Of a stretch of DNA of 64,000 nt, positions 1 to 64,000 are shown piece by piece. Source of the stretch: Aureispira anguillae. GTDB taxonomy: Bacteria > Bacteroidota > Bacteroidia > Chitinophagales > Saprospiraceae. The stretch covers positions 3,095,716 through 3,159,715 of the forward strand of contig NZ_AP026867.1 of NCBI RefSeq assembly GCF_026000115.1, in the 5' to 3' direction. The notes under the pieces were generated by a model. That model was given only the letters and a program-made list of their open reading frames with translations. It ran no database searches and was not told the origin of the DNA. Position 1 is the stretch's first letter. The number at the start of each line of letters is the position of its first letter. A program made the translations under genes and the position numbers.

Positions 1-658
1 CACGAAGCGTTTTTTCTTTTTTATTTTGAGCCAAATAAGCAGAAAAAGCATCCCTAGAAATAAATTTAGCCCCCATGGTTGCCAAGTGCTTGGTTTCGGC
101 TTGACAGTCAATCATATTAAAACCACGGCGTTCCAAGGTCTGCGCCAGATGAATTAATGCCGCCTTAGAAGCATTAGAAACCTGTGCAAACATAGATTCA
201 CCAAAAAAGCACTTGCCTAATGACAAACCATACAATCCCCCCACCAATTCTTCTTCCTGCCAAACCTCTACAGAGTGAGCAAAGCCCATTTGATGCAACA
301 AAAGGTAAGCCGTTTGCATTTCTGCTGTCAACCAAGTCCCTGTTTGTCCATTTCTAGGAATAGAAGAACAGGCATAAATGACTTGTTCAAAAGCTTGATC
401 AAAGGTTATATTAAAGATTCCCTTACGCAAGATTTTTCGCATACTCTTAGAAACCTTAATTTCAGCAGGTCGAAGCACAAACCGAGGATCTGGCGACCAC
501 CAAAGAATAGGCTCTCCCTCATTGTACCAAGGAAAAATACCATGTTCATAAGCAAACAAGATGCGCTGAGGAGACAAGTCTCCCCCTACTGCCAACAATC
601 CCTCCACAGAAGCATATTTAGGATGAGGAAAAGCTATCTTTTCTGTTAGCCAATGCAT
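1..658 (-). CDS. aat: leucyl/phenylalanyl-tRNA--protein transferase, 3' end cut by window edge
   Basis: The minus strand reads open from an ATG at 658 to the left edge, giving 219 codons without a stop, so the C-terminus is missing. The visible protein starts MHWLTEKIAFPHPKYASVEG and contains FPWYNEGEPILWWSPDPR, followed by GLYGLSLGKCFFGESMF and an IDCQ motif near residue 195; these are hallmarks of the Aat family. Aat moves Leu or Phe from charged tRNA to N-terminal Arg/Lys of proteins and so creates N-degrons for ClpS/ClpAP in the cytoplasm. The family is usually about 200-235 aa, so only a few residues are lost. It starts 9 bp after the stop of the hybrid kinase gene upstream and is probably co-transcribed with it, with no evident functional link. 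Confidence 0.93.
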   Translation of the reverse strand, partial: MHWLTEKIAFPHPKYASVEGLLAVGGDLSPQRILFAYEHGIFPWYNEGEPILWWSPDPRFVLRPAEIKVSKSMRKILRKGIFNITFDQAFEQVIYACSSIPRNGQTGTWLTAEMQTAYLLLHQMGFAHSVEVWQEEELVGGLYGLSLGKCFFGESMFAQVSNASKAALIHLAQTLERRGFNMIDCQAETKHLATMGAKFISRDAFSAYLAQNKKEKTLR

Positions 659-667
659 ATTAGACGA

Positions 668-3600
668 TTATATTTTTTTGACCAAATATTTTACAAGTAT
701 CTTATACAATTCTGTAGGGTTAAACGGTTTTACAATAATGTCATTCATTCCTGCATCATATATTCGTTCTTTGTTATCCATCAAAGCCGAAGCCGTTAGT
801 GCAATAATTGGTACGTAATCATAATAACCATCATTCATGGATCGAATTACTTTGGTGGCAACATAGCCATCCATATTAGGCATGTGAATATCCATCAGGA
901 TTAAATCATAAAGTTGGCTTTTTACTTTCTCAACAGCATCAAGACCATCAGCAGCATGAGTAAAATCAACCCCCCATTTTTGCAAAAACTTTTTAACTAC
1001 CAAAACATTAACGGTATTATCCTCAACCACCAAAACCCTTACCCCTTTTAGATCCTTACCAAGGGTTTCTTTAGGAGCTCCCAAGATACGCTCTTGCACC
1101 AAAGAAGTTCCCTTCTTAAAATTTAAATCGAACGAAAAGGTAGATCCTTTGCCTACTTTGCTTCTAAGTTCTATATCTGAGTTTTGCAAAATCAACAAGC
1201 GTTTCGTAATAGCCAACCCTAAGCCCGTACCGCCATATTTTCGAGTCGTATTTGTTGCTGCTTGGGTAAACATATTAAAAATATACATTTTTTCCTCTTC
1301 AGAGATACCAATTCCTGTATCTTCTACCTCAAACCTTAATTTAATAGAAGAAGGCGTTTCTTCTAAAACCACTAATTTAAGTTTAACATGCCCCTTTTCT
1401 GTAAATTTAATGGCATTGCTAATTAAATTATTTAAAATTTGAGTGAGTCGATTGGGATCTCCTATCAACATTTTTGACAATTTAAAATCCGTCTCTAGAA
1501 AAAAGCCTATGTTTCTTTTCTTGGCATTAACAGCCATACCATAATAAATGCTATCCAATAAGCCCAACAAATCAAAGTCAATAGATTCAAACTCTACTTT
1601 CCCTGATTCTATTTTATTAAAATCTAAAACGTCATTAATAATTGCCAGCAAATTATTGGCAGAAAACTTCAGGATATTCAAATTTTCAATTTGTCGTTCT
1701 TCGGGGGCATCCTCCAATAAGTAGTTTGTCAAATTAACAACTGCATTCATAGGAGTTCTAATTTCGTGCGACATGATGGACAAAAACTCAGCTTTGGCAT
1801 GGGATGATTTTTCTGCTTCTTCCTTTGCCTTGAGTAAATCCTGCTCTCGTTCCAATAGTTTTTGCGTTCGATTGGCAATTTCCTGTTCTAAATACTTTTT
1901 ATTTTTTCTGCTATTTAAAATAAAAATTCTAGCTCCTATTGCAAAGATTAAAATAAGCAAAAAACCAAGTAATAAAAAGAAATAAATGGTCTCATGAAAT
2001 GGGATTTGCACATAAATTGGGATTCTAATTTTATTCTTAGACCATTCCCCGTTTGCTCCACGCCCCTTAATAATTAACGTATATTCACCATAAGGCAATC
2101 GGTTAATTCTGACTTCGTTTTCTGAAGTGTACTGCCACTCTTGTGCAGAGTTTTCGATTTTGTAAGCATATCGATTTTGGCTAGGATTTCTATAATCTAA
2201 AAGCGAAAAAGTAAGGGTAAAAGAATAATCGTTAGGCTCCAAAACGATTGCTTTTTCCCGCAACAACTCTTCTGTCCTATCTTCCAATTCTTTAGCATCT
2301 ACATCCCCATGCCAGCATTTGTAACTTAAGATGTGAAAAGGAATATCTGTTGCCCCTTCCTCTTTAAATGAATTGGGATAAAAAGCCACAATCCCATTAA
2401 TACCCCCAAAATAAAACCTCCCTGTTGGAGATCGATACCATGCCATTTTATTAAACTCATTCGCTGTTATACCATCTCTAAGAGAATAAGTTGTACACCA
2501 CTTTGTTTCTTTATTAAAACGCATCAAGCCATAATTACTACTCAGCCAAAGATTATCATTGTCATCTTCCAAGATGCCATAAATCATATTGTCAGACAGG
2601 CCTGCCGCTATTGTAAAATGCTCATACTTGTTCGTCTCTGGGAACCATTTAATTAATCCTCCTTCATAGGTTCCCAACCATAAACAATCCTTGTCTTTGT
2701 GAATGGTTAAAATATAATCGTGGGGAATGTATCGTGGTTTTTTTTGGTCTATACTGTATCTGTAAGTAAATCGATCAAATTTATAATCAAATTTATAAAT
2801 TCCAGAGTTTGTTCCTGCCCATAATATTCCATTTTCAACATCTTCAACCAAAGCATATACCTTACTCGTATTTAGCTTTATACAAAGACCATGAGCATTA
2901 AATTTAATAAAGGCTTGTGCTACGGTATCCAAATAGTAAACGCCACTTCTAGTCCCCATCCAAATTCGACCACGACTATCTTCATGCAACTTAAGATTTA
3001 GCTCTTTGTAGTCATCTGATTCAATAGGCACTCGATGTTTACAGGGGTATTCCTTCATGGTTTTGCTTTTGGGGTCAAAACATTGTACCACATTACTCTC
3101 TCCACAAAACCAAAAATTTCCTTTTCGATCCCTCATTGCATCCAAATTCGGCCAATCAGGAGCGTCAGGGATTCCTTTCTTAGCCAACTTTTCTATGGGC
3201 GTCACTTCTCCTGTCTTCAAATCGATTTTTTGTCGCCCTCCGTAACTATTTACATACAAAAAACTACTGTCATCCTCCACCATTCCCCTTGTCAAATAAG
3301 CCCTACTACTGGGGACAAATTTATTTTTATTAAGGTAATTATGAAACGGACTGGGTTCAACGTTTAAGATAAAAACACCATTTGAGGTTGATATCCAAGC
3401 ATTATTATTAGCATCAAAATCGATACTCTTTACTGAATGACGAAGGGTATTGGATCTCAACGAATTAGAAAAATCATAAACCAACTCTCCCTTTGAACTA
3501 TATAACTTAGAAGTAAACCGACTGAGCTGATCATTGTACCAAATCAGTCCATTGGGCATTTGATGCACTTTACTGGTATTACTCAAGGTCTTTAATTGGG

Positions 3601-4381
3601 GCGCTAACAAAGGAGGGGCACCATAACGAATTGCCTCATTGATGGATTTAGAAAATTCAAACAAGCTATCATTTTGCAAATAACGTGCATAGCCTGTCAA
3701 TCTATTGTTATCGCATCGCACATCCAAAATAGATTTAAAAGGGATTAATTCTTCTCCTTTGAACACCCCCTTTTTGTCGTATTCCAATAAGTAACCTGCT
3801 CCTATTACCCAAAATACATCTTTGCACAAAAGAATATTATTAATCGTATGACTAGGGTATGGCAATTCAAATAATTCTTCGCAAACACCATCCCCCATGT
3901 ATTTAAATACTTTTTGGTTTTTGGTCACGATAAAAATTACCCGAGGGGCAACTTGATAAATTTCATAAATCTCATATTCTTTGATTGGGAACTTCGAACC
4001 AAATTTCTCCACCAAACTTTGAGTTTCTAAGGTTCTGATATCGACAATACTAACTTTTTCTAGCGGACGTTGTTTGGCATCCAAAAAAGTAACCCAAAGG
4101 CAGGTATCGCTGTCTTCATAAATATTAGAAATAATATTACTAAATAACCCTTCGTTTTCTTTGGTCAACCATTCAAAAGAGTATCCATCATAACGATTGA
4201 GACCATAATGAGTACCAATCCAAATAAACCCCTTAGAATCCTGAAATGTACGACGAACAAAACGATTGGACAAACCATCCTCAATAGATAGTTTCCTGAT
4301 TTTTGCAGAAAAAGATTGAGCTATTAAATCGCTATTTAATATAAATAATGTAATAACAAATATAATACTGTACTTCGTCAT
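668..4381 (-). CDS. hybrid two-component sensor kinase (propeller-Y_Y_Y-HisKA-HATPase-REC), no DNA-binding domain
   Basis: Large membrane sensor of 1237 aa. A signal peptide (about 1-22) precedes a long periplasmic two-component-regulator propeller region (about 25-690). Its repeats have the form GxIWIGTxxGLxRYD (for example near residues 52-66). A Y_Y_Y-type beta-sandwich follows (about 700-790), then one transmembrane helix (about 798-822), a dimerisation/phosphoacceptor domain with H872 in MSHEIRTPMN, an ATPase domain with NAIKF, DTGIGI and GGTGLGLAITKRL, and a C-terminal receiver domain with phosphoacceptor D1164 in LILMDIHMPNMDG and a conserved Lys in IIVKPF. The layout resembles the HTCS sensors of Bacteroidota that detect periplasmic ligands, but those usually end in an AraC-type HTH. 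This one ends at the receiver domain, so output must pass to another protein. The ligand is unknown; the neighbours give no hint. Confidence 0.93.
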   Translation of the reverse strand: MTKYSIIFVITLFILNSDLIAQSFSAKIRKLSIEDGLSNRFVRRTFQDSKGFIWIGTHYGLNRYDGYSFEWLTKENEGLFSNIISNIYEDSDTCLWVTFLDAKQRPLEKVSIVDIRTLETQSLVEKFGSKFPIKEYEIYEIYQVAPRVIFIVTKNQKVFKYMGDGVCEELFELPYPSHTINNILLCKDVFWVIGAGYLLEYDKKGVFKGEELIPFKSILDVRCDNNRLTGYARYLQNDSLFEFSKSINEAIRYGAPPLLAPQLKTLSNTSKVHQMPNGLIWYNDQLSRFTSKLYSSKGELVYDFSNSLRSNTLRHSVKSIDFDANNNAWISTSNGVFILNVEPSPFHNYLNKNKFVPSSRAYLTRGMVEDDSSFLYVNSYGGRQKIDLKTGEVTPIEKLAKKGIPDAPDWPNLDAMRDRKGNFWFCGESNVVQCFDPKSKTMKEYPCKHRVPIESDDYKELNLKLHEDSRGRIWMGTRSGVYYLDTVAQAFIKFNAHGLCIKLNTSKVYALVEDVENGILWAGTNSGIYKFDYKFDRFTYRYSIDQKKPRYIPHDYILTIHKDKDCLWLGTYEGGLIKWFPETNKYEHFTIAAGLSDNMIYGILEDDNDNLWLSSNYGLMRFNKETKWCTTYSLRDGITANEFNKMAWYRSPTGRFYFGGINGIVAFYPNSFKEEGATDIPFHILSYKCWHGDVDAKELEDRTEELLREKAIVLEPNDYSFTLTFSLLDYRNPSQNRYAYKIENSAQEWQYTSENEVRINRLPYGEYTLIIKGRGANGEWSKNKIRIPIYVQIPFHETIYFFLLLGFLLILIFAIGARIFILNSRKNKKYLEQEIANRTQKLLEREQDLLKAKEEAEKSSHAKAEFLSIMSHEIRTPMNAVVNLTNYLLEDAPEERQIENLNILKFSANNLLAIINDVLDFNKIESGKVEFESIDFDLLGLLDSIYYGMAVNAKKRNIGFFLETDFKLSKMLIGDPNRLTQILNNLISNAIKFTEKGHVKLKLVVLEETPSSIKLRFEVEDTGIGISEEEKMYIFNMFTQAATNTTRKYGGTGLGLAITKRLLILQNSDIELRSKVGKGSTFSFDLNFKKGTSLVQERILGAPKETLGKDLKGVRVLVVEDNTVNVLVVKKFLQKWGVDFTHAADGLDAVEKVKSQLYDLILMDIHMPNMDGYVATKVIRSMNDGYYDYVPIIALTASALMDNKERIYDAGMNDIIVKPFNPTELYKILVKYLVKKI

Positions 4382-4979
4382 CTATTGGTTCGTCTATTGG
4401 GTTGTAATGTGTAATGGGCTCTTTAAAATTGTGCTAAATCTATGAAGAAATAAAGTTTGGTATTGTACATAAATAGGCAGGTAGAATAGTGATGTATCAA
4501 TCTCGCCCATTCTCCTAATACCTCAACTGTTCATTTGGGGATGAACTGGAAGCTACCCAAGGGATCATTCCATACAATAAAATATACCCATTTTTTCATT
4601 AAAAACTCCTAACTAATTGAAAATCTTTAATAAAATAAAAAAAATTATGCTCTTTTTTTAATCAATTAGTTGATTTTTTAGTCTAGAAACTTGAATGTAA
4701 TGCATCTATGTATAGGACAAACGAATAACAAAGTGCTCACGAGCAAAGCAAGCTGGGTTTGTCCTGCACACAAGTAATGCATTTAAATTAAAATAATTAT
4801 CAAATTTAAAGGATTTGATGCCAATAAAAAAATATTATTTCCATTTTGCTATATCCCTCGCACTAAAAAGTATTCAGAGGAACGCTTTTTGGATCTAAAG
4901 TGTTCCCTCCTTAAAGCGATTAGAAGAGAGCTAATTCCCTAGGTTTAAGGGCTAAATTGAGGATAGATTGATCTTCATT
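4382..4979. other. intergenic region with foldback structures
   Basis: No convincing gene. It separates the CHAT gene (ending at 4980, minus) from the hybrid kinase start (4381, minus), so it must hold the end of one transcript and the promoter of the other. It contains a 10-bp inverted repeat AACTAATTGA/TCAATTAGTT (4611-4620 and 4662-4671), a hairpin GGAACGCTTT/AAAGTGTTCC (4879-4888 and 4897-4906, one G-U pair) that may help end the CHAT transcript although it has no U-tract, and the foldback repeat listed separately at 4697-4782. Confidence 0.6.
4697..4782. repeat. short foldback repeat with 9-bp flanking direct repeats
   Basis: A perfect inverted repeat AGGACAAAC (4714-4722) / GTTTGTCCT (4757-4765) is flanked by two copies of GTAATGCAT (4697-4705 and 4774-4782) that look like a target-site duplication. 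The arms resemble the terminal repeats of the 212-bp element at 43721-43932 (GTACAGGACAAAACA). The interior has AGCAAGCTGGGTT (4747-4759), which recurs at 48119-48131. This may be a small non-autonomous mobile element or a REP-like repeat; no transposase is in the window. Confidence 0.5.
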
Positions 4980-7900
4980 TTAGCCTTTCCTTTTTCTAGA
5001 AAACCACCAGCCCATAAGCAGCAAGATAGGCAAGGTCAATAGGCTCAATTGTCCCCAAGTCCAACTTTTCTTTAAATGGATGGGTTGGTAATCCCCAAAA
5101 TTGACAAAACTCGCCCAAAAGAAGGGGTGGGCGGTTAGATGTTTTGCATGCTTTAAATAGGTGAGTTTTGCGTTTTTCATGGCCTCATCTTTGCTGTGGC
5201 CAATTGCCAGTTCGTTATAAAACTCGCTCACTAATATAGATGTTGCCTTATCGTTGATCGGCCATAGGGTCATAACCAAAGAAGGAACCCCCGAATACAT
5301 AAATCCTCTTCCAAGACTGACCACACCTTCCCCCCTGTCATATCGCCCAAAGCCTGTTTCACAAGCAGAAAGCACCACTAGATCTGTATTCACTTCTAGC
5401 AAGTTCAATTCATAAGCATGTAATAAGTCATCCTCTTTTTTGCTTCCAGAGTAAGAAAATACCAGACTCGAATAGGCAGGCTGTTTGGCATCAACAATAC
5501 CGTGCATTGCTAAGTGAATCACACTATAAGGTTCTTTGTTGCTATACGATTTGAAGGTGGTTTCATTTGCTTTGTCGCCATAAAGATATTCTCCTGCAAA
5601 GATATTGGACAAATATTCTACTTCTTGACGGGCACCTGGCAAATCGTCTACACTTGACCTTATCTTATACTCTCGTTCTCCCAAACCTTTCATGTTGATA
5701 AATTGTTCCTTATCATAAGAAGAAGCCATTGCCAACATCTCGCCATTGGTCTTAGAAGAAGATCGGCTAAATAGTTTTAGGGTAGATGAATAATGATAAT
5801 TAATAGAATACGATTTAATCAAGTAGGGCAATTTTCTATAATCGTAATTTTTATAATCTGGTTTTTCAGTCAATAAAACATCAAACGGCACATAATTAAA
5901 CATACCATCAGGAATAATCACTAAGCGCTCAATTTGCTCTTTTTTTAAGGCTGGCTCTAGGTATTTTTGATAAATCGTTCGAGCATTTCTGGCAAACAAT
6001 AAATAAGAGGACTCTACATCTTTGGTTAACATAACAACATCGACCAACGAGGTACGAAGCCCTTTTATAGCGGTTGTAAATTGATTGTTCATAGAAACCG
6101 ATGTAAGCCAAGCAGTATCCCTATAAATACTAAAAATATAGATGTTCTCATTACCAACAAAATACTCAATCAAAGCAGTCTGATCGTCTAAACTTTCTTG
6201 TACTTGTTTTAGACTAGCAATTTGTGTATTGTATTTTAGTTCATGATATTTAGGATAATCCTGTTCTAAGGTTGTTTGTAACTTCTCGGAGGCTCTTTTT
6301 AGCTTCAAGAGTTCCTTTTGTTGAAGACTAACTTTTGCTTCATCATTGACTGATTTAGCCTCAAACAGTAGTTTTTCATAGCGTACTCGCTCTCTAGCCA
6401 AACGCCTCTCCTCGTCCAACAAATCCTTGGGAACATTTCCAAAATTACGAGCTTCCTCTGCTTTCAAGGCATCTAAAAGCAACATTGCCTTGCTTTTTTC
6501 GACCAGTTGAAAAATTTCATCCAAATAAGACTGCTCTTTCGTTTGTTGATACAAATCTAAAGCAACATCAATAGACAATTCATAAGTTGGAATCATTTTT
6601 TGGAGCATAAACAGCTTAGATCCCTCCTCCTTAAATCCATTTCTCATTTTTTCTAACAACAAGACCGCACTTTGAGCAGTATTATAAGCCAATTCTAAAT
6701 TTTTCTCTTCTAAAGACAGTCGAGCTTTGGCAGCCAAAACCTTTAACAAAAGAGATTTATCAGGAACTGTATTGGCACTGTCTTTATTCATCAAGAAGGG
6801 CATTAAATCCCCTTTCACTGGAACTTCTAGTGCTGCTATAGCCAAATCATAATACGTTTTTGCAGCAGCAATATGGTTTCTTTTTTGTTCGGTTTGTCCC
6901 AAATCATAGTATACTTTGGCAACTAAAGGATGTACTAAACCATAGGTTTGTTTTCGAATAACTAAAGCTTCTTGATAATAATTTAACGATTTGGTATAAT
7001 CTCTAGTCGCTCTATAATAGCTTCCAAGCACACTGAATGTTTCGTCTTTTTTGGCTTGTTCCCTTTTGTGAATTTCAAGGTTCTTTTTTAGTGCCATAAA
7101 CGCCTCTTGATAACGGTTTAAACGAGTAGCCACATCGCCAATTCCATTGTAAATATTAATGGATGATTTGTCCAATTGATGGGTAGCAACGCCCGAAGAT
7201 TGCTCCAAAGACTTGATGCCTGCCTGATAGAATCTTAGCGCTTCTTCTAATTTTCCTTGACGGGTAAAAAACTCGCCCAAGTTTAAATTAGTGGTTGCTG
7301 CATCAAAATGTTTTCTCAATTTTTTGAACAATTGCAACGCATTGTTACAATAATCTTCTGCCTTATAAATATCGCCCAATTCGATATAAAACAAGCCAAT
7401 GTTATTATAATATCGTGCCACAAACAAGGTATCGTCCTTCGTTGTCATATCTGCCAACCCAACTTCTAGGGCTTCCATTGTTTTTTCTAAAGCCGTTTCA
7501 TACTCCCCTGTTTTATAATACAACCCTCCATATAGAGCCATTATATCTTGCAAAATTTTCCCCTTATCCTTGATATAAGTCTTGTAGGTATCAAAGCAAA
7601 GGTCTACATAATCCTCCATGGCTTCATAGTTTTGCTGGTAAAAAGCAATACGAGCCAATTGCGCATTATCCCGAATGTAAAATTTCCAAGCAGCAACTTC
7701 TTTATGGACAGCCCTAGCCTTATTGGCATAAATGATGGCAGAATCTAATTGTTTTAGACTAAGATGAATATCTGATTTCAGCAACATGACACGCCCTTTA
7801 TAAATCAATTGTTCTGACTCCTTAGCATTTTCAAGTGACTTTATGATTTTATAATATAATGCATCAAAAGCTACCATATTAGCGGTAGCAATATGCACTT

Positions 7901-8147
7901 TCAAGATATTACGATTCATTAAAAAAACACGTTCTTTGCACCCCATTTGTAGGTATGCTTTACTTGCTTTTTGAAAATTTTCAATTGCAACCGCAGGTTT
8001 CCCCTGTTGATATGCCATTCGAGCCTTAACAAAATAAGTTTTAGCTCCCAAAGAATCTGTTCCCTTACAAAAATCGCCCTGTGCGCTTATAGCAGAGATC
8101 GTTATAAAAAAGCTAAAAAGTAGTAAATTAGTTGTTTTAAAAATCAT
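4980..8147 (-). CDS. exported TPR-CHAT (caspase-like peptidase) protein with C-terminal membrane anchor
   Basis: I chose the ATG at 8147 because it opens directly onto a signal peptide (MIFKTTNLLLFSFFITISAIS, cleaved near AQG). An in-frame ATG at 8195 would add 16 hydrophilic residues. From 8147 the protein has 1055 aa. A long array of tetratricopeptide repeats fills roughly residues 30-480, followed by a helical linker and a CHAT domain (about 740-1020). The caspase-type dyad is visible: His882 in HLAMHG and Cys929 in LSACETGFG. A single hydrophobic helix with a basic end (LSLLTLPILLLMGWW then SRKRKG) closes the protein. CHAT domains are clan CD cysteine proteases related to caspases and separases; TPRs normally recruit partners. 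The topology suggests that repeats and protease face the periplasm. The substrate is unknown. It is divergent from a secreted C1 peptidase. Confidence 0.9.
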   Translation of the reverse strand: MIFKTTNLLLFSFFITISAISAQGDFCKGTDSLGAKTYFVKARMAYQQGKPAVAIENFQKASKAYLQMGCKERVFLMNRNILKVHIATANMVAFDALYYKIIKSLENAKESEQLIYKGRVMLLKSDIHLSLKQLDSAIIYANKARAVHKEVAAWKFYIRDNAQLARIAFYQQNYEAMEDYVDLCFDTYKTYIKDKGKILQDIMALYGGLYYKTGEYETALEKTMEALEVGLADMTTKDDTLFVARYYNNIGLFYIELGDIYKAEDYCNNALQLFKKLRKHFDAATTNLNLGEFFTRQGKLEEALRFYQAGIKSLEQSSGVATHQLDKSSINIYNGIGDVATRLNRYQEAFMALKKNLEIHKREQAKKDETFSVLGSYYRATRDYTKSLNYYQEALVIRKQTYGLVHPLVAKVYYDLGQTEQKRNHIAAAKTYYDLAIAALEVPVKGDLMPFLMNKDSANTVPDKSLLLKVLAAKARLSLEEKNLELAYNTAQSAVLLLEKMRNGFKEEGSKLFMLQKMIPTYELSIDVALDLYQQTKEQSYLDEIFQLVEKSKAMLLLDALKAEEARNFGNVPKDLLDEERRLARERVRYEKLLFEAKSVNDEAKVSLQQKELLKLKRASEKLQTTLEQDYPKYHELKYNTQIASLKQVQESLDDQTALIEYFVGNENIYIFSIYRDTAWLTSVSMNNQFTTAIKGLRTSLVDVVMLTKDVESSYLLFARNARTIYQKYLEPALKKEQIERLVIIPDGMFNYVPFDVLLTEKPDYKNYDYRKLPYLIKSYSINYHYSSTLKLFSRSSSKTNGEMLAMASSYDKEQFINMKGLGEREYKIRSSVDDLPGARQEVEYLSNIFAGEYLYGDKANETTFKSYSNKEPYSVIHLAMHGIVDAKQPAYSSLVFSYSGSKKEDDLLHAYELNLLEVNTDLVVLSACETGFGRYDRGEGVVSLGRGFMYSGVPSLVMTLWPINDKATSILVSEFYNELAIGHSKDEAMKNAKLTYLKHAKHLTAHPFFWASFVNFGDYQPIHLKKSWTWGQLSLLTLPILLLMGWWFSRKRKG

Positions 8148-8374
8148 ATATTCTTTATGTTGTGCGTCTAGTTGTACAGCCCGCAAGGTACGCATTTTAT
8201 ACTAGTTCTGTATACATTCATTCTTTGAAATCCAGAAAGCTCTTTCATGATTTTCAGTGCGGAGTAACAGACCTAAGCTAAATTTTCAGTAGGTAATCCC
8301 TCAAAAAAACAAAAGTTAACTGCTCTTTTTAGTATTTTGCAAAACTTTATTTTTATCACATACAAAATTAATTT

Positions 8375-9469
8375 ATGAAACAGTTTATGCTTCCATTAAC
8401 ATTTTTGTTAGTTGGCAACAGCGTTTTAGGGCAATACAAAATTACTCCTAAATATGATGTGGAATGCACCACTATAAAAAATCAACAACGAACAGGAACC
8501 TGTTGGAGTTTCGCTACTTCTTCTTTTTTAGAATCTGAAGTGAAGCGTACCAAAAAGATGGACATTGATTTATCGGAAATGTATAGTGTCCGAGCAACCT
8601 ATTTAGATAAAGCTCAAAACTATATTTTGCGACAGGGCAAAGCTAATTTTAGTGAAGGGTCTTTGTCTCATGATGTCATCAAAGCTGTTGAACGAGCAGG
8701 AGTAGTTCCTGAAGTAGCATTTTCTGGTAAATCTGAAGGAATAGAAGTACACAACCACGGTGAAATGGTAAGTGCTGCCAAAGGAATGTTGGATGGCTTG
8801 CAAAAACGAAAAACACTTAGCCCTAGATGGAAACAAGCCATGGAGGCGATTTTGGATATTTATATGGGAGAAACGCCCGATGAATTTAAATACGAGGGCA
8901 AAAATTATACGCCCCAAAGTTTTGCCGATTTCTTGGGGATTAAAAGCGAGGATTATATTAGTCTAACCTCTTATACCCATCATCCATTTTATGCGCCTTT
9001 TGTTCTAGAAATTCCCGACAATTATTCCAATGGCTGGTATCAAAACATTCCAATGGAAGAATTAGAAAAAACGGTAGATGAGGCCATCAAAAATGGTTAT
9101 TCGGTTGCTTGGGATGGAGATGTAAGCGAAGCTACTTTCAATCACAAAGAGGGTTTGGCTATTTTGCCCAAAGATACAGAAAGAGAAAATTTGTGGGACA
9201 AGCCAGACCAAGAATTGACGGTTACACAAGAATTGCGTCAAAGCACTTTTGAGAGTAAGGCAACAACAGATGACCATTTGATGCACTTGGTAGGAATTGC
9301 TTATGACAACAAGGGTACTAAATATTATAAAATCAAAAACTCTTGGGGCGATTCCAATGCCTTCAAAGGCTATCTTTATATGTCTCAAGCTTATTTTCAA
9401 CTGAAGACCGTTGGTATTTTATTGCACAAAGATGCAATTCCTTCCGCCATCAAAAAGAAATTTAAATAG
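8375..9469 (+). CDS. secreted C1 (papain/bleomycin hydrolase-like) cysteine peptidase
   Basis: 364 aa with a signal peptide (MKQFMLPLTFLLVGNSVLGQ). The papain-clan catalytic residues are readable: Gln37/38 (oxyanion hole) and Cys43 in NQQRTGTCWSFATSS, His301 in DDHLMHLVG, and Asn322 in KNSWGD. Length and the DDHLM motif fit the aminopeptidase C/bleomycin hydrolase (PepC) branch rather than short papains; cytoplasmic PepC lacks a signal peptide, so this copy acts outside the cytoplasm. It probably trims peptides in the periplasm or outside the cell. The gene is divergent from the TPR-CHAT gene with about 230 bp between start codons, so the two may share a control region. Confidence 0.92.
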   Translation: MKQFMLPLTFLLVGNSVLGQYKITPKYDVECTTIKNQQRTGTCWSFATSSFLESEVKRTKKMDIDLSEMYSVRATYLDKAQNYILRQGKANFSEGSLSHDVIKAVERAGVVPEVAFSGKSEGIEVHNHGEMVSAAKGMLDGLQKRKTLSPRWKQAMEAILDIYMGETPDEFKYEGKNYTPQSFADFLGIKSEDYISLTSYTHHPFYAPFVLEIPDNYSNGWYQNIPMEELEKTVDEAIKNGYSVAWDGDVSEATFNHKEGLAILPKDTERENLWDKPDQELTVTQELRQSTFESKATTDDHLMHLVGIAYDNKGTKYYKIKNSWGDSNAFKGYLYMSQAYFQLKTVGILLHKDAIPSAIKKKFK

Positions 9470-9492
9470 CAGTAGACCTTTAAGCATATATC

Positions 9493-9536
9493 GTAGGTCG
9501 TAAGTTTGCTATTTAAGTGCCAATTATACGACCTAC
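9493..9536 (+). terminator. terminator of the C1 peptidase gene
   Basis: Perfect 10-bp inverted repeat GTAGGTCGTA (9493-9502) / TACGACCTAC (9527-9536) followed by TTTT, 23 bp after the peptidase stop codon. The loop is 24 nt, longer than typical, so efficiency is uncertain. Confidence 0.6.
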
Positions 9537-9660
9537 TTTTAAAATCCTTTCATTCCCATCCTGTTGCCCTCAGTAGTTTAGATGGTCAAAAAACAAAACT
9601 TTTTTTACTGCTACTTGTTATAGGAATTGTTTTAGCATTTTTTCTTTTAAACCAAACAAC

Positions 9661-10224
9661 ATGAATTTACAAGCATATAGAGATTTATTTAAGGCAATTC
9701 TTAATGGCGAATTTGTTCAAGCTCCTTATGATAGTGAAAGCTATATCAATTATGTCAAATTGAATCATTCTAGAATGAAGCGTTGGACGAAACAAGGGGT
9801 GCTTACGCCTGCTCTAAAAGAAGCCATCGAAGCCATAAAAACTCCTCAAACTTGGGTATTAATCACAGAACCTTGGTGTGGAGATGCCGCCAATTCTGTG
9901 CCTTATTTAGAAAAAATGGCTGCGCTTAACCCCAATATTACAGTAGAAGTTCAATTAAGAGATTCAGGTAGTGAAATTGATCAATATTTGACCAACGGAG
10001 GCAAATCTATCCCCAAACTTATCGCTAGAGATCAAGCAGGTAATGATTTGTTTACTTGGGGACCTAGACCTAGCGAAGCACAAGCATTGGTACAGCAACA
10101 AAAAACTTCAGATGCCAAAGCAGAAGATAAATATGCCGAATTATTGCTTTGGTACAAAGAGGATAAGGGAATTTCTATTCAAGAAGAATTGATTCAATTA
10201 TTAACCGCTATCCCTGCTGTTTAA
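9661..10224 (+). CDS. thioredoxin family protein with single-cysteine WCGDA motif
   Basis: 187 aa, no signal peptide. The centre reads WVLITEPWCGDAANSVPYLEKMA, a thioredoxin-fold motif in which the usual CxxC is reduced to WCGDA, followed by beta-strand sequence and a cis-Pro-type segment SIPKLIARD. This pattern is common in a Bacteroidota and Firmicutes family of thioredoxin-like proteins (PF14595-type), whose members are probably cytoplasmic and involved in thiol or bacillithiol-type redox handling; the precise substrate is not known. With one cysteine it cannot act as a classical dithiol oxidoreductase. The gene stands alone on the plus strand and is convergent with the polyphosphate polymerase gene, 15 bp away. 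Confidence 0.85.
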   Translation: MNLQAYRDLFKAILNGEFVQAPYDSESYINYVKLNHSRMKRWTKQGVLTPALKEAIEAIKTPQTWVLITEPWCGDAANSVPYLEKMAALNPNITVEVQLRDSGSEIDQYLTNGGKSIPKLIARDQAGNDLFTWGPRPSEAQALVQQQKTSDAKAEDKYAELLLWYKEDKGISIQEELIQLLTAIPAV

Positions 10225-10239
10225 GTAACTTAATTATGC

Positions 10240-10875
10240 CTACCAACACAGTTCTATCCCTGTTACGTATTTAGAGTTTTTGGTGCTTCTAAATGGAAAA
10301 AATTGTGAAATTCGATCGGCTTCTGATTCGAACTCTTGTTCGTATTTCACTTCCAAAATATACACATTCGGTTCGTACTGTTGGTGTTTCCTAAATTGAT
10401 TGGTAGTTCTCATAGATGCATAGGAGAGCTCCCAATCAATCGTTACTCTAAACTTTTGATCTCTAGTACCAAAATAAGCTCGTTTGTAGGAATTTTGCAA
10501 GGTTGGCTGCAATAAGGCATAGGTACCACTCAAGCGATTAACTTCTTCACTTAGGGGTTTTAAATTATCAAAAGAAAAAGTAGCTACCTCATAAATTGTT
10601 TTTGTTCCAACATTATTTCTGCGATGCTTTAGTTCCAGTTTAGGGGATTCTATTAACAGGGGATTCCAGCCGTACCAACGAACTCGATATTTGTCTCGAT
10701 TGGCAATGCCCATCACATTCTCTTTGTAGGTGGTTAGATTAGGTGTATCAAAATAAATGTTATTAATTTGACGATCTGGGTATATTTTGAAGAGTCCAGC
10801 AGGATGCATTCGAATTGTTTGTAGAATAACATTGAGGTGTACTCCTTCTATCCTATATTTTCGCTCGTAACGCAT
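10240..10875 (-). CDS. VTC-domain polyphosphate polymerase-like protein
   Basis: The start is set at the ATG at 10875, whose A is also the last base of the TGA stop of the upstream gene (TGATG overlap), a sign of translational coupling. An in-frame TTG at 10983 lies inside the neighbour and is unlikely. The 211-aa protein begins MRYERKYRIEG and contains KYRVRWYG, LELKHRR, IDWELSY and, near the C-terminus, YILEVKYE: the alternating basic and acidic strand pattern of the triphosphate tunnel/VTC domain (PF09359), which in yeast Vtc4 makes polyphosphate from ATP. In bacteria such genes sit next to DUF4956 membrane proteins, as here. It acts on the cytoplasmic face of the membrane. That it makes polyphosphate in this organism is inferred from the family. 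Confidence 0.87.
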   Translation of the reverse strand: MRYERKYRIEGVHLNVILQTIRMHPAGLFKIYPDRQINNIYFDTPNLTTYKENVMGIANRDKYRVRWYGWNPLLIESPKLELKHRRNNVGTKTIYEVATFSFDNLKPLSEEVNRLSGTYALLQPTLQNSYKRAYFGTRDQKFRVTIDWELSYASMRTTNQFRKHQQYEPNVYILEVKYEQEFESEADRISQFFPFRSTKNSKYVTGIELCW

Positions 10876-11567
10876 CAGATAATTAGATCGGGTTGATCGA
10901 TAATAGAAATATAGGTCTGTTCTGACAATGCTAAAACAGCATCTTTTACTGTTTGTACTTCCTCTATAGATCCTGTCTTGCAAATAAAACTTAAATCTAA
11001 GCCCTTATTGGGAGTGGCATCTAGACGTTTTAGCTCAACGGCAGCAAAAGATTGTTCTAACAAGGTATGAATTTGGACAAGATCTGATAAATCAGTAGTT
11101 ATATTAATGTAGAAACGGTCTTCTTCTTTAAAAGCAGGACTGCTTGACATTCGTTTGCTGAGGTATAAAAACAATAAGATAAAAGCCACTACAATAATTG
11201 CAATCAATGGTTGATCGGCTCCTGTTGCTAGTCCTACACCAATTGTCAAAAACAAATAGGTCAATTCTTCTGGGTCCTTGATGGCTGCCCTAAAACGCAC
11301 AATAGACAACGCCCCTACCAAGCCCAAAGAAAGCGCTACAGAAGGTTTTACAATCACCATAATTGACATCGTAGTTAGTGCCAAGGGGACAAAATTCGCT
11401 GCAAAACGTCCTCGATTAGAAACCGCATTACCAAAACGAATATAAAAGTTAGACACTGCCATTGCTAATAGTGTGCAAACAATCAAATTAATAACAAAAC
11501 TTAAGGGGTGGATAATATCTTTCAGGTTAATAAAATATCCCGATAGGTGATTGATAAATTCTTGCAT
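10875..11567 (-). CDS. DUF4956 membrane protein
   Basis: 230 aa. N-terminal half hydrophobic with about four membrane helices (around residues 17-40, 55-75, 77-98 and 115-135) and the family core SIVRFRAAIKDPEELTYLF. The C-terminal half is a soluble ferredoxin-like domain (from about 145). DUF4956 proteins are typically encoded directly beside VTC-domain polyphosphate polymerases; the overlap with the next gene by one base supports obligate partnership. A plausible job is to anchor the polymerase or pass its product across the membrane, which is inference. The gene lies 46 bp downstream of mscS. Confidence 0.87.
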   Translation of the reverse strand: MQEFINHLSGYFINLKDIIHPLSFVINLIVCTLLAMAVSNFYIRFGNAVSNRGRFAANFVPLALTTMSIMVIVKPSVALSLGLVGALSIVRFRAAIKDPEELTYLFLTIGVGLATGADQPLIAIIVVAFILLFLYLSKRMSSSPAFKEEDRFYINITTDLSDLVQIHTLLEQSFAAVELKRLDATPNKGLDLSFICKTGSIEEVQTVKDAVLALSEQTYISIIDQPDLII

Positions 11568-11613
11568 AAGTTTACTAAAAATAGCTAGATTCTAAATCCT
11601 AAGATAAGATTTG

Positions 11614-12438
11614 TTATTGCTTCATATGAACGTCCATTTGTGGAAATGGTATGGATATTCCTTCTTTGTCAAATGCTTTTTTGACGTATTCCTGCATAAA
11701 ATAAAACGCCTCCCAATAGTCGGTTCCTCTTGTCCATACCCACACTGCTAAATCTACAGAACTATCGTTTAGTTTCTCAACCAATACTTGATGTTCTTGC
11801 CCTTCTTGGTGGACTAAAAATGGACAACCTTTAATAACAGACCAAATCACTTCACGAGCTTTGTCAATATCATCTTCGTAACCAATCCCAAAGGTCAAAT
11901 CAACTCTAATAATCCCTGCGCCTGTAATATTTTCAACAATTTCACTGGTTAATATAGAGTTAGGGATAACGATTAATCGTCGATGGATGGTTTTTAGAAT
12001 GGTATTAAAAATTTGTATTTCTTGGACAATTCCGATATTGTCTCCAATACTAATCATATCCCCTGTTCGAAAGGGCTTAAAAAACAAAATTAGGATTCCA
12101 CTGGCAAAGTTGCTTAAAGAACCCTGCAATGCTAAACCCACCGCAAAACCTGCTGCGGCCAACATAGCAACAAAGGAAGTTGTTTCTATCCCCAACAAAT
12201 CAATAGCACTAATAGAAACCACTAATTTTAGCAACAAGCCTAATAGGGTAATAATAAAAGGTCTTAAATCTTCATCAAATTTATTGGAACGCATTATTTT
12301 ATCCAACAAACTCATGGACTTGTTAATCAACTTAAATCCAAAATAGAACACGACCAACCCCAACACAAATTTAGGCGCATATTCTATTAACATTCCCCCA
12401 AACTTCGCCCACAACTCCTCTGCATTAATATCAAACAT
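11614..12438 (-). CDS. mscS: small-conductance mechanosensitive channel family protein
   Basis: 274 aa, close to the E. coli MscS length. Three membrane helices lie at about residues 15-38, 58-80 and 88-112. The pore helix is Gly/Ala rich (AAAGFAVGLALQGSLSNFASG), followed by the beta domain (GDMISIGDNIGIVQEI) and HRRLIVIPNSIL. MscS channels open under membrane tension and release solutes during hypo-osmotic shock. It is followed by DUF4956 and the VTC protein on the same strand and preceded by the Wzz-like gene (110 bp upstream). Whether it belongs with the polyphosphate genes functionally is open; polyphosphate is an osmotically active polymer, which makes a link reasonable. Confidence 0.93.
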   Translation of the reverse strand: MFDINAEELWAKFGGMLIEYAPKFVLGLVVFYFGFKLINKSMSLLDKIMRSNKFDEDLRPFIITLLGLLLKLVVSISAIDLLGIETTSFVAMLAAAGFAVGLALQGSLSNFASGILILFFKPFRTGDMISIGDNIGIVQEIQIFNTILKTIHRRLIVIPNSILTSEIVENITGAGIIRVDLTFGIGYEDDIDKAREVIWSVIKGCPFLVHQEGQEHQVLVEKLNDSSVDLAVWVWTRGTDYWEAFYFMQEYVKKAFDKEGISIPFPQMDVHMKQ

Positions 12439-12548
12439 TATGTAATTCTTTATATTTTTATGGTTCCTATAAAATCTTGTAAAAGGTCAAATTTATCACA
12501 AAATTTTCCAAAGAACAACTTTTATTTACACCTCAATAATAATTTAAC

Positions 12549-13694
12549 CTAAACGGTTTCCGATTCTTTTTTAGCAGGCTCTACCTTTACTACTTCTGCG
12601 GCTTCTTTTTCTTTTTGTTTCTTCATAAAATCCCTTATAAATTTACGCCCCACAATCAGCAAAAATGCTAGACCTCCTCCTACAACAATACCAACCAACA
12701 TATGCAAAAATGGGTTGGGAACAGCCTTGGACAAAGGATACAAAGGAGGGTCAATAACAGACATTGAAGGAGTTTGTTTTTGGCTTTCAAAAGAGACCCA
12801 AGCAGCTTCTTTGTTGGCAACAGCAGCAAAATAAGACTGAGTTGCTTGTTTTAAATCTGTGGATAAAAATTGAGTTTCAATCAAGGTATTATTTCGACCT
12901 TGCGCCTCTGCACTATGTGTATTTACATATTCAATGTATCGTTCTTCTGCTGCACTCAATTTCCCCCTGAGTTGTTTCATCCGCTCCTCTGCCATCTCAT
13001 AAAACCGCTTTTTTTGCTCCAAAGCCTCTTCACTATAATATCGATCTAGCTCTTGATACAAAGCCGTAATCAATTCATAAGAAAAATCTTCAGAGGTCGA
13101 AACAACTTTTAAATGCATAATCCCTCCCGAAGTAGATTCTAAAATCAAATGATTCCGCACAATCAAGTTGTGTACATACATCAAAAGATAATTGGCTTTT
13201 CTATTATAAGGGTCAATAGAATCGGATTCAAAATAAAAATCATCTTTTGCTTGAGGATCATCTGCCCCTCTCTTGTAATAAAAGTTCTTTAGGTAGTGAT
13301 TAATTAAAAAATCTTCTTCAGGAGTCTCTTCATCTTTTAATGTGATTTTATGAAATAAAACTCTAAGGTTAATTTTTCGTGTAATCAGAATTTCTTGCAA
13401 TCGCTTAAAACTCACGTTTGCCTCTGGTTTGGCAGAACTACCAAATAAACTAGCAATGTTTTGTTGATTTTCTGTTGCTAATTTATTGACCGTAAAGGAA
13501 AAATTGGCTGTATAAGTTGTTGGCGTGCTCAATTTTCGATCTCGCATATATTTACCAAAAAAGATGGCAAAAATAACAATGAGCCAAGAGTATTTAATGA
13601 CTTCAAAAAAATACTCCTTACCAATTTTAAGCATATCTGCTATACTCAATTGGTTTTCTTCCGACAGGGTTGTTTCTCTTTCTAAATTATCCAT
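12549..13694 (-). CDS. Wzz/GumC-type polysaccharide chain-length or co-polymerase protein
   Basis: 381 aa with two membrane helices that bracket a large periplasmic part: about residues 36-52 (WLIVIFAIFFG) and about 328-350 (MLVGIVVGGGLAFLLIVG). The periplasmic region carries a long coiled coil (about 205-300). A Pro-rich segment (VIDPPLYPLSKAVPNPF) precedes the second helix, as in Wzz and Wzc proteins. It has no C-terminal tyrosine-kinase domain, only a charged tail. Such inner-membrane proteins set polymer length or bridge to the outer-membrane exporter. It starts 3 bp after the stop of the Wza-like gene, so the two are surely co-expressed. Confidence 0.85.
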   Translation of the reverse strand: MDNLERETTLSEENQLSIADMLKIGKEYFFEVIKYSWLIVIFAIFFGKYMRDRKLSTPTTYTANFSFTVNKLATENQQNIASLFGSSAKPEANVSFKRLQEILITRKINLRVLFHKITLKDEETPEEDFLINHYLKNFYYKRGADDPQAKDDFYFESDSIDPYNRKANYLLMYVHNLIVRNHLILESTSGGIMHLKVVSTSEDFSYELITALYQELDRYYSEEALEQKKRFYEMAEERMKQLRGKLSAAEERYIEYVNTHSAEAQGRNNTLIETQFLSTDLKQATQSYFAAVANKEAAWVSFESQKQTPSMSVIDPPLYPLSKAVPNPFLHMLVGIVVGGGLAFLLIVGRKFIRDFMKKQKEKEAAEVVKVEPAKKESETV

Positions 13695-13697
13695 AAC

Positions 13698-16166
13698 CTA
13701 CTGCTTTGGGGGGTTCATGGCTCGAACAATTGCATAAATAGAAAGTGCAGAAACAGCTAATGCCAATGTATCTGTGATAATTTTATACCAATTAACAGGT
13801 TTTCTTTCTTTCTTTATTTTCTTTTCTTTTGCTCCTACATAAACCATGGCTCCCTTTTCGACTTTAGGATAAACCTTAAAAAACAAAAAGTGTCTAGTTT
13901 TTTTAACCATTCCATTGGCATATCGTACATAAACCAAACGCTGTCTTCCGCCCTGTTTCCAATCAATCCCTGCACCATATTCTTTGATGTAAAAATTAGC
14001 TCGTTTTCCTACATGAAACGGAATGTTAACCTTTCTAGGATTCTGGATTTCTTTTTTGTAGACCTCCAATAAAATTTCCTTTTTCTCAATCTCTGTTTCT
14101 GCCTTCTCAAGCTCTAAGTCTAATTCTCTCGTTGCAATTTCTGCGTTTTCTTTTACTGCTGGATGGTTGATTTTTCCTGCAATAGAAACCAAGTCTTTTA
14201 GTTTAGGAATACGAATAATATCGCCTGCTCTTAAGACATAATTGAACCTAGAATTTTCGCCTTCCTTTTCAAGGAGTTCCAAATCTAATAACACCAATCC
14301 GTCTCCTTGACGCATCAATTTAGCTCCTTTAAGAAAAGCAATATTCGTCCAGCCACCAGCACGTTTAATCAAGTCCCAAACCCGTTCATCATCATTGGAC
14401 ATCGTATAAGTTCCAGGCCACATAATTTCTCCGTGTATTCTAACATTTTTAGGCGCTTCAAAATCTTTTGAGGTACGAACAAAAATCTGGTCATAAGGCT
14501 CCAGAAAAAAAGCATCCGCTCCCTTTACTTTCAAACTGTCTTCTACGCTACCAATTTCTAAGGTTTTAAAGACAACATAAGTACGGTTGCCAGTAGCGTC
14601 CAATGTTAATCTAGAAATTTCAATATGACTATTAGAAGCCTCCCTTTTAAGTCCATTTGCCATGTATAAAACATCTGAAAGCACTAAATTATCACTAAAT
14701 TCAAAAGAGCCTGTTTTTCGTACAGCACCGTATATTTTTATATTGTACTTATCAATAAACTCAGATTTGTATTTGACCTCAATTTCATCAAAAGGGTTTA
14801 AGATTTTGTTCTCTGCTGAAGTAGGGTCATCCAACAACTCATGGACATTGATAGGGATATAATCTAAAGACAAATCTTCTCTTAACCGCTTGACATAGAT
14901 TCGTTCCATTACCGCAGAGCGAATAATTCCCGATTTCATTAAAACATCATAAATTGTTGTGTTGGCTTCCAACTCATAAGTCCCTGGCAACTTAACCGCT
15001 CCTTTCACGGTAATATAATTGGCATAAGCCTGTTTGATTGGATTAACATTGATTCGATCGCCATCTTTCAAGTCAAAGTTCTTTCCCCTGCGCACCAGCT
15101 CCGCTAAGTTTACATCGATTAATTTTTCTTCATCATTTTCATAACGAATAATTTGGATGTTTCTTCGGTAAGCATCTGGGCGTAGCCCTCCTGCATAATC
15201 TATCAATTCAATTAAGTTCTCTTTTTCAATCAGCTCATAAAAAAACGGCCGTTCAACAGCTCCCTCAATTTCAACAACACGCCCAGCAAGGGGTACATTG
15301 ATATAATCGTTGTTGTGCAAAAAGAATTCATCTGCAATATTAGGATTGTTCATAAACTTATACACATCCAATGTACGAGTTTTCATTTGAGAAGAATAAA
15401 CCTTAATCATCCGAACACTTCCAATTTGAGAGGGACCACCAGAAGCAACCAAAGCATTAAAAGCGGTATTAACCGCTGGAATCGTATAAGACCCAGGATT
15501 AAAAACCTCCCCTGTAATATTGATCGTCAAACTCCTAGAATAATTTAACTCTATAGAAACCTGAGAGTTCTTGATATTCATATGGTTTTCTAATCGCTCT
15601 ATAATTGCTTTTTTTGCCTCGGCAAATTTCATTTCTTTGATGTACAATCTAGGCACATGAATCCCCCGTTGAGGATTGGTCAAATTAATAAAACCTTCCT
15701 CATCAATAGCAACACTAGAACTGTAATCGGTTGCTCCCCAAACCGTAATCGCTAGCTCATCCCCAATTCCTAACAAATAACTATCAATGGCCTTAATATC
15801 TCTAGATCGAGTAAATAAAGACACGCTTTGATCCCTAAAAAACTGCTGCCCCCATATTTTAGCATCAGGTAATTGGGACTGTCTCAAATCAAATTTGATT
15901 TTGCGTTCTTCATCCTCTTTATCTTCTCCATTATCGGCATTCTCATCAACATCGGTATCATTCGTTTTGGTATCGCCCTTATCCGTATCTCCCTTTGTTG
16001 AACTTTCATTATTATTCCCTTTGTCCAATACTTTTTGAACGTTAGGATCAATAATAGGTCCCTCAGGTGTACTAGGGGTAACAGAAGGCGGTTCTTGAGC
16101 AAAACAAATTTGAACAAAAAGAATAGCAACCAGTGTAAAGAATAATCTAGTAGGGTGAAATTTCAT
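13698..16166 (-). CDS. Wza-like outer-membrane polysaccharide export protein with multiple SLBB domains
   Basis: 822 aa. Signal peptide (about 1-23, ending CFAQ), then an acidic low-complexity linker rich in Asp, Glu and Lys (about 30-90). A poly-export domain follows (about 125-210, LGIGDELAITVWGATDYSSS). Several SLBB domains come next, seen as repeated units of the form (V)xGxVxxPGxYx, for example ITGEVFNPGSYTI, VKGAVKLPGTYEL, IYGAVRKTGSFEF and IHGEIMWPGTYTM. The C-terminal end has one hydrophobic helix (LALAVSALSIYAIV). Such proteins form the secretion channel for capsule or exopolysaccharide. Length is about twice E. coli Wza because of the extra SLBB units, which is usual in Bacteroidota. 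Confidence 0.9.
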   Translation of the reverse strand: MKFHPTRLFFTLVAILFVQICFAQEPPSVTPSTPEGPIIDPNVQKVLDKGNNNESSTKGDTDKGDTKTNDTDVDENADNGEDKEDEERKIKFDLRQSQLPDAKIWGQQFFRDQSVSLFTRSRDIKAIDSYLLGIGDELAITVWGATDYSSSVAIDEEGFINLTNPQRGIHVPRLYIKEMKFAEAKKAIIERLENHMNIKNSQVSIELNYSRSLTINITGEVFNPGSYTIPAVNTAFNALVASGGPSQIGSVRMIKVYSSQMKTRTLDVYKFMNNPNIADEFFLHNNDYINVPLAGRVVEIEGAVERPFFYELIEKENLIELIDYAGGLRPDAYRRNIQIIRYENDEEKLIDVNLAELVRRGKNFDLKDGDRINVNPIKQAYANYITVKGAVKLPGTYELEANTTIYDVLMKSGIIRSAVMERIYVKRLREDLSLDYIPINVHELLDDPTSAENKILNPFDEIEVKYKSEFIDKYNIKIYGAVRKTGSFEFSDNLVLSDVLYMANGLKREASNSHIEISRLTLDATGNRTYVVFKTLEIGSVEDSLKVKGADAFFLEPYDQIFVRTSKDFEAPKNVRIHGEIMWPGTYTMSNDDERVWDLIKRAGGWTNIAFLKGAKLMRQGDGLVLLDLELLEKEGENSRFNYVLRAGDIIRIPKLKDLVSIAGKINHPAVKENAEIATRELDLELEKAETEIEKKEILLEVYKKEIQNPRKVNIPFHVGKRANFYIKEYGAGIDWKQGGRQRLVYVRYANGMVKKTRHFLFFKVYPKVEKGAMVYVGAKEKKIKKERKPVNWYKIITDTLALAVSALSIYAIVRAMNPPKQ

Positions 16167-16478
16167 ATGCTAGCTGTTTGAAGGCTATGTACTCTGTAAA
16201 GTTCGCTGGAGTTTGCCAAAAGACTTGCTTTCCCCTAAAGGCTCAACGAAGCTAATGATTAGATATTTACTTTACAGCATTACTTTGTTAAAAAAAAAAT
16301 CGTATAATTTTGATCCTCAGAAAAATAGGCCTTTGTTAGCCAAAACATTAAAAAACTGATTATCAAATTCATACATAAGCACTAGTACACTAATTAGCTA
16401 CGCCACGTAGTAGCAACGCAGTTACCACGTAGTAGCAACGCAGTTAATCAGCGGAGTATTTTTACTCAAAATTAGAGT
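16167..16478. other. intergenic region with inverted and tandem repeats upstream of the export genes
   Basis: No gene. It lies between rfbB (ending at 16479) and the Wza-like gene (start 16166), both minus. It holds an inverted repeat CTGTAAAGT (16194-16202) / ACTTTACAG (16269-16277), the tandem 22-bp repeat listed at 16403-16446, and on the minus strand the motif AATACTCCGCTGATTAACTG, similar to AATACTCCGTTAATTAGCTA at 48046. A separate promoter for wza-wzz could be here, but no clear TAnnTTTG box was identified. Confidence 0.55.
16403..16446. repeat. two perfect tandem copies of a 22-bp unit
   Basis: The unit begins CCACGTAGTAGCAACGCAGT and ends TA; copies occupy 16403-16424 and 16425-16446 with no mismatch. 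The preceding CTACG with the unit's own CGTAG can form a small hairpin. Such short tandem repeats commonly vary in copy number between strains. Confidence 0.85.
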
Positions 16479-17531
16479 TTAATCCTCGTACTGTGTTTCG
16501 TAATATTTTTGATACGTTCCAGACGTAACATTGTTTAACCAAGTCTCATTTGCCAAATACCATTTCACAGATGCTCTTAGTCCCTCTTGAAAAGTAACAG
16601 AAGGCTCCCAATTTAGTTCTTTAGCAATTTTGGTAGCATCAATCGCATAACGACGATCATGCCCTTGTCTATCCTTTACAAAAGTAATTAACTTTCTAGA
16701 AGTTCCTGCTGCTTTCCCCAATTCTTCATCCATAATATCGCACAATAACTCTACCAAGTCGATGTTCTTCCACTCATTATGTCCACCAATGTTGTAGGTT
16801 TCGCCCAACACTCCCTTGTGGTAAATGGTATCAATAGCTGTAGCATGATCGTTGACCCAAAGCCAGTCTCTAGTGTATTTTCCATCACCATAAATTGGCA
16901 ATGCTTTCCCTTCTTTTATATTATTAATACACAACGGAATTAATTTTTCGGGAAATTGGTGCGAGCCATAATTATTGGAACAATTGGATAAGACAACAGG
17001 CAAGCCGTAAGTATGGAAATAAGCACGAACCAAATGATCGGAACTAGCTTTTGAAGCAGAATAAGGCGAACGTGGATCATAAGATGTTTCTTCTGTAAAT
17101 AAGCCTGTTTCGCCAAGTGTTCCATAAACCTCATCGGTTGAAATATGATAGAACCGCTTATTTTCCATCTTCCCTTCCCATGCTTCACGAGCAGCAAACA
17201 ATAAATTGATTGTTCCTACTATATTCGTTTCAACAAACGCAATTGGATTCGTAATAGAACGATCTACATGAGACTCTGCCGCTAAATGAATAACACCATC
17301 AAAGTTATATTGCTCAAATAATGCTTGTATAAATTGGCGATCTACAATATCTCCTTTTACAAAGGTATAATTAGGTTTACCATCAATATCTGAAAGGTTC
17401 TCCAAATTCCCTGCATAGGTTAGTTTATCTAAGTTGACAATATGAGTATCAGGATATTTTTCTACAAATAAACGCACAACATGAGAGCCTATAAACCCTG
17501 CCCCTCCTGTAATCAATATAGTTTGCTTCAT
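16479..17531 (-). CDS. rfbB: dTDP-glucose 4,6-dehydratase
   Basis: 350 aa extended short-chain dehydrogenase. The Rossmann motif GGAGFIGSH (residues 8-16), HLAAESHVDRS, the STDEVYGTLG segment, and the catalytic YSASKASSDH Tyr-Lys pair are all present and diagnostic of RfbB/RmlB. It converts dTDP-glucose to dTDP-4-keto-6-deoxyglucose in the cytoplasm, the second step towards dTDP-rhamnose and related deoxysugars. rfbA, rfbC and rfbD are not in the window. It follows the UDP-xylose synthase gene (157 bp) in the exopolysaccharide cluster. Confidence 0.95.
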   Translation of the reverse strand: MKQTILITGGAGFIGSHVVRLFVEKYPDTHIVNLDKLTYAGNLENLSDIDGKPNYTFVKGDIVDRQFIQALFEQYNFDGVIHLAAESHVDRSITNPIAFVETNIVGTINLLFAAREAWEGKMENKRFYHISTDEVYGTLGETGLFTEETSYDPRSPYSASKASSDHLVRAYFHTYGLPVVLSNCSNNYGSHQFPEKLIPLCINNIKEGKALPIYGDGKYTRDWLWVNDHATAIDTIYHKGVLGETYNIGGHNEWKNIDLVELLCDIMDEELGKAAGTSRKLITFVKDRQGHDRRYAIDATKIAKELNWEPSVTFQEGLRASVKWYLANETWLNNVTSGTYQKYYETQYED

Positions 17532-17688
17532 TTTATTTACTATCTTATTTCATTCTTATTAAAGTTCTTTATAATACGCTTTAGTAAAGTCTCAAAAATA
17601 AGCGCTCGATTTAGCTAATCTTTTTGTTCTTTACTTCACCTCATTCTTAACGCTCATTTTTTGCTAATGAACCTATTATTCCTAGCAA

Positions 17689-18633
17689 TTATGTCGCTGT
17701 GGCAGGCACTACTTTTTTGAAATACTCATACGTTCTACGGATTCCTTCTGCTCGGTCAACTCTTGGCTCCCATCCCAATACTTCCTTGGCTTTTGTAATA
17801 TCTGGACGACGTCTTTTCGGATCGTTTACAGGCAAGGGGTGATAAGACAAGGTACCATTGCCTACCAAATCCAATACTTCTTCTGCAAATTCACCAATGG
17901 TAATCTCATCTGGATTCCCAATATTAACAGGCATAGAACAATCGCTTAACAACAAACGATAAATTCCTTCTACCAAATCATCTACATAACAAAAAGAACG
18001 TGTTTGAGAACCATCACCAAAAATAGTTAACTCCTTACCCTGAATAGCTTGTGAGAAAAAAGCAGGCAATACACGCCCATCGTCTACTCGCATACGTGGT
18101 CCATAGGTGTTAAAAATTCGAACAATACGCGTTTCCAAACCATGATAAGTATTATAAGCCATTGTAATCGCTTCCTGAAAACGCTTTGCTTCATCGTAAA
18201 CACCTCTTGGTCCAATGGGATTTACATTGCCCCAATAATCTTCTGTTTGTGGATGTACCAATGGATCGCCATAGACTTCAGATGTCGAAGCAACCAAAAT
18301 TCTAGCGTTTTTAGCCTTTGCCAATCCCAACAAATTATGAGTTCCAAGAGAGCCCACTTTTAAGGTTTGGATAGGAATACGCAAATAGTCAATTGGACTA
18401 GCTGGAGAAGCAAAATGAAGGATGTAATCCAAATCACCAGACACATGAACAAACTTGCTTACATCATGATGATAAAATTCAAATTGTGGCAACTTAAAAA
18501 GGTGTTCTAAGTTATCCATGCTACCTGTAATCAAATTATCCATTCCAATTACATGACAGCCCTCTGCTATAAATCGATCGCACAAATGAGATCCTAAAAA
18601 ACCTGCCGCCCCTGTTATTAATACCCGTTTCAT
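17689..18633 (-). CDS. UDP-glucuronate decarboxylase (UDP-xylose synthase)
   Basis: 314 aa extended SDR enzyme. [14 protein letters not shown] near the N-terminus binds [13 protein letters not shown], the [10 protein letters not shown] active-site Tyr-Lys, and [10 protein letters not shown] with RVLPAF are signatures of UXS. It turns UDP-glucuronate into UDP-xylose. Its substrate is made by the ugd product encoded upstream in the same direction, and the two genes are separated only by the ATPase/DUF4276 pair. The gene begins 7 bp after the DUF4276 stop. A different SDR specificity cannot be fully excluded, but the motif set and the ugd context agree. Confidence 0.9.
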
Positions 18634-18640
18634 GTTTGTT

Positions 18641-19288
18641 TTAATTTATTTCTTTTTTACGTTGAATATAAAGAATTAGATTTTCAACATCTTCAAAGCT
18701 ATCCCTCAAAGACTTTATATCTAATAATTCAATCATTGCTGGAGCATTCTTTAGCTTCCCATATTTTTGTTTCTTACCTCTTCTATTCTTATAATATCGT
18801 CCCAATAATACTTTTAAGGTATCACTTGGCTTATCAATATCTTTAATTGCGATGCCTTGCAAAGATTTATCTTCCTTTAACGCTATAGTTGGCTTTTGTC
18901 GAATTAAATTTTCTAACGTTCCAAATTTCTCCAAAACATCCAACTGAGATAAAATCCAAGCTTCCATCTCTCTAACCATAAAAAATACTTGCTGGCTATT
19001 ATTTGCCAAACCAAATTCTTCTAATTTGGATATTTTCCCTTTATGCTTATAAACATCTAGCAATAAAACTGCTGCTTCTCCTCGCTTAATCGATTCCTTA
19101 AAAAAAACAGCCGCTTGTTTCTCTCCACTCCCCATTTCTATTTTTAAATCAAAATCTTCAACGGCAAAAATCTGTCGAAAAAGTTTATTAAATCCCTCTC
19201 TCAAACGATTACTATTATTTATAGTAGCAGCAGGAATATTAGCGTGGGGCAATACACCTCCTTCCATATAAATAGTTACACTTACCAT
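18641..19288 (-). CDS. DUF4276-type TOPRIM-like protein, partner of the AAA ATPase
   Basis: 215 aa. The N-terminus YMEGG, then [10 protein letters not shown], the strand VLLLDVY, and [10 protein letters not shown] match the pattern of DUF4276 proteins (VEGG, RCREGF, LLVD, MEAWFLAD), a TOPRIM-like fold found next to OLD-type ATPases. Glu9 is the presumed metal ligand; the second acidic position is reduced to a single Asp in LLLDVY, so catalysis is uncertain. The C-terminal [15 protein letters not shown] resembles the family's KGRYHKGRH segment. It overlaps the ATPase gene by 7 bp (start ATG at 19288, ATPase stop at 19282-19284), showing translational coupling. By analogy with OLD, PARIS and AbiL two-component systems, it may be the effector nuclease of an antiviral module. 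That function is inference. Confidence 0.75.
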
Positions 19289-20511
19289 CTTTTACCCCCA
19301 ATTTGACCATTTAGCCATAATTGTCCTACTAAATAGTCGTCGTTCCATTCTGCAAAATCCTCTTCAGTTTTTCTAAGGACTTTAGTTTGATTCTTTTCAT
19401 CTTTCTCAAAGATCAAAATATCTTCCAAATCAAAAGCATTGAGCAATAATGGAGAATGCGTAGCAATAAATAACTGTGTATCCTTTGAGGCATGCTTGAT
19501 CGAATCCGAAACGGTATTAATCATATCTGGATGCAAGCCTGTTTCGGGCTCATCGATACAAATTGCTTTCCCCCTATTGGGATTGTAAAAAATGGCTAAA
19601 AATAACAAGTAACGCAAGGTACCATCCGAAAGGTGTTCAATGGAAATCGCATTTGCTAAATTCTTTTCTCGTAATAATAAATAGCTCTTTGAACCAAATA
19701 AGTTAAAGGTAATGTCTTTAAAATTAGGATTAATATCCCCTAATAGTTTTTCTATTTTCTCATATTCTAAAGAATGATTGTTCTTTAGCTTTTGGATAAT
19801 CGAATTTAAATTTTCACCTGTTGGAAGTAACTTTTCTTCTGTTCCAAAAATACTAGGCTGACGAATGACGCTATTAGATGCCGTGCTGAAATAATCGTAA
19901 ATGGATAGTTTTTCAATGGCATCTTTTAAAGCTGTGTATAAATTAATATTACGGTCAATTTGTCGCAAAATTAACTCCGATCCTGAAAAAGAATAAGGTA
20001 TTTTTTCGTTTGGATAATCAATTAGTTCCCCGCTTTCTGCTTCAGCATCTAATAACAAAAGTAATTTACCTTTATTATTGTGCATTGCAATAAATTCCGA
20101 TGGAGCTAATGCTCCATTTTTAGAAATTAAACGTTCTTCAAAATAATAACCAGTTGCCCCTAATCTATGTATTTTTATTTCATAAGTACTATCATAACGA
20201 TCATTCGTCCAATCCTCTTCCTTCTCTCCTTGGTATTCTAATACATTAAAACTAAAAACATAACTCAACTTGATATAATCCTTCTTTCCTCCACAAACAT
20301 TAGCAACATTAGCAAAGCCCCCCCATTCTTGCAAGAAAGTTTTTTCAAAGCCTTGTCCAGCAACTGCCTCATGCAACAAACGAATAGCCTTTAAGAAATT
20401 AGACTTTCCACTTCCATTAATACCCACCAAGATATTAACATCAGGATTAAGCGCTATGGTAGTAGACGCTCCAAAAGAAAAGAAATTTTCTAAGGTAACT
20501 CGTTTTAACAT
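19282..20511 (-). CDS. OLD-like/AAA_21 SMC-type ATPase
   Basis: 409 aa. Walker A is GINGSGKS (residues 30-37), the ABC-type signature is LSDGTLRYLLFLA, Walker B is CIDEPETGLHPD with D320/E321, and the switch His is H352 in ATHSPLL. This is the RecF/OLD-like single-chain SMC ATPase form. In OLD-family proteins a TOPRIM domain follows in the same chain; here it is encoded by the next, overlapping gene. It lies 43 bp downstream of ugd and reads the same way, so the pair is carried inside the exopolysaccharide operon. Likely role: the sensing and assembly subunit of a defence or DNA-metabolism complex. No direct evidence for the trigger is visible. Confidence 0.85.
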   Translation of the reverse strand: MLKRVTLENFFSFGASTTIALNPDVNILVGINGSGKSNFLKAIRLLHEAVAGQGFEKTFLQEWGGFANVANVCGGKKDYIKLSYVFSFNVLEYQGEKEEDWTNDRYDSTYEIKIHRLGATGYYFEERLISKNGALAPSEFIAMHNNKGKLLLLLDAEAESGELIDYPNEKIPYSFSGSELILRQIDRNINLYTALKDAIEKLSIYDYFSTASNSVIRQPSIFGTEEKLLPTGENLNSIIQKLKNNHSLEYEKIEKLLGDINPNFKDITFNLFGSKSYLLLREKNLANAISIEHLSDGTLRYLLFLAIFYNPNRGKAICIDEPETGLHPDMINTVSDSIKHASKDTQLFIATHSPLLLNAFDLEDILIFEKDEKNQTKVLRKTEEDFAEWNDDYLVGQLWLNGQIGGKRW

Positions 20512-20554
20512 ATTTGTTATAAATTTTAAGTTAGCGGTGCTATATTGTTTAACG

Positions 20555-21889
20555 CTACGATTCTTGCTTTATGGCAACATTAATGTCCAAACGACCAATG
20601 CTCATATAAGTCAATCCAGCTCCTTTGACCACATCCAAATCATATAGATTTCTGCCATCAAAAATCACAGCATCGGTCAATTGTTGTTTTAGTTCTCCAA
20701 AGTCGGGCGTTCTAAACTCATTCCATTCCGTCATAATTGCCAAACAATCTGCATTTTTGGTCGCATCATATTTAGAATTTACAAAGGTAATTTTATCTCC
20801 ATAAATTGCTTTGACGTTTTCCATTGCCTCAGGATCAAATGCTTGAACGGTTGCTCCAGCCGCTAACAATTGTTCAATTGCTTCCAAAGCAGGTGCTTCA
20901 CGAATGTCATCTGTATTGGGTTTAAAAGCCAATCCCCACATAGCAACTACCTTGCCTTCAAGATTTCCATCGTAATAAGCGTTCATCTTTTCGACCAAGC
21001 GCAATTTTTGTTTTTGATTAACCTCCATGACAGATTTTAGAATCTGAAAATCATATCCATAATCGCCAGCCGTTTTAGCCAGTGCCTTTACATCCTTAGG
21101 AAAACAGCTACCACCATAACCAATTCCAGCAAACAAGAAACGCTTACCAATTCTTCCATCTGCTCCCATTCCTCTTCTTACATTGTCTACATTAGCCCCT
21201 ACCAATTCGCAAAGGTTCGCAATTTCATTCATAAATGAAATACGAGTTGCCAAATAAGAATTGGCGGCATATTTAGTTACTTCGGCAGAACGCTCATCCA
21301 TAAAGAAAATAGGATTTCCTTGACGAACAAAAGGTTGATACAAACGTTCCATTACTTGGCGAGCACGATCAGAAGACGTTCCAATAACAACTCTATCAGG
21401 TTTCAAGAAATCATCTACAGCAACTCCCTCTCTCAAAAATTCAGGATTAGAGACTACATCAAATAAATCATGGTCTAAATTTTGGGCAAGAAGCGCTTCT
21501 ACTTTCTCAGCTGTTCCAACAGGTACCGTACTTTTGTCAACAATTACCGTGTATTTTGTAATCATCGTACTCAATTGCTTGGCAACCCCAAGAACATAAG
21601 ACAAATCTGCTGAGCCATCTGCCCCTGGAGGAGTAGGTAAAGCTAAAAATATGATTTCTGCCGTTTCAACTGCTTCAGCCAAGTTGGTTGTAAAGGTTAA
21701 ACGACCATTATTGGTGTTTCGCTCAAACAAAACAGACAAACCAGGCTCAAAAATAGGAATAATTCCAGATTTCATTTTGGCAACTTTTGCCGCATCAATA
21801 TCAACACAAACAACTTGGTTTCCTGTTTCAGCAAAACAAGTTCCTGTAACCAACCCCACATATCCTGTTCCTATGATTGTTATATTCAT
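20555..21889 (-). CDS. ugd: UDP-glucose 6-dehydrogenase
   Basis: 444 aa. N-terminal GTGYVGLVTGTCFAE nucleotide-binding motif, VDKSTVPVGTAEK, the SNPEFLREG stretch, and the catalytic GYGGSCFPKDVKAL Cys motif; the C-terminal domain has GLAFKPNTDDIREAP. It oxidises UDP-glucose to UDP-glucuronate with 2 NAD in the cytoplasm. It is the first gene of the minus-strand cluster that continues with the ATPase/DUF4276 pair and UDP-xylose synthase. A TATCTTTG box 142 bp upstream is the likely promoter. Confidence 0.96.
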   Translation of the reverse strand: MNITIIGTGYVGLVTGTCFAETGNQVVCVDIDAAKVAKMKSGIIPIFEPGLSVLFERNTNNGRLTFTTNLAEAVETAEIIFLALPTPPGADGSADLSYVLGVAKQLSTMITKYTVIVDKSTVPVGTAEKVEALLAQNLDHDLFDVVSNPEFLREGVAVDDFLKPDRVVIGTSSDRARQVMERLYQPFVRQGNPIFFMDERSAEVTKYAANSYLATRISFMNEIANLCELVGANVDNVRRGMGADGRIGKRFLFAGIGYGGSCFPKDVKALAKTAGDYGYDFQILKSVMEVNQKQKLRLVEKMNAYYDGNLEGKVVAMWGLAFKPNTDDIREAPALEAIEQLLAAGATVQAFDPEAMENVKAIYGDKITFVNSKYDATKNADCLAIMTEWNEFRTPDFGELKQQLTDAVIFDGRNLYDLDVVKGAGLTYMSIGRLDINVAIKQES

Positions 21890-22030
21890 TATTTCTTATT
21901 TAATTAGTTTATAGTTTATGGACTTATCAGCGCTATTAAAAGGTCATTATTCTATATTTTTTATTCAAGAAATTTACCAGTTAAATATAAGGATAATGCT
22001 TTTATTTTTAACTCTTAGTTACGAACTTGG

Positions 22031-22038
22031 CAAAGATA
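22031..22038 (-). promoter_or_regulatory. -7 box of the ugd promoter
   Basis: CAAAGATA on the plus strand reads TATCTTTG on the minus strand, matching the Bacteroidota TAnnTTTG box. The implied start is near 22024, giving a leader of about 135 nt before ugd. No clear TTG was found at the -33 position. Confidence 0.5.
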
Positions 22039-22266
22039 CATTTTTAATATTGAGAATAAAAAATTACAGGTTATTAGATTATGACTCTTTTCCCCTATTT
22101 ATGAATTGTTTGGTTTCACGCTCAAACACTAAAAGTACTTTGAAGTACAAAGTAAAATATTTTATTTTATAAACGCAACTTTTATTTTGCTTATTGCCCA
22201 TTTCTCTTTAATATTTTTGATACTTTTATTCCAACGTACCAATAAAATTCGTTGACTTATTTTTCA

Positions 22267-22303
22267 CTATAACAAATCAAAACCTTATCCTTTTTTGTTA
22301 TAG
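22267..22303. promoter_or_regulatory. inverted repeat upstream of msrA (possible operator or hairpin)
   Basis: Perfect 10-bp arms CTATAACAAA (22267-22276) and TTTGTTATAG (22294-22303) with a 17-nt spacer, 43 bp before the msrA start codon. The position suits an operator or a 5'-UTR hairpin; nothing else supports a specific regulator. Confidence 0.5.
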
Positions 22304-22346
22304 ATTACGCCAACTATAAATTAGGTAAAAAACATTAATTATAACT

Positions 22347-22880
22347 ATGAAAAATACAGAAATAGCAACATTTGGAGCAGGTTGTTTTTGGTGTACAGAG
22401 GCTATGTTTCAAGATTTAAAAGGAGTACATAAAGTCGCCTCAGGATATTCTGGCGGTCATGTAGATCAGCCAACTTACAAAGAAGTTTGTACAGGAACAA
22501 CAGGACATGCTGAAGTGTTGCAGATCCATTTTGATCCTACTATAATTTCTTACCAAGAACTATTGGAAGCGCTTTGGTATGCTCATGACCCCACTCAACT
22601 CAATCGCCAAGGCAACGATATTGGCACACAGTATCGCTCTGCTATTTATTATCACAACGAAGCCCAAAAAAATGCAGCGGAAGCATCTAAACAGGCAGCA
22701 GCAACACTATTTAGCCAACCTATTGTAACGGAAATCACTGCCTTTAGTCAATTTTATCCAGCAGAAGATTACCACACCGATTACTTTAACCTTCATGGAG
22801 AAAATCCCTATTGCAGTGCTGTTGTTGGACCAAAAGTCAAGAAATTTCGCCAGAAATTTGCGACTAAACTGAAATCATAA
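22347..22880 (+). CDS. msrA: peptide-methionine (S)-S-oxide reductase
   Basis: 177 aa, standard MsrA length. The active site is GAGCFWCTEAMF with catalytic Cys13; YSGGHVDQPTYKEVCTGTTGHAEVLQIHFDP and the later EDYHTDYF region follow the family closely (shown here only by position: residues 35-63 and about 137-144). The enzyme reduces methionine-S-sulfoxide in proteins. No MsrB domain is fused. It starts 37 bp upstream of a PLP-dependent decarboxylase gene and may be co-transcribed with it. Confidence 0.96.
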   Translation: MKNTEIATFGAGCFWCTEAMFQDLKGVHKVASGYSGGHVDQPTYKEVCTGTTGHAEVLQIHFDPTIISYQELLEALWYAHDPTQLNRQGNDIGTQYRSAIYYHNEAQKNAAEASKQAAATLFSQPIVTEITAFSQFYPAEDYHTDYFNLHGENPYCSAVVGPKVKKFRQKFATKLKS

Positions 22881-22917
22881 TTAGCCAAACTACGCCATAA
22901 AAGGCATTTACCATATT

Positions 22918-24357
22918 ATGCTAGAAAAAATAAAAGCGCTCGAAAAATTAGCCAATCCTCTAGAACCTACTGCTTCTGAACGCAAAAAAATGCGAACAGC
23001 CGTTGTTGATTATAGCGAACAGTTTTTAGAAAACATCAAGACACTAAAAGCCTACGAAGTAACGCCAGATAAAGGAAAAAAAGTATGGGACTTTCCCATT
23101 AGTGAAACGGGCATCGGTTTGGAAAAAGCAATTGAACTCATTCAAAACAATGTAGATCGTCCTGGCCTTAATCCTGCTTCGGGAGGGCATATTGCCTATA
23201 TTCCTGGTGGCGGGATTTACCCTGCGTCCTTAGGCGATTATTTAGCAGATATTACCAATCGCTATGCAGGGGTATTCTATGGTAGTCCTGGAGCTGTCCG
23301 CATAGAGAATCTATTGCTGCGTTGGATGTGTGATTTGTTTGGTTTTCCAGCAGAAGCTGGGGGCAACTTGACTTCTGGAGGCTCTATTGCTAATCTCATT
23401 GCTGTAACAACGGCAAGAGACCACAAACAATTAAAATCCAAAGATTTTGAGCGAGTTGTTATTTATTCTACCGCACAGGTTCATCATTGTACTCGAAAAG
23501 CGATTAAGATTAGCGGTCTTTATGAAGCGATTCAACGCAATATTCCAATGGATCAAAATTTTAGAATGGATGCGCAAGCTTTAGCAACAACCATTGCTGA
23601 GGATAAAAAAGCAGGGCTGATCCCTTTTCTTGTGATTGCATCTGCTGGAACAACCGATACAGGAGCTATCGACCCCCTAAATGCGATTGCCGATATTTGT
23701 GAAGCTCAAAACCTGTGGTTTCATGTGGATGGAGCCTACGGAGGATTTTTTATTCTTTCGGAAGAAGTGAATGCCCAACTAAAGGGTATAGAACGAGCAG
23801 ATTCTATCGTTATTGACCCACACAAAGGTTTATTTTTGCCTTATGGCAGTGGTGCCGTATTGGTTCGAAATGCCAAATGGCTCTACGATTCTCAACATAT
23901 GGAGGCTAATTATTTGCAGGATGCCTTTGATGATATAGAAGAACTTTCTCCTGCTGATTTATCTCCTGAACTAACCAAACCATTTCGGGGATTGCGCATG
24001 TGGCTCCCTTTGCAACTTTTTGGAGTGGCTCCCTTTAGAGCCTGTTTGAGTGAGAAAATTTGGCTCTGTCGTTATTTTTATGAAGCGGTGCAAAAAATCG
24101 AAGGTTTTGAGGTAGGATGCTATCCCGATTTGTCCGTAATGACCTATCGCTATGTGCCCAAAACAGGAGATGCCAACGCTTACAATCTAGCACTAACCAA
24201 TCGAGTAAAAGAAGAGGGAACGGTATTCATTTCTTCTACTACCATTGATGGACTGGTTTATTTACGCTTGGCTGTGCTTTCTTTTAGAACGCATTTAGAT
24301 ACCATTAATCAGCTTTTGCAGGTACTTCGTACGTTGACTGAGAATGAGCCTTGCTAA
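22918..24357 (+). CDS. group II PLP-dependent amino acid decarboxylase
   Basis: 479 aa. The PLP signature is intact: H269-V270-D271 in WFHVDGAYGG and Lys303 in IDPHKGLFLPYGSGA, with TSGGSIANLIA upstream binding the phosphate. This is the aromatic-L-amino-acid/glutamate/diaminobutyrate decarboxylase family (PF00282). The substrate cannot be read from the sequence; aromatic amino acids or similar are most likely given the length. It is cytoplasmic. It follows msrA at 37 bp and converges on smc, with a strong hairpin between. Confidence 0.9.
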   Translation: MLEKIKALEKLANPLEPTASERKKMRTAVVDYSEQFLENIKTLKAYEVTPDKGKKVWDFPISETGIGLEKAIELIQNNVDRPGLNPASGGHIAYIPGGGIYPASLGDYLADITNRYAGVFYGSPGAVRIENLLLRWMCDLFGFPAEAGGNLTSGGSIANLIAVTTARDHKQLKSKDFERVVIYSTAQVHHCTRKAIKISGLYEAIQRNIPMDQNFRMDAQALATTIAEDKKAGLIPFLVIASAGTTDTGAIDPLNAIADICEAQNLWFHVDGAYGGFFILSEEVNAQLKGIERADSIVIDPHKGLFLPYGSGAVLVRNAKWLYDSQHMEANYLQDAFDDIEELSPADLSPELTKPFRGLRMWLPLQLFGVAPFRACLSEKIWLCRYFYEAVQKIEGFEVGCYPDLSVMTYRYVPKTGDANAYNLALTNRVKEEGTVFISSTTIDGLVYLRLAVLSFRTHLDTINQLLQVLRTLTENEPC

Positions 24358-24382
24358 TTGCTTGTTGCCATACTTTAGCATC

Positions 24383-24431
24383 GTTGGTAATTTGAAGATA
24401 ATCCACGTTGTTTTATCTTCAAATTACCAAC
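24383..24431. terminator. perfect 19-bp hairpin between convergent genes
   Basis: GTTGGTAATTTGAAGATAA (24383-24401) pairs without mismatch with 24413-24431 around an 11-nt loop; a second short stem TTTAG/CTAAA (24374-24378 and 24433-24437) extends it. It lies between the decarboxylase stop (24357) and the smc stop (24470) and can act on both transcripts, though it lacks a U-tract and is AT-rich. Confidence 0.6.
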
Positions 24432-24469
24432 ACTAAAAACCTCATCCTGCCCTTTCTACAATTACAACA

Positions 24470-27400
24470 TTAAGTAACCGTCTCCATTTCACGGAAGTCA
24501 ACAGGCACAACCCTAGAAATTCCCTTAACCATTGTCACTCCATACATAATATCCACTGCCTCCATGGTCTTTTTATTATGGGTTACAATAACAAACTGAG
24601 AATTCTTAGAAAAATCCTTTACAATATTATTAAACTTGGCAATATTGGCATCATCCAATGGAGCATCCACCTCATCAAAAATACAGAAAGGCGCAGGTTT
24701 TAATAAATACAAAGAAAATAACAAAGCCGTAGCCGTTAAGGTTTTTTCTCCTCCCGATAGTTGATTGATGGAAAGTGGGCGTTTTCCTTTAGGTTTAGCA
24801 ACAATTTCTATTTTTGATTCTAAAGGTGTTTCTGGTGCTGTTAATTTCAAATCACAGGTATCATCTTCATGAAATAAGCTTCGGAATACCTGTATAAAAT
24901 AGGTTCTGGCTTGGTTAAATGCTGCCATAAATCGCTCTGTTGCCTTGGACTCAATTTCGGAAATGGTAGCCATCAAATTTTCTTTTGATTTGATTAAGTC
25001 GTCCCGTTGTTCAACAATCAATTTATTCCGATCCTGAATTTCGTCATAAGCTTCAATCGCCATGGGATTAATGGGCCCATAATTCGTTAGACGACCACGC
25101 AACTGCGCTACATTAGACTCCAAAACCGCTTCTTCAAATTCAGGATTAGGCGTTTCATTAACCAAATCATTAATTTTGATTTCAAACTCCATATTCAAAC
25201 GCTCGGCAATAGAAGTCAGTTGCATTTTAACCTCATTAAACTTGTTGTCCAGTTTTCCCAACAATTCCAATTGCTGCGTCTGCTTTCGTTGTTTTTCTCT
25301 CAGCTCTTTTTCGGTATCCGACATATCACTCCTTGCCTTGAAATAAGCCTTTTCTGCCACCACTACTGCTTCTTGGTATTCCTTTTTGACTTCGTACCAT
25401 TCGTGCAACTGTTGGCTAGCTACTTCAATTTCTTTTTGTGTAGCTACTAAATCGCCACCAGATTCATTTAGAATTTCCTCATCTCGCTTCCGCTGATCTT
25501 TAAGTTCTTTGTATTGACGATGACAAAAATCAAGTTCTTTCTCTATGGAAGCCATTCCATTTTGGTGCCGAACTTGTTCAATGTGTTTTTTATTATAATT
25601 AGAAGAAGCCTCAGCCATACCCTGAGCAATATCTTGAACAGAAGCATCCTTTTCTGAAACAGTTGTCTTAAGTTCCAACAGCTCTTTCTGCAATCGTGTC
25701 AACTGTGATTGAACCATTTTTTGCTCTTGCTGATGTGCTGTTATTTGCTTATGGTAAGTTGCTTTTTGATCCTCGGTTTCTTTTCGAAACAATTCAAAGC
25801 TGTCTAATTTGGACTTAATGGTAATAGCCTGACGAACGGTATTGTTAAGTTGCTTTTCTAGCTTTTGTATTTCAAATTGTTGGTTTGCTTGTCGCAAATT
25901 TTGCTGCGCAAGTCGTAAATCCTTTACCAAGTTGTCCATTATTTGAGCCTCTTCGCTCAAAGCCTCTATTTGTGTTTCGAGCAACTCCAAATTTTTCTTA
26001 CGCCCAATCTTCTTACCTTCAAATGCTCCTACCGATCCCCCTCTCACAGAATATCCTCGCTGCGTAAATTTTCCATCTTGAGTCAACCAAATTGTACGGC
26101 TATCCAACTCTTCCACCCCAACCTTTTCTTCAACAATATACACATTGCCCAACAGGTATTCAGCTAAAGCCTGATAACGAGCATCATAAGTTAAAACATC
26201 TAAAGCCCAAACGCCTTTATTAGAAGTATTGGATGGAGCGTCTTGTTCTGGAAATTGATCCAATAAGAAAAAATTAGCCTTTCCCTTCTGGTTTTGATCC
26301 AATAATTCAATCGCCTGCAATGCCTCTGTAAAATTCTGCACTACATAATAACTCAAATAAGCCTCCAGATAATTCTCCACCGCAGCCCTATAAGTCGGTT
26401 CACAATAAAAAATATCTGATAACAAAGGCGCATTATCCGACCAAGATTGATTTTTATTCAAGAATTTGATGGATTCTGAAAAGCCATCCATATTTTCTAC
26501 CAAACTCTTTAGCAACTTATACTCATTGCGCTTGGCATCTAATTTTCTATTTTTAAGACTTAAGTTTTCTTTAGCTGTTTCTAATTCTAACTCTGTTTTT
26601 TCTAAATTTTTCTTTCGAACCTCCTCTTCTATTTTCATTTTATCAATGACTTCCTCCTGCTCTTTTTGAGCAGCTTCCAATTGACTAGCCTGCTCTGTAA
26701 TTCCTTTTACCTCTACGGTTCGCTGTTCTAGATTTTGGTTTAATCGTTCGATGTTTCTAAGTGCGGATTCTTCCTGATTCTGGAGTATTGCCGCTCTTTT
26801 TTCTTGCTCAAAAGCTGAATTATTCAGTACCTTTTGTTGGATAACAAACTCTTCTAACTCTCTTTTTGTTGAGCCATGTTGCCCTCTTATTTTTTCTAAA
26901 ATTGCTTTTGCTTCTTCCAATTGAAGACTCAATGCCTTCCCTTTTTTATATTCCTCATCCAATTGCTCACTCTGCAATTCAATATTTTTCTCCGTTTCGG
27001 CAATTCTTTTTCGATTCGAAGCAATACGCTCATCTAATTTTTCATTGTTCTGCTGTAAAAACAAAGTCTTTTGAGCGAGAATTTTTTTATCATTCTCCTT
27101 GCCTTTTATTTTTCCAACTAAACTATTTAATTTTTTCTGACTGCTAGCCAACTCCTGCTCTTTCTCCAAATTTCCTGTCCGCCCTCTCTCAACTCGTTTT
27201 TCAAGAGTTTCGATCGACAAATCCAGTTCCTTTTTGGCTTTTCGTTCTACCTCTAGTTGAACATCAAGTTCTTTATAATTCTTTTTGCATTCCGCAATTT
27301 TAAAATAGCTCAACTCCAAACTTAAGCGACGATATTCATCTTTTAATTCAAAATAACGCTTCGCTCGTTTAGCTTGGCGCTCTAAGCTTTTTAGATTTTT

Positions 27401-27997
27401 TTGAATTTCAAATAATAAATCTTCTACCCTAGATAAATCTGCTTCTGTAGCTTTTAGCTTATTAAACGTTTCTTTTTTTCGAATTTTATATTTAGAAATT
27501 CCCGCTGCCTGTTCAAATAACTTAAGGCGAGAATTGTCCTTATCCTGCAACAAGTCATCCACCATTCCCAGTGCAATAATTGCATAAGAATCTGAGCCCA
27601 TTCCCGTATCTACCAATAAATTAGAAATATCTTTCAGACGACATTTCACCCCATTTAGTTGATATTCGCTAGAACCATCCTTATACAAGATCCGTTTAAT
27701 GGACACTTCCTGATATTCTAGGGGTAAAATCCCCTTATCATTGATAAAAGTAAGCGTTACCTCAGCCAAGCCCGAAGCCTTTCTACCTTTGGTTCCATTA
27801 AAAATCACACTTGTCATGCTCTCCGAACGCAATTGACTTGTTTTTTGCTCACCAAGCACCCAACGAATTGCATCCACAATATTAGATTTCCCACATCCAT
27901 TCGAACCAACAATACCGATTACGTCCTCGCCAAAATTGATGACCGTACGATCTGCAAAACTCTTAAAACCTTTTATCTCTAAACTTTTTAAACGCAT
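24470..27997 (-). CDS. smc: chromosome segregation protein SMC
   Basis: 1175 aa, full SMC length. The N-terminal head has Walker A GSNGCGKS (31-38). Long coiled coils flank a hinge (about 500-660, including SDNAPLLSDIF and GKANFFLLDQ). The C-terminal head carries signature LSGGEK (1080-1085) and Walker B FCIFDEVDAPLDD with D1108/E1109, then the His switch in IVTHNKKTM. SMC organises and segregates the chromosome with ScpA and ScpB, which are not in this window. A TATCTTTG promoter box lies about 100 bp upstream. Confidence 0.97.
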   Translation of the reverse strand: MRLKSLEIKGFKSFADRTVINFGEDVIGIVGSNGCGKSNIVDAIRWVLGEQKTSQLRSESMTSVIFNGTKGRKASGLAEVTLTFINDKGILPLEYQEVSIKRILYKDGSSEYQLNGVKCRLKDISNLLVDTGMGSDSYAIIALGMVDDLLQDKDNSRLKLFEQAAGISKYKIRKKETFNKLKATEADLSRVEDLLFEIQKNLKSLERQAKRAKRYFELKDEYRRLSLELSYFKIAECKKNYKELDVQLEVERKAKKELDLSIETLEKRVERGRTGNLEKEQELASSQKKLNSLVGKIKGKENDKKILAQKTLFLQQNNEKLDERIASNRKRIAETEKNIELQSEQLDEEYKKGKALSLQLEEAKAILEKIRGQHGSTKRELEEFVIQQKVLNNSAFEQEKRAAILQNQEESALRNIERLNQNLEQRTVEVKGITEQASQLEAAQKEQEEVIDKMKIEEEVRKKNLEKTELELETAKENLSLKNRKLDAKRNEYKLLKSLVENMDGFSESIKFLNKNQSWSDNAPLLSDIFYCEPTYRAAVENYLEAYLSYYVVQNFTEALQAIELLDQNQKGKANFFLLDQFPEQDAPSNTSNKGVWALDVLTYDARYQALAEYLLGNVYIVEEKVGVEELDSRTIWLTQDGKFTQRGYSVRGGSVGAFEGKKIGRKKNLELLETQIEALSEEAQIMDNLVKDLRLAQQNLRQANQQFEIQKLEKQLNNTVRQAITIKSKLDSFELFRKETEDQKATYHKQITAHQQEQKMVQSQLTRLQKELLELKTTVSEKDASVQDIAQGMAEASSNYNKKHIEQVRHQNGMASIEKELDFCHRQYKELKDQRKRDEEILNESGGDLVATQKEIEVASQQLHEWYEVKKEYQEAVVVAEKAYFKARSDMSDTEKELREKQRKQTQQLELLGKLDNKFNEVKMQLTSIAERLNMEFEIKINDLVNETPNPEFEEAVLESNVAQLRGRLTNYGPINPMAIEAYDEIQDRNKLIVEQRDDLIKSKENLMATISEIESKATERFMAAFNQARTYFIQVFRSLFHEDDTCDLKLTAPETPLESKIEIVAKPKGKRPLSINQLSGGEKTLTATALLFSLYLLKPAPFCIFDEVDAPLDDANIAKFNNIVKDFSKNSQFVIVTHNKKTMEAVDIMYGVTMVKGISRVVPVDFREMETVT

Positions 27998-28098
27998 TTA
28001 ATTGTATTTATCTAGCATTTTTTGTTATCAAAAAATTACAACTTGTATCAAGATCTACCAATAGGCAATAGCCCATCTTTACTTTTTTTGAAAGCTTG

Positions 28099-28106
28099 CA
28101 AAGATA
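28099..28106 (-). promoter_or_regulatory. -7 box of the smc promoter
   Basis: CAAAGATA on the plus strand (TATCTTTG on minus, matching TAnnTTTG). The implied transcript starts near 28092, about 95 nt before the smc ATG. The nearest TTG upstream is further away than the usual 19-21 nt. Confidence 0.45.
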
Positions 28107-28140
28107 ATCAGCCTAAAGGATTTTTTGGTATAAACAACAA

Positions 28141-28179
28141 AAAAAGTCACCTTCGAATAAGTATCGAAAATGACTTTTT
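28141..28179 (-). terminator. rho-independent terminator of the 205-aa exported protein gene
   Basis: AAAAAGTCA (28141-28149) / TGACTTTTT (28171-28179) with an inner TTCGA/TCGAA pair. Read on the minus strand the hairpin is followed by seven U (the A-run 28139-28145), 40 bp after the gene's stop codon. Confidence 0.75.
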
Positions 28180-28218
28180 AGTACTAGAAATTAATTCTAG
28201 CTGAATATTTTGCAATGA

Positions 28219-28836
28219 CTAAAACTCAATTTGATCTGCAGTAATTTCCTTGCCATCAATCACCAATTTGTATTTAGACAAATCTACTTCGCCTTTGTAC
28301 TTAGAGGTAGAAACAACTTTTACCTCCATGTTCAAATCTTCTTTGATTGCCTTCATTTTTTTGATCATAGCAGCAGCTTCCTCTGCATTGTTAGAACGAG
28401 CAGCAATAGTTTCTTCATTGATTTCTTTAGACAACATCCCCGCATCATTTAAGGCAAAGTAACCTGGAGTTTGTACGTGGATTTTAATTTCTTCTTCTAA
28501 ATCTTTTCCACCAATTGAAATAGCTTTGCTTAGATTGGGAGCAGAAACGATATAAGTTTCACCGTCTTTTCCTCCATCAATAGAATAGCGACCAGCTTTA
28601 ACCAATTGTGCCAAAACAGCATTCGGAATATTAGCTTTAATTTCTAATTGAACTCGGATTGTCCCTTCATCCCAAGGTTCTGAATCCATTCCTTTATTTT
28701 GGATGTCAATTTGTACATTTGGACACTCCAAAGGATTCAAGGTTTTTACTAAAGTTTTATCAGATTCTTGTGCAAAAGAAGCAGAACTTACAAGAAGAAA
28801 TGCAAAAAGAAAAGAAAATACTTTCATGATCGTCAT
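28219..28836 (-). CDS. exported protein of unknown function, paralogue of 29170-29907
   Basis: 205 aa with a signal peptide (FLFAFLLVSSASFAQ); the ATG at 28827 (MKVFSF) is an equally good start. I do not recognise a domain family. After the signal comes SDKTLVKTLNPLECPNV, then EPWDEGTIRVQLEIKANIP, AVLAQLVKAGRYS, KAISIGGKDLEEEI and IHVQTPGYF. All of these recur in the next gene upstream, so the two arose by duplication. The pattern is mostly beta-strand and probably periplasmic or surface exposed. The pair is tandem on the minus strand with 333 bp between. It has its own terminator. Confidence 0.75.
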   Translation of the reverse strand: MTIMKVFSFLFAFLLVSSASFAQESDKTLVKTLNPLECPNVQIDIQNKGMDSEPWDEGTIRVQLEIKANIPNAVLAQLVKAGRYSIDGGKDGETYIVSAPNLSKAISIGGKDLEEEIKIHVQTPGYFALNDAGMLSKEINEETIAARSNNAEEAAAMIKKMKAIKEDLNMEVKVVSTSKYKGEVDLSKYKLVIDGKEITADQIEF

Positions 28837-29169
28837 GTTTTTTTATAGGTATAAATGTTAAATTACTCTACCTGATGTTTTTAAAATTTAAACAATATTG
28901 TTTTTTATACTGAATGTTAGATTTTAAATTGTTTCACGCCCATATTTTATACTCCAAATAAGCTATAATGGGAGGCTAAAGTCTAGAAGTGAAATGCTCT
29001 AAAAATAGCTAAAAGCTAACTTAATTTTAATCCTTACAAAAACTATTGGGTAGAGTGATGTTAAACATTTGGTGAATTCCTAAAATAAAGAAAAAATTTG
29101 AACTAAAAAAATTATATTAGGACTTTATTAATTAGTCCCAAATTATAAATTAAGGTTCTACCCCATCCC
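28837..29169. other. AT-rich spacer between the two paralogous genes
   Basis: No gene and no clear terminator hairpin or TAnnTTTG box was found. It presumably contains a promoter for the downstream copy because of its length. Confidence 0.5.
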
Positions 29170-29907
29170 CTAATCGTCAAAATTATCCAAGGAAATTCCT
29201 CCTATAATAATATCGCCATACATTGCTTCTACCTCTTTGAGTGTAGAATTGGGAGACAGTGTCTTTTTCTTGCCTTGGATAAAACCTGAGTTTTCATCTC
29301 CTGCTTTTTCTTTGGTCATAGCAGGGTCCATTTTGCTAGCTTCTTTATCTCCTCCTTTGTCCTTGCTTTTATCTTTTTTATAAATAAATCGATATTTAAC
29401 ATCCACCTTTTCCTTAATTTGGCGCATCTTCTTTATCATTTTAGCAGCCTCTTTCATATCGGTTGCTCTTCCAACAACCTCTTCTACCATTTCCCCAGGA
29501 AAATTTTTCTGAAGCACACCATCTGCAACCGCATAATACCCTGGTGTTTGAATATAAATACGAACCTGATCATCTAAGTCTTTACCACCAATTGAGACCG
29601 CCTTATCTAGGTTTTCTGCCTGAATATTAAATGTTTCGCCTTCAACCGATGAAGACAAAGTGTAACGTCCAGCTTTAACCAACTGTGCCAAAACTGCTTC
29701 TGGGAAATTAGCTGTAATCTCTAATTCTACACGAATAAAACCTTCATCCCATGGCTCTGCTTCTACTCCCTTATTTCGGAAATCGAAATTAATCGAAGAA
29801 GTCCCTTGAGGATCCATTGTTTTCACTAATGTTTTATCAGATTTTGTTTGTGCAAAAGTGGTATTTGCAACTAAAAACAGCGCAAAAAATAACATTGCTC
29901 TTTTCAT
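29170..29907 (-). CDS. exported protein of unknown function, paralogue of 28219-28836, with acidic/basic C-terminal tail
   Basis: 245 aa with signal peptide (AMLFFALFLVANTTFAQ). The first 165 residues align with the neighbouring 205-aa protein (shared DKTLVKT, NKGVEAEPWDEGFIRVELEI, AVLAQLVKAGRYTL, KAVSIGGKDL, IYIQTPGYYAV). The remaining part replaces the other copy's end with a Lys/Asp-rich low-complexity stretch (KKDKSKDKGGDKEASK) and a tail ending ISLDNFDD. No known family is recognised. The charged insert distinguishes the two copies and may reflect diverged function or binding. Confidence 0.75.
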   Translation of the reverse strand: MKRAMLFFALFLVANTTFAQTKSDKTLVKTMDPQGTSSINFDFRNKGVEAEPWDEGFIRVELEITANFPEAVLAQLVKAGRYTLSSSVEGETFNIQAENLDKAVSIGGKDLDDQVRIYIQTPGYYAVADGVLQKNFPGEMVEEVVGRATDMKEAAKMIKKMRQIKEKVDVKYRFIYKKDKSKDKGGDKEASKMDPAMTKEKAGDENSGFIQGKKKTLSPNSTLKEVEAMYGDIIIGGISLDNFDD

Positions 29908-30129
29908 ACTTAGATATATTGTTTTTATTCTGGGTAAAAAAACGAACTTCTAGAGAAGCTCTTTTTAAGGAACGGTAAATAATGTTGTATTATTGTAAGG
30001 CGAATAGTTATATTAGTTACATAAATACTTCCATTAATTTACCTTTCCTTTAACGTATTCGATTCAAAAATGATTCCGTTTTTAAAACTTTCTTAACTTA
30101 TTTAAAAGAAGGTTTTGAACAAAAATCAC

Positions 30130-31407
30130 TTACAGCACTTCATCCTTGCCCATAACCAATTGAATATTAGAACCAATCTTTTCTTCTAAAAATATCTTTC
30201 GTTCACCAACAATTTGGTCAAAAAGTTTGGCAGAAGAATGGCGAATGGTAACCAACTTAAGGTTTTCAATTTTTTCAACCTCATAATTAGCTTCTAAGTC
30301 CGCAACCAATTGATTAATTTTGTTGGGTACATCATTAACACAAACCGAAAAAGCAAGGGCTGTATTCTGAGTCATATTCACCTTAATTCGGCGGTTAGCA
30401 AGTGCCTCAAAGAGTTTAGAAAACTTTGCTTCATCTACAAAAAAGAAATCTTTGGACACCATGCGCAAAAGCGCTTGATTCTTCTTTACAACAATCATTG
30501 GAGGGTATTCCGTTATATCAAAAGCGCCAATTGCGGTTCCAACTCCTTCAGGATTAACAAAAGACTTTACGTACAATGGAATTTTTTTATTTTGTAAAGG
30601 TCGTATTGTTTTAGGATGAATAACCTGCGCACCATAATAGGTCATTTCGATTGCCTCAGCATAAGAAAGCTGCTCAACAAGTTCTGTATCATCAAACAAA
30701 CGAGGATCCGCAGTTAAAACACCTGGGACATCTTTCCAAATAGACATATCTTGGGCATCTAAGCAATAAGAGAAAATAGCCGCTGTAAAGTCAGACCCCT
30801 CTCGCCCTAAAGTAGTCGTAAAATTCTCTGTTGTTCCCCCTAAAAAGCCTTGCGTTACCACCAAGCCCTTTGCCATTAAAGCAGGAACCCTTGCTTGAAT
30901 AGCCGCTTCTGTTTCTTGCCAATTAATATTAGCATCTCTATAGGTGTTATCCGTTCGAATGCAATCTCTAACGTCCAACCAAGTTGTCGCTAATCCTATT
31001 TCATTAAGGTAGGCACTAACAATTTTTGTTGACAAAAGCTCTCCTGTGCTTACGATTTGGTCGTATAAATAATCAAATTCATCTTGGGGTTCCTCTTCTA
31101 GAATCCAATCTAAATCAACAAATATATCATGAACCTCACTGTATATAGCATGTTGTGCCGTATCGAACAAATCGTCCATAATCTGTTTATGATTCTTCTT
31201 GACCTTATCCAAGCAGGCTTTCATTTCACTGGTTTGTTTCTTCCAATAAGCAGTCAATACTTCTTCCATAGCATTGGTTGTCTTTCCAGAAGCAGAAATG
31301 ATAATTGTCAATTGGTCGCTGTTGTAGCGACGCACAATACTTGCCACATTTCTAATGGAGTCTGCATCTTTGATTGACGCTCCTCCAAATTTAAATACTC
31401 GCATCAT
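30130..31407 (-). CDS. lysC: aspartate kinase (monofunctional)
   Basis: 425 aa; two consecutive ATG codons (31407 and 31404) can serve as the start. The kinase motif is VFKFGGASIKD; FLGGTT and TLGREGSDFTAAI bind substrate and nucleotide, and MTYYGAQVIHPKTI is typical of aspartokinases. The C-terminal part (about 300-425) holds ACT-like regulatory sequence, shorter than in E. coli LysC. It phosphorylates aspartate as the first step to Lys, Met, Thr and, through IlvA in this window, Ile. No homoserine dehydrogenase domain is fused. A well-formed promoter is found about 160 bp upstream. Confidence 0.94.
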   Translation of the reverse strand: MMRVFKFGGASIKDADSIRNVASIVRRYNSDQLTIIISASGKTTNAMEEVLTAYWKKQTSEMKACLDKVKKNHKQIMDDLFDTAQHAIYSEVHDIFVDLDWILEEEPQDEFDYLYDQIVSTGELLSTKIVSAYLNEIGLATTWLDVRDCIRTDNTYRDANINWQETEAAIQARVPALMAKGLVVTQGFLGGTTENFTTTLGREGSDFTAAIFSYCLDAQDMSIWKDVPGVLTADPRLFDDTELVEQLSYAEAIEMTYYGAQVIHPKTIRPLQNKKIPLYVKSFVNPEGVGTAIGAFDITEYPPMIVVKKNQALLRMVSKDFFFVDEAKFSKLFEALANRRIKVNMTQNTALAFSVCVNDVPNKINQLVADLEANYEVEKIENLKLVTIRHSSAKLFDQIVGERKIFLEEKIGSNIQLVMGKDEVL

Positions 31408-32153
31408 TTGTCATTAAGAATTAAAATTTTTTTTAAAAACCAAAGTACTAGGAATGATTTTTCTCATTCCCGTCTGATTGGCAATTCATATACGTATTAA
31501 TAAAATTTGTTGATTATCAGAATAGAGTCTATTGTTAGTTTGGACAGATCATCCTGTCCTTTAGCAAAGATAAATCTAAAGCCTAAAGCGCCAATTTTTT
31601 TTTATTTAATTTTGTTCATTCGCTTATTTCTTTTGATTCTTTGCCCACCCAAGTCACGTTTCTTTCTTGGGCAATTATTCTCTCTGTCCCCCAAAATTGA
31701 CTAATTAATCCTTTTCTCATATTTATTTGTAGAATTGATTTTAATAGAGCTGATAACTTTGTTACTTTTGTCGCAAGATTATGTTATAAGACTACTAAAT
31801 ATATCGTGTAATAAAGTTTTCAATATTTTTAAGCGTATCTTTTACTCGCTGTTTTTGTTGTGTTCTCGTCTGATAGCTAAGGCAATCAAGTTCCGAGTCG
31901 CCTCAACAGCAACCAAAATTTACTGTAAAAATACTAAACTACTTAGTACACGGTGTGCTAAAGTTCTTGCGAACAACTATTAATAATTGTTGTTTTGGCA
32001 TATTTTTAGAATTAATGTTAATAAATTAGCTCATTATCTAGAAAGTAGTAAAAAACATAGCCTCGTGTTAACAGTAAATGATGTTCAAACACAACTTCTA
32101 ACCAATTAATACGCTTAACTTTTATTGATCCAAAAGACTAGACAAATTTGTAT
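31408..32153. other. divergent intergenic region between lysC and the OmpA-family gene
   Basis: Two short open frames (31507-31704 and 31735-31983) have no family features and are probably chance. The lysC leader, about 150 nt on the minus strand, folds two hairpins: GGACAG/CTGTCC (31542-31547 and 31554-31559) and GGAATGA/TCATTCC (31451-31457 and 31464-31470). No lysine-rich leader peptide was found. On the plus strand TAACTTTG (31754-31761) and TACTTTTG (31763-31770) are weak promoter candidates for the OmpA-family gene and would give a leader close to 390 nt. Confidence 0.5.
31565..31594 (-). promoter_or_regulatory. lysC promoter
   Basis: On the minus strand TTG (31592-31594 as CAA on plus), 19 nt, then TATCTTTG (31565-31572 as CAAAGATA): the full Bacteroidota promoter TTG-N19-TAnnTTTG. 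The start would be near 31558, leaving about 150 nt of leader. Confidence 0.7.
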
Positions 32154-33353
32154 ATGCATAAGTTATTAGCCATACTATCTATCTTATTGTTATTAAGTGT
32201 GGGAACCGCACAAGCCCAAAAAACACAAGTAATTTATTTAGAAAATCCATCTTTTGAAGATCAACCTCGTGCTGGAAGAACTCCAGATGGGTGGATAGAT
32301 TGTGGACATAGCCAAGAATCGCCCCCTGATATACAGCCGTATGGAGGATTTAATGTTACTCGCCCTGCACAAGACGGGCGTACCTTTGTTGGCTTAGTCA
32401 GCCGAGATAACAAAACTTGGGAAGCCGTTGCTCAACGCTTGACAGATCCTCTTCAAAAAGGAGCCTGTTATAAATTTTCGTTGCAAGCTTGTCGATCAAC
32501 GACCTATATGAGCCCAACGAAAAAAAACCAAAGTCAACCTACTAATTTTAACAAAGGTTTAGTACTTCGCATCTGGGGAGGCAATAATGAATGTGATCGA
32601 GCAGAGCTTTTGGACGAACTCAAAGAACCTGTTGAACACTCTGATTGGCGAGCCTACGAGTTTGAATTTAATCCCAAAAATAATGATTACCATTTTATTT
32701 GCATTGAGGCTTATTACAAAACGCCTACCTTTTCTTGGTACAATGGAAATATCCTAATTGATAATGCTTCTGAAATTTTCTCTTGCGAAATCCCAACGGA
32801 TAATAATCCAATTGCTGAAAATACGCCCAAAGAAACACCAAAAAACCCAAAAACTGATCCTAAAATCAATATTAAACCAACAAAAGATCCATTAGAGGTT
32901 AATACGAAACCCAATACTTCTGCTCAAAATATTACGACAGTTGATAAAGGAAACTTTGACCCTAGCAAAATTGTAGCTAAGGAGCTTAAAGTTGGGCATA
33001 AATTCAGGTTGGAAAATCTTTATTTTCAAGCAGATTCTGCCTCTATCTCTAGAAATGGGAAAAAGGTCTTGCTAGGATTGTATCAGTTCTTAAAAAACAA
33101 CCCTAAGCTCGCTTTAGAAATTGGAGGGCACACCAATGGTCTTCCGCCAGATGACTATTGCGACAAATTATCTACTTTACGTGCCAAAAATGTGGTCGCT
33201 TTTCTCAGAAAAGAAGGAATTCAACAAGATAGAATGGGCTACAAAGGCTATGGCAAACGAAAACCCATTGGAGATAATAAAACCAAAGATGGACAACGCC
33301 GAAACCAACGCGTTGAGATTATTATTACGGATATTTCGTCTCGGTATAAGTAA
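32154..33353 (+). CDS. exported OmpA-family peptidoglycan-binding protein
   Basis: 399 aa from the ATG at 32154 (an upstream TTG at 32148 is less likely). The signal peptide (HKLLAILSILLLLSVGTAQAQ) is followed by a beta-sandwich region (about 30-200, beginning ENPSFEDQPRAGRTPDGW) that resembles carbohydrate-binding or galactose-binding-like folds. Then a Pro/Lys/Thr-rich linker (about 215-265) and a C-terminal OmpA domain (about 280-395) with the peptidoglycan-binding core IGGHTNG and LRAKNVVAFL. It most likely sits in the outer membrane or periplasm, tied to peptidoglycan. A strong bidirectional terminator follows. Confidence 0.88.
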   Translation: MHKLLAILSILLLLSVGTAQAQKTQVIYLENPSFEDQPRAGRTPDGWIDCGHSQESPPDIQPYGGFNVTRPAQDGRTFVGLVSRDNKTWEAVAQRLTDPLQKGACYKFSLQACRSTTYMSPTKKNQSQPTNFNKGLVLRIWGGNNECDRAELLDELKEPVEHSDWRAYEFEFNPKNNDYHFICIEAYYKTPTFSWYNGNILIDNASEIFSCEIPTDNNPIAENTPKETPKNPKTDPKINIKPTKDPLEVNTKPNTSAQNITTVDKGNFDPSKIVAKELKVGHKFRLENLYFQADSASISRNGKKVLLGLYQFLKNNPKLALEIGGHTNGLPPDDYCDKLSTLRAKNVVAFLRKEGIQQDRMGYKGYGKRKPIGDNKTKDGQRRNQRVEIIITDISSRYK

Positions 33354-33372
33354 TTTTGAATGCTCGTAATAC

Positions 33373-33412
33373 AAAGCCCCTTTAAAAATTCTAGAATTTT
33401 TAAAGGGGCTTT
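33373..33412. terminator. strong bidirectional rho-independent terminator
   Basis: Perfect 18-bp arms at 33373-33390 and 33395-33412 around CTAG, GC-rich at the base (AAAGCCCCTTT) with T-runs on the plus side (33411-33415). It lies between the OmpA-family gene (plus) and the convergent 373-aa gene (minus). Confidence 0.9.
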
Positions 33413-33433
33413 TTTACAGTTGCTTAATCAATA

Positions 33434-34555
33434 TCAAATCACTATCGTAAATTTAGAGGTCGCCAAAGGTTGCCTTATTTTCTTACCCGTTTCTTGGTAA
33501 TCAAAATTTAAAACCACTTTAATTTCATGCTTACCAGCTTCTAGTTGATCAAGCCAGTTTACGAAAGGAGCAGTTAAGGTATTAGGCATTTTATCCTTAG
33601 TCGTTTCTTCTCCCAAAAACAAAGGCAGGGTGGTTGCTTTTTGGCAAATGCTTGCCTCCAGAGGATAGTCTATCGTTTCGATCAAAACATCATCTATATA
33701 ATAAGTAGCCACCACCGTACAAATTTTATCTTGTCCTACTCCTGCTCCAATATTTCGAATCGATTTGGGCAAATATACACGCCCATGAATGACCGTCTTT
33801 TCAGAAACTTTAAAATCAGTTTGGAGCGCCTTGGTCGATGGTTCTTTTTCTTCAATAAAAGCAGTAGACCAAAGCATTTTTCCTAGATTTTTTTGATGTA
33901 AATCACTGGTAATACCTTGATCGGGAGTTGGACGGTGCAAGACAGGAATTTTGGTACCATACAAAGGCTGTAAAGCATTTTTCTTTACCTTCAAACTAAA
34001 TTTCCCTGTGCAAACAGCCGCTCCTATTTGTTCAGGCTGCTGGATGTCATCAATCAAATAAAGTTCCACCTTTACGGCATGTGATTGCTCATCAATGGCT
34101 CTAGCTGCAATTGCCTTCATCCATGCATTCATGGTATTATTAGGCTGTGCAATTGCATTAATTAATAAATCATCTTTGACTGTCCACGCTGCTTTATGTT
34201 CCATTGCCAAACTATGAAATTGTTTCATCACCACACTAAAAACCAAATCAAATTCTTGAAGTGCCATCATATGAGATTCCGCCAAGGCAATTGTGCCTGT
34301 TGAAACCTCTAGTTCTTCCAAATAAATCTTAACTTGCCCATAGATTTTTTCTGGATTCTCTATCCCTCGTTCTTGAGCAATTGCCTCAAACGATTTGCCC
34401 ATATCAAAGCGCAAATATAAGTCATCTTCAACATTGACAACAGACTGCGCTTTTGTGCTATGAAAAGTCGTATGGGGCGTAATTGTTTGACCGAACAAGG
34501 ACAGGTGAATTGTCCAGCAAAAAAAAGAAAGAATCACTATTTTAAATTCATTCAT
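33434..34555 (-). CDS. exported protein of unknown function
   Basis: 373 aa with a signal peptide (IVILSFFCWTIHLSLFGQ). No domain family is recognised. The mature part shows two similar beta-rich blocks of about 150 residues each, with sequences such as GQVKIYLEEL and GRVYLPKSI, and closes with HEIKVVLNFDYQETGKKIRQP. It looks like a periplasmic or surface protein. It lies 45 bp downstream of a DUF4159 gene on the same strand and is probably co-transcribed with it. Its end overlaps no other gene and is bounded by the bidirectional terminator. Confidence 0.7.
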   Translation of the reverse strand: MNEFKIVILSFFCWTIHLSLFGQTITPHTTFHSTKAQSVVNVEDDLYLRFDMGKSFEAIAQERGIENPEKIYGQVKIYLEELEVSTGTIALAESHMMALQEFDLVFSVVMKQFHSLAMEHKAAWTVKDDLLINAIAQPNNTMNAWMKAIAARAIDEQSHAVKVELYLIDDIQQPEQIGAAVCTGKFSLKVKKNALQPLYGTKIPVLHRPTPDQGITSDLHQKNLGKMLWSTAFIEEKEPSTKALQTDFKVSEKTVIHGRVYLPKSIRNIGAGVGQDKICTVVATYYIDDVLIETIDYPLEASICQKATTLPLFLGEETTKDKMPNTLTAPFVNWLDQLEAGKHEIKVVLNFDYQETGKKIRQPLATSKFTIVI

Positions 34556-34600
34556 GTCTAACTTACATTTTTGGATTAAAAAGATTTTTCCTTTTGTTCA

Positions 34601-35269
34601 TTATTGCTCATAAGCAAACTGTACAATATTTGCTCCCATTTGTAATGCTTTGATGCGCATTTCTTCGGTATCATTGTGCACTTCTTGATCTTCCCAGCCA
34701 TCGCCCAAATCCGTTTCATAGCTATAAAAACAAACGACTCTTCCTTCCCAGACCAAAGCAAAACCTTGTGCAGGCTTGCCATCGTGCTTATGAATTTTAG
34801 GAATGCCTGTTTTAAATTCAAAGGTCTTGTGATAAATTTCATGAGAGAAAGGCAATTCTACCCATTCCAATTCTGGAAATACTTGTTTCATTGCAATTCT
34901 AACAAAAGGATCCATTCCATAATTATCATCAATGTGCAAAAAACCGCCCGACTGTAGATACAAACGCAAATTTTCAGCATCTGCCTCCGAAAACACAACA
35001 TTTCCATGTCCTGTCATATGAACAAAAGAATAATTAAAAATTTCGGCACTCCCTACATCTATCGTTTCGTAATTGGGATCAATATTGGTATGCAATTTTT
35101 CATTGCAGAACTTTGCCAAATTAGGCAAAGCCGTTGGATTAGAATACCAATCCCCTCCTCCATTATATTTGAGCAGACCAAATTTTAGAGCAGGAGCATT
35201 CTCCAAAGTGCTAAACGAAAAAGAAAAAATGCTTATTAGTAAAGCCGTCAACAATCCTGTATATTTCAT
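34601..35269 (-). CDS. DUF4159 domain protein, exported
   Basis: I place the start at the ATG at 35269 (MKYTGLLTALLISIFSFSFS), which opens onto a signal peptide; the frame upstream begins only with TTG. The 222-aa protein carries the DUF4159 pattern: LKYNGGGDWYSNPTALPNL, then FVHMTGHGNVVFSEAD, LRLYLQSGGFLHIDD, MKQVFPELEWVELPFSHEIYH and, near the end, VCFYSYETDLGDGWED. DUF4159 has a glutamine-amidotransferase-like (flavodoxin-like) fold and is often near aerotolerance (Bat) operons in other bacteria, but those genes are not here. Its role is unknown. Confidence 0.87.
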   Translation of the reverse strand: MKYTGLLTALLISIFSFSFSTLENAPALKFGLLKYNGGGDWYSNPTALPNLAKFCNEKLHTNIDPNYETIDVGSAEIFNYSFVHMTGHGNVVFSEADAENLRLYLQSGGFLHIDDNYGMDPFVRIAMKQVFPELEWVELPFSHEIYHKTFEFKTGIPKIHKHDGKPAQGFALVWEGRVVCFYSYETDLGDGWEDQEVHNDTEEMRIKALQMGANIVQFAYEQ

Positions 35270-35452
35270 AGTTTTATTTGTATTAATCAATTCTGCTTAG
35301 TGAAGCTGTTTATACCTTCCTAAACTAAAAAATCTTAGCAACAATTCATGTTCTTTGCTAAGATTTTAAAGTTATGCTAACAATATTTATTGCTCCAACC
35401 TTTCTTATTTGAGATCGATTGGCATTTTATTCTGAATTGGCATTCGCACAAA

Positions 35453-36016
35453 TTACCTTGCAAAAACCAATTTATAATCCGCTTGAATTTGCCCTTTTTT
35501 AATTTTGTCCAAACGTTTCTTAACAAAACGCTTTTTTAGAGGTTTTAATAAATCCACAAACAAAACGCCCTCCAAATGATCGTATTCATGCTGGATAACA
35601 CGAGCTGTTATACCATCAAAAATTTTATCTTGAAGTTCAAAATTAGCATCGTAATATTCTATCCTTACTTTGGGTTGACGAGCCACATTTCCACGAACAT
35701 CAGGAATACTCAAACAACCTTCCTCATATTCCCAGCGTTTGCCAGATTCATCCATTATAATTGGATTAATAAAGACTTCTTTAATATACTCACTAGCTTC
35801 TTCCTCTCTATCTTCTGTATCCAACTGCTCTGTATCTACCAAAAATATTCGAATATTCCGACCAATTTGAGGAGCTGCTAATCCCATTCCCTTGGTATGA
35901 TACATTGTTTCAAACATATCAGCCAATAATTTTTTTAAATCAGGATAGTTTTCGTCTATTTCTTCTGTCTCTTTTCTTAGAATGGGATGCCCATAGGCAT
36001 ATATTGGTAATTTCAT
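35453..36016 (-). CDS. def: peptide deformylase
   Basis: 187 aa. The three deformylase motifs are present: GMGLAAPQIG, EGCLSIPDVRG with metal ligand Cys101, and QHEYDHLEG with His143, Glu144 and His147. It removes the formyl group from N-terminal Met of new proteins. The acidic insert QLDTEDREEEASE (about 67-80) is found in Bacteroidota deformylases. It starts 233 bp away from the divergent YdeI-type gene; a TATATTTG box lies at 36145-36152 on the minus strand. Confidence 0.96.
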   Translation of the reverse strand: MKLPIYAYGHPILRKETEEIDENYPDLKKLLADMFETMYHTKGMGLAAPQIGRNIRIFLVDTEQLDTEDREEEASEYIKEVFINPIIMDESGKRWEYEEGCLSIPDVRGNVARQPKVRIEYYDANFELQDKIFDGITARVIQHEYDHLEGVLFVDLLKPLKKRFVKKRLDKIKKGQIQADYKLVFAR

Positions 36017-36144
36017 TTTTGATTGCTATTTTTAACTTGGAAACGATGAGTAGAGTATTATTTTTGATTGGTTAAATAGTCATTTTTTAGCTATTACAAC
36101 ATTCCTCAAAAAACAAAGCTGTCTTCCCTACTCAAAATAGGATG

Positions 36145-36152
36145 CAAATATA
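36145..36152 (-). promoter_or_regulatory. possible -7 box of the def promoter
   Basis: CAAATATA on the plus strand reads TATATTTG on the minus strand and fits TAnnTTTG. It lies about 130 bp before the def start. No TTG at the expected -33 distance was seen. Confidence 0.4.
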
Positions 36153-36248
36153 AGAACATTTTTTGTTAGTATAACACTTCCTTAGAATTTAAGAATCGTT
36201 AATTAGAGCATTATCGTTAATTTTTTAATTATTGACCAAGCATTTTTT

Positions 36249-36716
36249 ATGAAAAAACATCAATTTTCTGCCATTATACAAGCATCTGATAGAGGAGGCG
36301 CATTTGTTCTTGTTCCTTTTGATGTAGAAAAAGAAATGGGGGCTAAACGCCCTAAAGTAGCCGTTCTCTTCGAAGGACAAGAAAGCTATAGAGGAACGCT
36401 TGTTCGAATGAAAACTAGCTCTCATATTTTAATTGTTAGAAAGGATATTCGATTAGCCATAAACAAACAAATTGGAGATCATATCAACGTTGAATTATGG
36501 CTAGACACAGCAGCGAGGGTTGTCGAAATTCCTCCCCACTTGCAAAAAGCTTTTGAAACAGAACAAAAAGCAGCTAATTTTTTTAAAACGCTTTCTTATA
36601 CTTGCCAAAAAGAATACGCCAATTATATCACTTCGGCCAAACGAGAAAGTACCAAAGAACGGCGTACCCTCAAGGCTATCGAATTGCTCCAAAAGTCAAT
36701 AAAAACTCCGTTGTAA
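36249..36716 (+). CDS. DUF1905/YdeI (OmdA-like) domain protein
   Basis: 155 aa, cytoplasmic. The N-terminal half has the DUF1905 beta-barrel pattern (FVLVPFDVEKEMGAKRP, SYRGTLVRM, ILIVRKDIRLAI, IGDHINVELWLDT). The C-terminal half has the YdeI/OmdA helical pattern (VVEIPPHLQKAFET, AANFFKTLSYTCQKEYANYI, AKRESTKERRTLKAIELL). Two-domain proteins like this are common in Bacteroidota and Actinobacteria; their biochemical role is not firmly established. It is divergent from def and is followed by rluD on the same strand at 85 bp. Confidence 0.88.
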   Translation: MKKHQFSAIIQASDRGGAFVLVPFDVEKEMGAKRPKVAVLFEGQESYRGTLVRMKTSSHILIVRKDIRLAINKQIGDHINVELWLDTAARVVEIPPHLQKAFETEQKAANFFKTLSYTCQKEYANYITSAKRESTKERRTLKAIELLQKSIKTPL

Positions 36717-36760
36717 ATTAGCTTCCTAATTCAACTAGCAATTTTTTTTCATGAACTTCC

Positions 36761-36793
36761 TTGCGTAATTAGTCATCTAAATGCGTATCTTTG
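36761..36793 (+). promoter_or_regulatory. rluD promoter giving a nearly leaderless transcript
   Basis: TTG (36761-36763), 22 nt, then TATCTTTG (36786-36793). The ATG of rluD follows 7 bases after the box (36801), so transcription would start at or next to the start codon. Confidence 0.5.
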
Positions 36794-36800
36794 TAAGATT

Positions 36801-37829
36801 ATGAAAGAAGAAAAAATTATAAACAACGAAGTTTACCTACTACAAACCTTTGTAGCTGATCCAGGTCAAGAACCGCTGAGATTGGATAAATTTTTAATGG
36901 GTAGACTAGAGAACGTGACTAGAAATCGCGTCCAAAAAGCGATTGATGAGGGCTGGGTATTGGTCAATGATAAACAAATAAAAAGCAATCATAAAGTTAA
37001 GCCTGGTCACGAGATTAAGGTTCGCTGGAAACGACAAAAAACAGAAGGTGGTCCAATTCCTCAAGAAATGGATTTAGACATTCGTTATGAAGATGACGAT
37101 TTCTTGATCTTACACAAACCTGCGGGCTTAGTAGTACATCCAGGGATCGGCAACCCAGATGGCACCTTGGTCAACGGATTGGTGCATTACCTAAAAGGAT
37201 TGCCAATTACTCAAGACAACGAACGTCCTGGAATCGTTCATAGAATTGATAAAAATACAACAGGGCTAATGATCGTTGCTAAGACTGAAGAAGCAATGTC
37301 TGATATTGCCAAGCAGTTTTTTGATCACAGCATCGAGCGCCGTTATCAGGCCTTAGTTTGGGGAGATTTGGAAGAAGATGAAGGGACTATTACAGGAAAT
37401 ATTGATCGTCACCCCCGCCATCGTAAGCTTCGACACGTTTATCCAGATGGCGAACGAGGAAAACATGCGGTTACCCATTACAAAGTATTGGAACGCTTGG
37501 GCTATGTTACGTTGGTAGAATGCCGTCTAGAAACGGGACGTACACACCAGATTAGAGTCCACTTCAAGCATATTGGGCATCCACTTTTTGGAGATGTAGA
37601 ATATGGCGGTGATCGAGTAGTAAAAGGAACCGTATTTAGCAAATACAAACATTTTGTCTTTAACTGTTTCAAACTACTTCCAAGACAGGCTTTACACGCC
37701 AAATCAATTGGCTTAGTGCATCCAAGTACAGGAGAATTTATAGCGCAGGATTCTGATTTGCCAGAAGATTTTAATGCTGTTTTAGAGCGTTGGAGGTCTT
37801 ACACACAGGGAAGATTGAAGCTCAAATAG
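36801..37829 (+). CDS. rluD: ribosomal large-subunit pseudouridine synthase, RluD family
   Basis: 342 aa. An N-terminal S4 domain (about 15-75, RLDKFLMGRLENVTRNRVQ) precedes the catalytic domain with the RluA/RluD motif HRIDKNTTGLM, where Asp150 is the nucleophile. GRTHQIRVH follows. RluD makes pseudouridines in helix 69 of 23S rRNA. Assignment to RluD rather than RluC rests on the S4 domain, length and motif. It is followed 29 bp later by an FKBP lipoprotein. Confidence 0.93.
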   Translation: MKEEKIINNEVYLLQTFVADPGQEPLRLDKFLMGRLENVTRNRVQKAIDEGWVLVNDKQIKSNHKVKPGHEIKVRWKRQKTEGGPIPQEMDLDIRYEDDDFLILHKPAGLVVHPGIGNPDGTLVNGLVHYLKGLPITQDNERPGIVHRIDKNTTGLMIVAKTEEAMSDIAKQFFDHSIERRYQALVWGDLEEDEGTITGNIDRHPRHRKLRHVYPDGERGKHAVTHYKVLERLGYVTLVECRLETGRTHQIRVHFKHIGHPLFGDVEYGGDRVVKGTVFSKYKHFVFNCFKLLPRQALHAKSIGLVHPSTGEFIAQDSDLPEDFNAVLERWRSYTQGRLKLK

Positions 37830-37858
37830 CTGGATAATTTAGATCAAAAACCGATACA

Positions 37859-38317
37859 ATGAAGTCATTATTTTTAGGAATTATTTTTGTTATTTTAGGT
37901 AGCTCTTTTTCGAGCTGCAATACCGATTACAAAGCTCAGGATGAAGCTGCTATCCAACAGTATATCAAAGACCATAACCTAACGGCTATTGAAGCACAAG
38001 ATGGTTTGTATTATACCATGGATGTTGTGGGGACAGGAGAACAGCCCGCTGGCGTTTATAGCACGGTAACCATTCATTATACAGGAAGATTATTGGATGG
38101 GACGGTTTTCGACAGCTCGGAAGGAAAGGCTCCTTACACCAATACCCTAACAGGGGTCATCAAAGGCTGGCAATATGGTGTTCCTCATTTTAAAGCAGGG
38201 GGAAAAGGCAAGTTATTAATCCCATCTCACTTGGCTTATGGTGCTAGTGGTTCAGGTTTAATTGGTCCTAATACGCCAATTATGTTTGACATTGAACTAA
38301 TCAGTGTTCAAAATTAA
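37859..38317 (+). CDS. FKBP-type peptidyl-prolyl isomerase, lipoprotein
   Basis: 152 aa. The N-terminus is a lipoprotein signal (SLFLGIIFVILGSSFSSC) with a lipobox ending at Cys20. The FKBP domain (about 50-150) has VTIHYTGRLLDGTVFDSS, VIKGWQYGV, GGKGKLLIPSHLAYG and TPIMFDIELI. It speeds proline isomerisation in envelope proteins and is probably anchored to a membrane through the lipid. It follows rluD and ends at a bidirectional terminator. Confidence 0.93.
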   Translation: MKSLFLGIIFVILGSSFSSCNTDYKAQDEAAIQQYIKDHNLTAIEAQDGLYYTMDVVGTGEQPAGVYSTVTIHYTGRLLDGTVFDSSEGKAPYTNTLTGVIKGWQYGVPHFKAGGKGKLLIPSHLAYGASGSGLIGPNTPIMFDIELISVQN

Positions 38318-38340
38318 AAATAACTTTTAAAGCAATAAAA

Positions 38341-38370
38341 AATGAGGCTTCCCAAAAGGAGAGCCTCATT
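38341..38370. terminator. bidirectional terminator between FKBP and rlmD
   Basis: AATGAGGCT (38341-38349) pairs with AGCCTCATT (38362-38370), flanked by A-runs and T-runs on both sides, so it can end the plus-strand FKBP transcript and the minus-strand rlmD transcript. Confidence 0.88.
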
Positions 38371-38420
38371 TTTTTATTCTTATTTCTCAATATTACGTTG
38401 CGTGAAGAAACCCTATTAGA

Positions 38421-39878
38421 TTATTGTTTCTCAAACAAGGCGATACTTTCTATATGCGCTGTATGTGGGAATTGATCTGCCAAACAAAAACGCTTAACGG
38501 CATATCCTGCTTCCATTAATGTCATGGTATCCCGTGCCTGTGTAGAAGGATTACAAGAAACATAAACAATAGATTTTGCCCCCAGTTCAATAATTCGTTG
38601 TAGGGCTTTGGGTACAATTCCCCCTCTTGGTGGATCCAAAACAATGGTTCCTATTTTTCCTTTGTATTGAGGATAATCGTATAAAAATTTGCGCACGTCA
38701 GCAGCATAGAATTTAATTCCTTCAATTCCATTGCGCTTTGTATTTTCTTTAGCATCAGCAATTGCCTCTGCAACAATATCAACCCCTATTACTTGATCAA
38801 TATTTTCATCGTTTGCCAATAGTTGCGCAATCGTTCCTGTTCCGCAAAATAAATCCATTGCAACAGCATTGGTTGTTCCAGAACTTTCCATTCCAGCACG
38901 AACATACTCAATTACTTTTGCGTATAATTTTTCGGCACATTTGGGGTTGGTTTGAAAAAAGCTTTGCATACTAATTTCAAAATCTAACCCTAAGACATTT
39001 TCTACAATTTTCTCTTTGCCATACAAGACGGTAGATTGCTCCGCAGGTTGCTTAGCAACATCGCCAATTTCGTCATTAATGGTATGAATAACGCCCGCTA
39101 GACGTTTCCCCAAGATGCCTTGCAACAGTGCAACGAAGCCCATTTTATCAAATTGATCGAGATCTTTGCTTGTTGTCACCAAATTAAAAAGCAGTTCGTC
39201 ATATACATAACTCTTACGCACAACCAAAAACCTAAAAAAGCCCTCGCTTTTAGCAGGATTCCACGCTGGTAAATTCGTTTGCTCGCAATGTTGTCTAATT
39301 TGGAGCATTGCCCCCTCTAACTGAGCATCAAACAAACCAGAATCTGCTTCTAAATTCTCTACGGCCCACCATTGTCCTCTACGTTTAAATCCAAGCGCAA
39401 AACCTTCCGACTCCTCTCCTGTTCCCAATTCAGAAATTAAAGTAGAAAAGGAATATTCCATTTTGTTTCTGTAATGCCAAACCAATGGCGAACTAATATA
39501 AGACTCATACAACTCTCGAATTTTATCCACACCACTCAACCGCTTAAACATTTCTAAGGTAGAATGTTCTTTATAATACTCTTGTTTTTGGATGGGGAGT
39601 CGAGCAAAGGGTGCACCAGGAATTGGCTGATAGGGCAATTTGATTTCATCCTCTGATGCCTGAATCACCTTTACCAATTTACACTTGGCAAAGCGTTTTT
39701 TCTTTTTTATAATTTTAGCATTGACAGTCTGTCCAGGCAAACTATTTTTGACAAACAAAACATAATCTCCCTGCTCTGTTTTCAGTTTGGCAATACCTTC
39801 TCCACCAAAGGCCACATCTTCAATCAAAATATGCTCAAGGACTGCCCCCTTCTTAATTCGTATTGTATTTGTATTCAC
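38421..39878 (-). CDS. rlmD: 23S rRNA (uracil-5-)-methyltransferase RlmD-type
   Basis: 485 aa beginning with GTG at 39878. An N-terminal TRAM domain (about 8-68, EHILIEDVAFGGEGIAK) is followed by a SAM methyltransferase: DLFCGTGTIAQ binds SAM, ILDPPRGG-type VLDPPRGGIV and the catalytic VSCNPSTQARD with the nucleophilic Cys are clear. This is the RlmCD/RlmD/TrmA-type class that adds a methyl group to C5 of uridine in 23S rRNA. Which uridine cannot be told from sequence. It is preceded by a GNAT gene in the same direction, with a perfect 17-bp hairpin between. Confidence 0.92.
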   Translation of the reverse strand: MNTNTIRIKKGAVLEHILIEDVAFGGEGIAKLKTEQGDYVLFVKNSLPGQTVNAKIIKKKKRFAKCKLVKVIQASEDEIKLPYQPIPGAPFARLPIQKQEYYKEHSTLEMFKRLSGVDKIRELYESYISSPLVWHYRNKMEYSFSTLISELGTGEESEGFALGFKRRGQWWAVENLEADSGLFDAQLEGAMLQIRQHCEQTNLPAWNPAKSEGFFRFLVVRKSYVYDELLFNLVTTSKDLDQFDKMGFVALLQGILGKRLAGVIHTINDEIGDVAKQPAEQSTVLYGKEKIVENVLGLDFEISMQSFFQTNPKCAEKLYAKVIEYVRAGMESSGTTNAVAMDLFCGTGTIAQLLANDENIDQVIGVDIVAEAIADAKENTKRNGIEGIKFYAADVRKFLYDYPQYKGKIGTIVLDPPRGGIVPKALQRIIELGAKSIVYVSCNPSTQARDTMTLMEAGYAVKRFCLADQFPHTAHIESIALFEKQ

Positions 39879-39943
39879 TTCTATCTATAGGTTCAATACT
39901 TCTAAAAATCGTCAAAGTATCATAAATTATTAAAATAAAACCA

Positions 39944-39999
39944 CAAAAGTAGAAAGTAGTCTGCTGATATTCTAACATCTGCACTACTTTCTACTTTTG
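39944..39999. terminator. perfect 17-bp inverted repeat upstream of rlmD
   Basis: CAAAAGTAGAAAGTAGT (39944-39960) and its exact complement (39983-39999), with a 22-nt loop. On the minus strand it lies after the GNAT stop codon (40120) and before rlmD (39878), so it may end GNAT transcription. CAAAAGTA within the left arm also reads TACTTTTG, a possible promoter box for rlmD. Confidence 0.5.
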
Positions 40000-40119
40000 T
40001 TTTCTTTTTAAGCGCTTTACTTAAGCAACTAAGCAGAACTAATAATTGTAAATTTAGCGTATAATCAATTCTGCTTCCTTACTTGGCGTGCCATAAATTG
40101 GTGCTAAAAGATCAGCCAA

Positions 40120-40626
40120 TCAATACGCCGTGCCCTCTGCTTCGAGCTTATCCAATTTGGTAGATTTTTTCTGTATTTTTTTCTTCATAATATGCTGCTT
40201 GATCCCATTGCCTGTAAACTCCTTGCCGTGCTTGACATAGCCTAGTTTAGCATAAAAATCTAACGCTCCAACATGAGCATACAATCGAATTTCTTTGTAT
40301 CCTTTATCAATCAACATTTTTTCTAAAGAAGCCAACATATCTCGTCCTACTCCCAACCCTTGCAAATCCTTTTTTACAACCACCTGACGCAACAAACATA
40401 TCTTTCGTTTATTCAAAAATTCATCCTCTTCCTCGCAGACCTTGGCAACCACTCCTCCAATGAGTAAATTTTGATTGTTATAAACGACCAAATGTACATC
40501 TTTATACTCTTCTGCAAAATCCTCAATGGTAATTTCAGCATTTAGTGGTTCATAAAGTGTATTGATTCGCATTGCTACCAACTCATCATAGGCTGGAGAG
40601 GCAAACATAACAGATATGATATTCAT
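40120..40626 (-). CDS. GNAT family N-acetyltransferase
   Basis: 168 aa. The acetyl-CoA loop is visible in VVKKDLQGLGVGRDMLASLE (Q/RxxGxG/A motif), followed by LIDKGYKEIRLYAHVGALDFYAKLGY, the usual end of a GNAT fold. The C-terminus is lysine rich. Acceptor unknown. The gene stands alone, about 240 bp upstream of rlmD in the same direction. Confidence 0.85.
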   Translation of the reverse strand: MNIISVMFASPAYDELVAMRINTLYEPLNAEITIEDFAEEYKDVHLVVYNNQNLLIGGVVAKVCEEEDEFLNKRKICLLRQVVVKKDLQGLGVGRDMLASLEKMLIDKGYKEIRLYAHVGALDFYAKLGYVKHGKEFTGNGIKQHIMKKKIQKKSTKLDKLEAEGTAY

Positions 40627-41047
40627 AAGTATTTGTTTTTGTTAGTGCTTCATTTACTTTTTCCGCTCTTTAACAAATTATGTGAAAATTTTAATTAACG
40701 TCTTTAATTATGCCGTTTGGGTATTAGATTTAGTGATCTAAAAACAAGGTAGCCTAGGCTCTAATATCCCAAAATAGAAGCATTTTACCTTACATTTTAC
40801 GATTAGCACACAATTTGTCAAAGAACCACTTTTTCTTTTGCTCCAAGTTCTAATAAAGCATTTGAATAAATCACAAGTCTTATAAATATACAATTTCCAA
40901 CCCTGAGATTAGAGAAAAATAAAAAAAATCTTGTTCAAGGAATTTTTTTTCAATTCTTATCGTTAAGATATTGACCTCGTAATCAAGCCATCACTAGAGG
41001 ATAATTTTATTTTTTTCATTTTTATGCATAAAAAAAAGGATATTTTT
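40627..41047. other. intergenic region with a bulged inverted repeat
   Basis: No gene. TTTGGGTATTAGA (40716-40728) pairs with TCTAATATCCCAAA (40760-40773), leaving a one-base bulge, and an inner TTTAG/CTAAA stem sits in the loop. The arms resemble the central palindrome of the 212-bp element at 43721-43932 (TAGATATTAG / CTAATATCTA). The rest is AT-rich sequence holding the promoters of the GNAT and tRNA genes. Confidence 0.55.
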
Positions 41048-41077
41048 TTGCTTATTCACAAATAAATCCTAAATTTG
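41048..41077 (+). promoter_or_regulatory. tRNA-Arg promoter
   Basis: TTG (41048-41050), 19 nt, TAAATTTG (41070-41077): a full match to the Bacteroidota sigma-ABfr consensus, 33 bp before the tRNA gene. Confidence 0.8.
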
Positions 41078-41109
41078 CAATCGCTTAATGAAACAACAGT
41101 AAGCAATTC

Positions 41110-41183
41110 GGCTCGATAGCTCAGCTGGATAGAGCATCTGCCTTCTAAGCAGACGGTCACAGGTTCGAATCCTGTTCGAGTCA
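41110..41183 (+). tRNA. tRNA-Arg (anticodon TCT)
   Basis: 74 nt. Acceptor arms GGCTCGA and TCGAGTC pair (one G-T), D arm GCTC...GAGC, anticodon stem TCTGC/GCAGA with loop CTTCTAA giving anticodon TCT (reads AGA), and T arm ACAGG/CCTGT around TTCGAAT. CCA is not encoded: the discriminator A is followed by CCC. Confidence 0.97.
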
Positions 41184-41186
41184 CCC

Positions 41187-41217
41187 AAAAGCCATCTAGA
41201 ATTTCTAGATGGCTTTT
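41187..41217 (+). terminator. terminator of the tRNA-Arg gene
   Basis: AAAAGCCATCTAGA (41187-41200) and TCTAGATGGCTTTT (41204-41217) form a 14-bp stem with a 3-nt loop followed by a T-run. It also lies just after the ilvA stop codon on the other strand. Confidence 0.9.
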
Positions 41218-41241
41218 TTTATTGGTTTAAAACCTAATTTA

Positions 41242-42510
41242 TTAGACCAAAAAATGAAACAAATCAGGATGGTGATTTAGATATTGTCCAAAGAATTTTT
41301 TTGTCTTCATACGCTCAACCAAAGGCGCCAAATCAATTTTATTTTTTAATTCAATACCAACCATTGCAGGTCCTTTTATGCGATTATTTTTTTTCATATA
41401 CTGAAAATAAACAATGTCATCTTGGGGACCCAATACCTGAATTAAAAACTCACGCAAAGCTCCTTCTCGCTGTGGAAAATTGACAATAAAATAATGCTTT
41501 AACTCTTCATACAACAAGGCCCGTTCCTGAATCTCTTCCATTCTAGCAATATCATTATTTCCTCCACTAACCACACAAACAACGATCTTGTTTTTTATTT
41601 CATCTTGTAACAACTGCAAAGCACTAATACTCAAAGCTCCTGCTGGCTCTACCACCATAGCTTCCTCATTGTATAGTTGCAACATGGTTTTACAAATCAG
41701 CCCTTCGGGAATTGTCAGTATTCGATCCAAAGACGTTTGGCAAATATCAAAGGTATACTTCCCCACCTGCTTAACCGCTGCTCCATCTACAAATTTGTCT
41801 ATCTGTTGAAGCGAACGAACTTCTTTTTTTTGAAGTGCCCAAGACATAGATGCCGCACCTGCTGGCTCTACCCCTATAATTTTGGTTGTAGGACTCAGCA
41901 TTCTAAAAACAGAAGAGACCCCTGCCGCCAAGCCGCCACCTCCTACGGGTAAGATTAAATAATCGATGTGCTCAGAGCTGTCTTCCAAAATTTCCAAAGC
42001 AACCGTTCCCTGCCCTTCAATAATCTTAGGGTCATCAAAAGGGTGAATAAAAGAGGCGTTTGCTACTTTGCAGTGAGCCCTTGCCATCGCCAAACTATCG
42101 TCAAAAGTGTCTCCCACCAATTGGATTTCAACAAATTTCCCCCCAAACATTCGCACTTGATTTACTTTTTGTTGAGGTGTTGTTAGGGGCATAAAAATAT
42201 GCCCGTTTATCTTCAATTGTTGACAGGCATAAGCTACCCCTTGAGCATGGTTGCCAGCACTTGCACAAACCACCCCTTTTGTCAAATCTTGTTTTGTTAA
42301 CGTTGCGATTTTATAATAAGCTCCTCTCAATTTGTAGGAACGAACAACTTGTAAATCTTCTCTTTTTAGCCCAATTTTTGCCCCGTATTTTTCTGCCATA
42401 CCCTTGGGATAACTGAGGGGGGTATGCAAGGCTATCTTTTTAACCAGAGAGCGAGCATGCTCAACATCAGATAGTTTGGGTTTATATTTTGGAGAGCGAA
42501 TTGTATTCAT
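41242..42510 (-). CDS. ilvA: threonine ammonia-lyase (threonine dehydratase)
   Basis: 422 aa. PLP Lys60 lies in VRSYKLRGAYYK; SAGNHAQGVAYA and PVGGGGLAAGV bind PLP. The C-terminal part (about 330-422) is a single ACT-like regulatory domain, shorter than the two of E. coli IlvA, a common form in Bacteroidota and Firmicutes. It deaminates threonine to 2-oxobutanoate, the Ile precursor. It is the last gene of the ilv operon, 122 bp after ilvC. The motif AACGGAGTAATGTT (42532-42545), also present near ilvD at 48141-48154, lies just upstream of its start. Confidence 0.95.
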   Translation of the reverse strand: MNTIRSPKYKPKLSDVEHARSLVKKIALHTPLSYPKGMAEKYGAKIGLKREDLQVVRSYKLRGAYYKIATLTKQDLTKGVVCASAGNHAQGVAYACQQLKINGHIFMPLTTPQQKVNQVRMFGGKFVEIQLVGDTFDDSLAMARAHCKVANASFIHPFDDPKIIEGQGTVALEILEDSSEHIDYLILPVGGGGLAAGVSSVFRMLSPTTKIIGVEPAGAASMSWALQKKEVRSLQQIDKFVDGAAVKQVGKYTFDICQTSLDRILTIPEGLICKTMLQLYNEEAMVVEPAGALSISALQLLQDEIKNKIVVCVVSGGNNDIARMEEIQERALLYEELKHYFIVNFPQREGALREFLIQVLGPQDDIVYFQYMKKNNRIKGPAMVGIELKNKIDLAPLVERMKTKKFFGQYLNHHPDLFHFLV

Positions 42511-42632
42511 TTTATAAGTCTATTTTAAATTAACGGAGTAATGTTAAATCCTTCTTTAAACAAAAACCTATGCTATTCTTTTACAAAACAATCAAGCCTT
42601 ACAAAAGAACAACATAGTTTTATCCTCCTTCC

Positions 42633-43673
42633 TTATTTGGCTCTCAGTTCTCTAACAGTTTTTCCTGCTTGCCAAAGCTCACTTGCATTAATTTCAGCAA
42701 GTTCCAATTCTAGATTTTTTCTATAATTTTCTTTTTGGTTTGCTTCAATAACAATCGCCGCTTCTTTGCCACTAGCAACGCTAGCATACAAATCTTCAAA
42801 CAATGGCGTATTAAGATCTCTAAATTTATTTTTCCAATCCAAGGCACCACGTTGAGCGGTAGTTGAGGTATTGGCAAACATCCAATCCATCCCCTTTTCT
42901 GCTACCAAAGGCATTAAACTCTGTGTCAATTCCTCAACGGTTTCATTAAATGCCTCTGAAGGGCTATGTCCATTCTTGCGCAAGACATTGTACTGAGCCT
43001 CAAACAAACCTGCCAAAGCTCCCATTAGCATCCCTCTTTCGCCTGTTAAATCAGAATAAACTTCTTTCCTAAAATCCGTTTCAAACAAATAACCAGAACC
43101 TATTCCAATGCCCAATGCCAAGGCTTTTTCCAATGCCTGACCAGTAGCATCTTGAAAGATTGCATAACTAGAATTTAAGCCTTTCCCCTCTACAAACAAA
43201 CGGCGCAATGAGGTACCAGAGCCCTTGGGCGCTACCAAAACCACATCAATGTCTTTAGGAGGGATAATATTTGTTTGTTCTTTATAGGTTACCCCAAATC
43301 CATGGGAAAAATAAAGCAGTTTTCCAGCAGTAAGAAAGGGTTTAATGACTTTCCATTGGTCAATTTGCCCTGCATCAGAAAGCAAATACATTACAACACT
43401 TGCTTTTTCACAGGCTTCTTCTATAGAAAACAGTGTTTTGTCTGCAACCCAGCCATCACCAAGCGCTTTGTCCCAGCTCTTTGACGCTTGGCGTTGCCCA
43501 ACAATCACATTAAAACCATTGTCTCTAAGATTGAGTGCTTGCCCTGGACCTTGTACTCCATAACCAATCACGGCGATGGTTTCATTTTTTAAGGTTTCCA
43601 ATGCTTTTTTTAGTGGAAATTCTTCCCTAGTTACAACGGTTTCTTCTACAGTCCCGAATTTTAGCTTTGCCAT
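42633..43673 (-). CDS. ilvC: ketol-acid reductoisomerase
   Basis: 346 aa. The NAD(P)H-binding motif GYGVQGPGQALNLRD sits at about residues 38-52; the knotted C-terminal region contains DLTGERGMLMGAL (with metal-binding Asp and Glu) and ETVEELTQSLMPL. It converts acetolactate and acetohydroxybutyrate to dihydroxy acids for Val/Leu and Ile. It is transcribed after ilvN; the 298-bp gap between holds the 212-bp foldback element. Confidence 0.95.
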   Translation of the reverse strand: MAKLKFGTVEETVVTREEFPLKKALETLKNETIAVIGYGVQGPGQALNLRDNGFNVIVGQRQASKSWDKALGDGWVADKTLFSIEEACEKASVVMYLLSDAGQIDQWKVIKPFLTAGKLLYFSHGFGVTYKEQTNIIPPKDIDVVLVAPKGSGTSLRRLFVEGKGLNSSYAIFQDATGQALEKALALGIGIGSGYLFETDFRKEVYSDLTGERGMLMGALAGLFEAQYNVLRKNGHSPSEAFNETVEELTQSLMPLVAEKGMDWMFANTSTTAQRGALDWKNKFRDLNTPLFEDLYASVASGKEAAIVIEANQKENYRKNLELELAEINASELWQAGKTVRELRAK

Positions 43674-43720
43674 TTTTTGTTTTTTTTATGATAAAAATTA
43701 GATAGTTGATTATTTTCTGA

Positions 43721-43932
43721 GTACAGGACAAAACAGGTAAAGGATACTTAATAAAGTACTGTTTAAGCTAAAACTATGTTTTGATCTTAGATTCTAGACC
43801 GCTTTGCTTTTAGATATTAGCCCCTATTAGGCTGTTATAGGGTCTAATATCTAAAAGCGCAGCGATTTAAGGTCTGAAAAATAGTTCCATTAATCCTTTA
43901 CTTTATTTAATTCCAATTGTTTTGTCCTGTAC
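43721..43932. repeat. 212-bp foldback (MITE-like) element with 15-bp terminal inverted repeats
   Basis: The left end is GTACAGGACAAAACA (43721-43735) and the right end its exact complement (43918-43932). Further inside, GTAAAGGAT (43737-43745) pairs with ATCCTTTAC (43893-43901). At the centre GCTTTTAGATATTAG (43806-43820) with CTAATATCTAAAAGC (43844-43858), extended by CCCTA/TAGGG, forms a long stem. There is no coding content and no clear target duplication at the outer ends. It sits between ilvN and ilvC, inside the operon, so its RNA hairpins would be part of the ilv mRNA. Confidence 0.7.
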
Positions 43933-43971
43933 CTAGGATTACTTTATAAAAATTGAGTAACCACGCAGCAT

Positions 43972-44496
43972 TTAATTAATTTCTTGCAAATAGTCACTTA
44001 GAGATCGCATAGGTTTTGTAATGGAAACCCTTCCTGAACGGGCAAACTCTAGCACTCCTATTGGAGCTAATAATTCTAAAAAAGCCTCTGTCTCTTCCCT
44101 ATACCCTGTTTTTTCAAGGATGGTATACTCTTGAGAAATGACCAATACTTTTGCATGGTGCTTCCGAAGAATAGAAGCAGTATCCACTTGGCTAAAATCA
44201 GCCGTTCGCAATTTATACAAGGCAACCTCCTGAAAGATTGTCTCTTCATCCGTGTGATAAAAAGCTTTAAAGACAGTTACTAATTTTTCTAGTTGCTTGA
44301 CGACCTTCATGACTTCTTCTGTCGTAGCCATTACAACAATGGTATAGCGATAAACATCCTTTAGCTCACTCTCAGAAGTGGTTAAACTTTCTATCTTTAA
44401 CTGGCGCCGACTAAACACCATCTGCACTTTACTTAGAGCGTCGATTAGATCCTCCGTAAAAACGGAAATGGTAAAACGCTTCATAATTTTATTCAT
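43972..44496 (-). CDS. ilvN: acetolactate synthase small (regulatory) subunit
   Basis: 174 aa. An ACT domain occupies the first 75 residues (TISVFTEDLIDALSKVQMVFSRRQLKIESLTTS is the family's opening pattern, at residues 8-40), followed by the C-terminal regulatory domain common to IlvN/IlvH. It binds Val and controls IlvB. ATG at 44484 (MKRFTISV) is a second possible start. It is 9 bp downstream of ilvB and surely translated with it. Confidence 0.93.
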   Translation of the reverse strand: MNKIMKRFTISVFTEDLIDALSKVQMVFSRRQLKIESLTTSESELKDVYRYTIVVMATTEEVMKVVKQLEKLVTVFKAFYHTDEETIFQEVALYKLRTADFSQVDTASILRKHHAKVLVISQEYTILEKTGYREETEAFLELLAPIGVLEFARSGRVSITKPMRSLSDYLQEIN

Positions 44497-44505
44497 TTAA
44501 AAAGG

Positions 44506-46254
44506 TTATGAATTGGGTTCTAATAATATCTCAGAAACAGCATAGCCTGTAGGAATCATAGGAAATACATTATCCTCTTGCCCTACGACTACTTCTAATA
44601 AATAAGCTCCATCATGCTGCAACATTTCTTCAACTGCTTTAGGTAAAGATTCTCGTTCTGTAATTCGCTTTCCTGCTATTCCATACGCCCCTGCCAATTG
44701 TATAAAGTCAGGACTACTAATACTGGTTTCAGAATAGCGCTTTTCAAAAAACATTTCTTGCCATTGGCGAACCATCCCCAAGTAGCTGTTGTTCAAAATA
44801 ATAATCTTAACCTCCAATTGTTCTTGCTGTATCGTAGCCAGTTCTTGTAAGGTCATTTGAAAACCACCATCGCCTATAAAAGCAATAACAGTGCGATTGG
44901 GGTTGCCCAATTTTGCCCCTAGAGCAGCAGGCAACGCAAAGCCCATTGTACCTAAGCCTCCACTAGTAATGTTACTTTTGGATTGTTTAAACTTAAAGTA
45001 CCGAGCTGCAACCATCTGATGCTGCCCTACATCTGTTACCAAAATAGCATCTTGCTTACTGCACTCTGAAACAAGGTGCACAACCTCTGCCATGGTCATC
45101 TTTGCTTTAGTGGGATACAACTGATCTTGAATAACTTTTTCATATTCGACCTGTTCTAAGACCGCAAAACTTTCTAGCCATTCTGCATGTAAGTTCACTG
45201 CGACCAATGCTGTCAACGCAGAAAGACTCTCTTTGGCATCTCCCAAAACAGGCAAGTGAGCATAAACATTCTTATTGATCTCAGCAGCATCAATTTCCAA
45301 ATGAATAACTTTGGCTTGTTTGGCATAACGATTTAAATCCCCAGTCACTCGATCATCAAAACGCATCCCTACAGCAATCAATACATCACATTCATTGGTC
45401 TTAATATTAGCGGCATAGTTGCCATGCATCCCTAGCATTCCTACATTAAGTCGATGATCAGAGGGCAAAGCAGACAAGCCCAACATCGTCCAAGCAGTAG
45501 GGGCATCTATTTTTTCTATAAACTGCTTAAGTTCCTCCTCCGCATTCGCCAAAATAACCCCCTGTCCTACCAAAACCAATGGCTTTTTTGCCTTATTAAT
45601 AAGTTTTGCAGCCAATTCCACCTGCCTAGCATCCAGTTGAGGCTTAGGTTGATACGTTTTTACTGTTGTACAAGATTGATAATCCATTTGTAAGTGGTCA
45701 AATTGAGCATCTTTCGTAATATCAATTAATACTGGTCCAGGTCTTCCAGAACGAGCGAGATAAAAAGCTTTAGCCAGTACTTGAGGAATATCGGCCGCAG
45801 TTGTAATTTGGCAATTCCACTTTGTAACAGGCATAGAAAGGTTAATCACATCCGTTTCCTGAAAAGCATCTGTTCCTAACAAGGAAGAATGAACCTGCCC
45901 TGTAATGCAGACCAGTGGCGTACTATCAATAAATGCATCTGCTAAACCAGTAATCAAATTAGTGGCTCCAGGACCTGATGTCGCCAAACAAACCCCTACT
46001 TTCCCAGTCACACGAGCATAGCCCTGTGCAGCGTGTATCGCCCCTTGTTCATGTCTAGTTAAAATATGTCTCAATTCCTCCTTATATTCATGCAGTGCAT
46101 CATAGACAGGCATTATGGCACCTCCAGGATACCCAAATAAGGTGTCAACGTTTTCTTTTAGGAGTATTTTCAGAATTGCTTCTGCCCCTTTTATTGATGT
46201 TTTGGGAGCGCTATTTTTTTTTGCTTTTCGTTCTAATAAAATTGCTTTTTCCAT
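44506..46254 (-). CDS. ilvB: acetolactate synthase large (catalytic) subunit
   Basis: 582 aa ThDP enzyme. It shows the catalytic Glu in LTRHEQGAIHAA, the GATNLITGLADA region, the middle FAD-type domain, and the ThDP/Mg motif GDGGFQMTLQELATI ending in NNSYLGMVRQWQ. It joins two pyruvates, or pyruvate and 2-oxobutanoate, as the first common step of Ile, Val and Leu synthesis. It works with the ilvN subunit encoded next. Confidence 0.95.
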   Translation of the reverse strand: MEKAILLERKAKKNSAPKTSIKGAEAILKILLKENVDTLFGYPGGAIMPVYDALHEYKEELRHILTRHEQGAIHAAQGYARVTGKVGVCLATSGPGATNLITGLADAFIDSTPLVCITGQVHSSLLGTDAFQETDVINLSMPVTKWNCQITTAADIPQVLAKAFYLARSGRPGPVLIDITKDAQFDHLQMDYQSCTTVKTYQPKPQLDARQVELAAKLINKAKKPLVLVGQGVILANAEEELKQFIEKIDAPTAWTMLGLSALPSDHRLNVGMLGMHGNYAANIKTNECDVLIAVGMRFDDRVTGDLNRYAKQAKVIHLEIDAAEINKNVYAHLPVLGDAKESLSALTALVAVNLHAEWLESFAVLEQVEYEKVIQDQLYPTKAKMTMAEVVHLVSECSKQDAILVTDVGQHQMVAARYFKFKQSKSNITSGGLGTMGFALPAALGAKLGNPNRTVIAFIGDGGFQMTLQELATIQQEQLEVKIIILNNSYLGMVRQWQEMFFEKRYSETSISSPDFIQLAGAYGIAGKRITERESLPKAVEEMLQHDGAYLLEVVVGQEDNVFPMIPTGYAVSEILLEPNS

Positions 46255-46352
46255 CTCTTTTTTTTTAATTGGTAGGCTATTCTAGGGCATAGCTATCGCT
46301 AGAGGGTCTCCCCACCCAACAACTAAACCCTACATTATCAATTGATTATTTA

Positions 46353-48029
46353 TTAACTAAGATCTGTCGTACAACCTTTGGAAGCAGAAGAAACCGTTTG
46401 AGCATATTTCCACAAATACCCCCTTTTAACAGAACAAGAAGGCAAGACCCAATTGGCTTTTCTTTTTGCTATTTCTTCGGCTGTTAAATCAACAGCAATT
46501 GTATTTTGGATGGCATCAATTATAATTCTGTCACCATCTTTTAATAAGGCAATGACTCCCCCCTCAAATGCTTCTGGGGCAATGTGCCCAACCACAAAAC
46601 CATGCGTCCCCCCTGAAAATCTTCCATCTGTAATCAAAGCAACCTCCTTTCCCAAACCTGCCCCCATGATAGCAGCAGTAGGTTTCAGCATTTCAGGCAT
46701 TCCAGGCCCTCCCTTTGGACCAACGTAGCGAATAACAACAACCGTCCCTTTCTTAATTTTTCCCTGAGCAATGGCAAAATTAGCCGCTTTTTCGCTGTCA
46801 AAAACTTGAGCTAACCCCTCAAAATACTCTCCTTCTTTGCCTGTTATTTTAGCCACAGCACCTTCAGAAGCAAGATTTCCATACAAAATTCGAATATGTC
46901 CAGATGCTTTGATGGGATTGGATAATGGCTTGACAACATCTTGTTCAAAAGTTAATGAAGGGACCATTTCAAGGTTTTGAGCAATGGTCTTTCCTGTAAT
47001 GGTTAGACAAGATCCATCCAACAGCCCCTGTTCTAACAAATACTTCATAACAACAGGAACGCCACCTATGCTGTGCAAATCCTCCATCAAATATTTCCCA
47101 CTCGGTTTTAAATCTGCTAAGAATGGTGTTGTATCACTAATACGCTGAAAATCATCAATAGTCAAATCTAATTCCAAGGTTCTAGCCATTGCCAAAAGAT
47201 GTAAAACAGCATTGGTTGAGCCTCCTAAAACCGTAATTAAACGCATTGCATTTTCAAACGCTGCTTTTGTCAGAATATCCCTTGGTTTAAGGTCTTGCTC
47301 TAACAATTGATACATTTGTAGTCCAGCGGCTTGACATTCTATCTTTTTTTCTTCGCTCACAGCGGGATTTGAAGAAGAGAATGGCAAACTAATGCCTAAT
47401 GCTTCTATAGCCGCAGCCATGGTATTGGCGGTATACATCCCCCCACAAGATCCTGCTCCTGGGCAAGCTTTTTGAACAACCTGCTTGAAGTCTTGCTCTG
47501 TAATTGTTCCTCCTATCTTTTCTCCCAAAGCCTCAAATGCAGATACAATATCTAGTTTTTTGCCAACATGGCAACCACTGGCTATCGCCCCTCCATAAAC
47601 TAAAATTGCAGGACGATTTAGCCGAGCAAAGGCTAACATGGCTCCAGGCATGTTTTTGTCACAGCCCACTACTGCAATTACAGCATCATAAGCCATTGCT
47701 TCTACAACCGTTTCTATGCTATCTGCAATAATTTCTCTAGAAGGCAAAGAATAACGCATACCCAGCGTTCCCATAGAAATTCCATCGCTGACACCAATTG
47801 TATTAAAAATAAGCCCCATTGCATCTGTTTCTTGAACACCTTTTTTTACCTCTTGGGCTAAATCATTTAAATGCATATTACAGGGGTTTCCTTCATAACC
47901 TGTACTCACAATACCAACTTGAGGTTTTTTGAGGTCTTCTTCTGTTAAACCTATTGCATGAAACATAGCTTGTGCAGCAGGTTGGGTTGGGTCTTGGGTA
48001 ACTCGCTGGCTGTACTTATTTAATTTCAT
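46353..48029 (-). CDS. ilvD: dihydroxy-acid dehydratase
   Basis: 558 aa. Cluster-ligand cysteines are seen in [18 protein letters not shown] and [37 protein letters not shown] closes the active site (about residues 465-485). It dehydrates dihydroxy acids to the 2-oxo acid precursors of Val/Leu and Ile. It is second in the operon, 160 bp after ilvE; that gap holds a repeat (48048-48149). Confidence 0.95.
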
Positions 48030-48047
48030 CTTGATTTTTTTTGTTAA

Positions 48048-48149
48048 TACTCCGTTAATTAGCTAGTGCGCTAGCGCTTATGAGCTCCCTGAGGTCGGTT
48101 CGTTATCACTCGTGAGCCAGCAAGCTGGGTTCGGGTTTTCAACGGAGTA
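48048..48149. repeat. foldback repeat with TACTCCGTT/AACGGAGTA ends
   Basis: TACTCCGTT (48048-48056) and AACGGAGTA (48141-48149) form perfect 9-bp ends. Internal palindromes include GCTAG/CTAGC, CTC-GTGAG and CCAGCAAGCTGG. The interior AGCAAGCTGGGTT (48119-48131) recurs at 4747-4759, and a diverged minus-strand copy GTGAACCAGCAAG is found around 49680-49695. It lies between ilvE and ilvD, inside the operon. Confidence 0.55.
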
Positions 48150-48189
48150 ATGTTTTGTATGAAATTGGTTAATAATTCATTTGAGAAGT

Positions 48190-49074
48190 TTAAAAAATAC
48201 AAAGTGGTTCTATCTCTAAAACCTTGCGCTGATAAGCTCTAAATAGCTGATAACCTAGGGTATCCTCCCATTTTAATTGAAATGGAACCTTATCCAAACT
48301 AGTAATGCCTTTTATGCCTGTAATAGTACCTGTAAAAAAAGCACCATCGGCTCCCCTTACTTCATCCGCTGTAAAATGTTCTTCTTTTAGGTCAATCTCT
48401 AATTGCTCGCATAACTCCAATACCGTAGCACGGGTAATTCCAGCAAAAATATCTTTGGTAGGGCTTGTATAAAGCACATTATCTTTTTCATAAAAAAAGT
48501 TAGCACTTGTCCCTTGGGCAACATATCCATTTTTATTGAGCAAAAGCGCTGCATCAAAACCTTTACGCTTGGCGTGATTATCCATAAATTTAGAGCTAGC
48601 ATAAACTCCTGTCATTTTGGATTCAACAGGAAATATTCTATGATTAGGACATGGATATGGAGAGGTCATCAGCGCAAGTCCTTTATTTTCGACCAATTGA
48701 TCCCAAGGCCAAGCCACCAACAAAAGATGTGAATTAAGAGCAGAATTTGACGCTTCTCCCCAATACACATAGGAACGAATATAAGCATCCTGCAACTTGT
48801 TTTTTTCGATCAACTGATACATCAACTGAATTAAATCATCTATGGAATAAGAAAAATCAAGCCCCATTTTTTTAGTTGAATTGAACAGTCGTTTACAATG
48901 TTCATGAGCTTTAAAAATAGCCAGACCTTCTGCTGTTTGATAAGAGCGAACACCTTCAAAAATAGCATTGTGTTCTCCCAATAATTTATGGAAAAAGGAA
49001 CGCTGCACTTCTGCGTTCCTTAACCATTGTCCATCTAAGAACATTAGGGAATTTTGGTTGAGATGCATATTCAT
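48190..49074 (-). CDS. ilvE: branched-chain amino acid aminotransferase (class IV)
   Basis: 294 aa from the ATG at 49074 (a TTG at 49086 in frame is a weaker choice; ATG at 49068 is also possible). Fold type IV PLP enzyme: FEGVRSYQT near residue 38, the PLP-Lys segment VESKMTGVYASSK, ALLLNKNGYVAQGTSANFFYE, then ITRATVLELCEQL. It transfers amino groups in the last step of Ile, Val and Leu synthesis. Relatives include D-alanine aminotransferase and ADC lyase, but position as first gene of the ilv operon and the BCAA-rich leader upstream favour IlvE. Confidence 0.92.
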   Translation of the reverse strand: MNMHLNQNSLMFLDGQWLRNAEVQRSFFHKLLGEHNAIFEGVRSYQTAEGLAIFKAHEHCKRLFNSTKKMGLDFSYSIDDLIQLMYQLIEKNKLQDAYIRSYVYWGEASNSALNSHLLLVAWPWDQLVENKGLALMTSPYPCPNHRIFPVESKMTGVYASSKFMDNHAKRKGFDAALLLNKNGYVAQGTSANFFYEKDNVLYTSPTKDIFAGITRATVLELCEQLEIDLKEEHFTADEVRGADGAFFTGTITGIKGITSLDKVPFQLKWEDTLGYQLFRAYQRKVLEIEPLCIF

Positions 49075-49122
49075 ATTTTTATACAAATTATATTTTTACA
49101 AAAATTATTATTATTCAAGCCA

Positions 49123-49166
49123 AAAAAAAATCCTTCTCAATCTAAACGATGAGAAGGATTTTTTTT
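49123..49166 (-). terminator. ilv attenuator 2: terminator hairpin before ilvE
   Basis: 17-bp perfect arms (49123-49139 and 49150-49166; core TCCTTCTCA/TGAGAAGGA) with a 10-nt loop; read on the minus strand it ends in nine U. It is 48 bp before the ilvE start codon. Its 5' arm (minus TTCTCATC, 49148-49155) can instead pair with GGTGAGAA (49184-49191), which overlaps the stop codon of leader peptide 2, giving an exclusive antiterminator. Confidence 0.88.
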
Positions 49167-49186
49167 GTAACACACAAAACCTGTTC

Positions 49187-49258
49187 TCACCCTGTTTGGA
49201 CGAAAAGAATAATAATGACCACAATAATTTGCTGTACACTAAGTATTCTGTTTTGCAT
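49187..49258 (-). CDS. ilv leader peptide 2 (23 aa, Ile/Val-rich)
   Basis: ATG at 49258 to TGA at 49187-49189. The 23-residue peptide starts MQNRILSVQQ and then has IIVVIIIL (residues 11-18), a run of eight branched-chain residues; 12 of 23 residues are Ile, Val or Leu. It lies directly before the terminator of attenuator 2. Its stop codon overlaps the antiterminator strand. Ribosome stalling on the Ile/Val codons during starvation would leave that strand free and allow readthrough into ilvE. It has no strong ribosome-binding site. Confidence 0.82.
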   Translation of the reverse strand: MQNRILSVQQIIVVIIILFVQTG

Positions 49259-49293
49259 GATAATTTTTATTTCTTAAGTTATTTTCCAAAAAA

Positions 49294-49323
49294 AAAAGCC
49301 TCCTTTTAAGTAAGGAGGCTTTT
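49294..49323 (-). terminator. ilv attenuator 1: upstream terminator hairpin
   Basis: AAAAGCCTCCTT (49294-49305) and AAGGAGGCTTTT (49312-49323) form a 12-bp stem with a 6-nt loop; on the minus strand it is followed by ten U (49288-49297). The 5' arm (minus CCTCCTT, 49312-49318) can instead pair with AGGGAGG (49349-49355), which overlaps the stop codon of leader peptide 1. Confidence 0.9.
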
Positions 49324-49353
49324 ATATTTTATAAGTATATAAACAAATCCTCC

Positions 49354-49416
49354 CTAAAATAATTTTAGTGATACAACATTAATAATAATGATAATATTTG
49401 ATTTGTTTAAAGACAT
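49354..49416 (-). CDS. ilv leader peptide 1 (20 aa, Ile-rich)
   Basis: ATG at 49416 to TAG at 49354-49356. Residues 8-12 are five consecutive Ile (ATT ATC ATT ATT ATT), followed by Asn and two Val, and three Leu elsewhere; ten of 20 residues are branched-chain. It lies 21 nt after the predicted start of transcription and just before terminator 1. The AGGGAGG antiterminator strand overlaps its stop codon, as in attenuator 2. Confidence 0.82.
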   Translation of the reverse strand: MSLNKSNIIIIINVVSLKLF

Positions 49417-49443
49417 TTTTTTCTGTTTTTGTATTTGATAAAT

Positions 49444-49474
49444 CAAAGCTATTAATAAAAATAGAAAAGCGCAA
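49444..49474 (-). promoter_or_regulatory. ilv operon promoter
   Basis: On the minus strand TTG (49472-49474 as CAA), 20 nt, TAGCTTTG (49444-49451 as CAAAGCTA): a full Bacteroidota promoter. The start is expected near 49437, ahead of both leader peptides. No comparable box was found between terminator 1 and leader 2. Confidence 0.72.
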
Positions 49475-50341
49475 TTTTTTTTATTCTTTTATTTATTTTT
49501 TTTTCAAGATGCTCCAACACAAGCTAAATCAGCTATTTATTTTGTCTCTCTAGCAACACATATAATAAGTTATTACAAAACTTATTTCTTTTCATTTTGC
49601 TCAATTAGCCTACCTATACCTAAGGATAATTGGAACTATTCTTCTTTTTTGTTAACAATCTCATGAACGTAGTGCTCTCAACTTGCTGGTTCACTACCAA
49701 AGGGCGTTAAAAGCCCAATCAATCCATGGGAATTCAAAAACACATCCACATATAAAACACTATCTACCAACCTATTAAAGCAACAAAAAAACGTTGAACA
49801 ACATAAAAACAATACAAAACTGGTTTGCATTAGCTATCCATCAAATCTAACTTTGTGAAAAATTAAGAAAAGAAGCTGCCCTACGAAAAGGGTAAAATTA
49901 CTAATGACCAGAAATATTTTGTATTCCCTATAAACAAGAATATTCTTTACCCAATCAAAAGAAGAAAAGCTTTACGAATCATATTTAAAACCAAATTTAA
50001 TGAAAAAATCACTCTTGGTATTTACCACCCTTATTTATTCCATCAATTCGACAACAACTAACAAGTTAAATATTATATAGTTACTAAAATATTCAATGAT
50101 AACTAGCTTTATCCTTTTAGCTAGAATATCAATTGTGTCTTTGCCTCTATTTACAGCAAAAAAGCTATTTAATATTTTGTTTTTAATCGTTCTCCTCTAG
50201 CATTCGCATCAGAATATTTCACATTAATAAATTTTAATTATTGTAGCCTATCAATACTTTACCCCATCAATAGGATGGCGTAAAGCTGAGTATCTATTTG
50301 TTTGCTACAAACAAAAAACAACTTTATTTACTGTTATTATT
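49475..50341. other. long AT-rich region between the ilv promoter and the T9SS gene
   Basis: No ordinary gene. It holds GTAGTG/CACTAC (49669-49674 and 49692-49697) around a diverged copy of the CCAGCAAG repeat, and a tiny open frame at 50000-50080 (plus; 26 aa, starting MKKSLLVFTTLIYSIN) that looks like a lone signal peptide. An 8-bp hairpin TTTGTTTG/CAAACAAA (50297-50304 and 50308-50315) lies just before the start of the next gene. Confidence 0.5.
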
Positions 50342-52513
50342 ATGAAAAAACTAACTTTATTTAAGTGCATCCTATTCCTTATGCTTTTTGTGAGCAATAC
50401 AAATGCACAAACAAAACTTTGGGGAGTTGGTGCCCCAAACGGTCAAGCTGCTGCTGAATTTCAGACCAATTTTGTGCAATCAACAACTGCTGCTAATTAT
50501 TCTGTTACAGAATGGACAGCATTGTCAATTAGTGATAGTAGCAACTCAACTGGTAGTGGGGCGAACATTCCTGGTGCAGCTTATTGGCAAAGAAGTACAA
50601 CAGGTCTTTCACAAGGAGCCTACGCTATTTCTGAGCCTGCAAAATCTAATTCTGTAGCAAATGGCGTCGCTATTTTTGATTCTGATTTTTTAGATAATGG
50701 CGGAGTAGCAGGCGCATTTGGTACAGGAAGCTCTCCTGCTTATCAAAAAGCCGAACTAATTTCACCTAGAATGGATCTAACAGGAGCAACAGACTCTGCA
50801 ATCATCGTTGAGTTTTACTCTTACTATCGCCATTTTAATGTAACAGAATATTCTGTTTCTGTCTCTGTTGATGATGGTGTTAGTTGGAGTTCTGCATTTG
50901 ACATCAAATCACTACAATTTGCCCCCAGAAATAATCCTGTAGATGGAACGCTTCGTGTACTCTTTCCAAACGTTACAACAGGAGTATCAAACTTAACTCA
51001 ATGTCGTGTAAAATTCACCTTCAATGGGCGTTATTATTTTACAATGCTAGATGATATTTTAGTAGAAACAGCACCAGAATATGACATTGCTATTGGTCTT
51101 CCAAGAGAGGTTGTATCGGGAAGTCATTACGAAGAAATAGGGGATATTGTTCGATTAAGTAACAATACACATCGACCATTGATCAACGTTGATCCCACTA
51201 ACTTGGCAGACTGGATATGGGGAGCAAAAGTAGTAAATTATGGAACAAAAACCATTCAAGCAGCAAATGCTCCTAGCATCAAGTGTTCTATTGATTTTAC
51301 AGATGCATCAGGAGTGACTACTTATGGCGTTTATTTGGACACTCTAGTAGGAGGACCAACGGATTCTATTTCTGCAAATGACCCGCTAGTTGGTGTTACC
51401 ATGATCGATCATTTGAGAGAACTTGACTTTATTATATCCCATGGTGCAGGAACTTATAATGTCACTTATTGGGTAGAACACAATCTCACCGACGGAAGCC
51501 CTGTAAACGATACTGTTAAGCATGATTTTGTGATTACAGATAATCAAGGCGGAACAACATCTTATTATCTTACAAAATCAAAAGTATCCCCTTTAAATAA
51601 CAGAGTTTATGGAGAGGATCGATTTACAATTGATCAACTCGCTTCTTTTGAGTATGGTTCAATCTACAGCTTCCCCCGTGGTGCAAGTGATAGTATTAAA
51701 ATTGATTCTGTAGATTTTGTTTATTATTTAGCGGGAAATTTTACAGGACCAGCCAATCAAACGGTATTTGTTAATATTTATGAATACGTTGATGGTTCCA
51801 ATGGAGGAACTTCAAATGGAAGTATAGAAGGAGCTGAATTAACAAAGATTGCCTTTGCAGCTGTCCCACTAACAGGTCTAGGGACAACAGTACCAACAAG
51901 AAGCTATACTTTGGCAACAGCGACCAACTTTGTTAATGCTACAGGTACGGGTTCTGTGCCTAGCTTGAAGGATAACGCCTATTATTATATAACATTAGAA
52001 TTAAACCCATCTCAAACAGGTGGTTCACCATTATTGGGTACAAGTAATTCTCCCTTTTTAGCAGAAACTCGTTTAAATTATGCGCTTAATAGAGCTGGAA
52101 CGTCAAGTGCTGGTCCCGTTAGTGCTACTACTGCAAAAGTAGTAAATAGTTCTGGCTCCATAGGTTTTTATGATAGCCTTTCTGACAATCACAAGGTCCC
52201 TTCAATAGGGATACACCTAAGTGCTTCGCCACTCAATTTAACTAAAATTACTAAAGTAGCAGCCAATGCAAAACTGGAGGTCTACCCCTCCCCAACTACA
52301 GATTACTTAACAATTGATGTTCAATTTAATGCCCCTACAGATGTACAATATGTTATAACAGATGTCTCTGGGCGTGTTGTTTATTTGAATCAAAGTAATT
52401 CTGTTAGCAAAGAAGAACATAAAGTAGATGTTAGTATGTTACCTTCAGGTGTTTACTTTATTGCAGCAAAAACCACTCAAGGTGTTTCTACCAAACGCAT
52501 TGTAAAAAAATAA
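50342..52513 (+). CDS. large exported protein with T9SS type A C-terminal sorting domain
   Basis: 723 aa. Signal peptide (FKCILFLMLFVSNTNAQ). The middle is beta-rich and Thr/Ser/Gly/Asn-rich, with sequences such as PRMDLTGATDSAIIVEFYSY and WVEHNLTDGSPVNDT that resemble immunoglobulin-like or MAM-like surface domains; no catalytic motif is recognised. The last 75 residues (AKLEVYPSPTTDYLTIDV to ASKTTQGV-type KTTQGVSTKRIVKK) are a Por_Secre_tail, the signal for type IX export and surface attachment. A terminator follows the gene. Function: surface or adhesion protein is the likely class, unproved. Confidence 0.85.
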   Translation: MKKLTLFKCILFLMLFVSNTNAQTKLWGVGAPNGQAAAEFQTNFVQSTTAANYSVTEWTALSISDSSNSTGSGANIPGAAYWQRSTTGLSQGAYAISEPAKSNSVANGVAIFDSDFLDNGGVAGAFGTGSSPAYQKAELISPRMDLTGATDSAIIVEFYSYYRHFNVTEYSVSVSVDDGVSWSSAFDIKSLQFAPRNNPVDGTLRVLFPNVTTGVSNLTQCRVKFTFNGRYYFTMLDDILVETAPEYDIAIGLPREVVSGSHYEEIGDIVRLSNNTHRPLINVDPTNLADWIWGAKVVNYGTKTIQAANAPSIKCSIDFTDASGVTTYGVYLDTLVGGPTDSISANDPLVGVTMIDHLRELDFIISHGAGTYNVTYWVEHNLTDGSPVNDTVKHDFVITDNQGGTTSYYLTKSKVSPLNNRVYGEDRFTIDQLASFEYGSIYSFPRGASDSIKIDSVDFVYYLAGNFTGPANQTVFVNIYEYVDGSNGGTSNGSIEGAELTKIAFAAVPLTGLGTTVPTRSYTLATATNFVNATGTGSVPSLKDNAYYYITLELNPSQTGGSPLLGTSNSPFLAETRLNYALNRAGTSSAGPVSATTAKVVNSSGSIGFYDSLSDNHKVPSIGIHLSASPLNLTKITKVAANAKLEVYPSPTTDYLTIDVQFNAPTDVQYVITDVSGRVVYLNQSNSVSKEEHKVDVSMLPSGVYFIAAKTTQGVSTKRIVKK

Positions 52514-52575
52514 CTGCTTATACTTCATACTCCCCAAAATACCATGTGCTTTGTAAACATTAAATTCTTTGATTT

Positions 52576-52609
52576 ATCCCATAACACCATACCGCTGGTG
52601 TTGTGGGAT
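52576..52609 (+). terminator. terminator of the 723-aa surface protein gene
   Basis: 14-bp stem ATCCCATAACACCA (52576-52589) / TGGTGTTGTGGGAT (52596-52609) with one G-U pair and a 6-nt loop, followed by five T. Confidence 0.82.
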
Positions 52610-52793
52610 TTTTACTAAGATTGATAGCCTCCAAGGTTATAATGCATTATTCCATACGTTCTGATATAAAACCCCTTATAGTCTTGTGTTTAATTTTTAT
52701 ATAACATATCTTTATAAGGTGTTCCTCAAAATTTATTGTCACCTACTTTTATAGCATTAAAGTTCTGTTGAACATTTAATTAATATCAGGAAC

Positions 52794-54812
52794 ATGTATA
52801 CACACTTAAAATATATTATTCTACTCACCTTTATTTATTGTAGCCCAATACTCGCTCAAAACCACTCTTTTTCTTGGGCAAAACAAGCAGGGGGCAACAA
52901 AGCAGATGAAGGAAAATCTATTGCAATTGATAACGATGGGAATGTCTACACCACTGGCGAATATTCCTCCAACGGAGATTTTGATCCTGGCACAGGAGTG
53001 TTTAATTTAACGACAAACGATTGGAATTATCAGATTTTTGTGCAAAAATTAACCCCCGATGGCGATTTAATTTGGGCAAAAAGTTTTGGGGGGAATGGTT
53101 ATGACCATGGCGAAAAAATTAGACTAGATGCGGATGGCAATATCTATGTTACAGGTTGGTTTGAGAATACGGTTGATTTTGCTGGGTTTACAAAGACCGC
53201 CAGTGGTTTAAGAGACATTTTTTTACTAAAAATGTCCTCTTCTGGCACAGTGCTTTGGGTAGAAACTTTTGGAGGAGCTGGTTATACGACTCCTAATGAT
53301 TTAATTATAGATGATGCCATGAACATCTATATGACTGGAGGATTCTCCGTATCAGCAACTTTTGGTTCGCAAACATTCACCTCAAATGGTGCACACGATG
53401 CTTTTGTGCTAAAAATGGATCAAGGAAGAAATTTACAGTGGGTCAATACTCTAGGTGGCAATGGCTCTGACATTGCCATTTCGGTAGAAGTTGATCGCAA
53501 TAAAAATGTCTATACAACAGGAGCTTTTACTGGTACCGTTGACTTTGACCCTAGTTCAAATAATAGTTACTACCTAAGTTCCACTTCTTCTGTAGAGGAT
53601 ACCTACATTCAAAAATTAGATTCGGCTGGTCATTTGGTATGGGCAAAATCTTTTGGGGCAGATTGGGAAGATCATCCTTATGATATTCACCTTGATAAAA
53701 ATGAAGATTTATACATTATTGGTCGCTTCGGTTTGACCATCGATTTTGATCTTGGTCCTAATACATTTTTTTTAACAGGCAATGGAAGTTTGGATGCTTA
53801 CCTTTTAAAAATAGATACGGCAGGACAATTTATTTGGGCTAAAAGCTGGGGGGCATCAAGTGATGATTATGGTATGTCCGTAACAACGGACGATGAAGGT
53901 AATGTTTATACAGGGGGGTATTTCTTTGGCTTTGTAGACTTTGACCCTGGTCCTAACGAACGCTCTCTTTGGTCTAAAGGTAATGGAGATTTTTTTCTCA
54001 CCAAACTTACTTCGAATGGTGATTTTTTGTGGGCAAAATCAGGTGGAGGTCCTGTTTTTGATATTGCTTGGGAAATTGCTTTAAACCCCAAAAAGGAATT
54101 ATATATGGTGGGAGAATTTACCTTTACAGGAAATTTTCATACCGACTTTGGAACCTATAATATGACAGCAAATAGCAATGGACATTCCGATGTTCTTTTA
54201 TTAAAACTAGACTATTGCGCCCCTTCTGACTCTACCTTGGTGGTTGCTAGTTGCGAACCTTATTTAGCTCCTAATAATCAGACTTACGATTCTAGCGGTC
54301 AGTATATCGTTCGTTTGTCCAATGCAAAAGGCTGTGATAGCATTCTTACCATCAACCTAACTCGGTATGAAATACCAGTGTCTCTTTTTTCAAGAAATGA
54401 TTCTTTATTTGCGGTTACGGATACTAATCTTACTTATAAATGGTACGATTGTCAGTCACAAACCTATATCAACAATGAAACCGCTCCATTTCTACGACCA
54501 AGTAATTCTGGCAGCTATGCAGTAGAGGTTTCTAATGGTCAATGTTCGGTACGTTCTTCATGCTTTTTATTAGATTTAAATCTCGATTTGTTAATTTATC
54601 CAAACCCAACTGCGGGAAATATTTCTATTAATAAGAATCATCATGGAGAAATTACGGCTAAGGTTTATGATGCCATTGGAGAACTCATCGGTACAGCACT
54701 ATTAGACGATCAAATTACTACGTTAGATCTTTCAAGGTATCCATCAGGGGTTTATATGCTTGTTTTAGAGCATCAACAAGGGATTAGTACGCATAAAATA
54801 ATAAGGGAATAA
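52794..54812 (+). CDS. SBBP propeller-repeat surface protein with T9SS sorting domain
   Basis: 672 aa. Signal peptide (YIILLTFIYCSPILAQ). Residues about 25-475 are repeats of roughly 55-60 aa with the SBBP pattern, for example IAIDNDGNVYTTGEYS, LDADGNIYVTGWFE, EVDRNKNVYTTGAFTG, HLDKNEDLYIIGRFG and TTDDEGNVYTGGYF, each followed by D(F)DPG or FG/KSFG units; this predicts a beta-propeller. After a Cys-containing linker region (about 480-600) a Por_Secre_tail (LLIYPNPTAGNIS to the end) directs type IX export. Together with the preceding gene it suggests a cell-surface role. No enzyme motif is visible. Confidence 0.9.
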   Translation: MYTHLKYIILLTFIYCSPILAQNHSFSWAKQAGGNKADEGKSIAIDNDGNVYTTGEYSSNGDFDPGTGVFNLTTNDWNYQIFVQKLTPDGDLIWAKSFGGNGYDHGEKIRLDADGNIYVTGWFENTVDFAGFTKTASGLRDIFLLKMSSSGTVLWVETFGGAGYTTPNDLIIDDAMNIYMTGGFSVSATFGSQTFTSNGAHDAFVLKMDQGRNLQWVNTLGGNGSDIAISVEVDRNKNVYTTGAFTGTVDFDPSSNNSYYLSSTSSVEDTYIQKLDSAGHLVWAKSFGADWEDHPYDIHLDKNEDLYIIGRFGLTIDFDLGPNTFFLTGNGSLDAYLLKIDTAGQFIWAKSWGASSDDYGMSVTTDDEGNVYTGGYFFGFVDFDPGPNERSLWSKGNGDFFLTKLTSNGDFLWAKSGGGPVFDIAWEIALNPKKELYMVGEFTFTGNFHTDFGTYNMTANSNGHSDVLLLKLDYCAPSDSTLVVASCEPYLAPNNQTYDSSGQYIVRLSNAKGCDSILTINLTRYEIPVSLFSRNDSLFAVTDTNLTYKWYDCQSQTYINNETAPFLRPSNSGSYAVEVSNGQCSVRSSCFLLDLNLDLLIYPNPTAGNISINKNHHGEITAKVYDAIGELIGTALLDDQITTLDLSRYPSGVYMLVLEHQQGISTHKIIRE

Positions 54813-54871
54813 GATTATTGGTAATGAGCAAGTTGCTGTTTTGGAGCTCCACAAATTTTTTTTTCAAAAAA

Positions 54872-54904
54872 AAAGCTCCTCCCTTACTGATCGGGAGAAG
54901 CTTT
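54872..54904. terminator. bidirectional terminator between the propeller gene and the Tc-like gene
   Basis: AAAGCTCCTCCC (54872-54883) pairs with GGGAGAAGCTTT (54893-54904; one mismatch). A-runs on the left give a U-tail for the minus-strand Tc-like gene ending at 54939; it can also stop the plus-strand gene ending at 54812. Confidence 0.82.
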
Positions 54905-54938
54905 CTATCGTTAAACACCTATCTAAACTTTTTTTGAC

Positions 54939-57900
54939 CTAAAGTTCAACCTTATAGGCTATAGCAAGTACAATATCCTCTATGTCTTCTACATTCAAGG
55001 CATTGGTGGGAGCGGTATGGTTTAACGTTAAGTTCCATCCTCCAATACCATCATTAGGGCTAGGATTAACTGCTAACGCCGCCTTATTCCCTGTTGCTCC
55101 TGTTACATTGACTGCGGTTCCTCCTACTGGTAATACATCAAGATCATAATTTATAGCCGTTCCATCTTTGGATAAAACATACAAGCTAAAAGTTGTAATT
55201 TCCCTATTACTACCAAACTTGGTGAAGAAAGGATAGTGTTGAGACTGCAACTCAAAATTTAATTCATGACTTGTCACCCCTGTTGGAGGGCTTACAAAAC
55301 GATGCCAAGCGGTACCAAATTCTTGCTTTAAACTCATCAATATCGTTGGCTGATTCATTGCATTTAATCGGTTCAAAACTGTCTTGGTATGATCAAAAGC
55401 TGCGCCTTGTAAAGCAGCACCACCTTCTTTGGCACAATAACGGATGGTCAATACAACATCAGAAATAGAACGATAATCAAATTGTTGTATCTCTGGCAAT
55501 GACAAAGACCATCGACTAATTACCCCTGCGCCTTCAAACGGTAAATAACGCTCGTCATTAAAATTCAACTCAAAGACACCGCTATCATTTTGTGCATTAG
55601 AGATGGCAACGGATTCAGACATACCATAACTTACTTCATAATTATCTTCATGTTCGTAGGTGTTGCTAATAATTGCGCTTGATCGAACCGTACTTCTAGT
55701 CATTGATAAGGTACAAGCCACATTTGTATGTGGACCAACAATGCAAGGAATAGAAACCGAAACTGCTTTTATTCGTCTCATAAAGTGCCCTGGATAATCC
55801 ATGTCAAACCACCACTCTGGGATCTCTATTTCACAAGTACCTGTTAACTTAAGTGTTAGTAAAGCACTGGGTGTTAATTGACGCAGTGAAATTTGCTTAG
55901 TCAGTTCATAATTGCGCTTATTTTGTTCTACATAAGCCGCCTCCATTTTGTTAATGGCCAACATCAACTTATCTCCAGACAATAGTCCTTTCTTTAAACT
56001 ATCCCAATAACCAAATTGAATAAAAGGCAAGCTTGTATTTGGCAACGCTAGTTCATAACGCATACTTTTTTCTGCTCGTTTAGCCATATCAAAAGCCAAT
56101 TGGTAGGCTTGGAAATAAATGGTAGACAACTGTGAAGCCATCCAAGAATACAGCTCTTTGTTGGTATACTTTGTTTTGAGGTACTCTTCTTCCGATTTGG
56201 CATTTTCAATCTGCAACTGATGGTTGTCCAAATCTTTTTCAGCAAGCGCCAATCGAATTTTTGCTGCTGCAAGTTGTTTATCAATTTGCTCACTTTCTTT
56301 GTTTGCTAATTCTAGTTGCAAGTCCCACTCCTCTTGACGACGTTTGTAGCCGCCTTTTTGGCTGGCTAATCCAGCTTCTTTTTGCACAACTCCTGAAATT
56401 CCAGCAATTGCACTAGCTGTTATTGAAAGAGATTTTGAAATTTGTGTTCCTCCAAAAGTAACTACAGCTACAGGAGATGCAGCTATACCAGAACTTCCAA
56501 ATTCAAAATCAGGGATAAAGGCAGTTCCTGAAGCAATATTGGACAAAACAGTACTCGCAATATCAAGCCCTATTGAACTTCTCCCTAATTCCAAAGACAA
56601 GTTTTCTTCTTGAATCATAAATTCTCTATTCGCATAAAAATCCTTGCGATATAGCGCCGAAGCTTTAGACAATTCTAAACTTTGAATATTCTCTTTGGCT
56701 TCTTCTATCTGTAATTTTTTTAGGCTCACCATCGCATCCAACAATTTTAGCCCATTTGCAGATTGCAACAGTGCCATTCCCTCCGAGTCTTTGGCTTGAA
56801 GTGCACTCAACAAACTTTGCCCCAATGATTTTACTTCGCCACAAAATTGAATGGCTAATCTTGATAGGGTTCTATATTTATAATTCGAACGAGGGGAACT
56901 TAAATCACTAATTACGCTATTTAAATCAACCCCATTTGCCGTAGCATTTACCAATAAGGCAGGGTCTATAGGTGGAGCAAACAAGGGCAACTGTCGAACC
57001 ACTCCATCAATATTCATACAATGACGAATCTTAAATAAGCGGTCTTCTACCAAATCCCAATAACCTAACAGTTTATCATTCTTAGGAATGCAGAAATATT
57101 TGGTACGCAACACAGGAACTTTGGGCTGAAAAAACTCATCATCCAATGGGTTATAAATACTGACTGAGGACGAATTCCAACTCACCAAACCTTCCAGTAT
57201 AATTTCTAAATCGGTGTTAGAAAAACTATCCAAACCTGAAATGGAAAGCTCTTGATAATTTTGTTCTGCCGTCTGAAGTGGCGTGACTTCTTCGGGTCGT
57301 TTGCCTAGTATTTCATAAGCAAAAATATACATCAATGAAGCTTGATTGATGGATTCCATTGTGTCCCTTCTAAACAGTTGATCCCCCCAAGCGATCAAAT
57401 TATCAATGTATTTCATGACCACTGTTTTCTGAAAAGCAACAGGGCGATAACGAGCAATAAGATGGGGCTTAAATGGATTATCCTTCCATATATTAATGGC
57501 TTTTATCACCTCCGAGTTGCCTGTATTATTTAGTAAATTTTGGATTTGTGCTGCTTGATAATCCCCTTGTTGATGTTTATAGAAGGGTTTAGTAATCCAA
57601 AAATGACTGGTTGGCGAAGCTTGGGTAGGATCTTGATCGGTATCCGTAGGATTAAAGATAAAGTGAAACCAACGCATTGCTTCTTCAAAGCGTTGATTTT
57701 TGCTTAGTTCAGTTGCTATTAATAAAGGAATATGGAAAAAAGTCTCCCAGTTGTAGATAGAATAAGTGCCTTTCAAAGAAAAATCAACAACATCTTCATT
57801 TGTAATATATTGCGAAACATTCGCAGTAGGGCGATAAACGTCCATAAATCTAAACCCATTGTCTTGATCCATCTGAGTTGTTCTAGATAACAAGCTGTCA

Positions 57901-60900
57901 ACCCCTCCACTGTTTAACGAACCTATAAATGCTCTCGTATAAGGGTGGTACATGGGGTAATAACTATATGCAAGTGATAAGCCTGAACGATCTGCCTGAT
58001 TTTCTTCATAATTAAGATAAAACGTTCGTAACTCATCTTGATACAATGCCTGTCGAATTCTTTTCCTTCCCTCTTGTGTCTCTTCCATAGGGTAAAACAC
58101 TTTAAACTTAGCAGTCGCTTTTTCTAGTAAGAGTTCCCTTGTTGCAGCGTCTTTAAATAAGATCAGGTGCTCATGATTAGGATTGTCAATTTTATTTCCT
58201 GTCAAATAATTGTATTCAAAATGCAAGGTGTCAGGATATTCTAATTCATGGGATCGTTCCTCATCTGTCATTCGAGCCAATAAACGGCCTTCTTCCCCAA
58301 AGCTGCTATAAATATAATTGTAAGAGTCAGAATGCTCTAGTTTTGCTGCCTTTGTAAGGTTAGTATTAGGAGTTCCTCCCATTTTAGTTCTCTTATTAGA
58401 AGGTATGCTTATTGTTTTTTCAGGGCGAGGGTAATTAACATTTTTATTTCGATTCGCTAGAAAATTATTCAACTCTTGCCTTGTCATTGATGTCCAACCT
58501 GAACCTGGATCCCAAACCGAAATTTTGGAAAGCCCATTTTCAGTAAATGCTCCTCTAACTACTGGTGTAAAATAATCGGTATTCCAGTCTGGCGTTGCTC
58601 TTATTTTACTATTTAGAGGATCTTGATTATTCCCATCATTCGTTGGCCAAGAATAACTACCATAATTTGTAATATAACGCTTATTTAGCCAATCAATCTT
58701 ATCAATATAGACAGAACCTCGTGCATCGAGTAATGTCACAGTGTGATAAATAGGAGAAACCAATACATTTACAAACCAATATTCTCCATCAATTCCATAC
58801 AGTTTAACCTGTCGAACAAAACCATCAAAAACAAAAGAGGCAGAATGAAAAGGCTTAACTGTTTCGTTAAATCTTGTATCGGTGAGGTATTCATACTTTT
58901 CATTGAATTGATTGTGAAAATACGTATCGTTAAACTCCAACGAAGTAGAAACATAGATATCCAACCATAAATCTTCATTCTTGCCTCTAGGGCGTAAATG
59001 CAAGGAATAATGTGGTCTAGGCCATGGGTGAATTAATTTTCGTTTGGATACTTTTTTAGGGATCCAACCTTCTTCTTTTAATACAGTCCAAGCCAATTGA
59101 ATTTCTTTGTAGTGCGTTGCTTCAGGAGAAAAACTAGCCCCATCACTTTTTTCTTTAACAGCAGGCAATTTTTCTTGCTTTTGAGGTTTTTCTAAAATCT
59201 CTAACCAAAAAATATGCACTCGATTATTATAAACATAAGGAACAGCATGATCACCTTTAATATCCACCTCCACTTTTTCCCAAGCAGTCCAAATTTTATC
59301 CTTTTGTCTTCGATAATAATAAGTACTTGGATGTTCTTTGGTTCTTGCTAAAACATGAACGACTTCCCTTTCATTTTCAACACTTTTACACATACCCATC
59401 ATATCCATATTCGCTACCTCATGTACCTTTAATAGATAATTGGTAAAGACCTTCTCAACATTATCATGGGTAATTTCACTTTGAAGCAGTTCATCTTCAA
59501 ATGCTTTAAAAAATTCTGATTTATCATCTCTAAGTGCTGGTTCGATCCAATTTTCGGGATATAAAAATACTTTTCGATTGGCTTCCCAGACTCTATAATT
59601 TTGAATCCATTTCCACTGTGACCATTGTTTTATGGTTTGATTATCAATCAAAACACTCATTGGTTCTAAGCTTAATTGGCAACGTTGTACGAATAATTGC
59701 GTTGAGCTAATGGCTTGCTTGATCCTCGAAGTTAATTGGCAAGCACTCATTTTGGGATCAATTAAATAATAATTGAACAAATCCTCTACAGAACGCTGAA
59801 CAACATTCCCTGCCGCATCATATTTCATCGCATAAGCAATCAGCGCATCTCGTTTTTCTATCCGTACAAAATCCTGAATCCGTTGTTGCGTTTTAAGCCA
59901 TGCACTAGCATCCAATTTAGCATTCAGTGCATTTTTAATCTGATGATGTGTCGTTTTAAAAGTAGCAATGTTCATCTTACGCCATTCTAAAACATCGTTA
60001 TGATTGGCAGGCAACATGGTTAATAAACCAACAGCTTGTTGCAATTGATCATAGGTCTCAACCGTTTGATACCTTGTTCCATTCGCTCCAAAAGTAAAAT
60101 GACTATGCACTACTTTTAAAGCCGTTAAATCCAAACCTGTCCAATCTGACAACAACTCTTGTATCGTCACCAAATCCGCATTTAAACCACTAACGGCCAA
60201 GGGTAAAATATCAAATAAACGGCTGGTATCATTTGCCCCAAATTGGCGACTAAACTGTACAAATTTCCAAGTATTTCGCCAACTACTATACGACAAATTA
60301 CTCAGGCTATTATTAATCGGCAACTGCTCAAAATCTAAGGTATTCATTGCCGTTTTATACGTTACAAATCCTTTCAATTCTTGAAGCGACAAATCCCATT
60401 GATTAACGATAAAAGCCGTTTTATGAAAGAAATAATAGGCTTCAAAAATAGTTAGAGGAACAAAAGAAACGTTGCTCATACTATAGCCAAATAAATTCCT
60501 CATCAAACTAGCACTATTCGCTGTATTTGGATGTTCCAAATCCAAAAAATAAGCTGCAATTTCCTCTGAAACAGAAAATGTTTGTGCAATAAATTCTACA
60601 ATAAGCACTCGATTGATGTGCCAATGTAAGATATTATACACCATCTTCACTCGAATGTTTTGTTCCGTTTGAATATCGGCTAAACTACTAGGAACAGGAA
60701 GGGCTAATTGTTGCTTAAGGCTATTAATATAATCCTCAGGAGCCCAAGCACTAAAAGCTGCATCAACAAAAGCATCTCTATCCGTTGCTGATCCAGTCCA
60801 TGTTTGCTTCAAAACAAGATCGATCATTTGTGTAAGAACAGCAGCATCTTCAAAATAACCAATCTTAGGCAATTGGCGTTCTAAAACGAGATCATAGGTG

Positions 60901-63900
60901 TCATTGCTAACAAATAAAGCATCATAAGCGGTTTGTAAATCATCATTTAAAGCCGTTTGCCATGTATTGATTTGGTTGTTACTAACATAGCTTTGAAGGG
61001 CATCGCTTTTAAGTAAATAATGAATAGAACCTACCGTCATTCCTGATTGTTGAATGGTTGTAAATTCCCTCAGAAAAGCTATTGAAGAAGCAACATTAAG
61101 AAACGGATTGGTTTGTGTTAATGCCACTGTTCCCATTAATTCGGCGACTGTTATGTCTAGATATTGAGCTAAACTTACTTGTTTGTAAATTGCAGAAAGG
61201 ACAAATAAATGTGAAAAACCAGCGCCTGCATGTTGTTCTATAATCGCAACAACCGTATCTCGGTCTGCGCCTACTGCCATTGCAATATAAGCCATTAACT
61301 CAGGATCAGCCGTATTGATATTTCCTGTAGCAGTCCCTACAGTACTAACCTCAAACTGGCTTTTTAACGCAGGATTTAATAAAGGATTCAGGTATATTTG
61401 TTCGTACAAAGATTTTATGGCTTTGTTAGAAGCATCCAAACGCTCGTGTATATTAATCGCTCCATAAAGTGCCAAACACTTGTCTACCGACCAGTCCAAT
61501 TGCTGTTGCAATTGATGAAATTCGTAAATAGCTACAAAATTTGCAGCAGTTAAATCGTTCACACCAACTTTAGGATCTACTATAACCAAATCCAATTCCC
61601 AAAGCTCCCAATTCGTATACTTCCACAAACGCAGAAAACGCCAAATTCGATCTACTTCATGCTGACCAAGTCCCATAATTTCTTGACCAGACAAACCACA
61701 ACTGTTTACTGGGCGATTAATCGTTATGCTACCTGTTGGATTGATGAAGCGACCTTGTAACAACTCAATTAATTGTTTATAAGACAGCTGATGATCGTCC
61801 AAAAAAGTCTTAACATTACGTCCCGTTCCAGCATTTGGCGTCCAAGGTAGCTGACTTACATCTGTCAGAGGAACTGTAATGGCGATTGCCTCTTTAGTAG
61901 GAATCTTAAAATAAGCACAAGCCTTACCAAAATCTTCAGTAGCATCTTTTTGTAAAACATCAATTAATTGATGGTAAGAAACGCCTAAGGTTTCTAAATA
62001 TAAATGCGCTTCTGATTGCCATAAATTAAAGGCATTATAAGAAGCATACGGTTTTGTTAGATTAGCCAGTTCGTCATAAACGGCTTCTTGTACATATTCT
62101 GGCATGGCTCTTAGTTCAGCAGCCTTCCAGGTCGTGTTACGAGTAACATAAGCAGGATCTTCACTAATTGCCTGTTCTAAAACCTCACAAACCAAATCAA
62201 TATAGGGTAATGGTGTATTGGTGTTCTTGCAATTCAGATCAATATACTCCAAATCAGGACGGCGAGCCAATAAGGCTGCCTTTGCATTTGCATAAGGACT
62301 AACTGCTGAGCGTTGTCCAAGCCAATGCAACACATCGGTTAAATAAGCTGCTGGACTATAAACGGAACGACAATGTTCACAGGTACAATAATCATTGGCA
62401 CCAAATAGATTTTCTAAATCAGGAATGCCCTCAATCGTGTCATTGATAACTGGATTATTTGTTGTCAAATTAATTAAAGCATGTGGACTCACATTATTAA
62501 ATGCATTTCCATAAGTAGCCTGTAAACCTGTGGTTAAAGCAACCATGTGATTTGCTGCATTGGCAACTTGGGTAGCTGTTCCTGAGCCAGATGGTGAGGC
62601 ACCAAATAAAGGCATTAAACCTTGTGTCCCCAACTGCTGTGCCTGATGAGCACTGTGAATTCCATTGTCTAGTAAGATAGCCGCAGCATTCGAGTTTGGC
62701 GCAATACGCTGAATTCGTTGCACCGTTTTAAGTTCTTCAATCGTTTGTTTCTCCAGTTCTAGATTATTGTTTTTAATAAAACTGTCTAGATGATTTTCCT
62801 TTAGATTCAAATTAGGATAATTATCCGCTAAGACTTCCAGTTCATCAATTTTATTCAGTTGATGGTTTGCCGTTCGTTTCGTCGCTGCTATTGTTGCTAC
62901 ATCTGGCGCAAAAGATTCGGCAGTTGTTTTCATTTGCGGTATTAAACTTTCTTGATCTCCTAAAAAGGATTCCCAATGTTGTTCCGACCATTTAGCAAAA
63001 TCACTCACCTTCAAAATTGGAGCAGCAGCCCCTTCTTTGGAACTTGTTCCCTCTAAGGCTTCAGCTGTTGTGAACTGTGCTTTTAATTGCAAAATAAGGG
63101 GTTCAGAATAATTGGCTAAGGTAGAAAGTTGATACTCCTTGGTCAATGCTTCTGCTGTTTTTGTCGTAACAGCTCCATTTTCTTCTAAAGCTGCAATAAA
63201 GGCTGGTGAAAACTCAGGTCGCTTGGCAAAGGCATCAACAATTGCTAGTTGCTCTTCACCAGTCAAGGTAATTGCTCCTAGAATTTCTCCCAAAGTCATT
63301 TTATTGGCAATGAGTGGTTTTGTTAAAGCCATCTCATTGCGAGCAGCTTGCAGTTCTGCTTTTACCTGATTTAGCTTATTGGTGGTCGTAATGAGTAGCA
63401 TATTATGCTCCACAGCAATGGATAATGCCTGATCTTGTAGTTCTTTCGCCGTTAATAATAATGAAATTGATGTTTGCTCTACTAACGTAGTCATCCAAGG
63501 TTCCCATTCAGACAATTCATCAGACAATAGATAACTCGGCAAACTGGCAGGCAATCCTTGCACTATAAAACTGTAAATTACATCTGCGGTAAGGTAAGCG
63601 TACGATTTCAAAGAATCGGCTACTCGATGCGCAAGCACCAATTGCATAATATGATGCCCTCGAATTCCTGTTGTTTTATACAAATGAGTGACATCTTGAT
63701 GTTCTTCACTTTCTTGAATTTCTGCAATTGGCATACCATCCAAAAAACAATTCAATTTTTCAACTTTTTCTTCGAAATCAGAGCTTCCTAGATAAGGCTG
63801 CTCGCCTTCTGTAAAATTTGCCCAAACAACAGCAGTGGCATTAAAAAAGGTTAAGTGTTCAAGTTCCTGTCCTTCTTTATCATATCGTTTAACAACAAGA

Positions 63901-64000
63901 TGAAAGGTTTCCTTTGGCTGAGTCGTTTTAGCATCAATAGGCACTTCATAGTTCACTTCATAAGTGCCATTTTCGGTTGTTGTTGCTTCACCTAATAAAA
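54939..64000 (-). CDS. giant Tc-toxin TcA-like protein, 5' end beyond the window
   Basis: The frame stays open to the right edge; more than 3015 codons are visible and the start lies beyond 64000. Order of features (residues counted from 63956): N-terminal beta-sandwich piece and helical repeats (1-500); a VRP1-like block with FGANDYCTCEHCRSVYSPAAYL near 520; alpha-helical shell sequence to about 1500; a neuraminidase-like domain with KVHEVANMDMMGMC and KDKIWTAWEKVEVDIKGDH; the pore-forming helical region with long coiled coils and a hydrophobic hairpin (about 2410-2640); and a C-terminal TcB-binding-type domain (FMRRIKAVSVSIPCIVGPHT, about 2720-2740). TcA subunits form bell-shaped pentamers that bind target cells and inject a TcB-TcC cargo. 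No TcB or TcC gene is in view. Confidence 0.9.
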   Translation of the reverse strand, partial: LLGEATTTENGTYEVNYEVPIDAKTTQPKETFHLVVKRYDKEGQELEHLTFFNATAVVWANFTEGEQPYLGSSDFEEKVEKLNCFLDGMPIAEIQESEEHQDVTHLYKTTGIRGHHIMQLVLAHRVADSLKSYAYLTADVIYSFIVQGLPASLPSYLLSDELSEWEPWMTTLVEQTSISLLLTAKELQDQALSIAVEHNMLLITTTNKLNQVKAELQAARNEMALTKPLIANKMTLGEILGAITLTGEEQLAIVDAFAKRPEFSPAFIAALEENGAVTTKTAEALTKEYQLSTLANYSEPLILQLKAQFTTAEALEGTSSKEGAAAPILKVSDFAKWSEQHWESFLGDQESLIPQMKTTAESFAPDVATIAATKRTANHQLNKIDELEVLADNYPNLNLKENHLDSFIKNNNLELEKQTIEELKTVQRIQRIAPNSNAAAILLDNGIHSAHQAQQLGTQGLMPLFGASPSGSGTATQVANAANHMVALTTGLQATYGNAFNNVSPHALINLTTNNPVINDTIEGIPDLENLFGANDYCTCEHCRSVYSPAAYLTDVLHWLGQRSAVSPYANAKAALLARRPDLEYIDLNCKNTNTPLPYIDLVCEVLEQAISEDPAYVTRNTTWKAAELRAMPEYVQEAVYDELANLTKPYASYNAFNLWQSEAHLYLETLGVSYHQLIDVLQKDATEDFGKACAYFKIPTKEAIAITVPLTDVSQLPWTPNAGTGRNVKTFLDDHQLSYKQLIELLQGRFINPTGSITINRPVNSCGLSGQEIMGLGQHEVDRIWRFLRLWKYTNWELWELDLVIVDPKVGVNDLTAANFVAIYEFHQLQQQLDWSVDKCLALYGAINIHERLDASNKAIKSLYEQIYLNPLLNPALKSQFEVSTVGTATGNINTADPELMAYIAMAVGADRDTVVAIIEQHAGAGFSHLFVLSAIYKQVSLAQYLDITVAELMGTVALTQTNPFLNVASSIAFLREFTTIQQSGMTVGSIHYLLKSDALQSYVSNNQINTWQTALNDDLQTAYDALFVSNDTYDLVLERQLPKIGYFEDAAVLTQMIDLVLKQTWTGSATDRDAFVDAAFSAWAPEDYINSLKQQLALPVPSSLADIQTEQNIRVKMVYNILHWHINRVLIVEFIAQTFSVSEEIAAYFLDLEHPNTANSASLMRNLFGYSMSNVSFVPLTIFEAYYFFHKTAFIVNQWDLSLQELKGFVTYKTAMNTLDFEQLPINNSLSNLSYSSWRNTWKFVQFSRQFGANDTSRLFDILPLAVSGLNADLVTIQELLSDWTGLDLTALKVVHSHFTFGANGTRYQTVETYDQLQQAVGLLTMLPANHNDVLEWRKMNIATFKTTHHQIKNALNAKLDASAWLKTQQRIQDFVRIEKRDALIAYAMKYDAAGNVVQRSVEDLFNYYLIDPKMSACQLTSRIKQAISSTQLFVQRCQLSLEPMSVLIDNQTIKQWSQWKWIQNYRVWEANRKVFLYPENWIEPALRDDKSEFFKAFEDELLQSEITHDNVEKVFTNYLLKVHEVANMDMMGMCKSVENEREVVHVLARTKEHPSTYYYRRQKDKIWTAWEKVEVDIKGDHAVPYVYNNRVHIFWLEILEKPQKQEKLPAVKEKSDGASFSPEATHYKEIQLAWTVLKEEGWIPKKVSKRKLIHPWPRPHYSLHLRPRGKNEDLWLDIYVSTSLEFNDTYFHNQFNEKYEYLTDTRFNETVKPFHSASFVFDGFVRQVKLYGIDGEYWFVNVLVSPIYHTVTLLDARGSVYIDKIDWLNKRYITNYGSYSWPTNDGNNQDPLNSKIRATPDWNTDYFTPVVRGAFTENGLSKISVWDPGSGWTSMTRQELNNFLANRNKNVNYPRPEKTISIPSNKRTKMGGTPNTNLTKAAKLEHSDSYNYIYSSFGEEGRLLARMTDEERSHELEYPDTLHFEYNYLTGNKIDNPNHEHLILFKDAATRELLLEKATAKFKVFYPMEETQEGRKRIRQALYQDELRTFYLNYEENQADRSGLSLAYSYYPMYHPYTRAFIGSLNSGGVDSLLSRTTQMDQDNGFRFMDVYRPTANVSQYITNEDVVDFSLKGTYSIYNWETFFHIPLLIATELSKNQRFEEAMRWFHFIFNPTDTDQDPTQASPTSHFWITKPFYKHQQGDYQAAQIQNLLNNTGNSEVIKAINIWKDNPFKPHLIARYRPVAFQKTVVMKYIDNLIAWGDQLFRRDTMESINQASLMYIFAYEILGKRPEEVTPLQTAEQNYQELSISGLDSFSNTDLEIILEGLVSWNSSSVSIYNPLDDEFFQPKVPVLRTKYFCIPKNDKLLGYWDLVEDRLFKIRHCMNIDGVVRQLPLFAPPIDPALLVNATANGVDLNSVISDLSSPRSNYKYRTLSRLAIQFCGEVKSLGQSLLSALQAKDSEGMALLQSANGLKLLDAMVSLKKLQIEEAKENIQSLELSKASALYRKDFYANREFMIQEENLSLELGRSSIGLDIASTVLSNIASGTAFIPDFEFGSSGIAASPVAVVTFGGTQISKSLSITASAIAGISGVVQKEAGLASQKGGYKRRQEEWDLQLELANKESEQIDKQLAAAKIRLALAEKDLDNHQLQIENAKSEEEYLKTKYTNKELYSWMASQLSTIYFQAYQLAFDMAKRAEKSMRYELALPNTSLPFIQFGYWDSLKKGLLSGDKLMLAINKMEAAYVEQNKRNYELTKQISLRQLTPSALLTLKLTGTCEIEIPEWWFDMDYPGHFMRRIKAVSVSIPCIVGPHTNVACTLSMTRSTVRSSAIISNTYEHEDNYEVSYGMSESVAISNAQNDSGVFELNFNDERYLPFEGAGVISRWSLSLPEIQQFDYRSISDVVLTIRYCAKEGGAALQGAAFDHTKTVLNRLNAMNQPTILMSLKQEFGTAWHRFVSPPTGVTSHELNFELQSQHYPFFTKFGSNREITTFSLYVLSKDGTAINYDLDVLPVGGTAVNVTGATGNKAALAVNPSPNDGIGGWNLTLNHTAPTNALNVEDIEDIVLAIAYKVEL

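What the first reader, a model, noticed from the sequence alone, without database searches (positions are those of the whole stretch)
49086..49474. Two transcription attenuators in series control the ilv operon
Between one promoter (TTG-N20-TAGCTTTG at 49444-49474) and ilvE lie two complete attenuators. Each has a short leader ORF with a run of Ile/Val codons (five Ile in a row in leader 1; eight branched-chain residues in a row in leader 2), an antiterminator strand that overlaps the leader's stop codon (AGGGAGG 49349-49355; GGTGAGAA 49184-49191), and a U-tailed terminator whose 5' arm is the exact competitor. E. coli ilv and leu operons use one attenuator each. Two in series would multiply repression, and full expression would need stalling on both peptides, a logic gate built from two small RNA modules. 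Peptide-based attenuation of ilv genes is well known in Proteobacteria; a tandem version in Bacteroidota is to my knowledge not described, but I cannot search.
Basis: partly seen in the sequence, partly recalled or inferred. Interest (0 to 1): 0.9.

Follow-up and report, generated by a model that had tools for sequence, protein, structure and literature searches.

The report
Two Ile/Val attenuators in series
The genes that make isoleucine and valine in this bacterium appear to sit behind two consecutive peptide-controlled RNA off-switches that read the same amino acids, a doubled design that also turns up in scattered relatives.

Summary
Upstream of ilvE-ilvD-ilvB-ilvN-ilvC-ilvA (minus strand) lie one Bacteroidota-type promoter motif and two complete leader-peptide attenuators (ORF, antiterminator on the stop codon, U-tailed terminator), with no promoter motif between them. 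The leader folds far below shuffles (z = -6.2). In modelled ribosome positions, a stall on the Ile/Val run leaves the antiterminator paired in both modules; a ribosome at the stop abolishes it. The same module stands before many ilvD genes: 265 upstream regions gave 111 distinct single and 19 tandem leaders; 3,620 shuffled regions gave one single hit. Antiterminators fit their own terminators far better than re-paired ones. Both peptides have the same Ile/Val make-up, so one signal is read twice rather than two. Working analogue: 'pseudo-cooperative' tandem riboswitches; closest named system: the Salmonella mgtCBR tandem attenuators, which read two signals. Among the nearest relatives one genome keeps both modules and two have only the module-2 type. 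The papers listed by my searches hold no tandem ilv attenuator. Function in cells is untested.

The parts
49444..49474 (-). promoter motif TTG-N20-TAGCTTTG (Bacteroidota -33/-7 type, consensus recalled); transcription start expected near 49437
   Evidence: TTG-N17-23-TANNTTTG within 140 nt upstream of the first leader ORF in 16 of 94 regions against 1.8% of shuffles; none between modules in 16 of 16 tandem leaders
49354..49416 (-). leader ORF 1, MSLNKSNIIIIINVVSLKLF
49349..49355 (-). antiterminator strand 1, AGGGAGG, overlapping the stop codon of leader ORF 1
   Evidence: duplex with the 5' arm of terminator 1 at -12.5 kcal/mol, z -4.7
49297..49320 (-). terminator 1 hairpin, followed by a U run to 49288
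49187..49258 (-). leader ORF 2, MQNRILSVQQIIVVIIILFVQTG
49184..49191 (-). antiterminator strand 2, GGTGAGAA, overlapping the stop codon of leader ORF 2
   Evidence: duplex with the 5' arm of terminator 2 at -10.1 kcal/mol, z -2.8; TGAGAA kept in G004, G007 and G106
49130..49159 (-). terminator 2 hairpin, followed by a U run to 49122
48190..49074 (-). first operon gene, branched-chain aminotransferase type I (ilvE); ATG at 49074
   Evidence: NCBIfam ilvE_I E 4.1e-58, 196.9 bits, below its curated cut-off of 245.55
46353..48029 (-). ilvD, dihydroxy-acid dehydratase
   Evidence: NCBIfam TIGR00110 over cut-off
44506..46254 (-). ilvB, acetolactate synthase large subunit
   Evidence: NCBIfam TIGR00118 over cut-off
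43972..44496 (-). ilvN, acetolactate synthase small subunit
   Evidence: NCBIfam TIGR00119 over cut-off
42633..43673 (-). ilvC, ketol-acid reductoisomerase
   Evidence: NCBIfam TIGR00465 over cut-off
41242..42510 (-). ilvA, threonine ammonia-lyase
   Evidence: NCBIfam TIGR02079 over cut-off

Best explanation
The ilvEDBNCA operon is controlled by two ribosome-mediated transcription attenuators in series that read the same signal, charging of the Ile and Val tRNAs. RNA polymerase starts near 49437 and meets two checkpoints. At each, a ribosome translating a short Ile/Val-rich peptide either runs to the stop codon, covers the antiterminator strand and lets the terminator form (amino acids plentiful), or stalls on the Ile/Val run and leaves the antiterminator free to pair with the 5' arm of the terminator (amino acids scarce). 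Polymerase reaches ilvE only if both terminators fail, so read-through should be about the product of the two, giving a lower basal level and a steeper response than one attenuator. Shown here by sequence and computation: the parts, their order, the pairings, the positional logic and their recurrence. Inferred: transcription start, co-transcription of the six genes, translation of the ORFs, termination, and the multiplicative output.
For: Anatomy at the stated coordinates; fold z -6.2. Ribosome-position folding of the window: the highest antiterminator-terminator pairing probability is 0.87-1.00 with the A site anywhere from codon 1 through the Ile/Val runs, and 0.00 at the stop, in both modules. 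Across relatives: at least one Ile/Val attenuator in 50 of 97 family regions, 7 tandem, 0 of 1,940 shuffles; 47 of 80 named regions, 9 tandem, 1 single in 800 shuffles; 38 of 88 phylum regions, 3 tandem, 0 of 880 shuffles. The antiterminator centre lies within -12 to +18 nt of the stop in 95% of 110 modules against 34% when shuffled. Own antiterminator-terminator energies sum to -1304.7 against -871.9 +/- 23.6 for 2,000 re-pairings. Stall-open, stop-closed signature in 99 of 110 modules against 46 of 440 with shuffled leaders; in 35 of 38 tandem modules, both modules in 16 of 19 leaders. In tandem leaders an antiterminator prefers its own terminator over the neighbour's in 29 of 32. Genus relative G004 keeps both modules; in module 1, by eye, one U-A pair of the antiterminator duplex has become G-C. 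One His and one Trp attenuator stand before the own genome's hisG and trpE-like gene, so the mechanism seems in use in this genome.
Against: No RNA or ribosome data. G007 and G106, near relatives, have only the module-2 type, and tandem status is scattered on the ilvD tree (15 tandem rows of 111 need 13 changes; shuffled mean 14.2, 83 of 500 as low), so the second module is not strongly kept. A promoter motif, even in relaxed form, was found upstream of ORF 1 in only 5 of 16 tandem leaders. Among 110 antiterminators the own one ranks in the best tenth for only 58 of 110 terminator arms. The helix between the ORF start and the segment around the antiterminator, a classical '1:2' pairing, has modest support (36 of 110 with z below -1.64; median z -1.06). 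The thermodynamic fold of the whole leader favours both terminators, so antitermination must rely on folding order during transcription. Three of 19 tandem leaders lack the clean switch in one module. The opposite strand gave single hits in 5 of 97 family regions.
Confidence: 0.85

Rival explanations
1. Only module 2 is a working attenuator; module 1 is a decaying or newly arisen extra copy with little effect.
For: The nearest single-module relatives G007 and G106 carry the module-2 type. Tandem status comes and goes on the tree. Module 1 hairpins are weaker than module 2 hairpins in 14 of 19 tandem leaders.
Against: Module 1 in the window has the same positional switch as module 2. G004 keeps module 1, with a matching change in the two strands of its antiterminator duplex (by eye). 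Among the 13 Flavobacteriaceae loci printed some keep only the first-type module and others only the second type, so first modules stand alone too.
Confidence: 0.1
2. The two modules read different signals, for example Ile in one and Val in the other, making a true two-input gate as in mgtCBR.
For: In the window leader 1 has five Ile in a row and leader 2 mixes Ile with Val; mgtCBR is a precedent for different signals (PMC3641672, abstract and section 11 read).
Against: Over 19 tandem leaders the two peptides have the same make-up (Ile .337/.358, Val .117/.122), and leader 1 of the window also has Val-Val before the antiterminator.
Confidence: 0.08
3. The hairpins are ordinary terminators or RNA-stability elements and the Ile/Val ORFs are chance open frames in AT-rich DNA.
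For: ATT codons are cheap in AT-rich DNA; ATT makes up 499 of the 682 Ile codons in the 110 leader ORFs.
Against: Shuffles keep the dinucleotide make-up and gave one single hit and no tandem in 3,620 regions. No minus-strand ORF of 80 aa or more lies between 49087 and 53000 for terminator 1 to end. Antiterminators match their own terminators.
Confidence: 0.03

Closest known systems
Classical leader-peptide attenuators (E. coli trp, his, ilv, leu; Corynebacterium ilvBNC)
   Same: Short ORF rich in codons of the product amino acids, antiterminator competing with an intrinsic terminator, ribosome position as the sensor
   Different: One attenuator per operon there (recalled); here two complete ones in series
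Salmonella mgtCBR tandem attenuators (PMC3641672; abstract and section 11 read)
   Same: Two leader ORFs, each tied to its own attenuator, in one leader
   Different: There ATP and proline, acting independently and additively, with stem-loops that do not resemble intrinsic terminators; here one signal read twice and two U-tailed intrinsic terminators
Pseudo-cooperative tandem riboswitches, e.g. tandem TPP (PMC9481103; passages read)
   Same: Two independent same-signal switches in series, expected to give a steeper, more 'digital' response
   Different: Those are ligand-binding aptamers; here the sensor is a translating ribosome
Leader-peptide attenuation clues in Flavobacterium psychrophilum (PMC9723704; section 19 read)
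   Same: Same phylum, same class of mechanism, amino-acid operons
   Different: No tandem arrangement mentioned in the section read; its supplement was not available to me

Membership tests
Ribosome-mediated transcription attenuator (leader-peptide type) | Short leader ORF with a run of codons for the amino acids made by the operon | tested here: met
   Two ORFs, with 5 Ile and 8 branched-chain residues in a row; the genes are ilvEDBNCA. Translation not shown
Ribosome-mediated transcription attenuator (leader-peptide type) | U-tailed intrinsic terminator before the first gene | tested here: met
   Two hairpins, -17.4 and -20.1 kcal/mol, z -4.65 and -6.00; prediction only
Ribosome-mediated transcription attenuator (leader-peptide type) | Antiterminator competing with the terminator 5' arm and covered by a ribosome at the stop codon | tested here: met
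   99 of 110 modules across relatives against 46 of 440 shuffled
Ribosome-mediated transcription attenuator (leader-peptide type) | Protector (1:2) pairing when no ribosome is present | tested here: inconclusive
   Module 2 of the window yes (highest antiterminator probability 0.11 without ribosome), module 1 no (0.99); 36 of 110 modules with z below -1.64
Ribosome-mediated transcription attenuator (leader-peptide type) | Premature termination that falls when the amino acid is scarce | not testable with these tools
   Needs RNA data
T-box or other Rfam riboswitch | Match to the covariance model at its gathering score | tested here: not met
   Only a tRNA in the whole window; no T-box among 59 weak matches up to E 10
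Rfam Thr_leader and Phe_leader | Match at the gathering score of 55 bits | tested here: not met
   30.1 bits (E 0.00089) and 31.0 bits (E 0.0025) on module 1, a likeness of shape at most
mgtCBR-type tandem attenuator | Two attenuators in one leader reading two different signals | tested here: not met
   Same Ile/Val make-up in both peptides over 19 tandem leaders; sequence inference, not an assay

The most novel reading that the evidence does not exclude
Tandem same-signal peptide attenuators are a recurring design of Bacteroidota branched-chain operons, with a division of labour: module 1 tends to be open when no ribosome is on it and module 2 closed, so the pair rejects transcripts that were never translated as well as those made in plenty, and gives a steep, low-leak switch from ribosomes alone. 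The asymmetry is only suggestive: antiterminator probability without ribosome averages 0.76 in module 1 and 0.47 in module 2 over 19 leaders, higher in 12 and lower in 3 (Wilcoxon p 0.016), but it depends on how much sequence upstream of the ORF is folded (30 nt in that figure; p 0.17 with 15 nt, 0.04 with 5 nt), and the leaders are not independent.
Probability: 0.25. Interest if true: 0.75.

Novelty: new variant of a known kind. Interest (0 to 1): 0.62.

Why it matters
Ribosome-mediated attenuation is a textbook mechanism with one checkpoint per operon (recalled). A series of two that read the same amino acids would be the peptide counterpart of tandem riboswitches, and would let one ask directly how a bacterium buys low leak and a steep response with translation as the only sensor. 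Nature offers singles and doubles for comparison, sometimes under one genus name (Lutibacter: L162 tandem, L169 and L184 single; Aquimarina: L129 tandem, L127 single), so the cost and benefit of the second module can be tested. In the his and trp leaders scanned here the attenuator was single (12 and 15 leaders, none tandem), so the doubling may be particular to the Ile/Val operon, though that sample is small and comes from near relatives.

Tried and rejected
T-box or riboswitch control: no Rfam match at threshold. An internal promoter feeding module 2: no TANNTTTG between the modules in 19 of 19 tandem leaders; the test is weak, because the motif is rare by chance and was also missing upstream of ORF 1 in most tandem leaders. 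Different signals for the two modules: same peptide make-up. A laxer terminator search for missed tandems: besides the known ones it gave three more pairs (L014, L066, L150) that I judged by eye not convincing, and more noise (39 of 708 shuffles with a hit, one of them with two; 23 of 177 on the opposite strand). Tandem status as one ancient trait: the ilvD tree (FastTree) needs 13 changes for 15 tandem rows, though strict scanning may inflate this. Attenuators before leuA: none in 8 loci scanned. The first genome-contig scan with ilvE found nothing.

Rows left out: of 99 family genomes with ilvD 95 were scanned, 4 with cut genes were not; G004 and G007 were added, giving 97. Of 145 phylum genomes with ilvD 88 were scanned, 5 were already counted, 52 were not fetched (nearly all with ilvD under 48% identical). 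Of 594 named candidates, itself a cut list, the tool kept the best 80, chosen by likeness to the query, so 9 of 80 is not an even sample; two of the 80 are titled as other phyla. Three leaders identical to others were dropped before the pairing tests, and all repeated leaders before the count. Of the returned loci I scanned 16 of 16 for HisG, 18 of 30 for TrpE and 8 of 30 for LeuA; those scans had no shuffle control. Literature lists were cut: 20 of 135 papers shown, 20 of 104, 15 of 38.

Full report
WHAT IS THERE. Reading the minus strand from 49480, one finds a Bacteroidota-type promoter motif (TTG-N20-TAGCTTTG, 49474-49444; consensus recalled), leader ORF 1 (MSLNKSNIIIIINVVSLKLF, 49416-49354), a terminator hairpin (49320-49297), leader ORF 2 (MQNRILSVQQIIVVIIILFVQTG, 49258-49187), a second terminator hairpin (49159-49130) and then ilvE. 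The genes score as ilvE (below the model's cut-off), ilvD, ilvB, ilvN, ilvC and ilvA. The 352-nt leader folds at -82.5 kcal/mol, 6.2 standard deviations below shuffles; each terminator alone is far below its shuffles.

HOW EACH MODULE WOULD SWITCH. I folded the RNA ahead of a ribosome whose leading edge lies 15 nt past the first base of the A-site codon, up to the end of the terminator's 5' arm. In module 1 the highest pairing probability of an antiterminator base with that arm is 1.00 for every A-site position from the start codon through the Ile and Val codons, and 0.00 at the stop. In module 2 it is 0.87-0.98 before the Ile/Val run, 0.96-1.00 in it, and 0.00 at the stop. In both modules the drop comes in the last three codons, stop included. 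Without a ribosome module 1 stays open (0.99) and module 2 closes (0.11). So stalling opens both modules and completing translation closes both, which is the attenuation logic. The true outcome also depends on folding order during transcription, which I did not model.

IS IT MORE THAN ONE GENOME'S ACCIDENT? I scanned up to 1.5 kb upstream of ilvD (less at contig ends; for G004 and G007 600 nt upstream of ilvE) with one fixed rule: an ATG ORF of 9 to 45 codons with at least 4 Ile/Val in 8 residues, and a U-tailed hairpin starting between 12 nt before and 70 nt after its end. Family sample: 50 of 97 regions with at least one, 7 tandem; 20 shuffles of each, 0 of 1,940; 5 of 97 single hits on the opposite strand. 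Named genomes, the 80 most like the query: 47 of 80, 9 tandem; 1 of 800 shuffles with a single hit. Phylum sample: 38 of 88, 3 tandem; 0 of 880 shuffles; none in the 15 regions whose ilvD is most distant. In all 265 regions there are 130 distinct leaders, 111 single and 19 tandem.

DO THE PAIRINGS HOLD? Over 110 modules (regions, duplicates dropped) the antiterminator duplex has median energy -11.15 kcal/mol and median z -2.8, with 87 of 110 below -1.64. Its centre lies within -12 to +18 nt of the stop codon in 95% of modules against 34% when the leader is shuffled. Giving each terminator another module's antiterminator loses a third of the energy: own sum -1304.7, re-paired -871.9 +/- 23.6 in 2,000 draws; one by one the match is looser, the own antiterminator ranking in the best tenth for 58 of 110 arms. 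The stall-open, stop-closed signature is met in 99 of 110 modules (5 could not be scored and count as misses) and in 46 of 440 with shuffled leaders. In tandem leaders the antiterminator prefers its own terminator in 29 of 32 comparisons (one search printed this count wrongly).

CLOSE RELATIVES. Only 3 of 9 genomes of the genus have ilvD at E 1e-60. G004 has both modules (MHTKLNIIIINIIISLN and MQNRTINLQNIIVIIIVIFIQIE), in the same order. G007 and G106 each have one, of the module-2 type, with TGAGAA and CTTCTCA kept in all four. So module 1 was gained in, or lost around, the G000/G004 pair. Among 13 Flavobacteriaceae loci printed, two terminator types recur, CCTTCC first and CCTGTATC second; three loci have both, four only the first, four only the second and two none. 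On the ilvD tree of 111 rows the 15 tandem rows need 13 changes. The trait is recurrent but unstable.

ONE SIGNAL, NOT TWO. Leader 1 and leader 2 peptides have the same composition over 19 tandem leaders (Ile .337/.358, Val .117/.122, Leu .050/.060), so the sensor most likely reads Ile and Val in both. No TANNTTTG lies between modules (0 of 19). The full motif upstream of the first ORF is enriched overall (16 of 94, 1.8% in shuffles) but, even relaxed, is present in only 5 of 16 tandem leaders, the window and G004 among them.

OTHER OPERONS. The own genome has one His attenuator before hisG (L198) and one Trp attenuator before a trpE-like gene (L214). Among relatives, 12 of 16 hisG loci and 15 of 18 trpE-like loci scanned have a matching attenuator, one each; 8 leuA loci scanned have none. 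These scans had no shuffle control.

WHAT WOULD THE SECOND MODULE DO? If read-through of the two is independent, a 10% leak per module becomes 1% for the pair (arithmetic). The tandem riboswitch review calls the same-ligand case pseudo-cooperative and expects a steeper response (PMC9481103, passages). Module 1 hairpins are weaker than module 2 hairpins in 14 of 19 leaders, and module 1 is more often open without a ribosome, but the latter depends on the folding window. I treat it as an idea to test.

KNOWN OR NEW? The mechanism is known; peptide-attenuation clues in Bacteroidota are in print (PMC9723704, section 19), and sORFs reminiscent of leader peptides were noted in Bacteroides thetaiotaomicron (PMC7366714, passages). 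Tandem attenuators are in print for mgtCBR, with two different signals (PMC3641672, abstract and section 11). Searches for tandem or double attenuators and for ilv or Bacteroidetes attenuation listed no tandem branched-chain attenuator; three of the lists were cut, and the library holds openly licensed papers only. Comparative studies by Vitreschak and colleagues (2004, recalled) and Lopatovskaya and colleagues (2010, seen only as a reference) were not read and could hold such a case.

Noticed in passing
L198 (hisG) and L214 (trpE-like), own genome: Single His leader (MLLSNAHTHHHFHHLLHGQSS...) and single Trp leader (...AWWWTTSLRWRE), each followed by a U-tailed hairpin.
   Followed up: partly
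L019, L029, L030, L056, L058, L077, L080, between the attenuator and ilvD: These family genomes, most with leader peptides ending in GGWY or similar, carry two CGTAAG or CGTAAC motifs in the roughly 200 nt between terminator and ilvD; possibly a second conserved leader element (by eye).
   Followed up: no
genus of the window, G000-G008: Only 3 of 9 genomes of the genus have ilvD at E 1e-60; two of the lacking genomes are about 7.4 Mb and 99% complete, so the pathway looks patchy.
   Followed up: no
window 48190-49074: The ilvE is an unusual type: it scores below the cut-off of all 18 NCBIfam models listed for it, and homologues at E 1e-60 or better were found in only 5 of 60 genomes, the own included.
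   Followed up: no
Flavobacteriaceae loci L107, L132, L162 (both), L110, L130, L169, L184 (first only), L111, L114, L122, L133 (second only): Two orthologous-looking module types in fixed order (by eye). In the second type the UGA stop is itself part of the antiterminator.
   Followed up: partly
   Followed up: no
L128 (titled Thalassovita MAG) and L165 (titled Candidatus Planktophila MAG): Records titled as other phyla hold a Bacteroidota-like ilvD with a single Ile/Val leader; perhaps mis-binned contigs.
   Followed up: no
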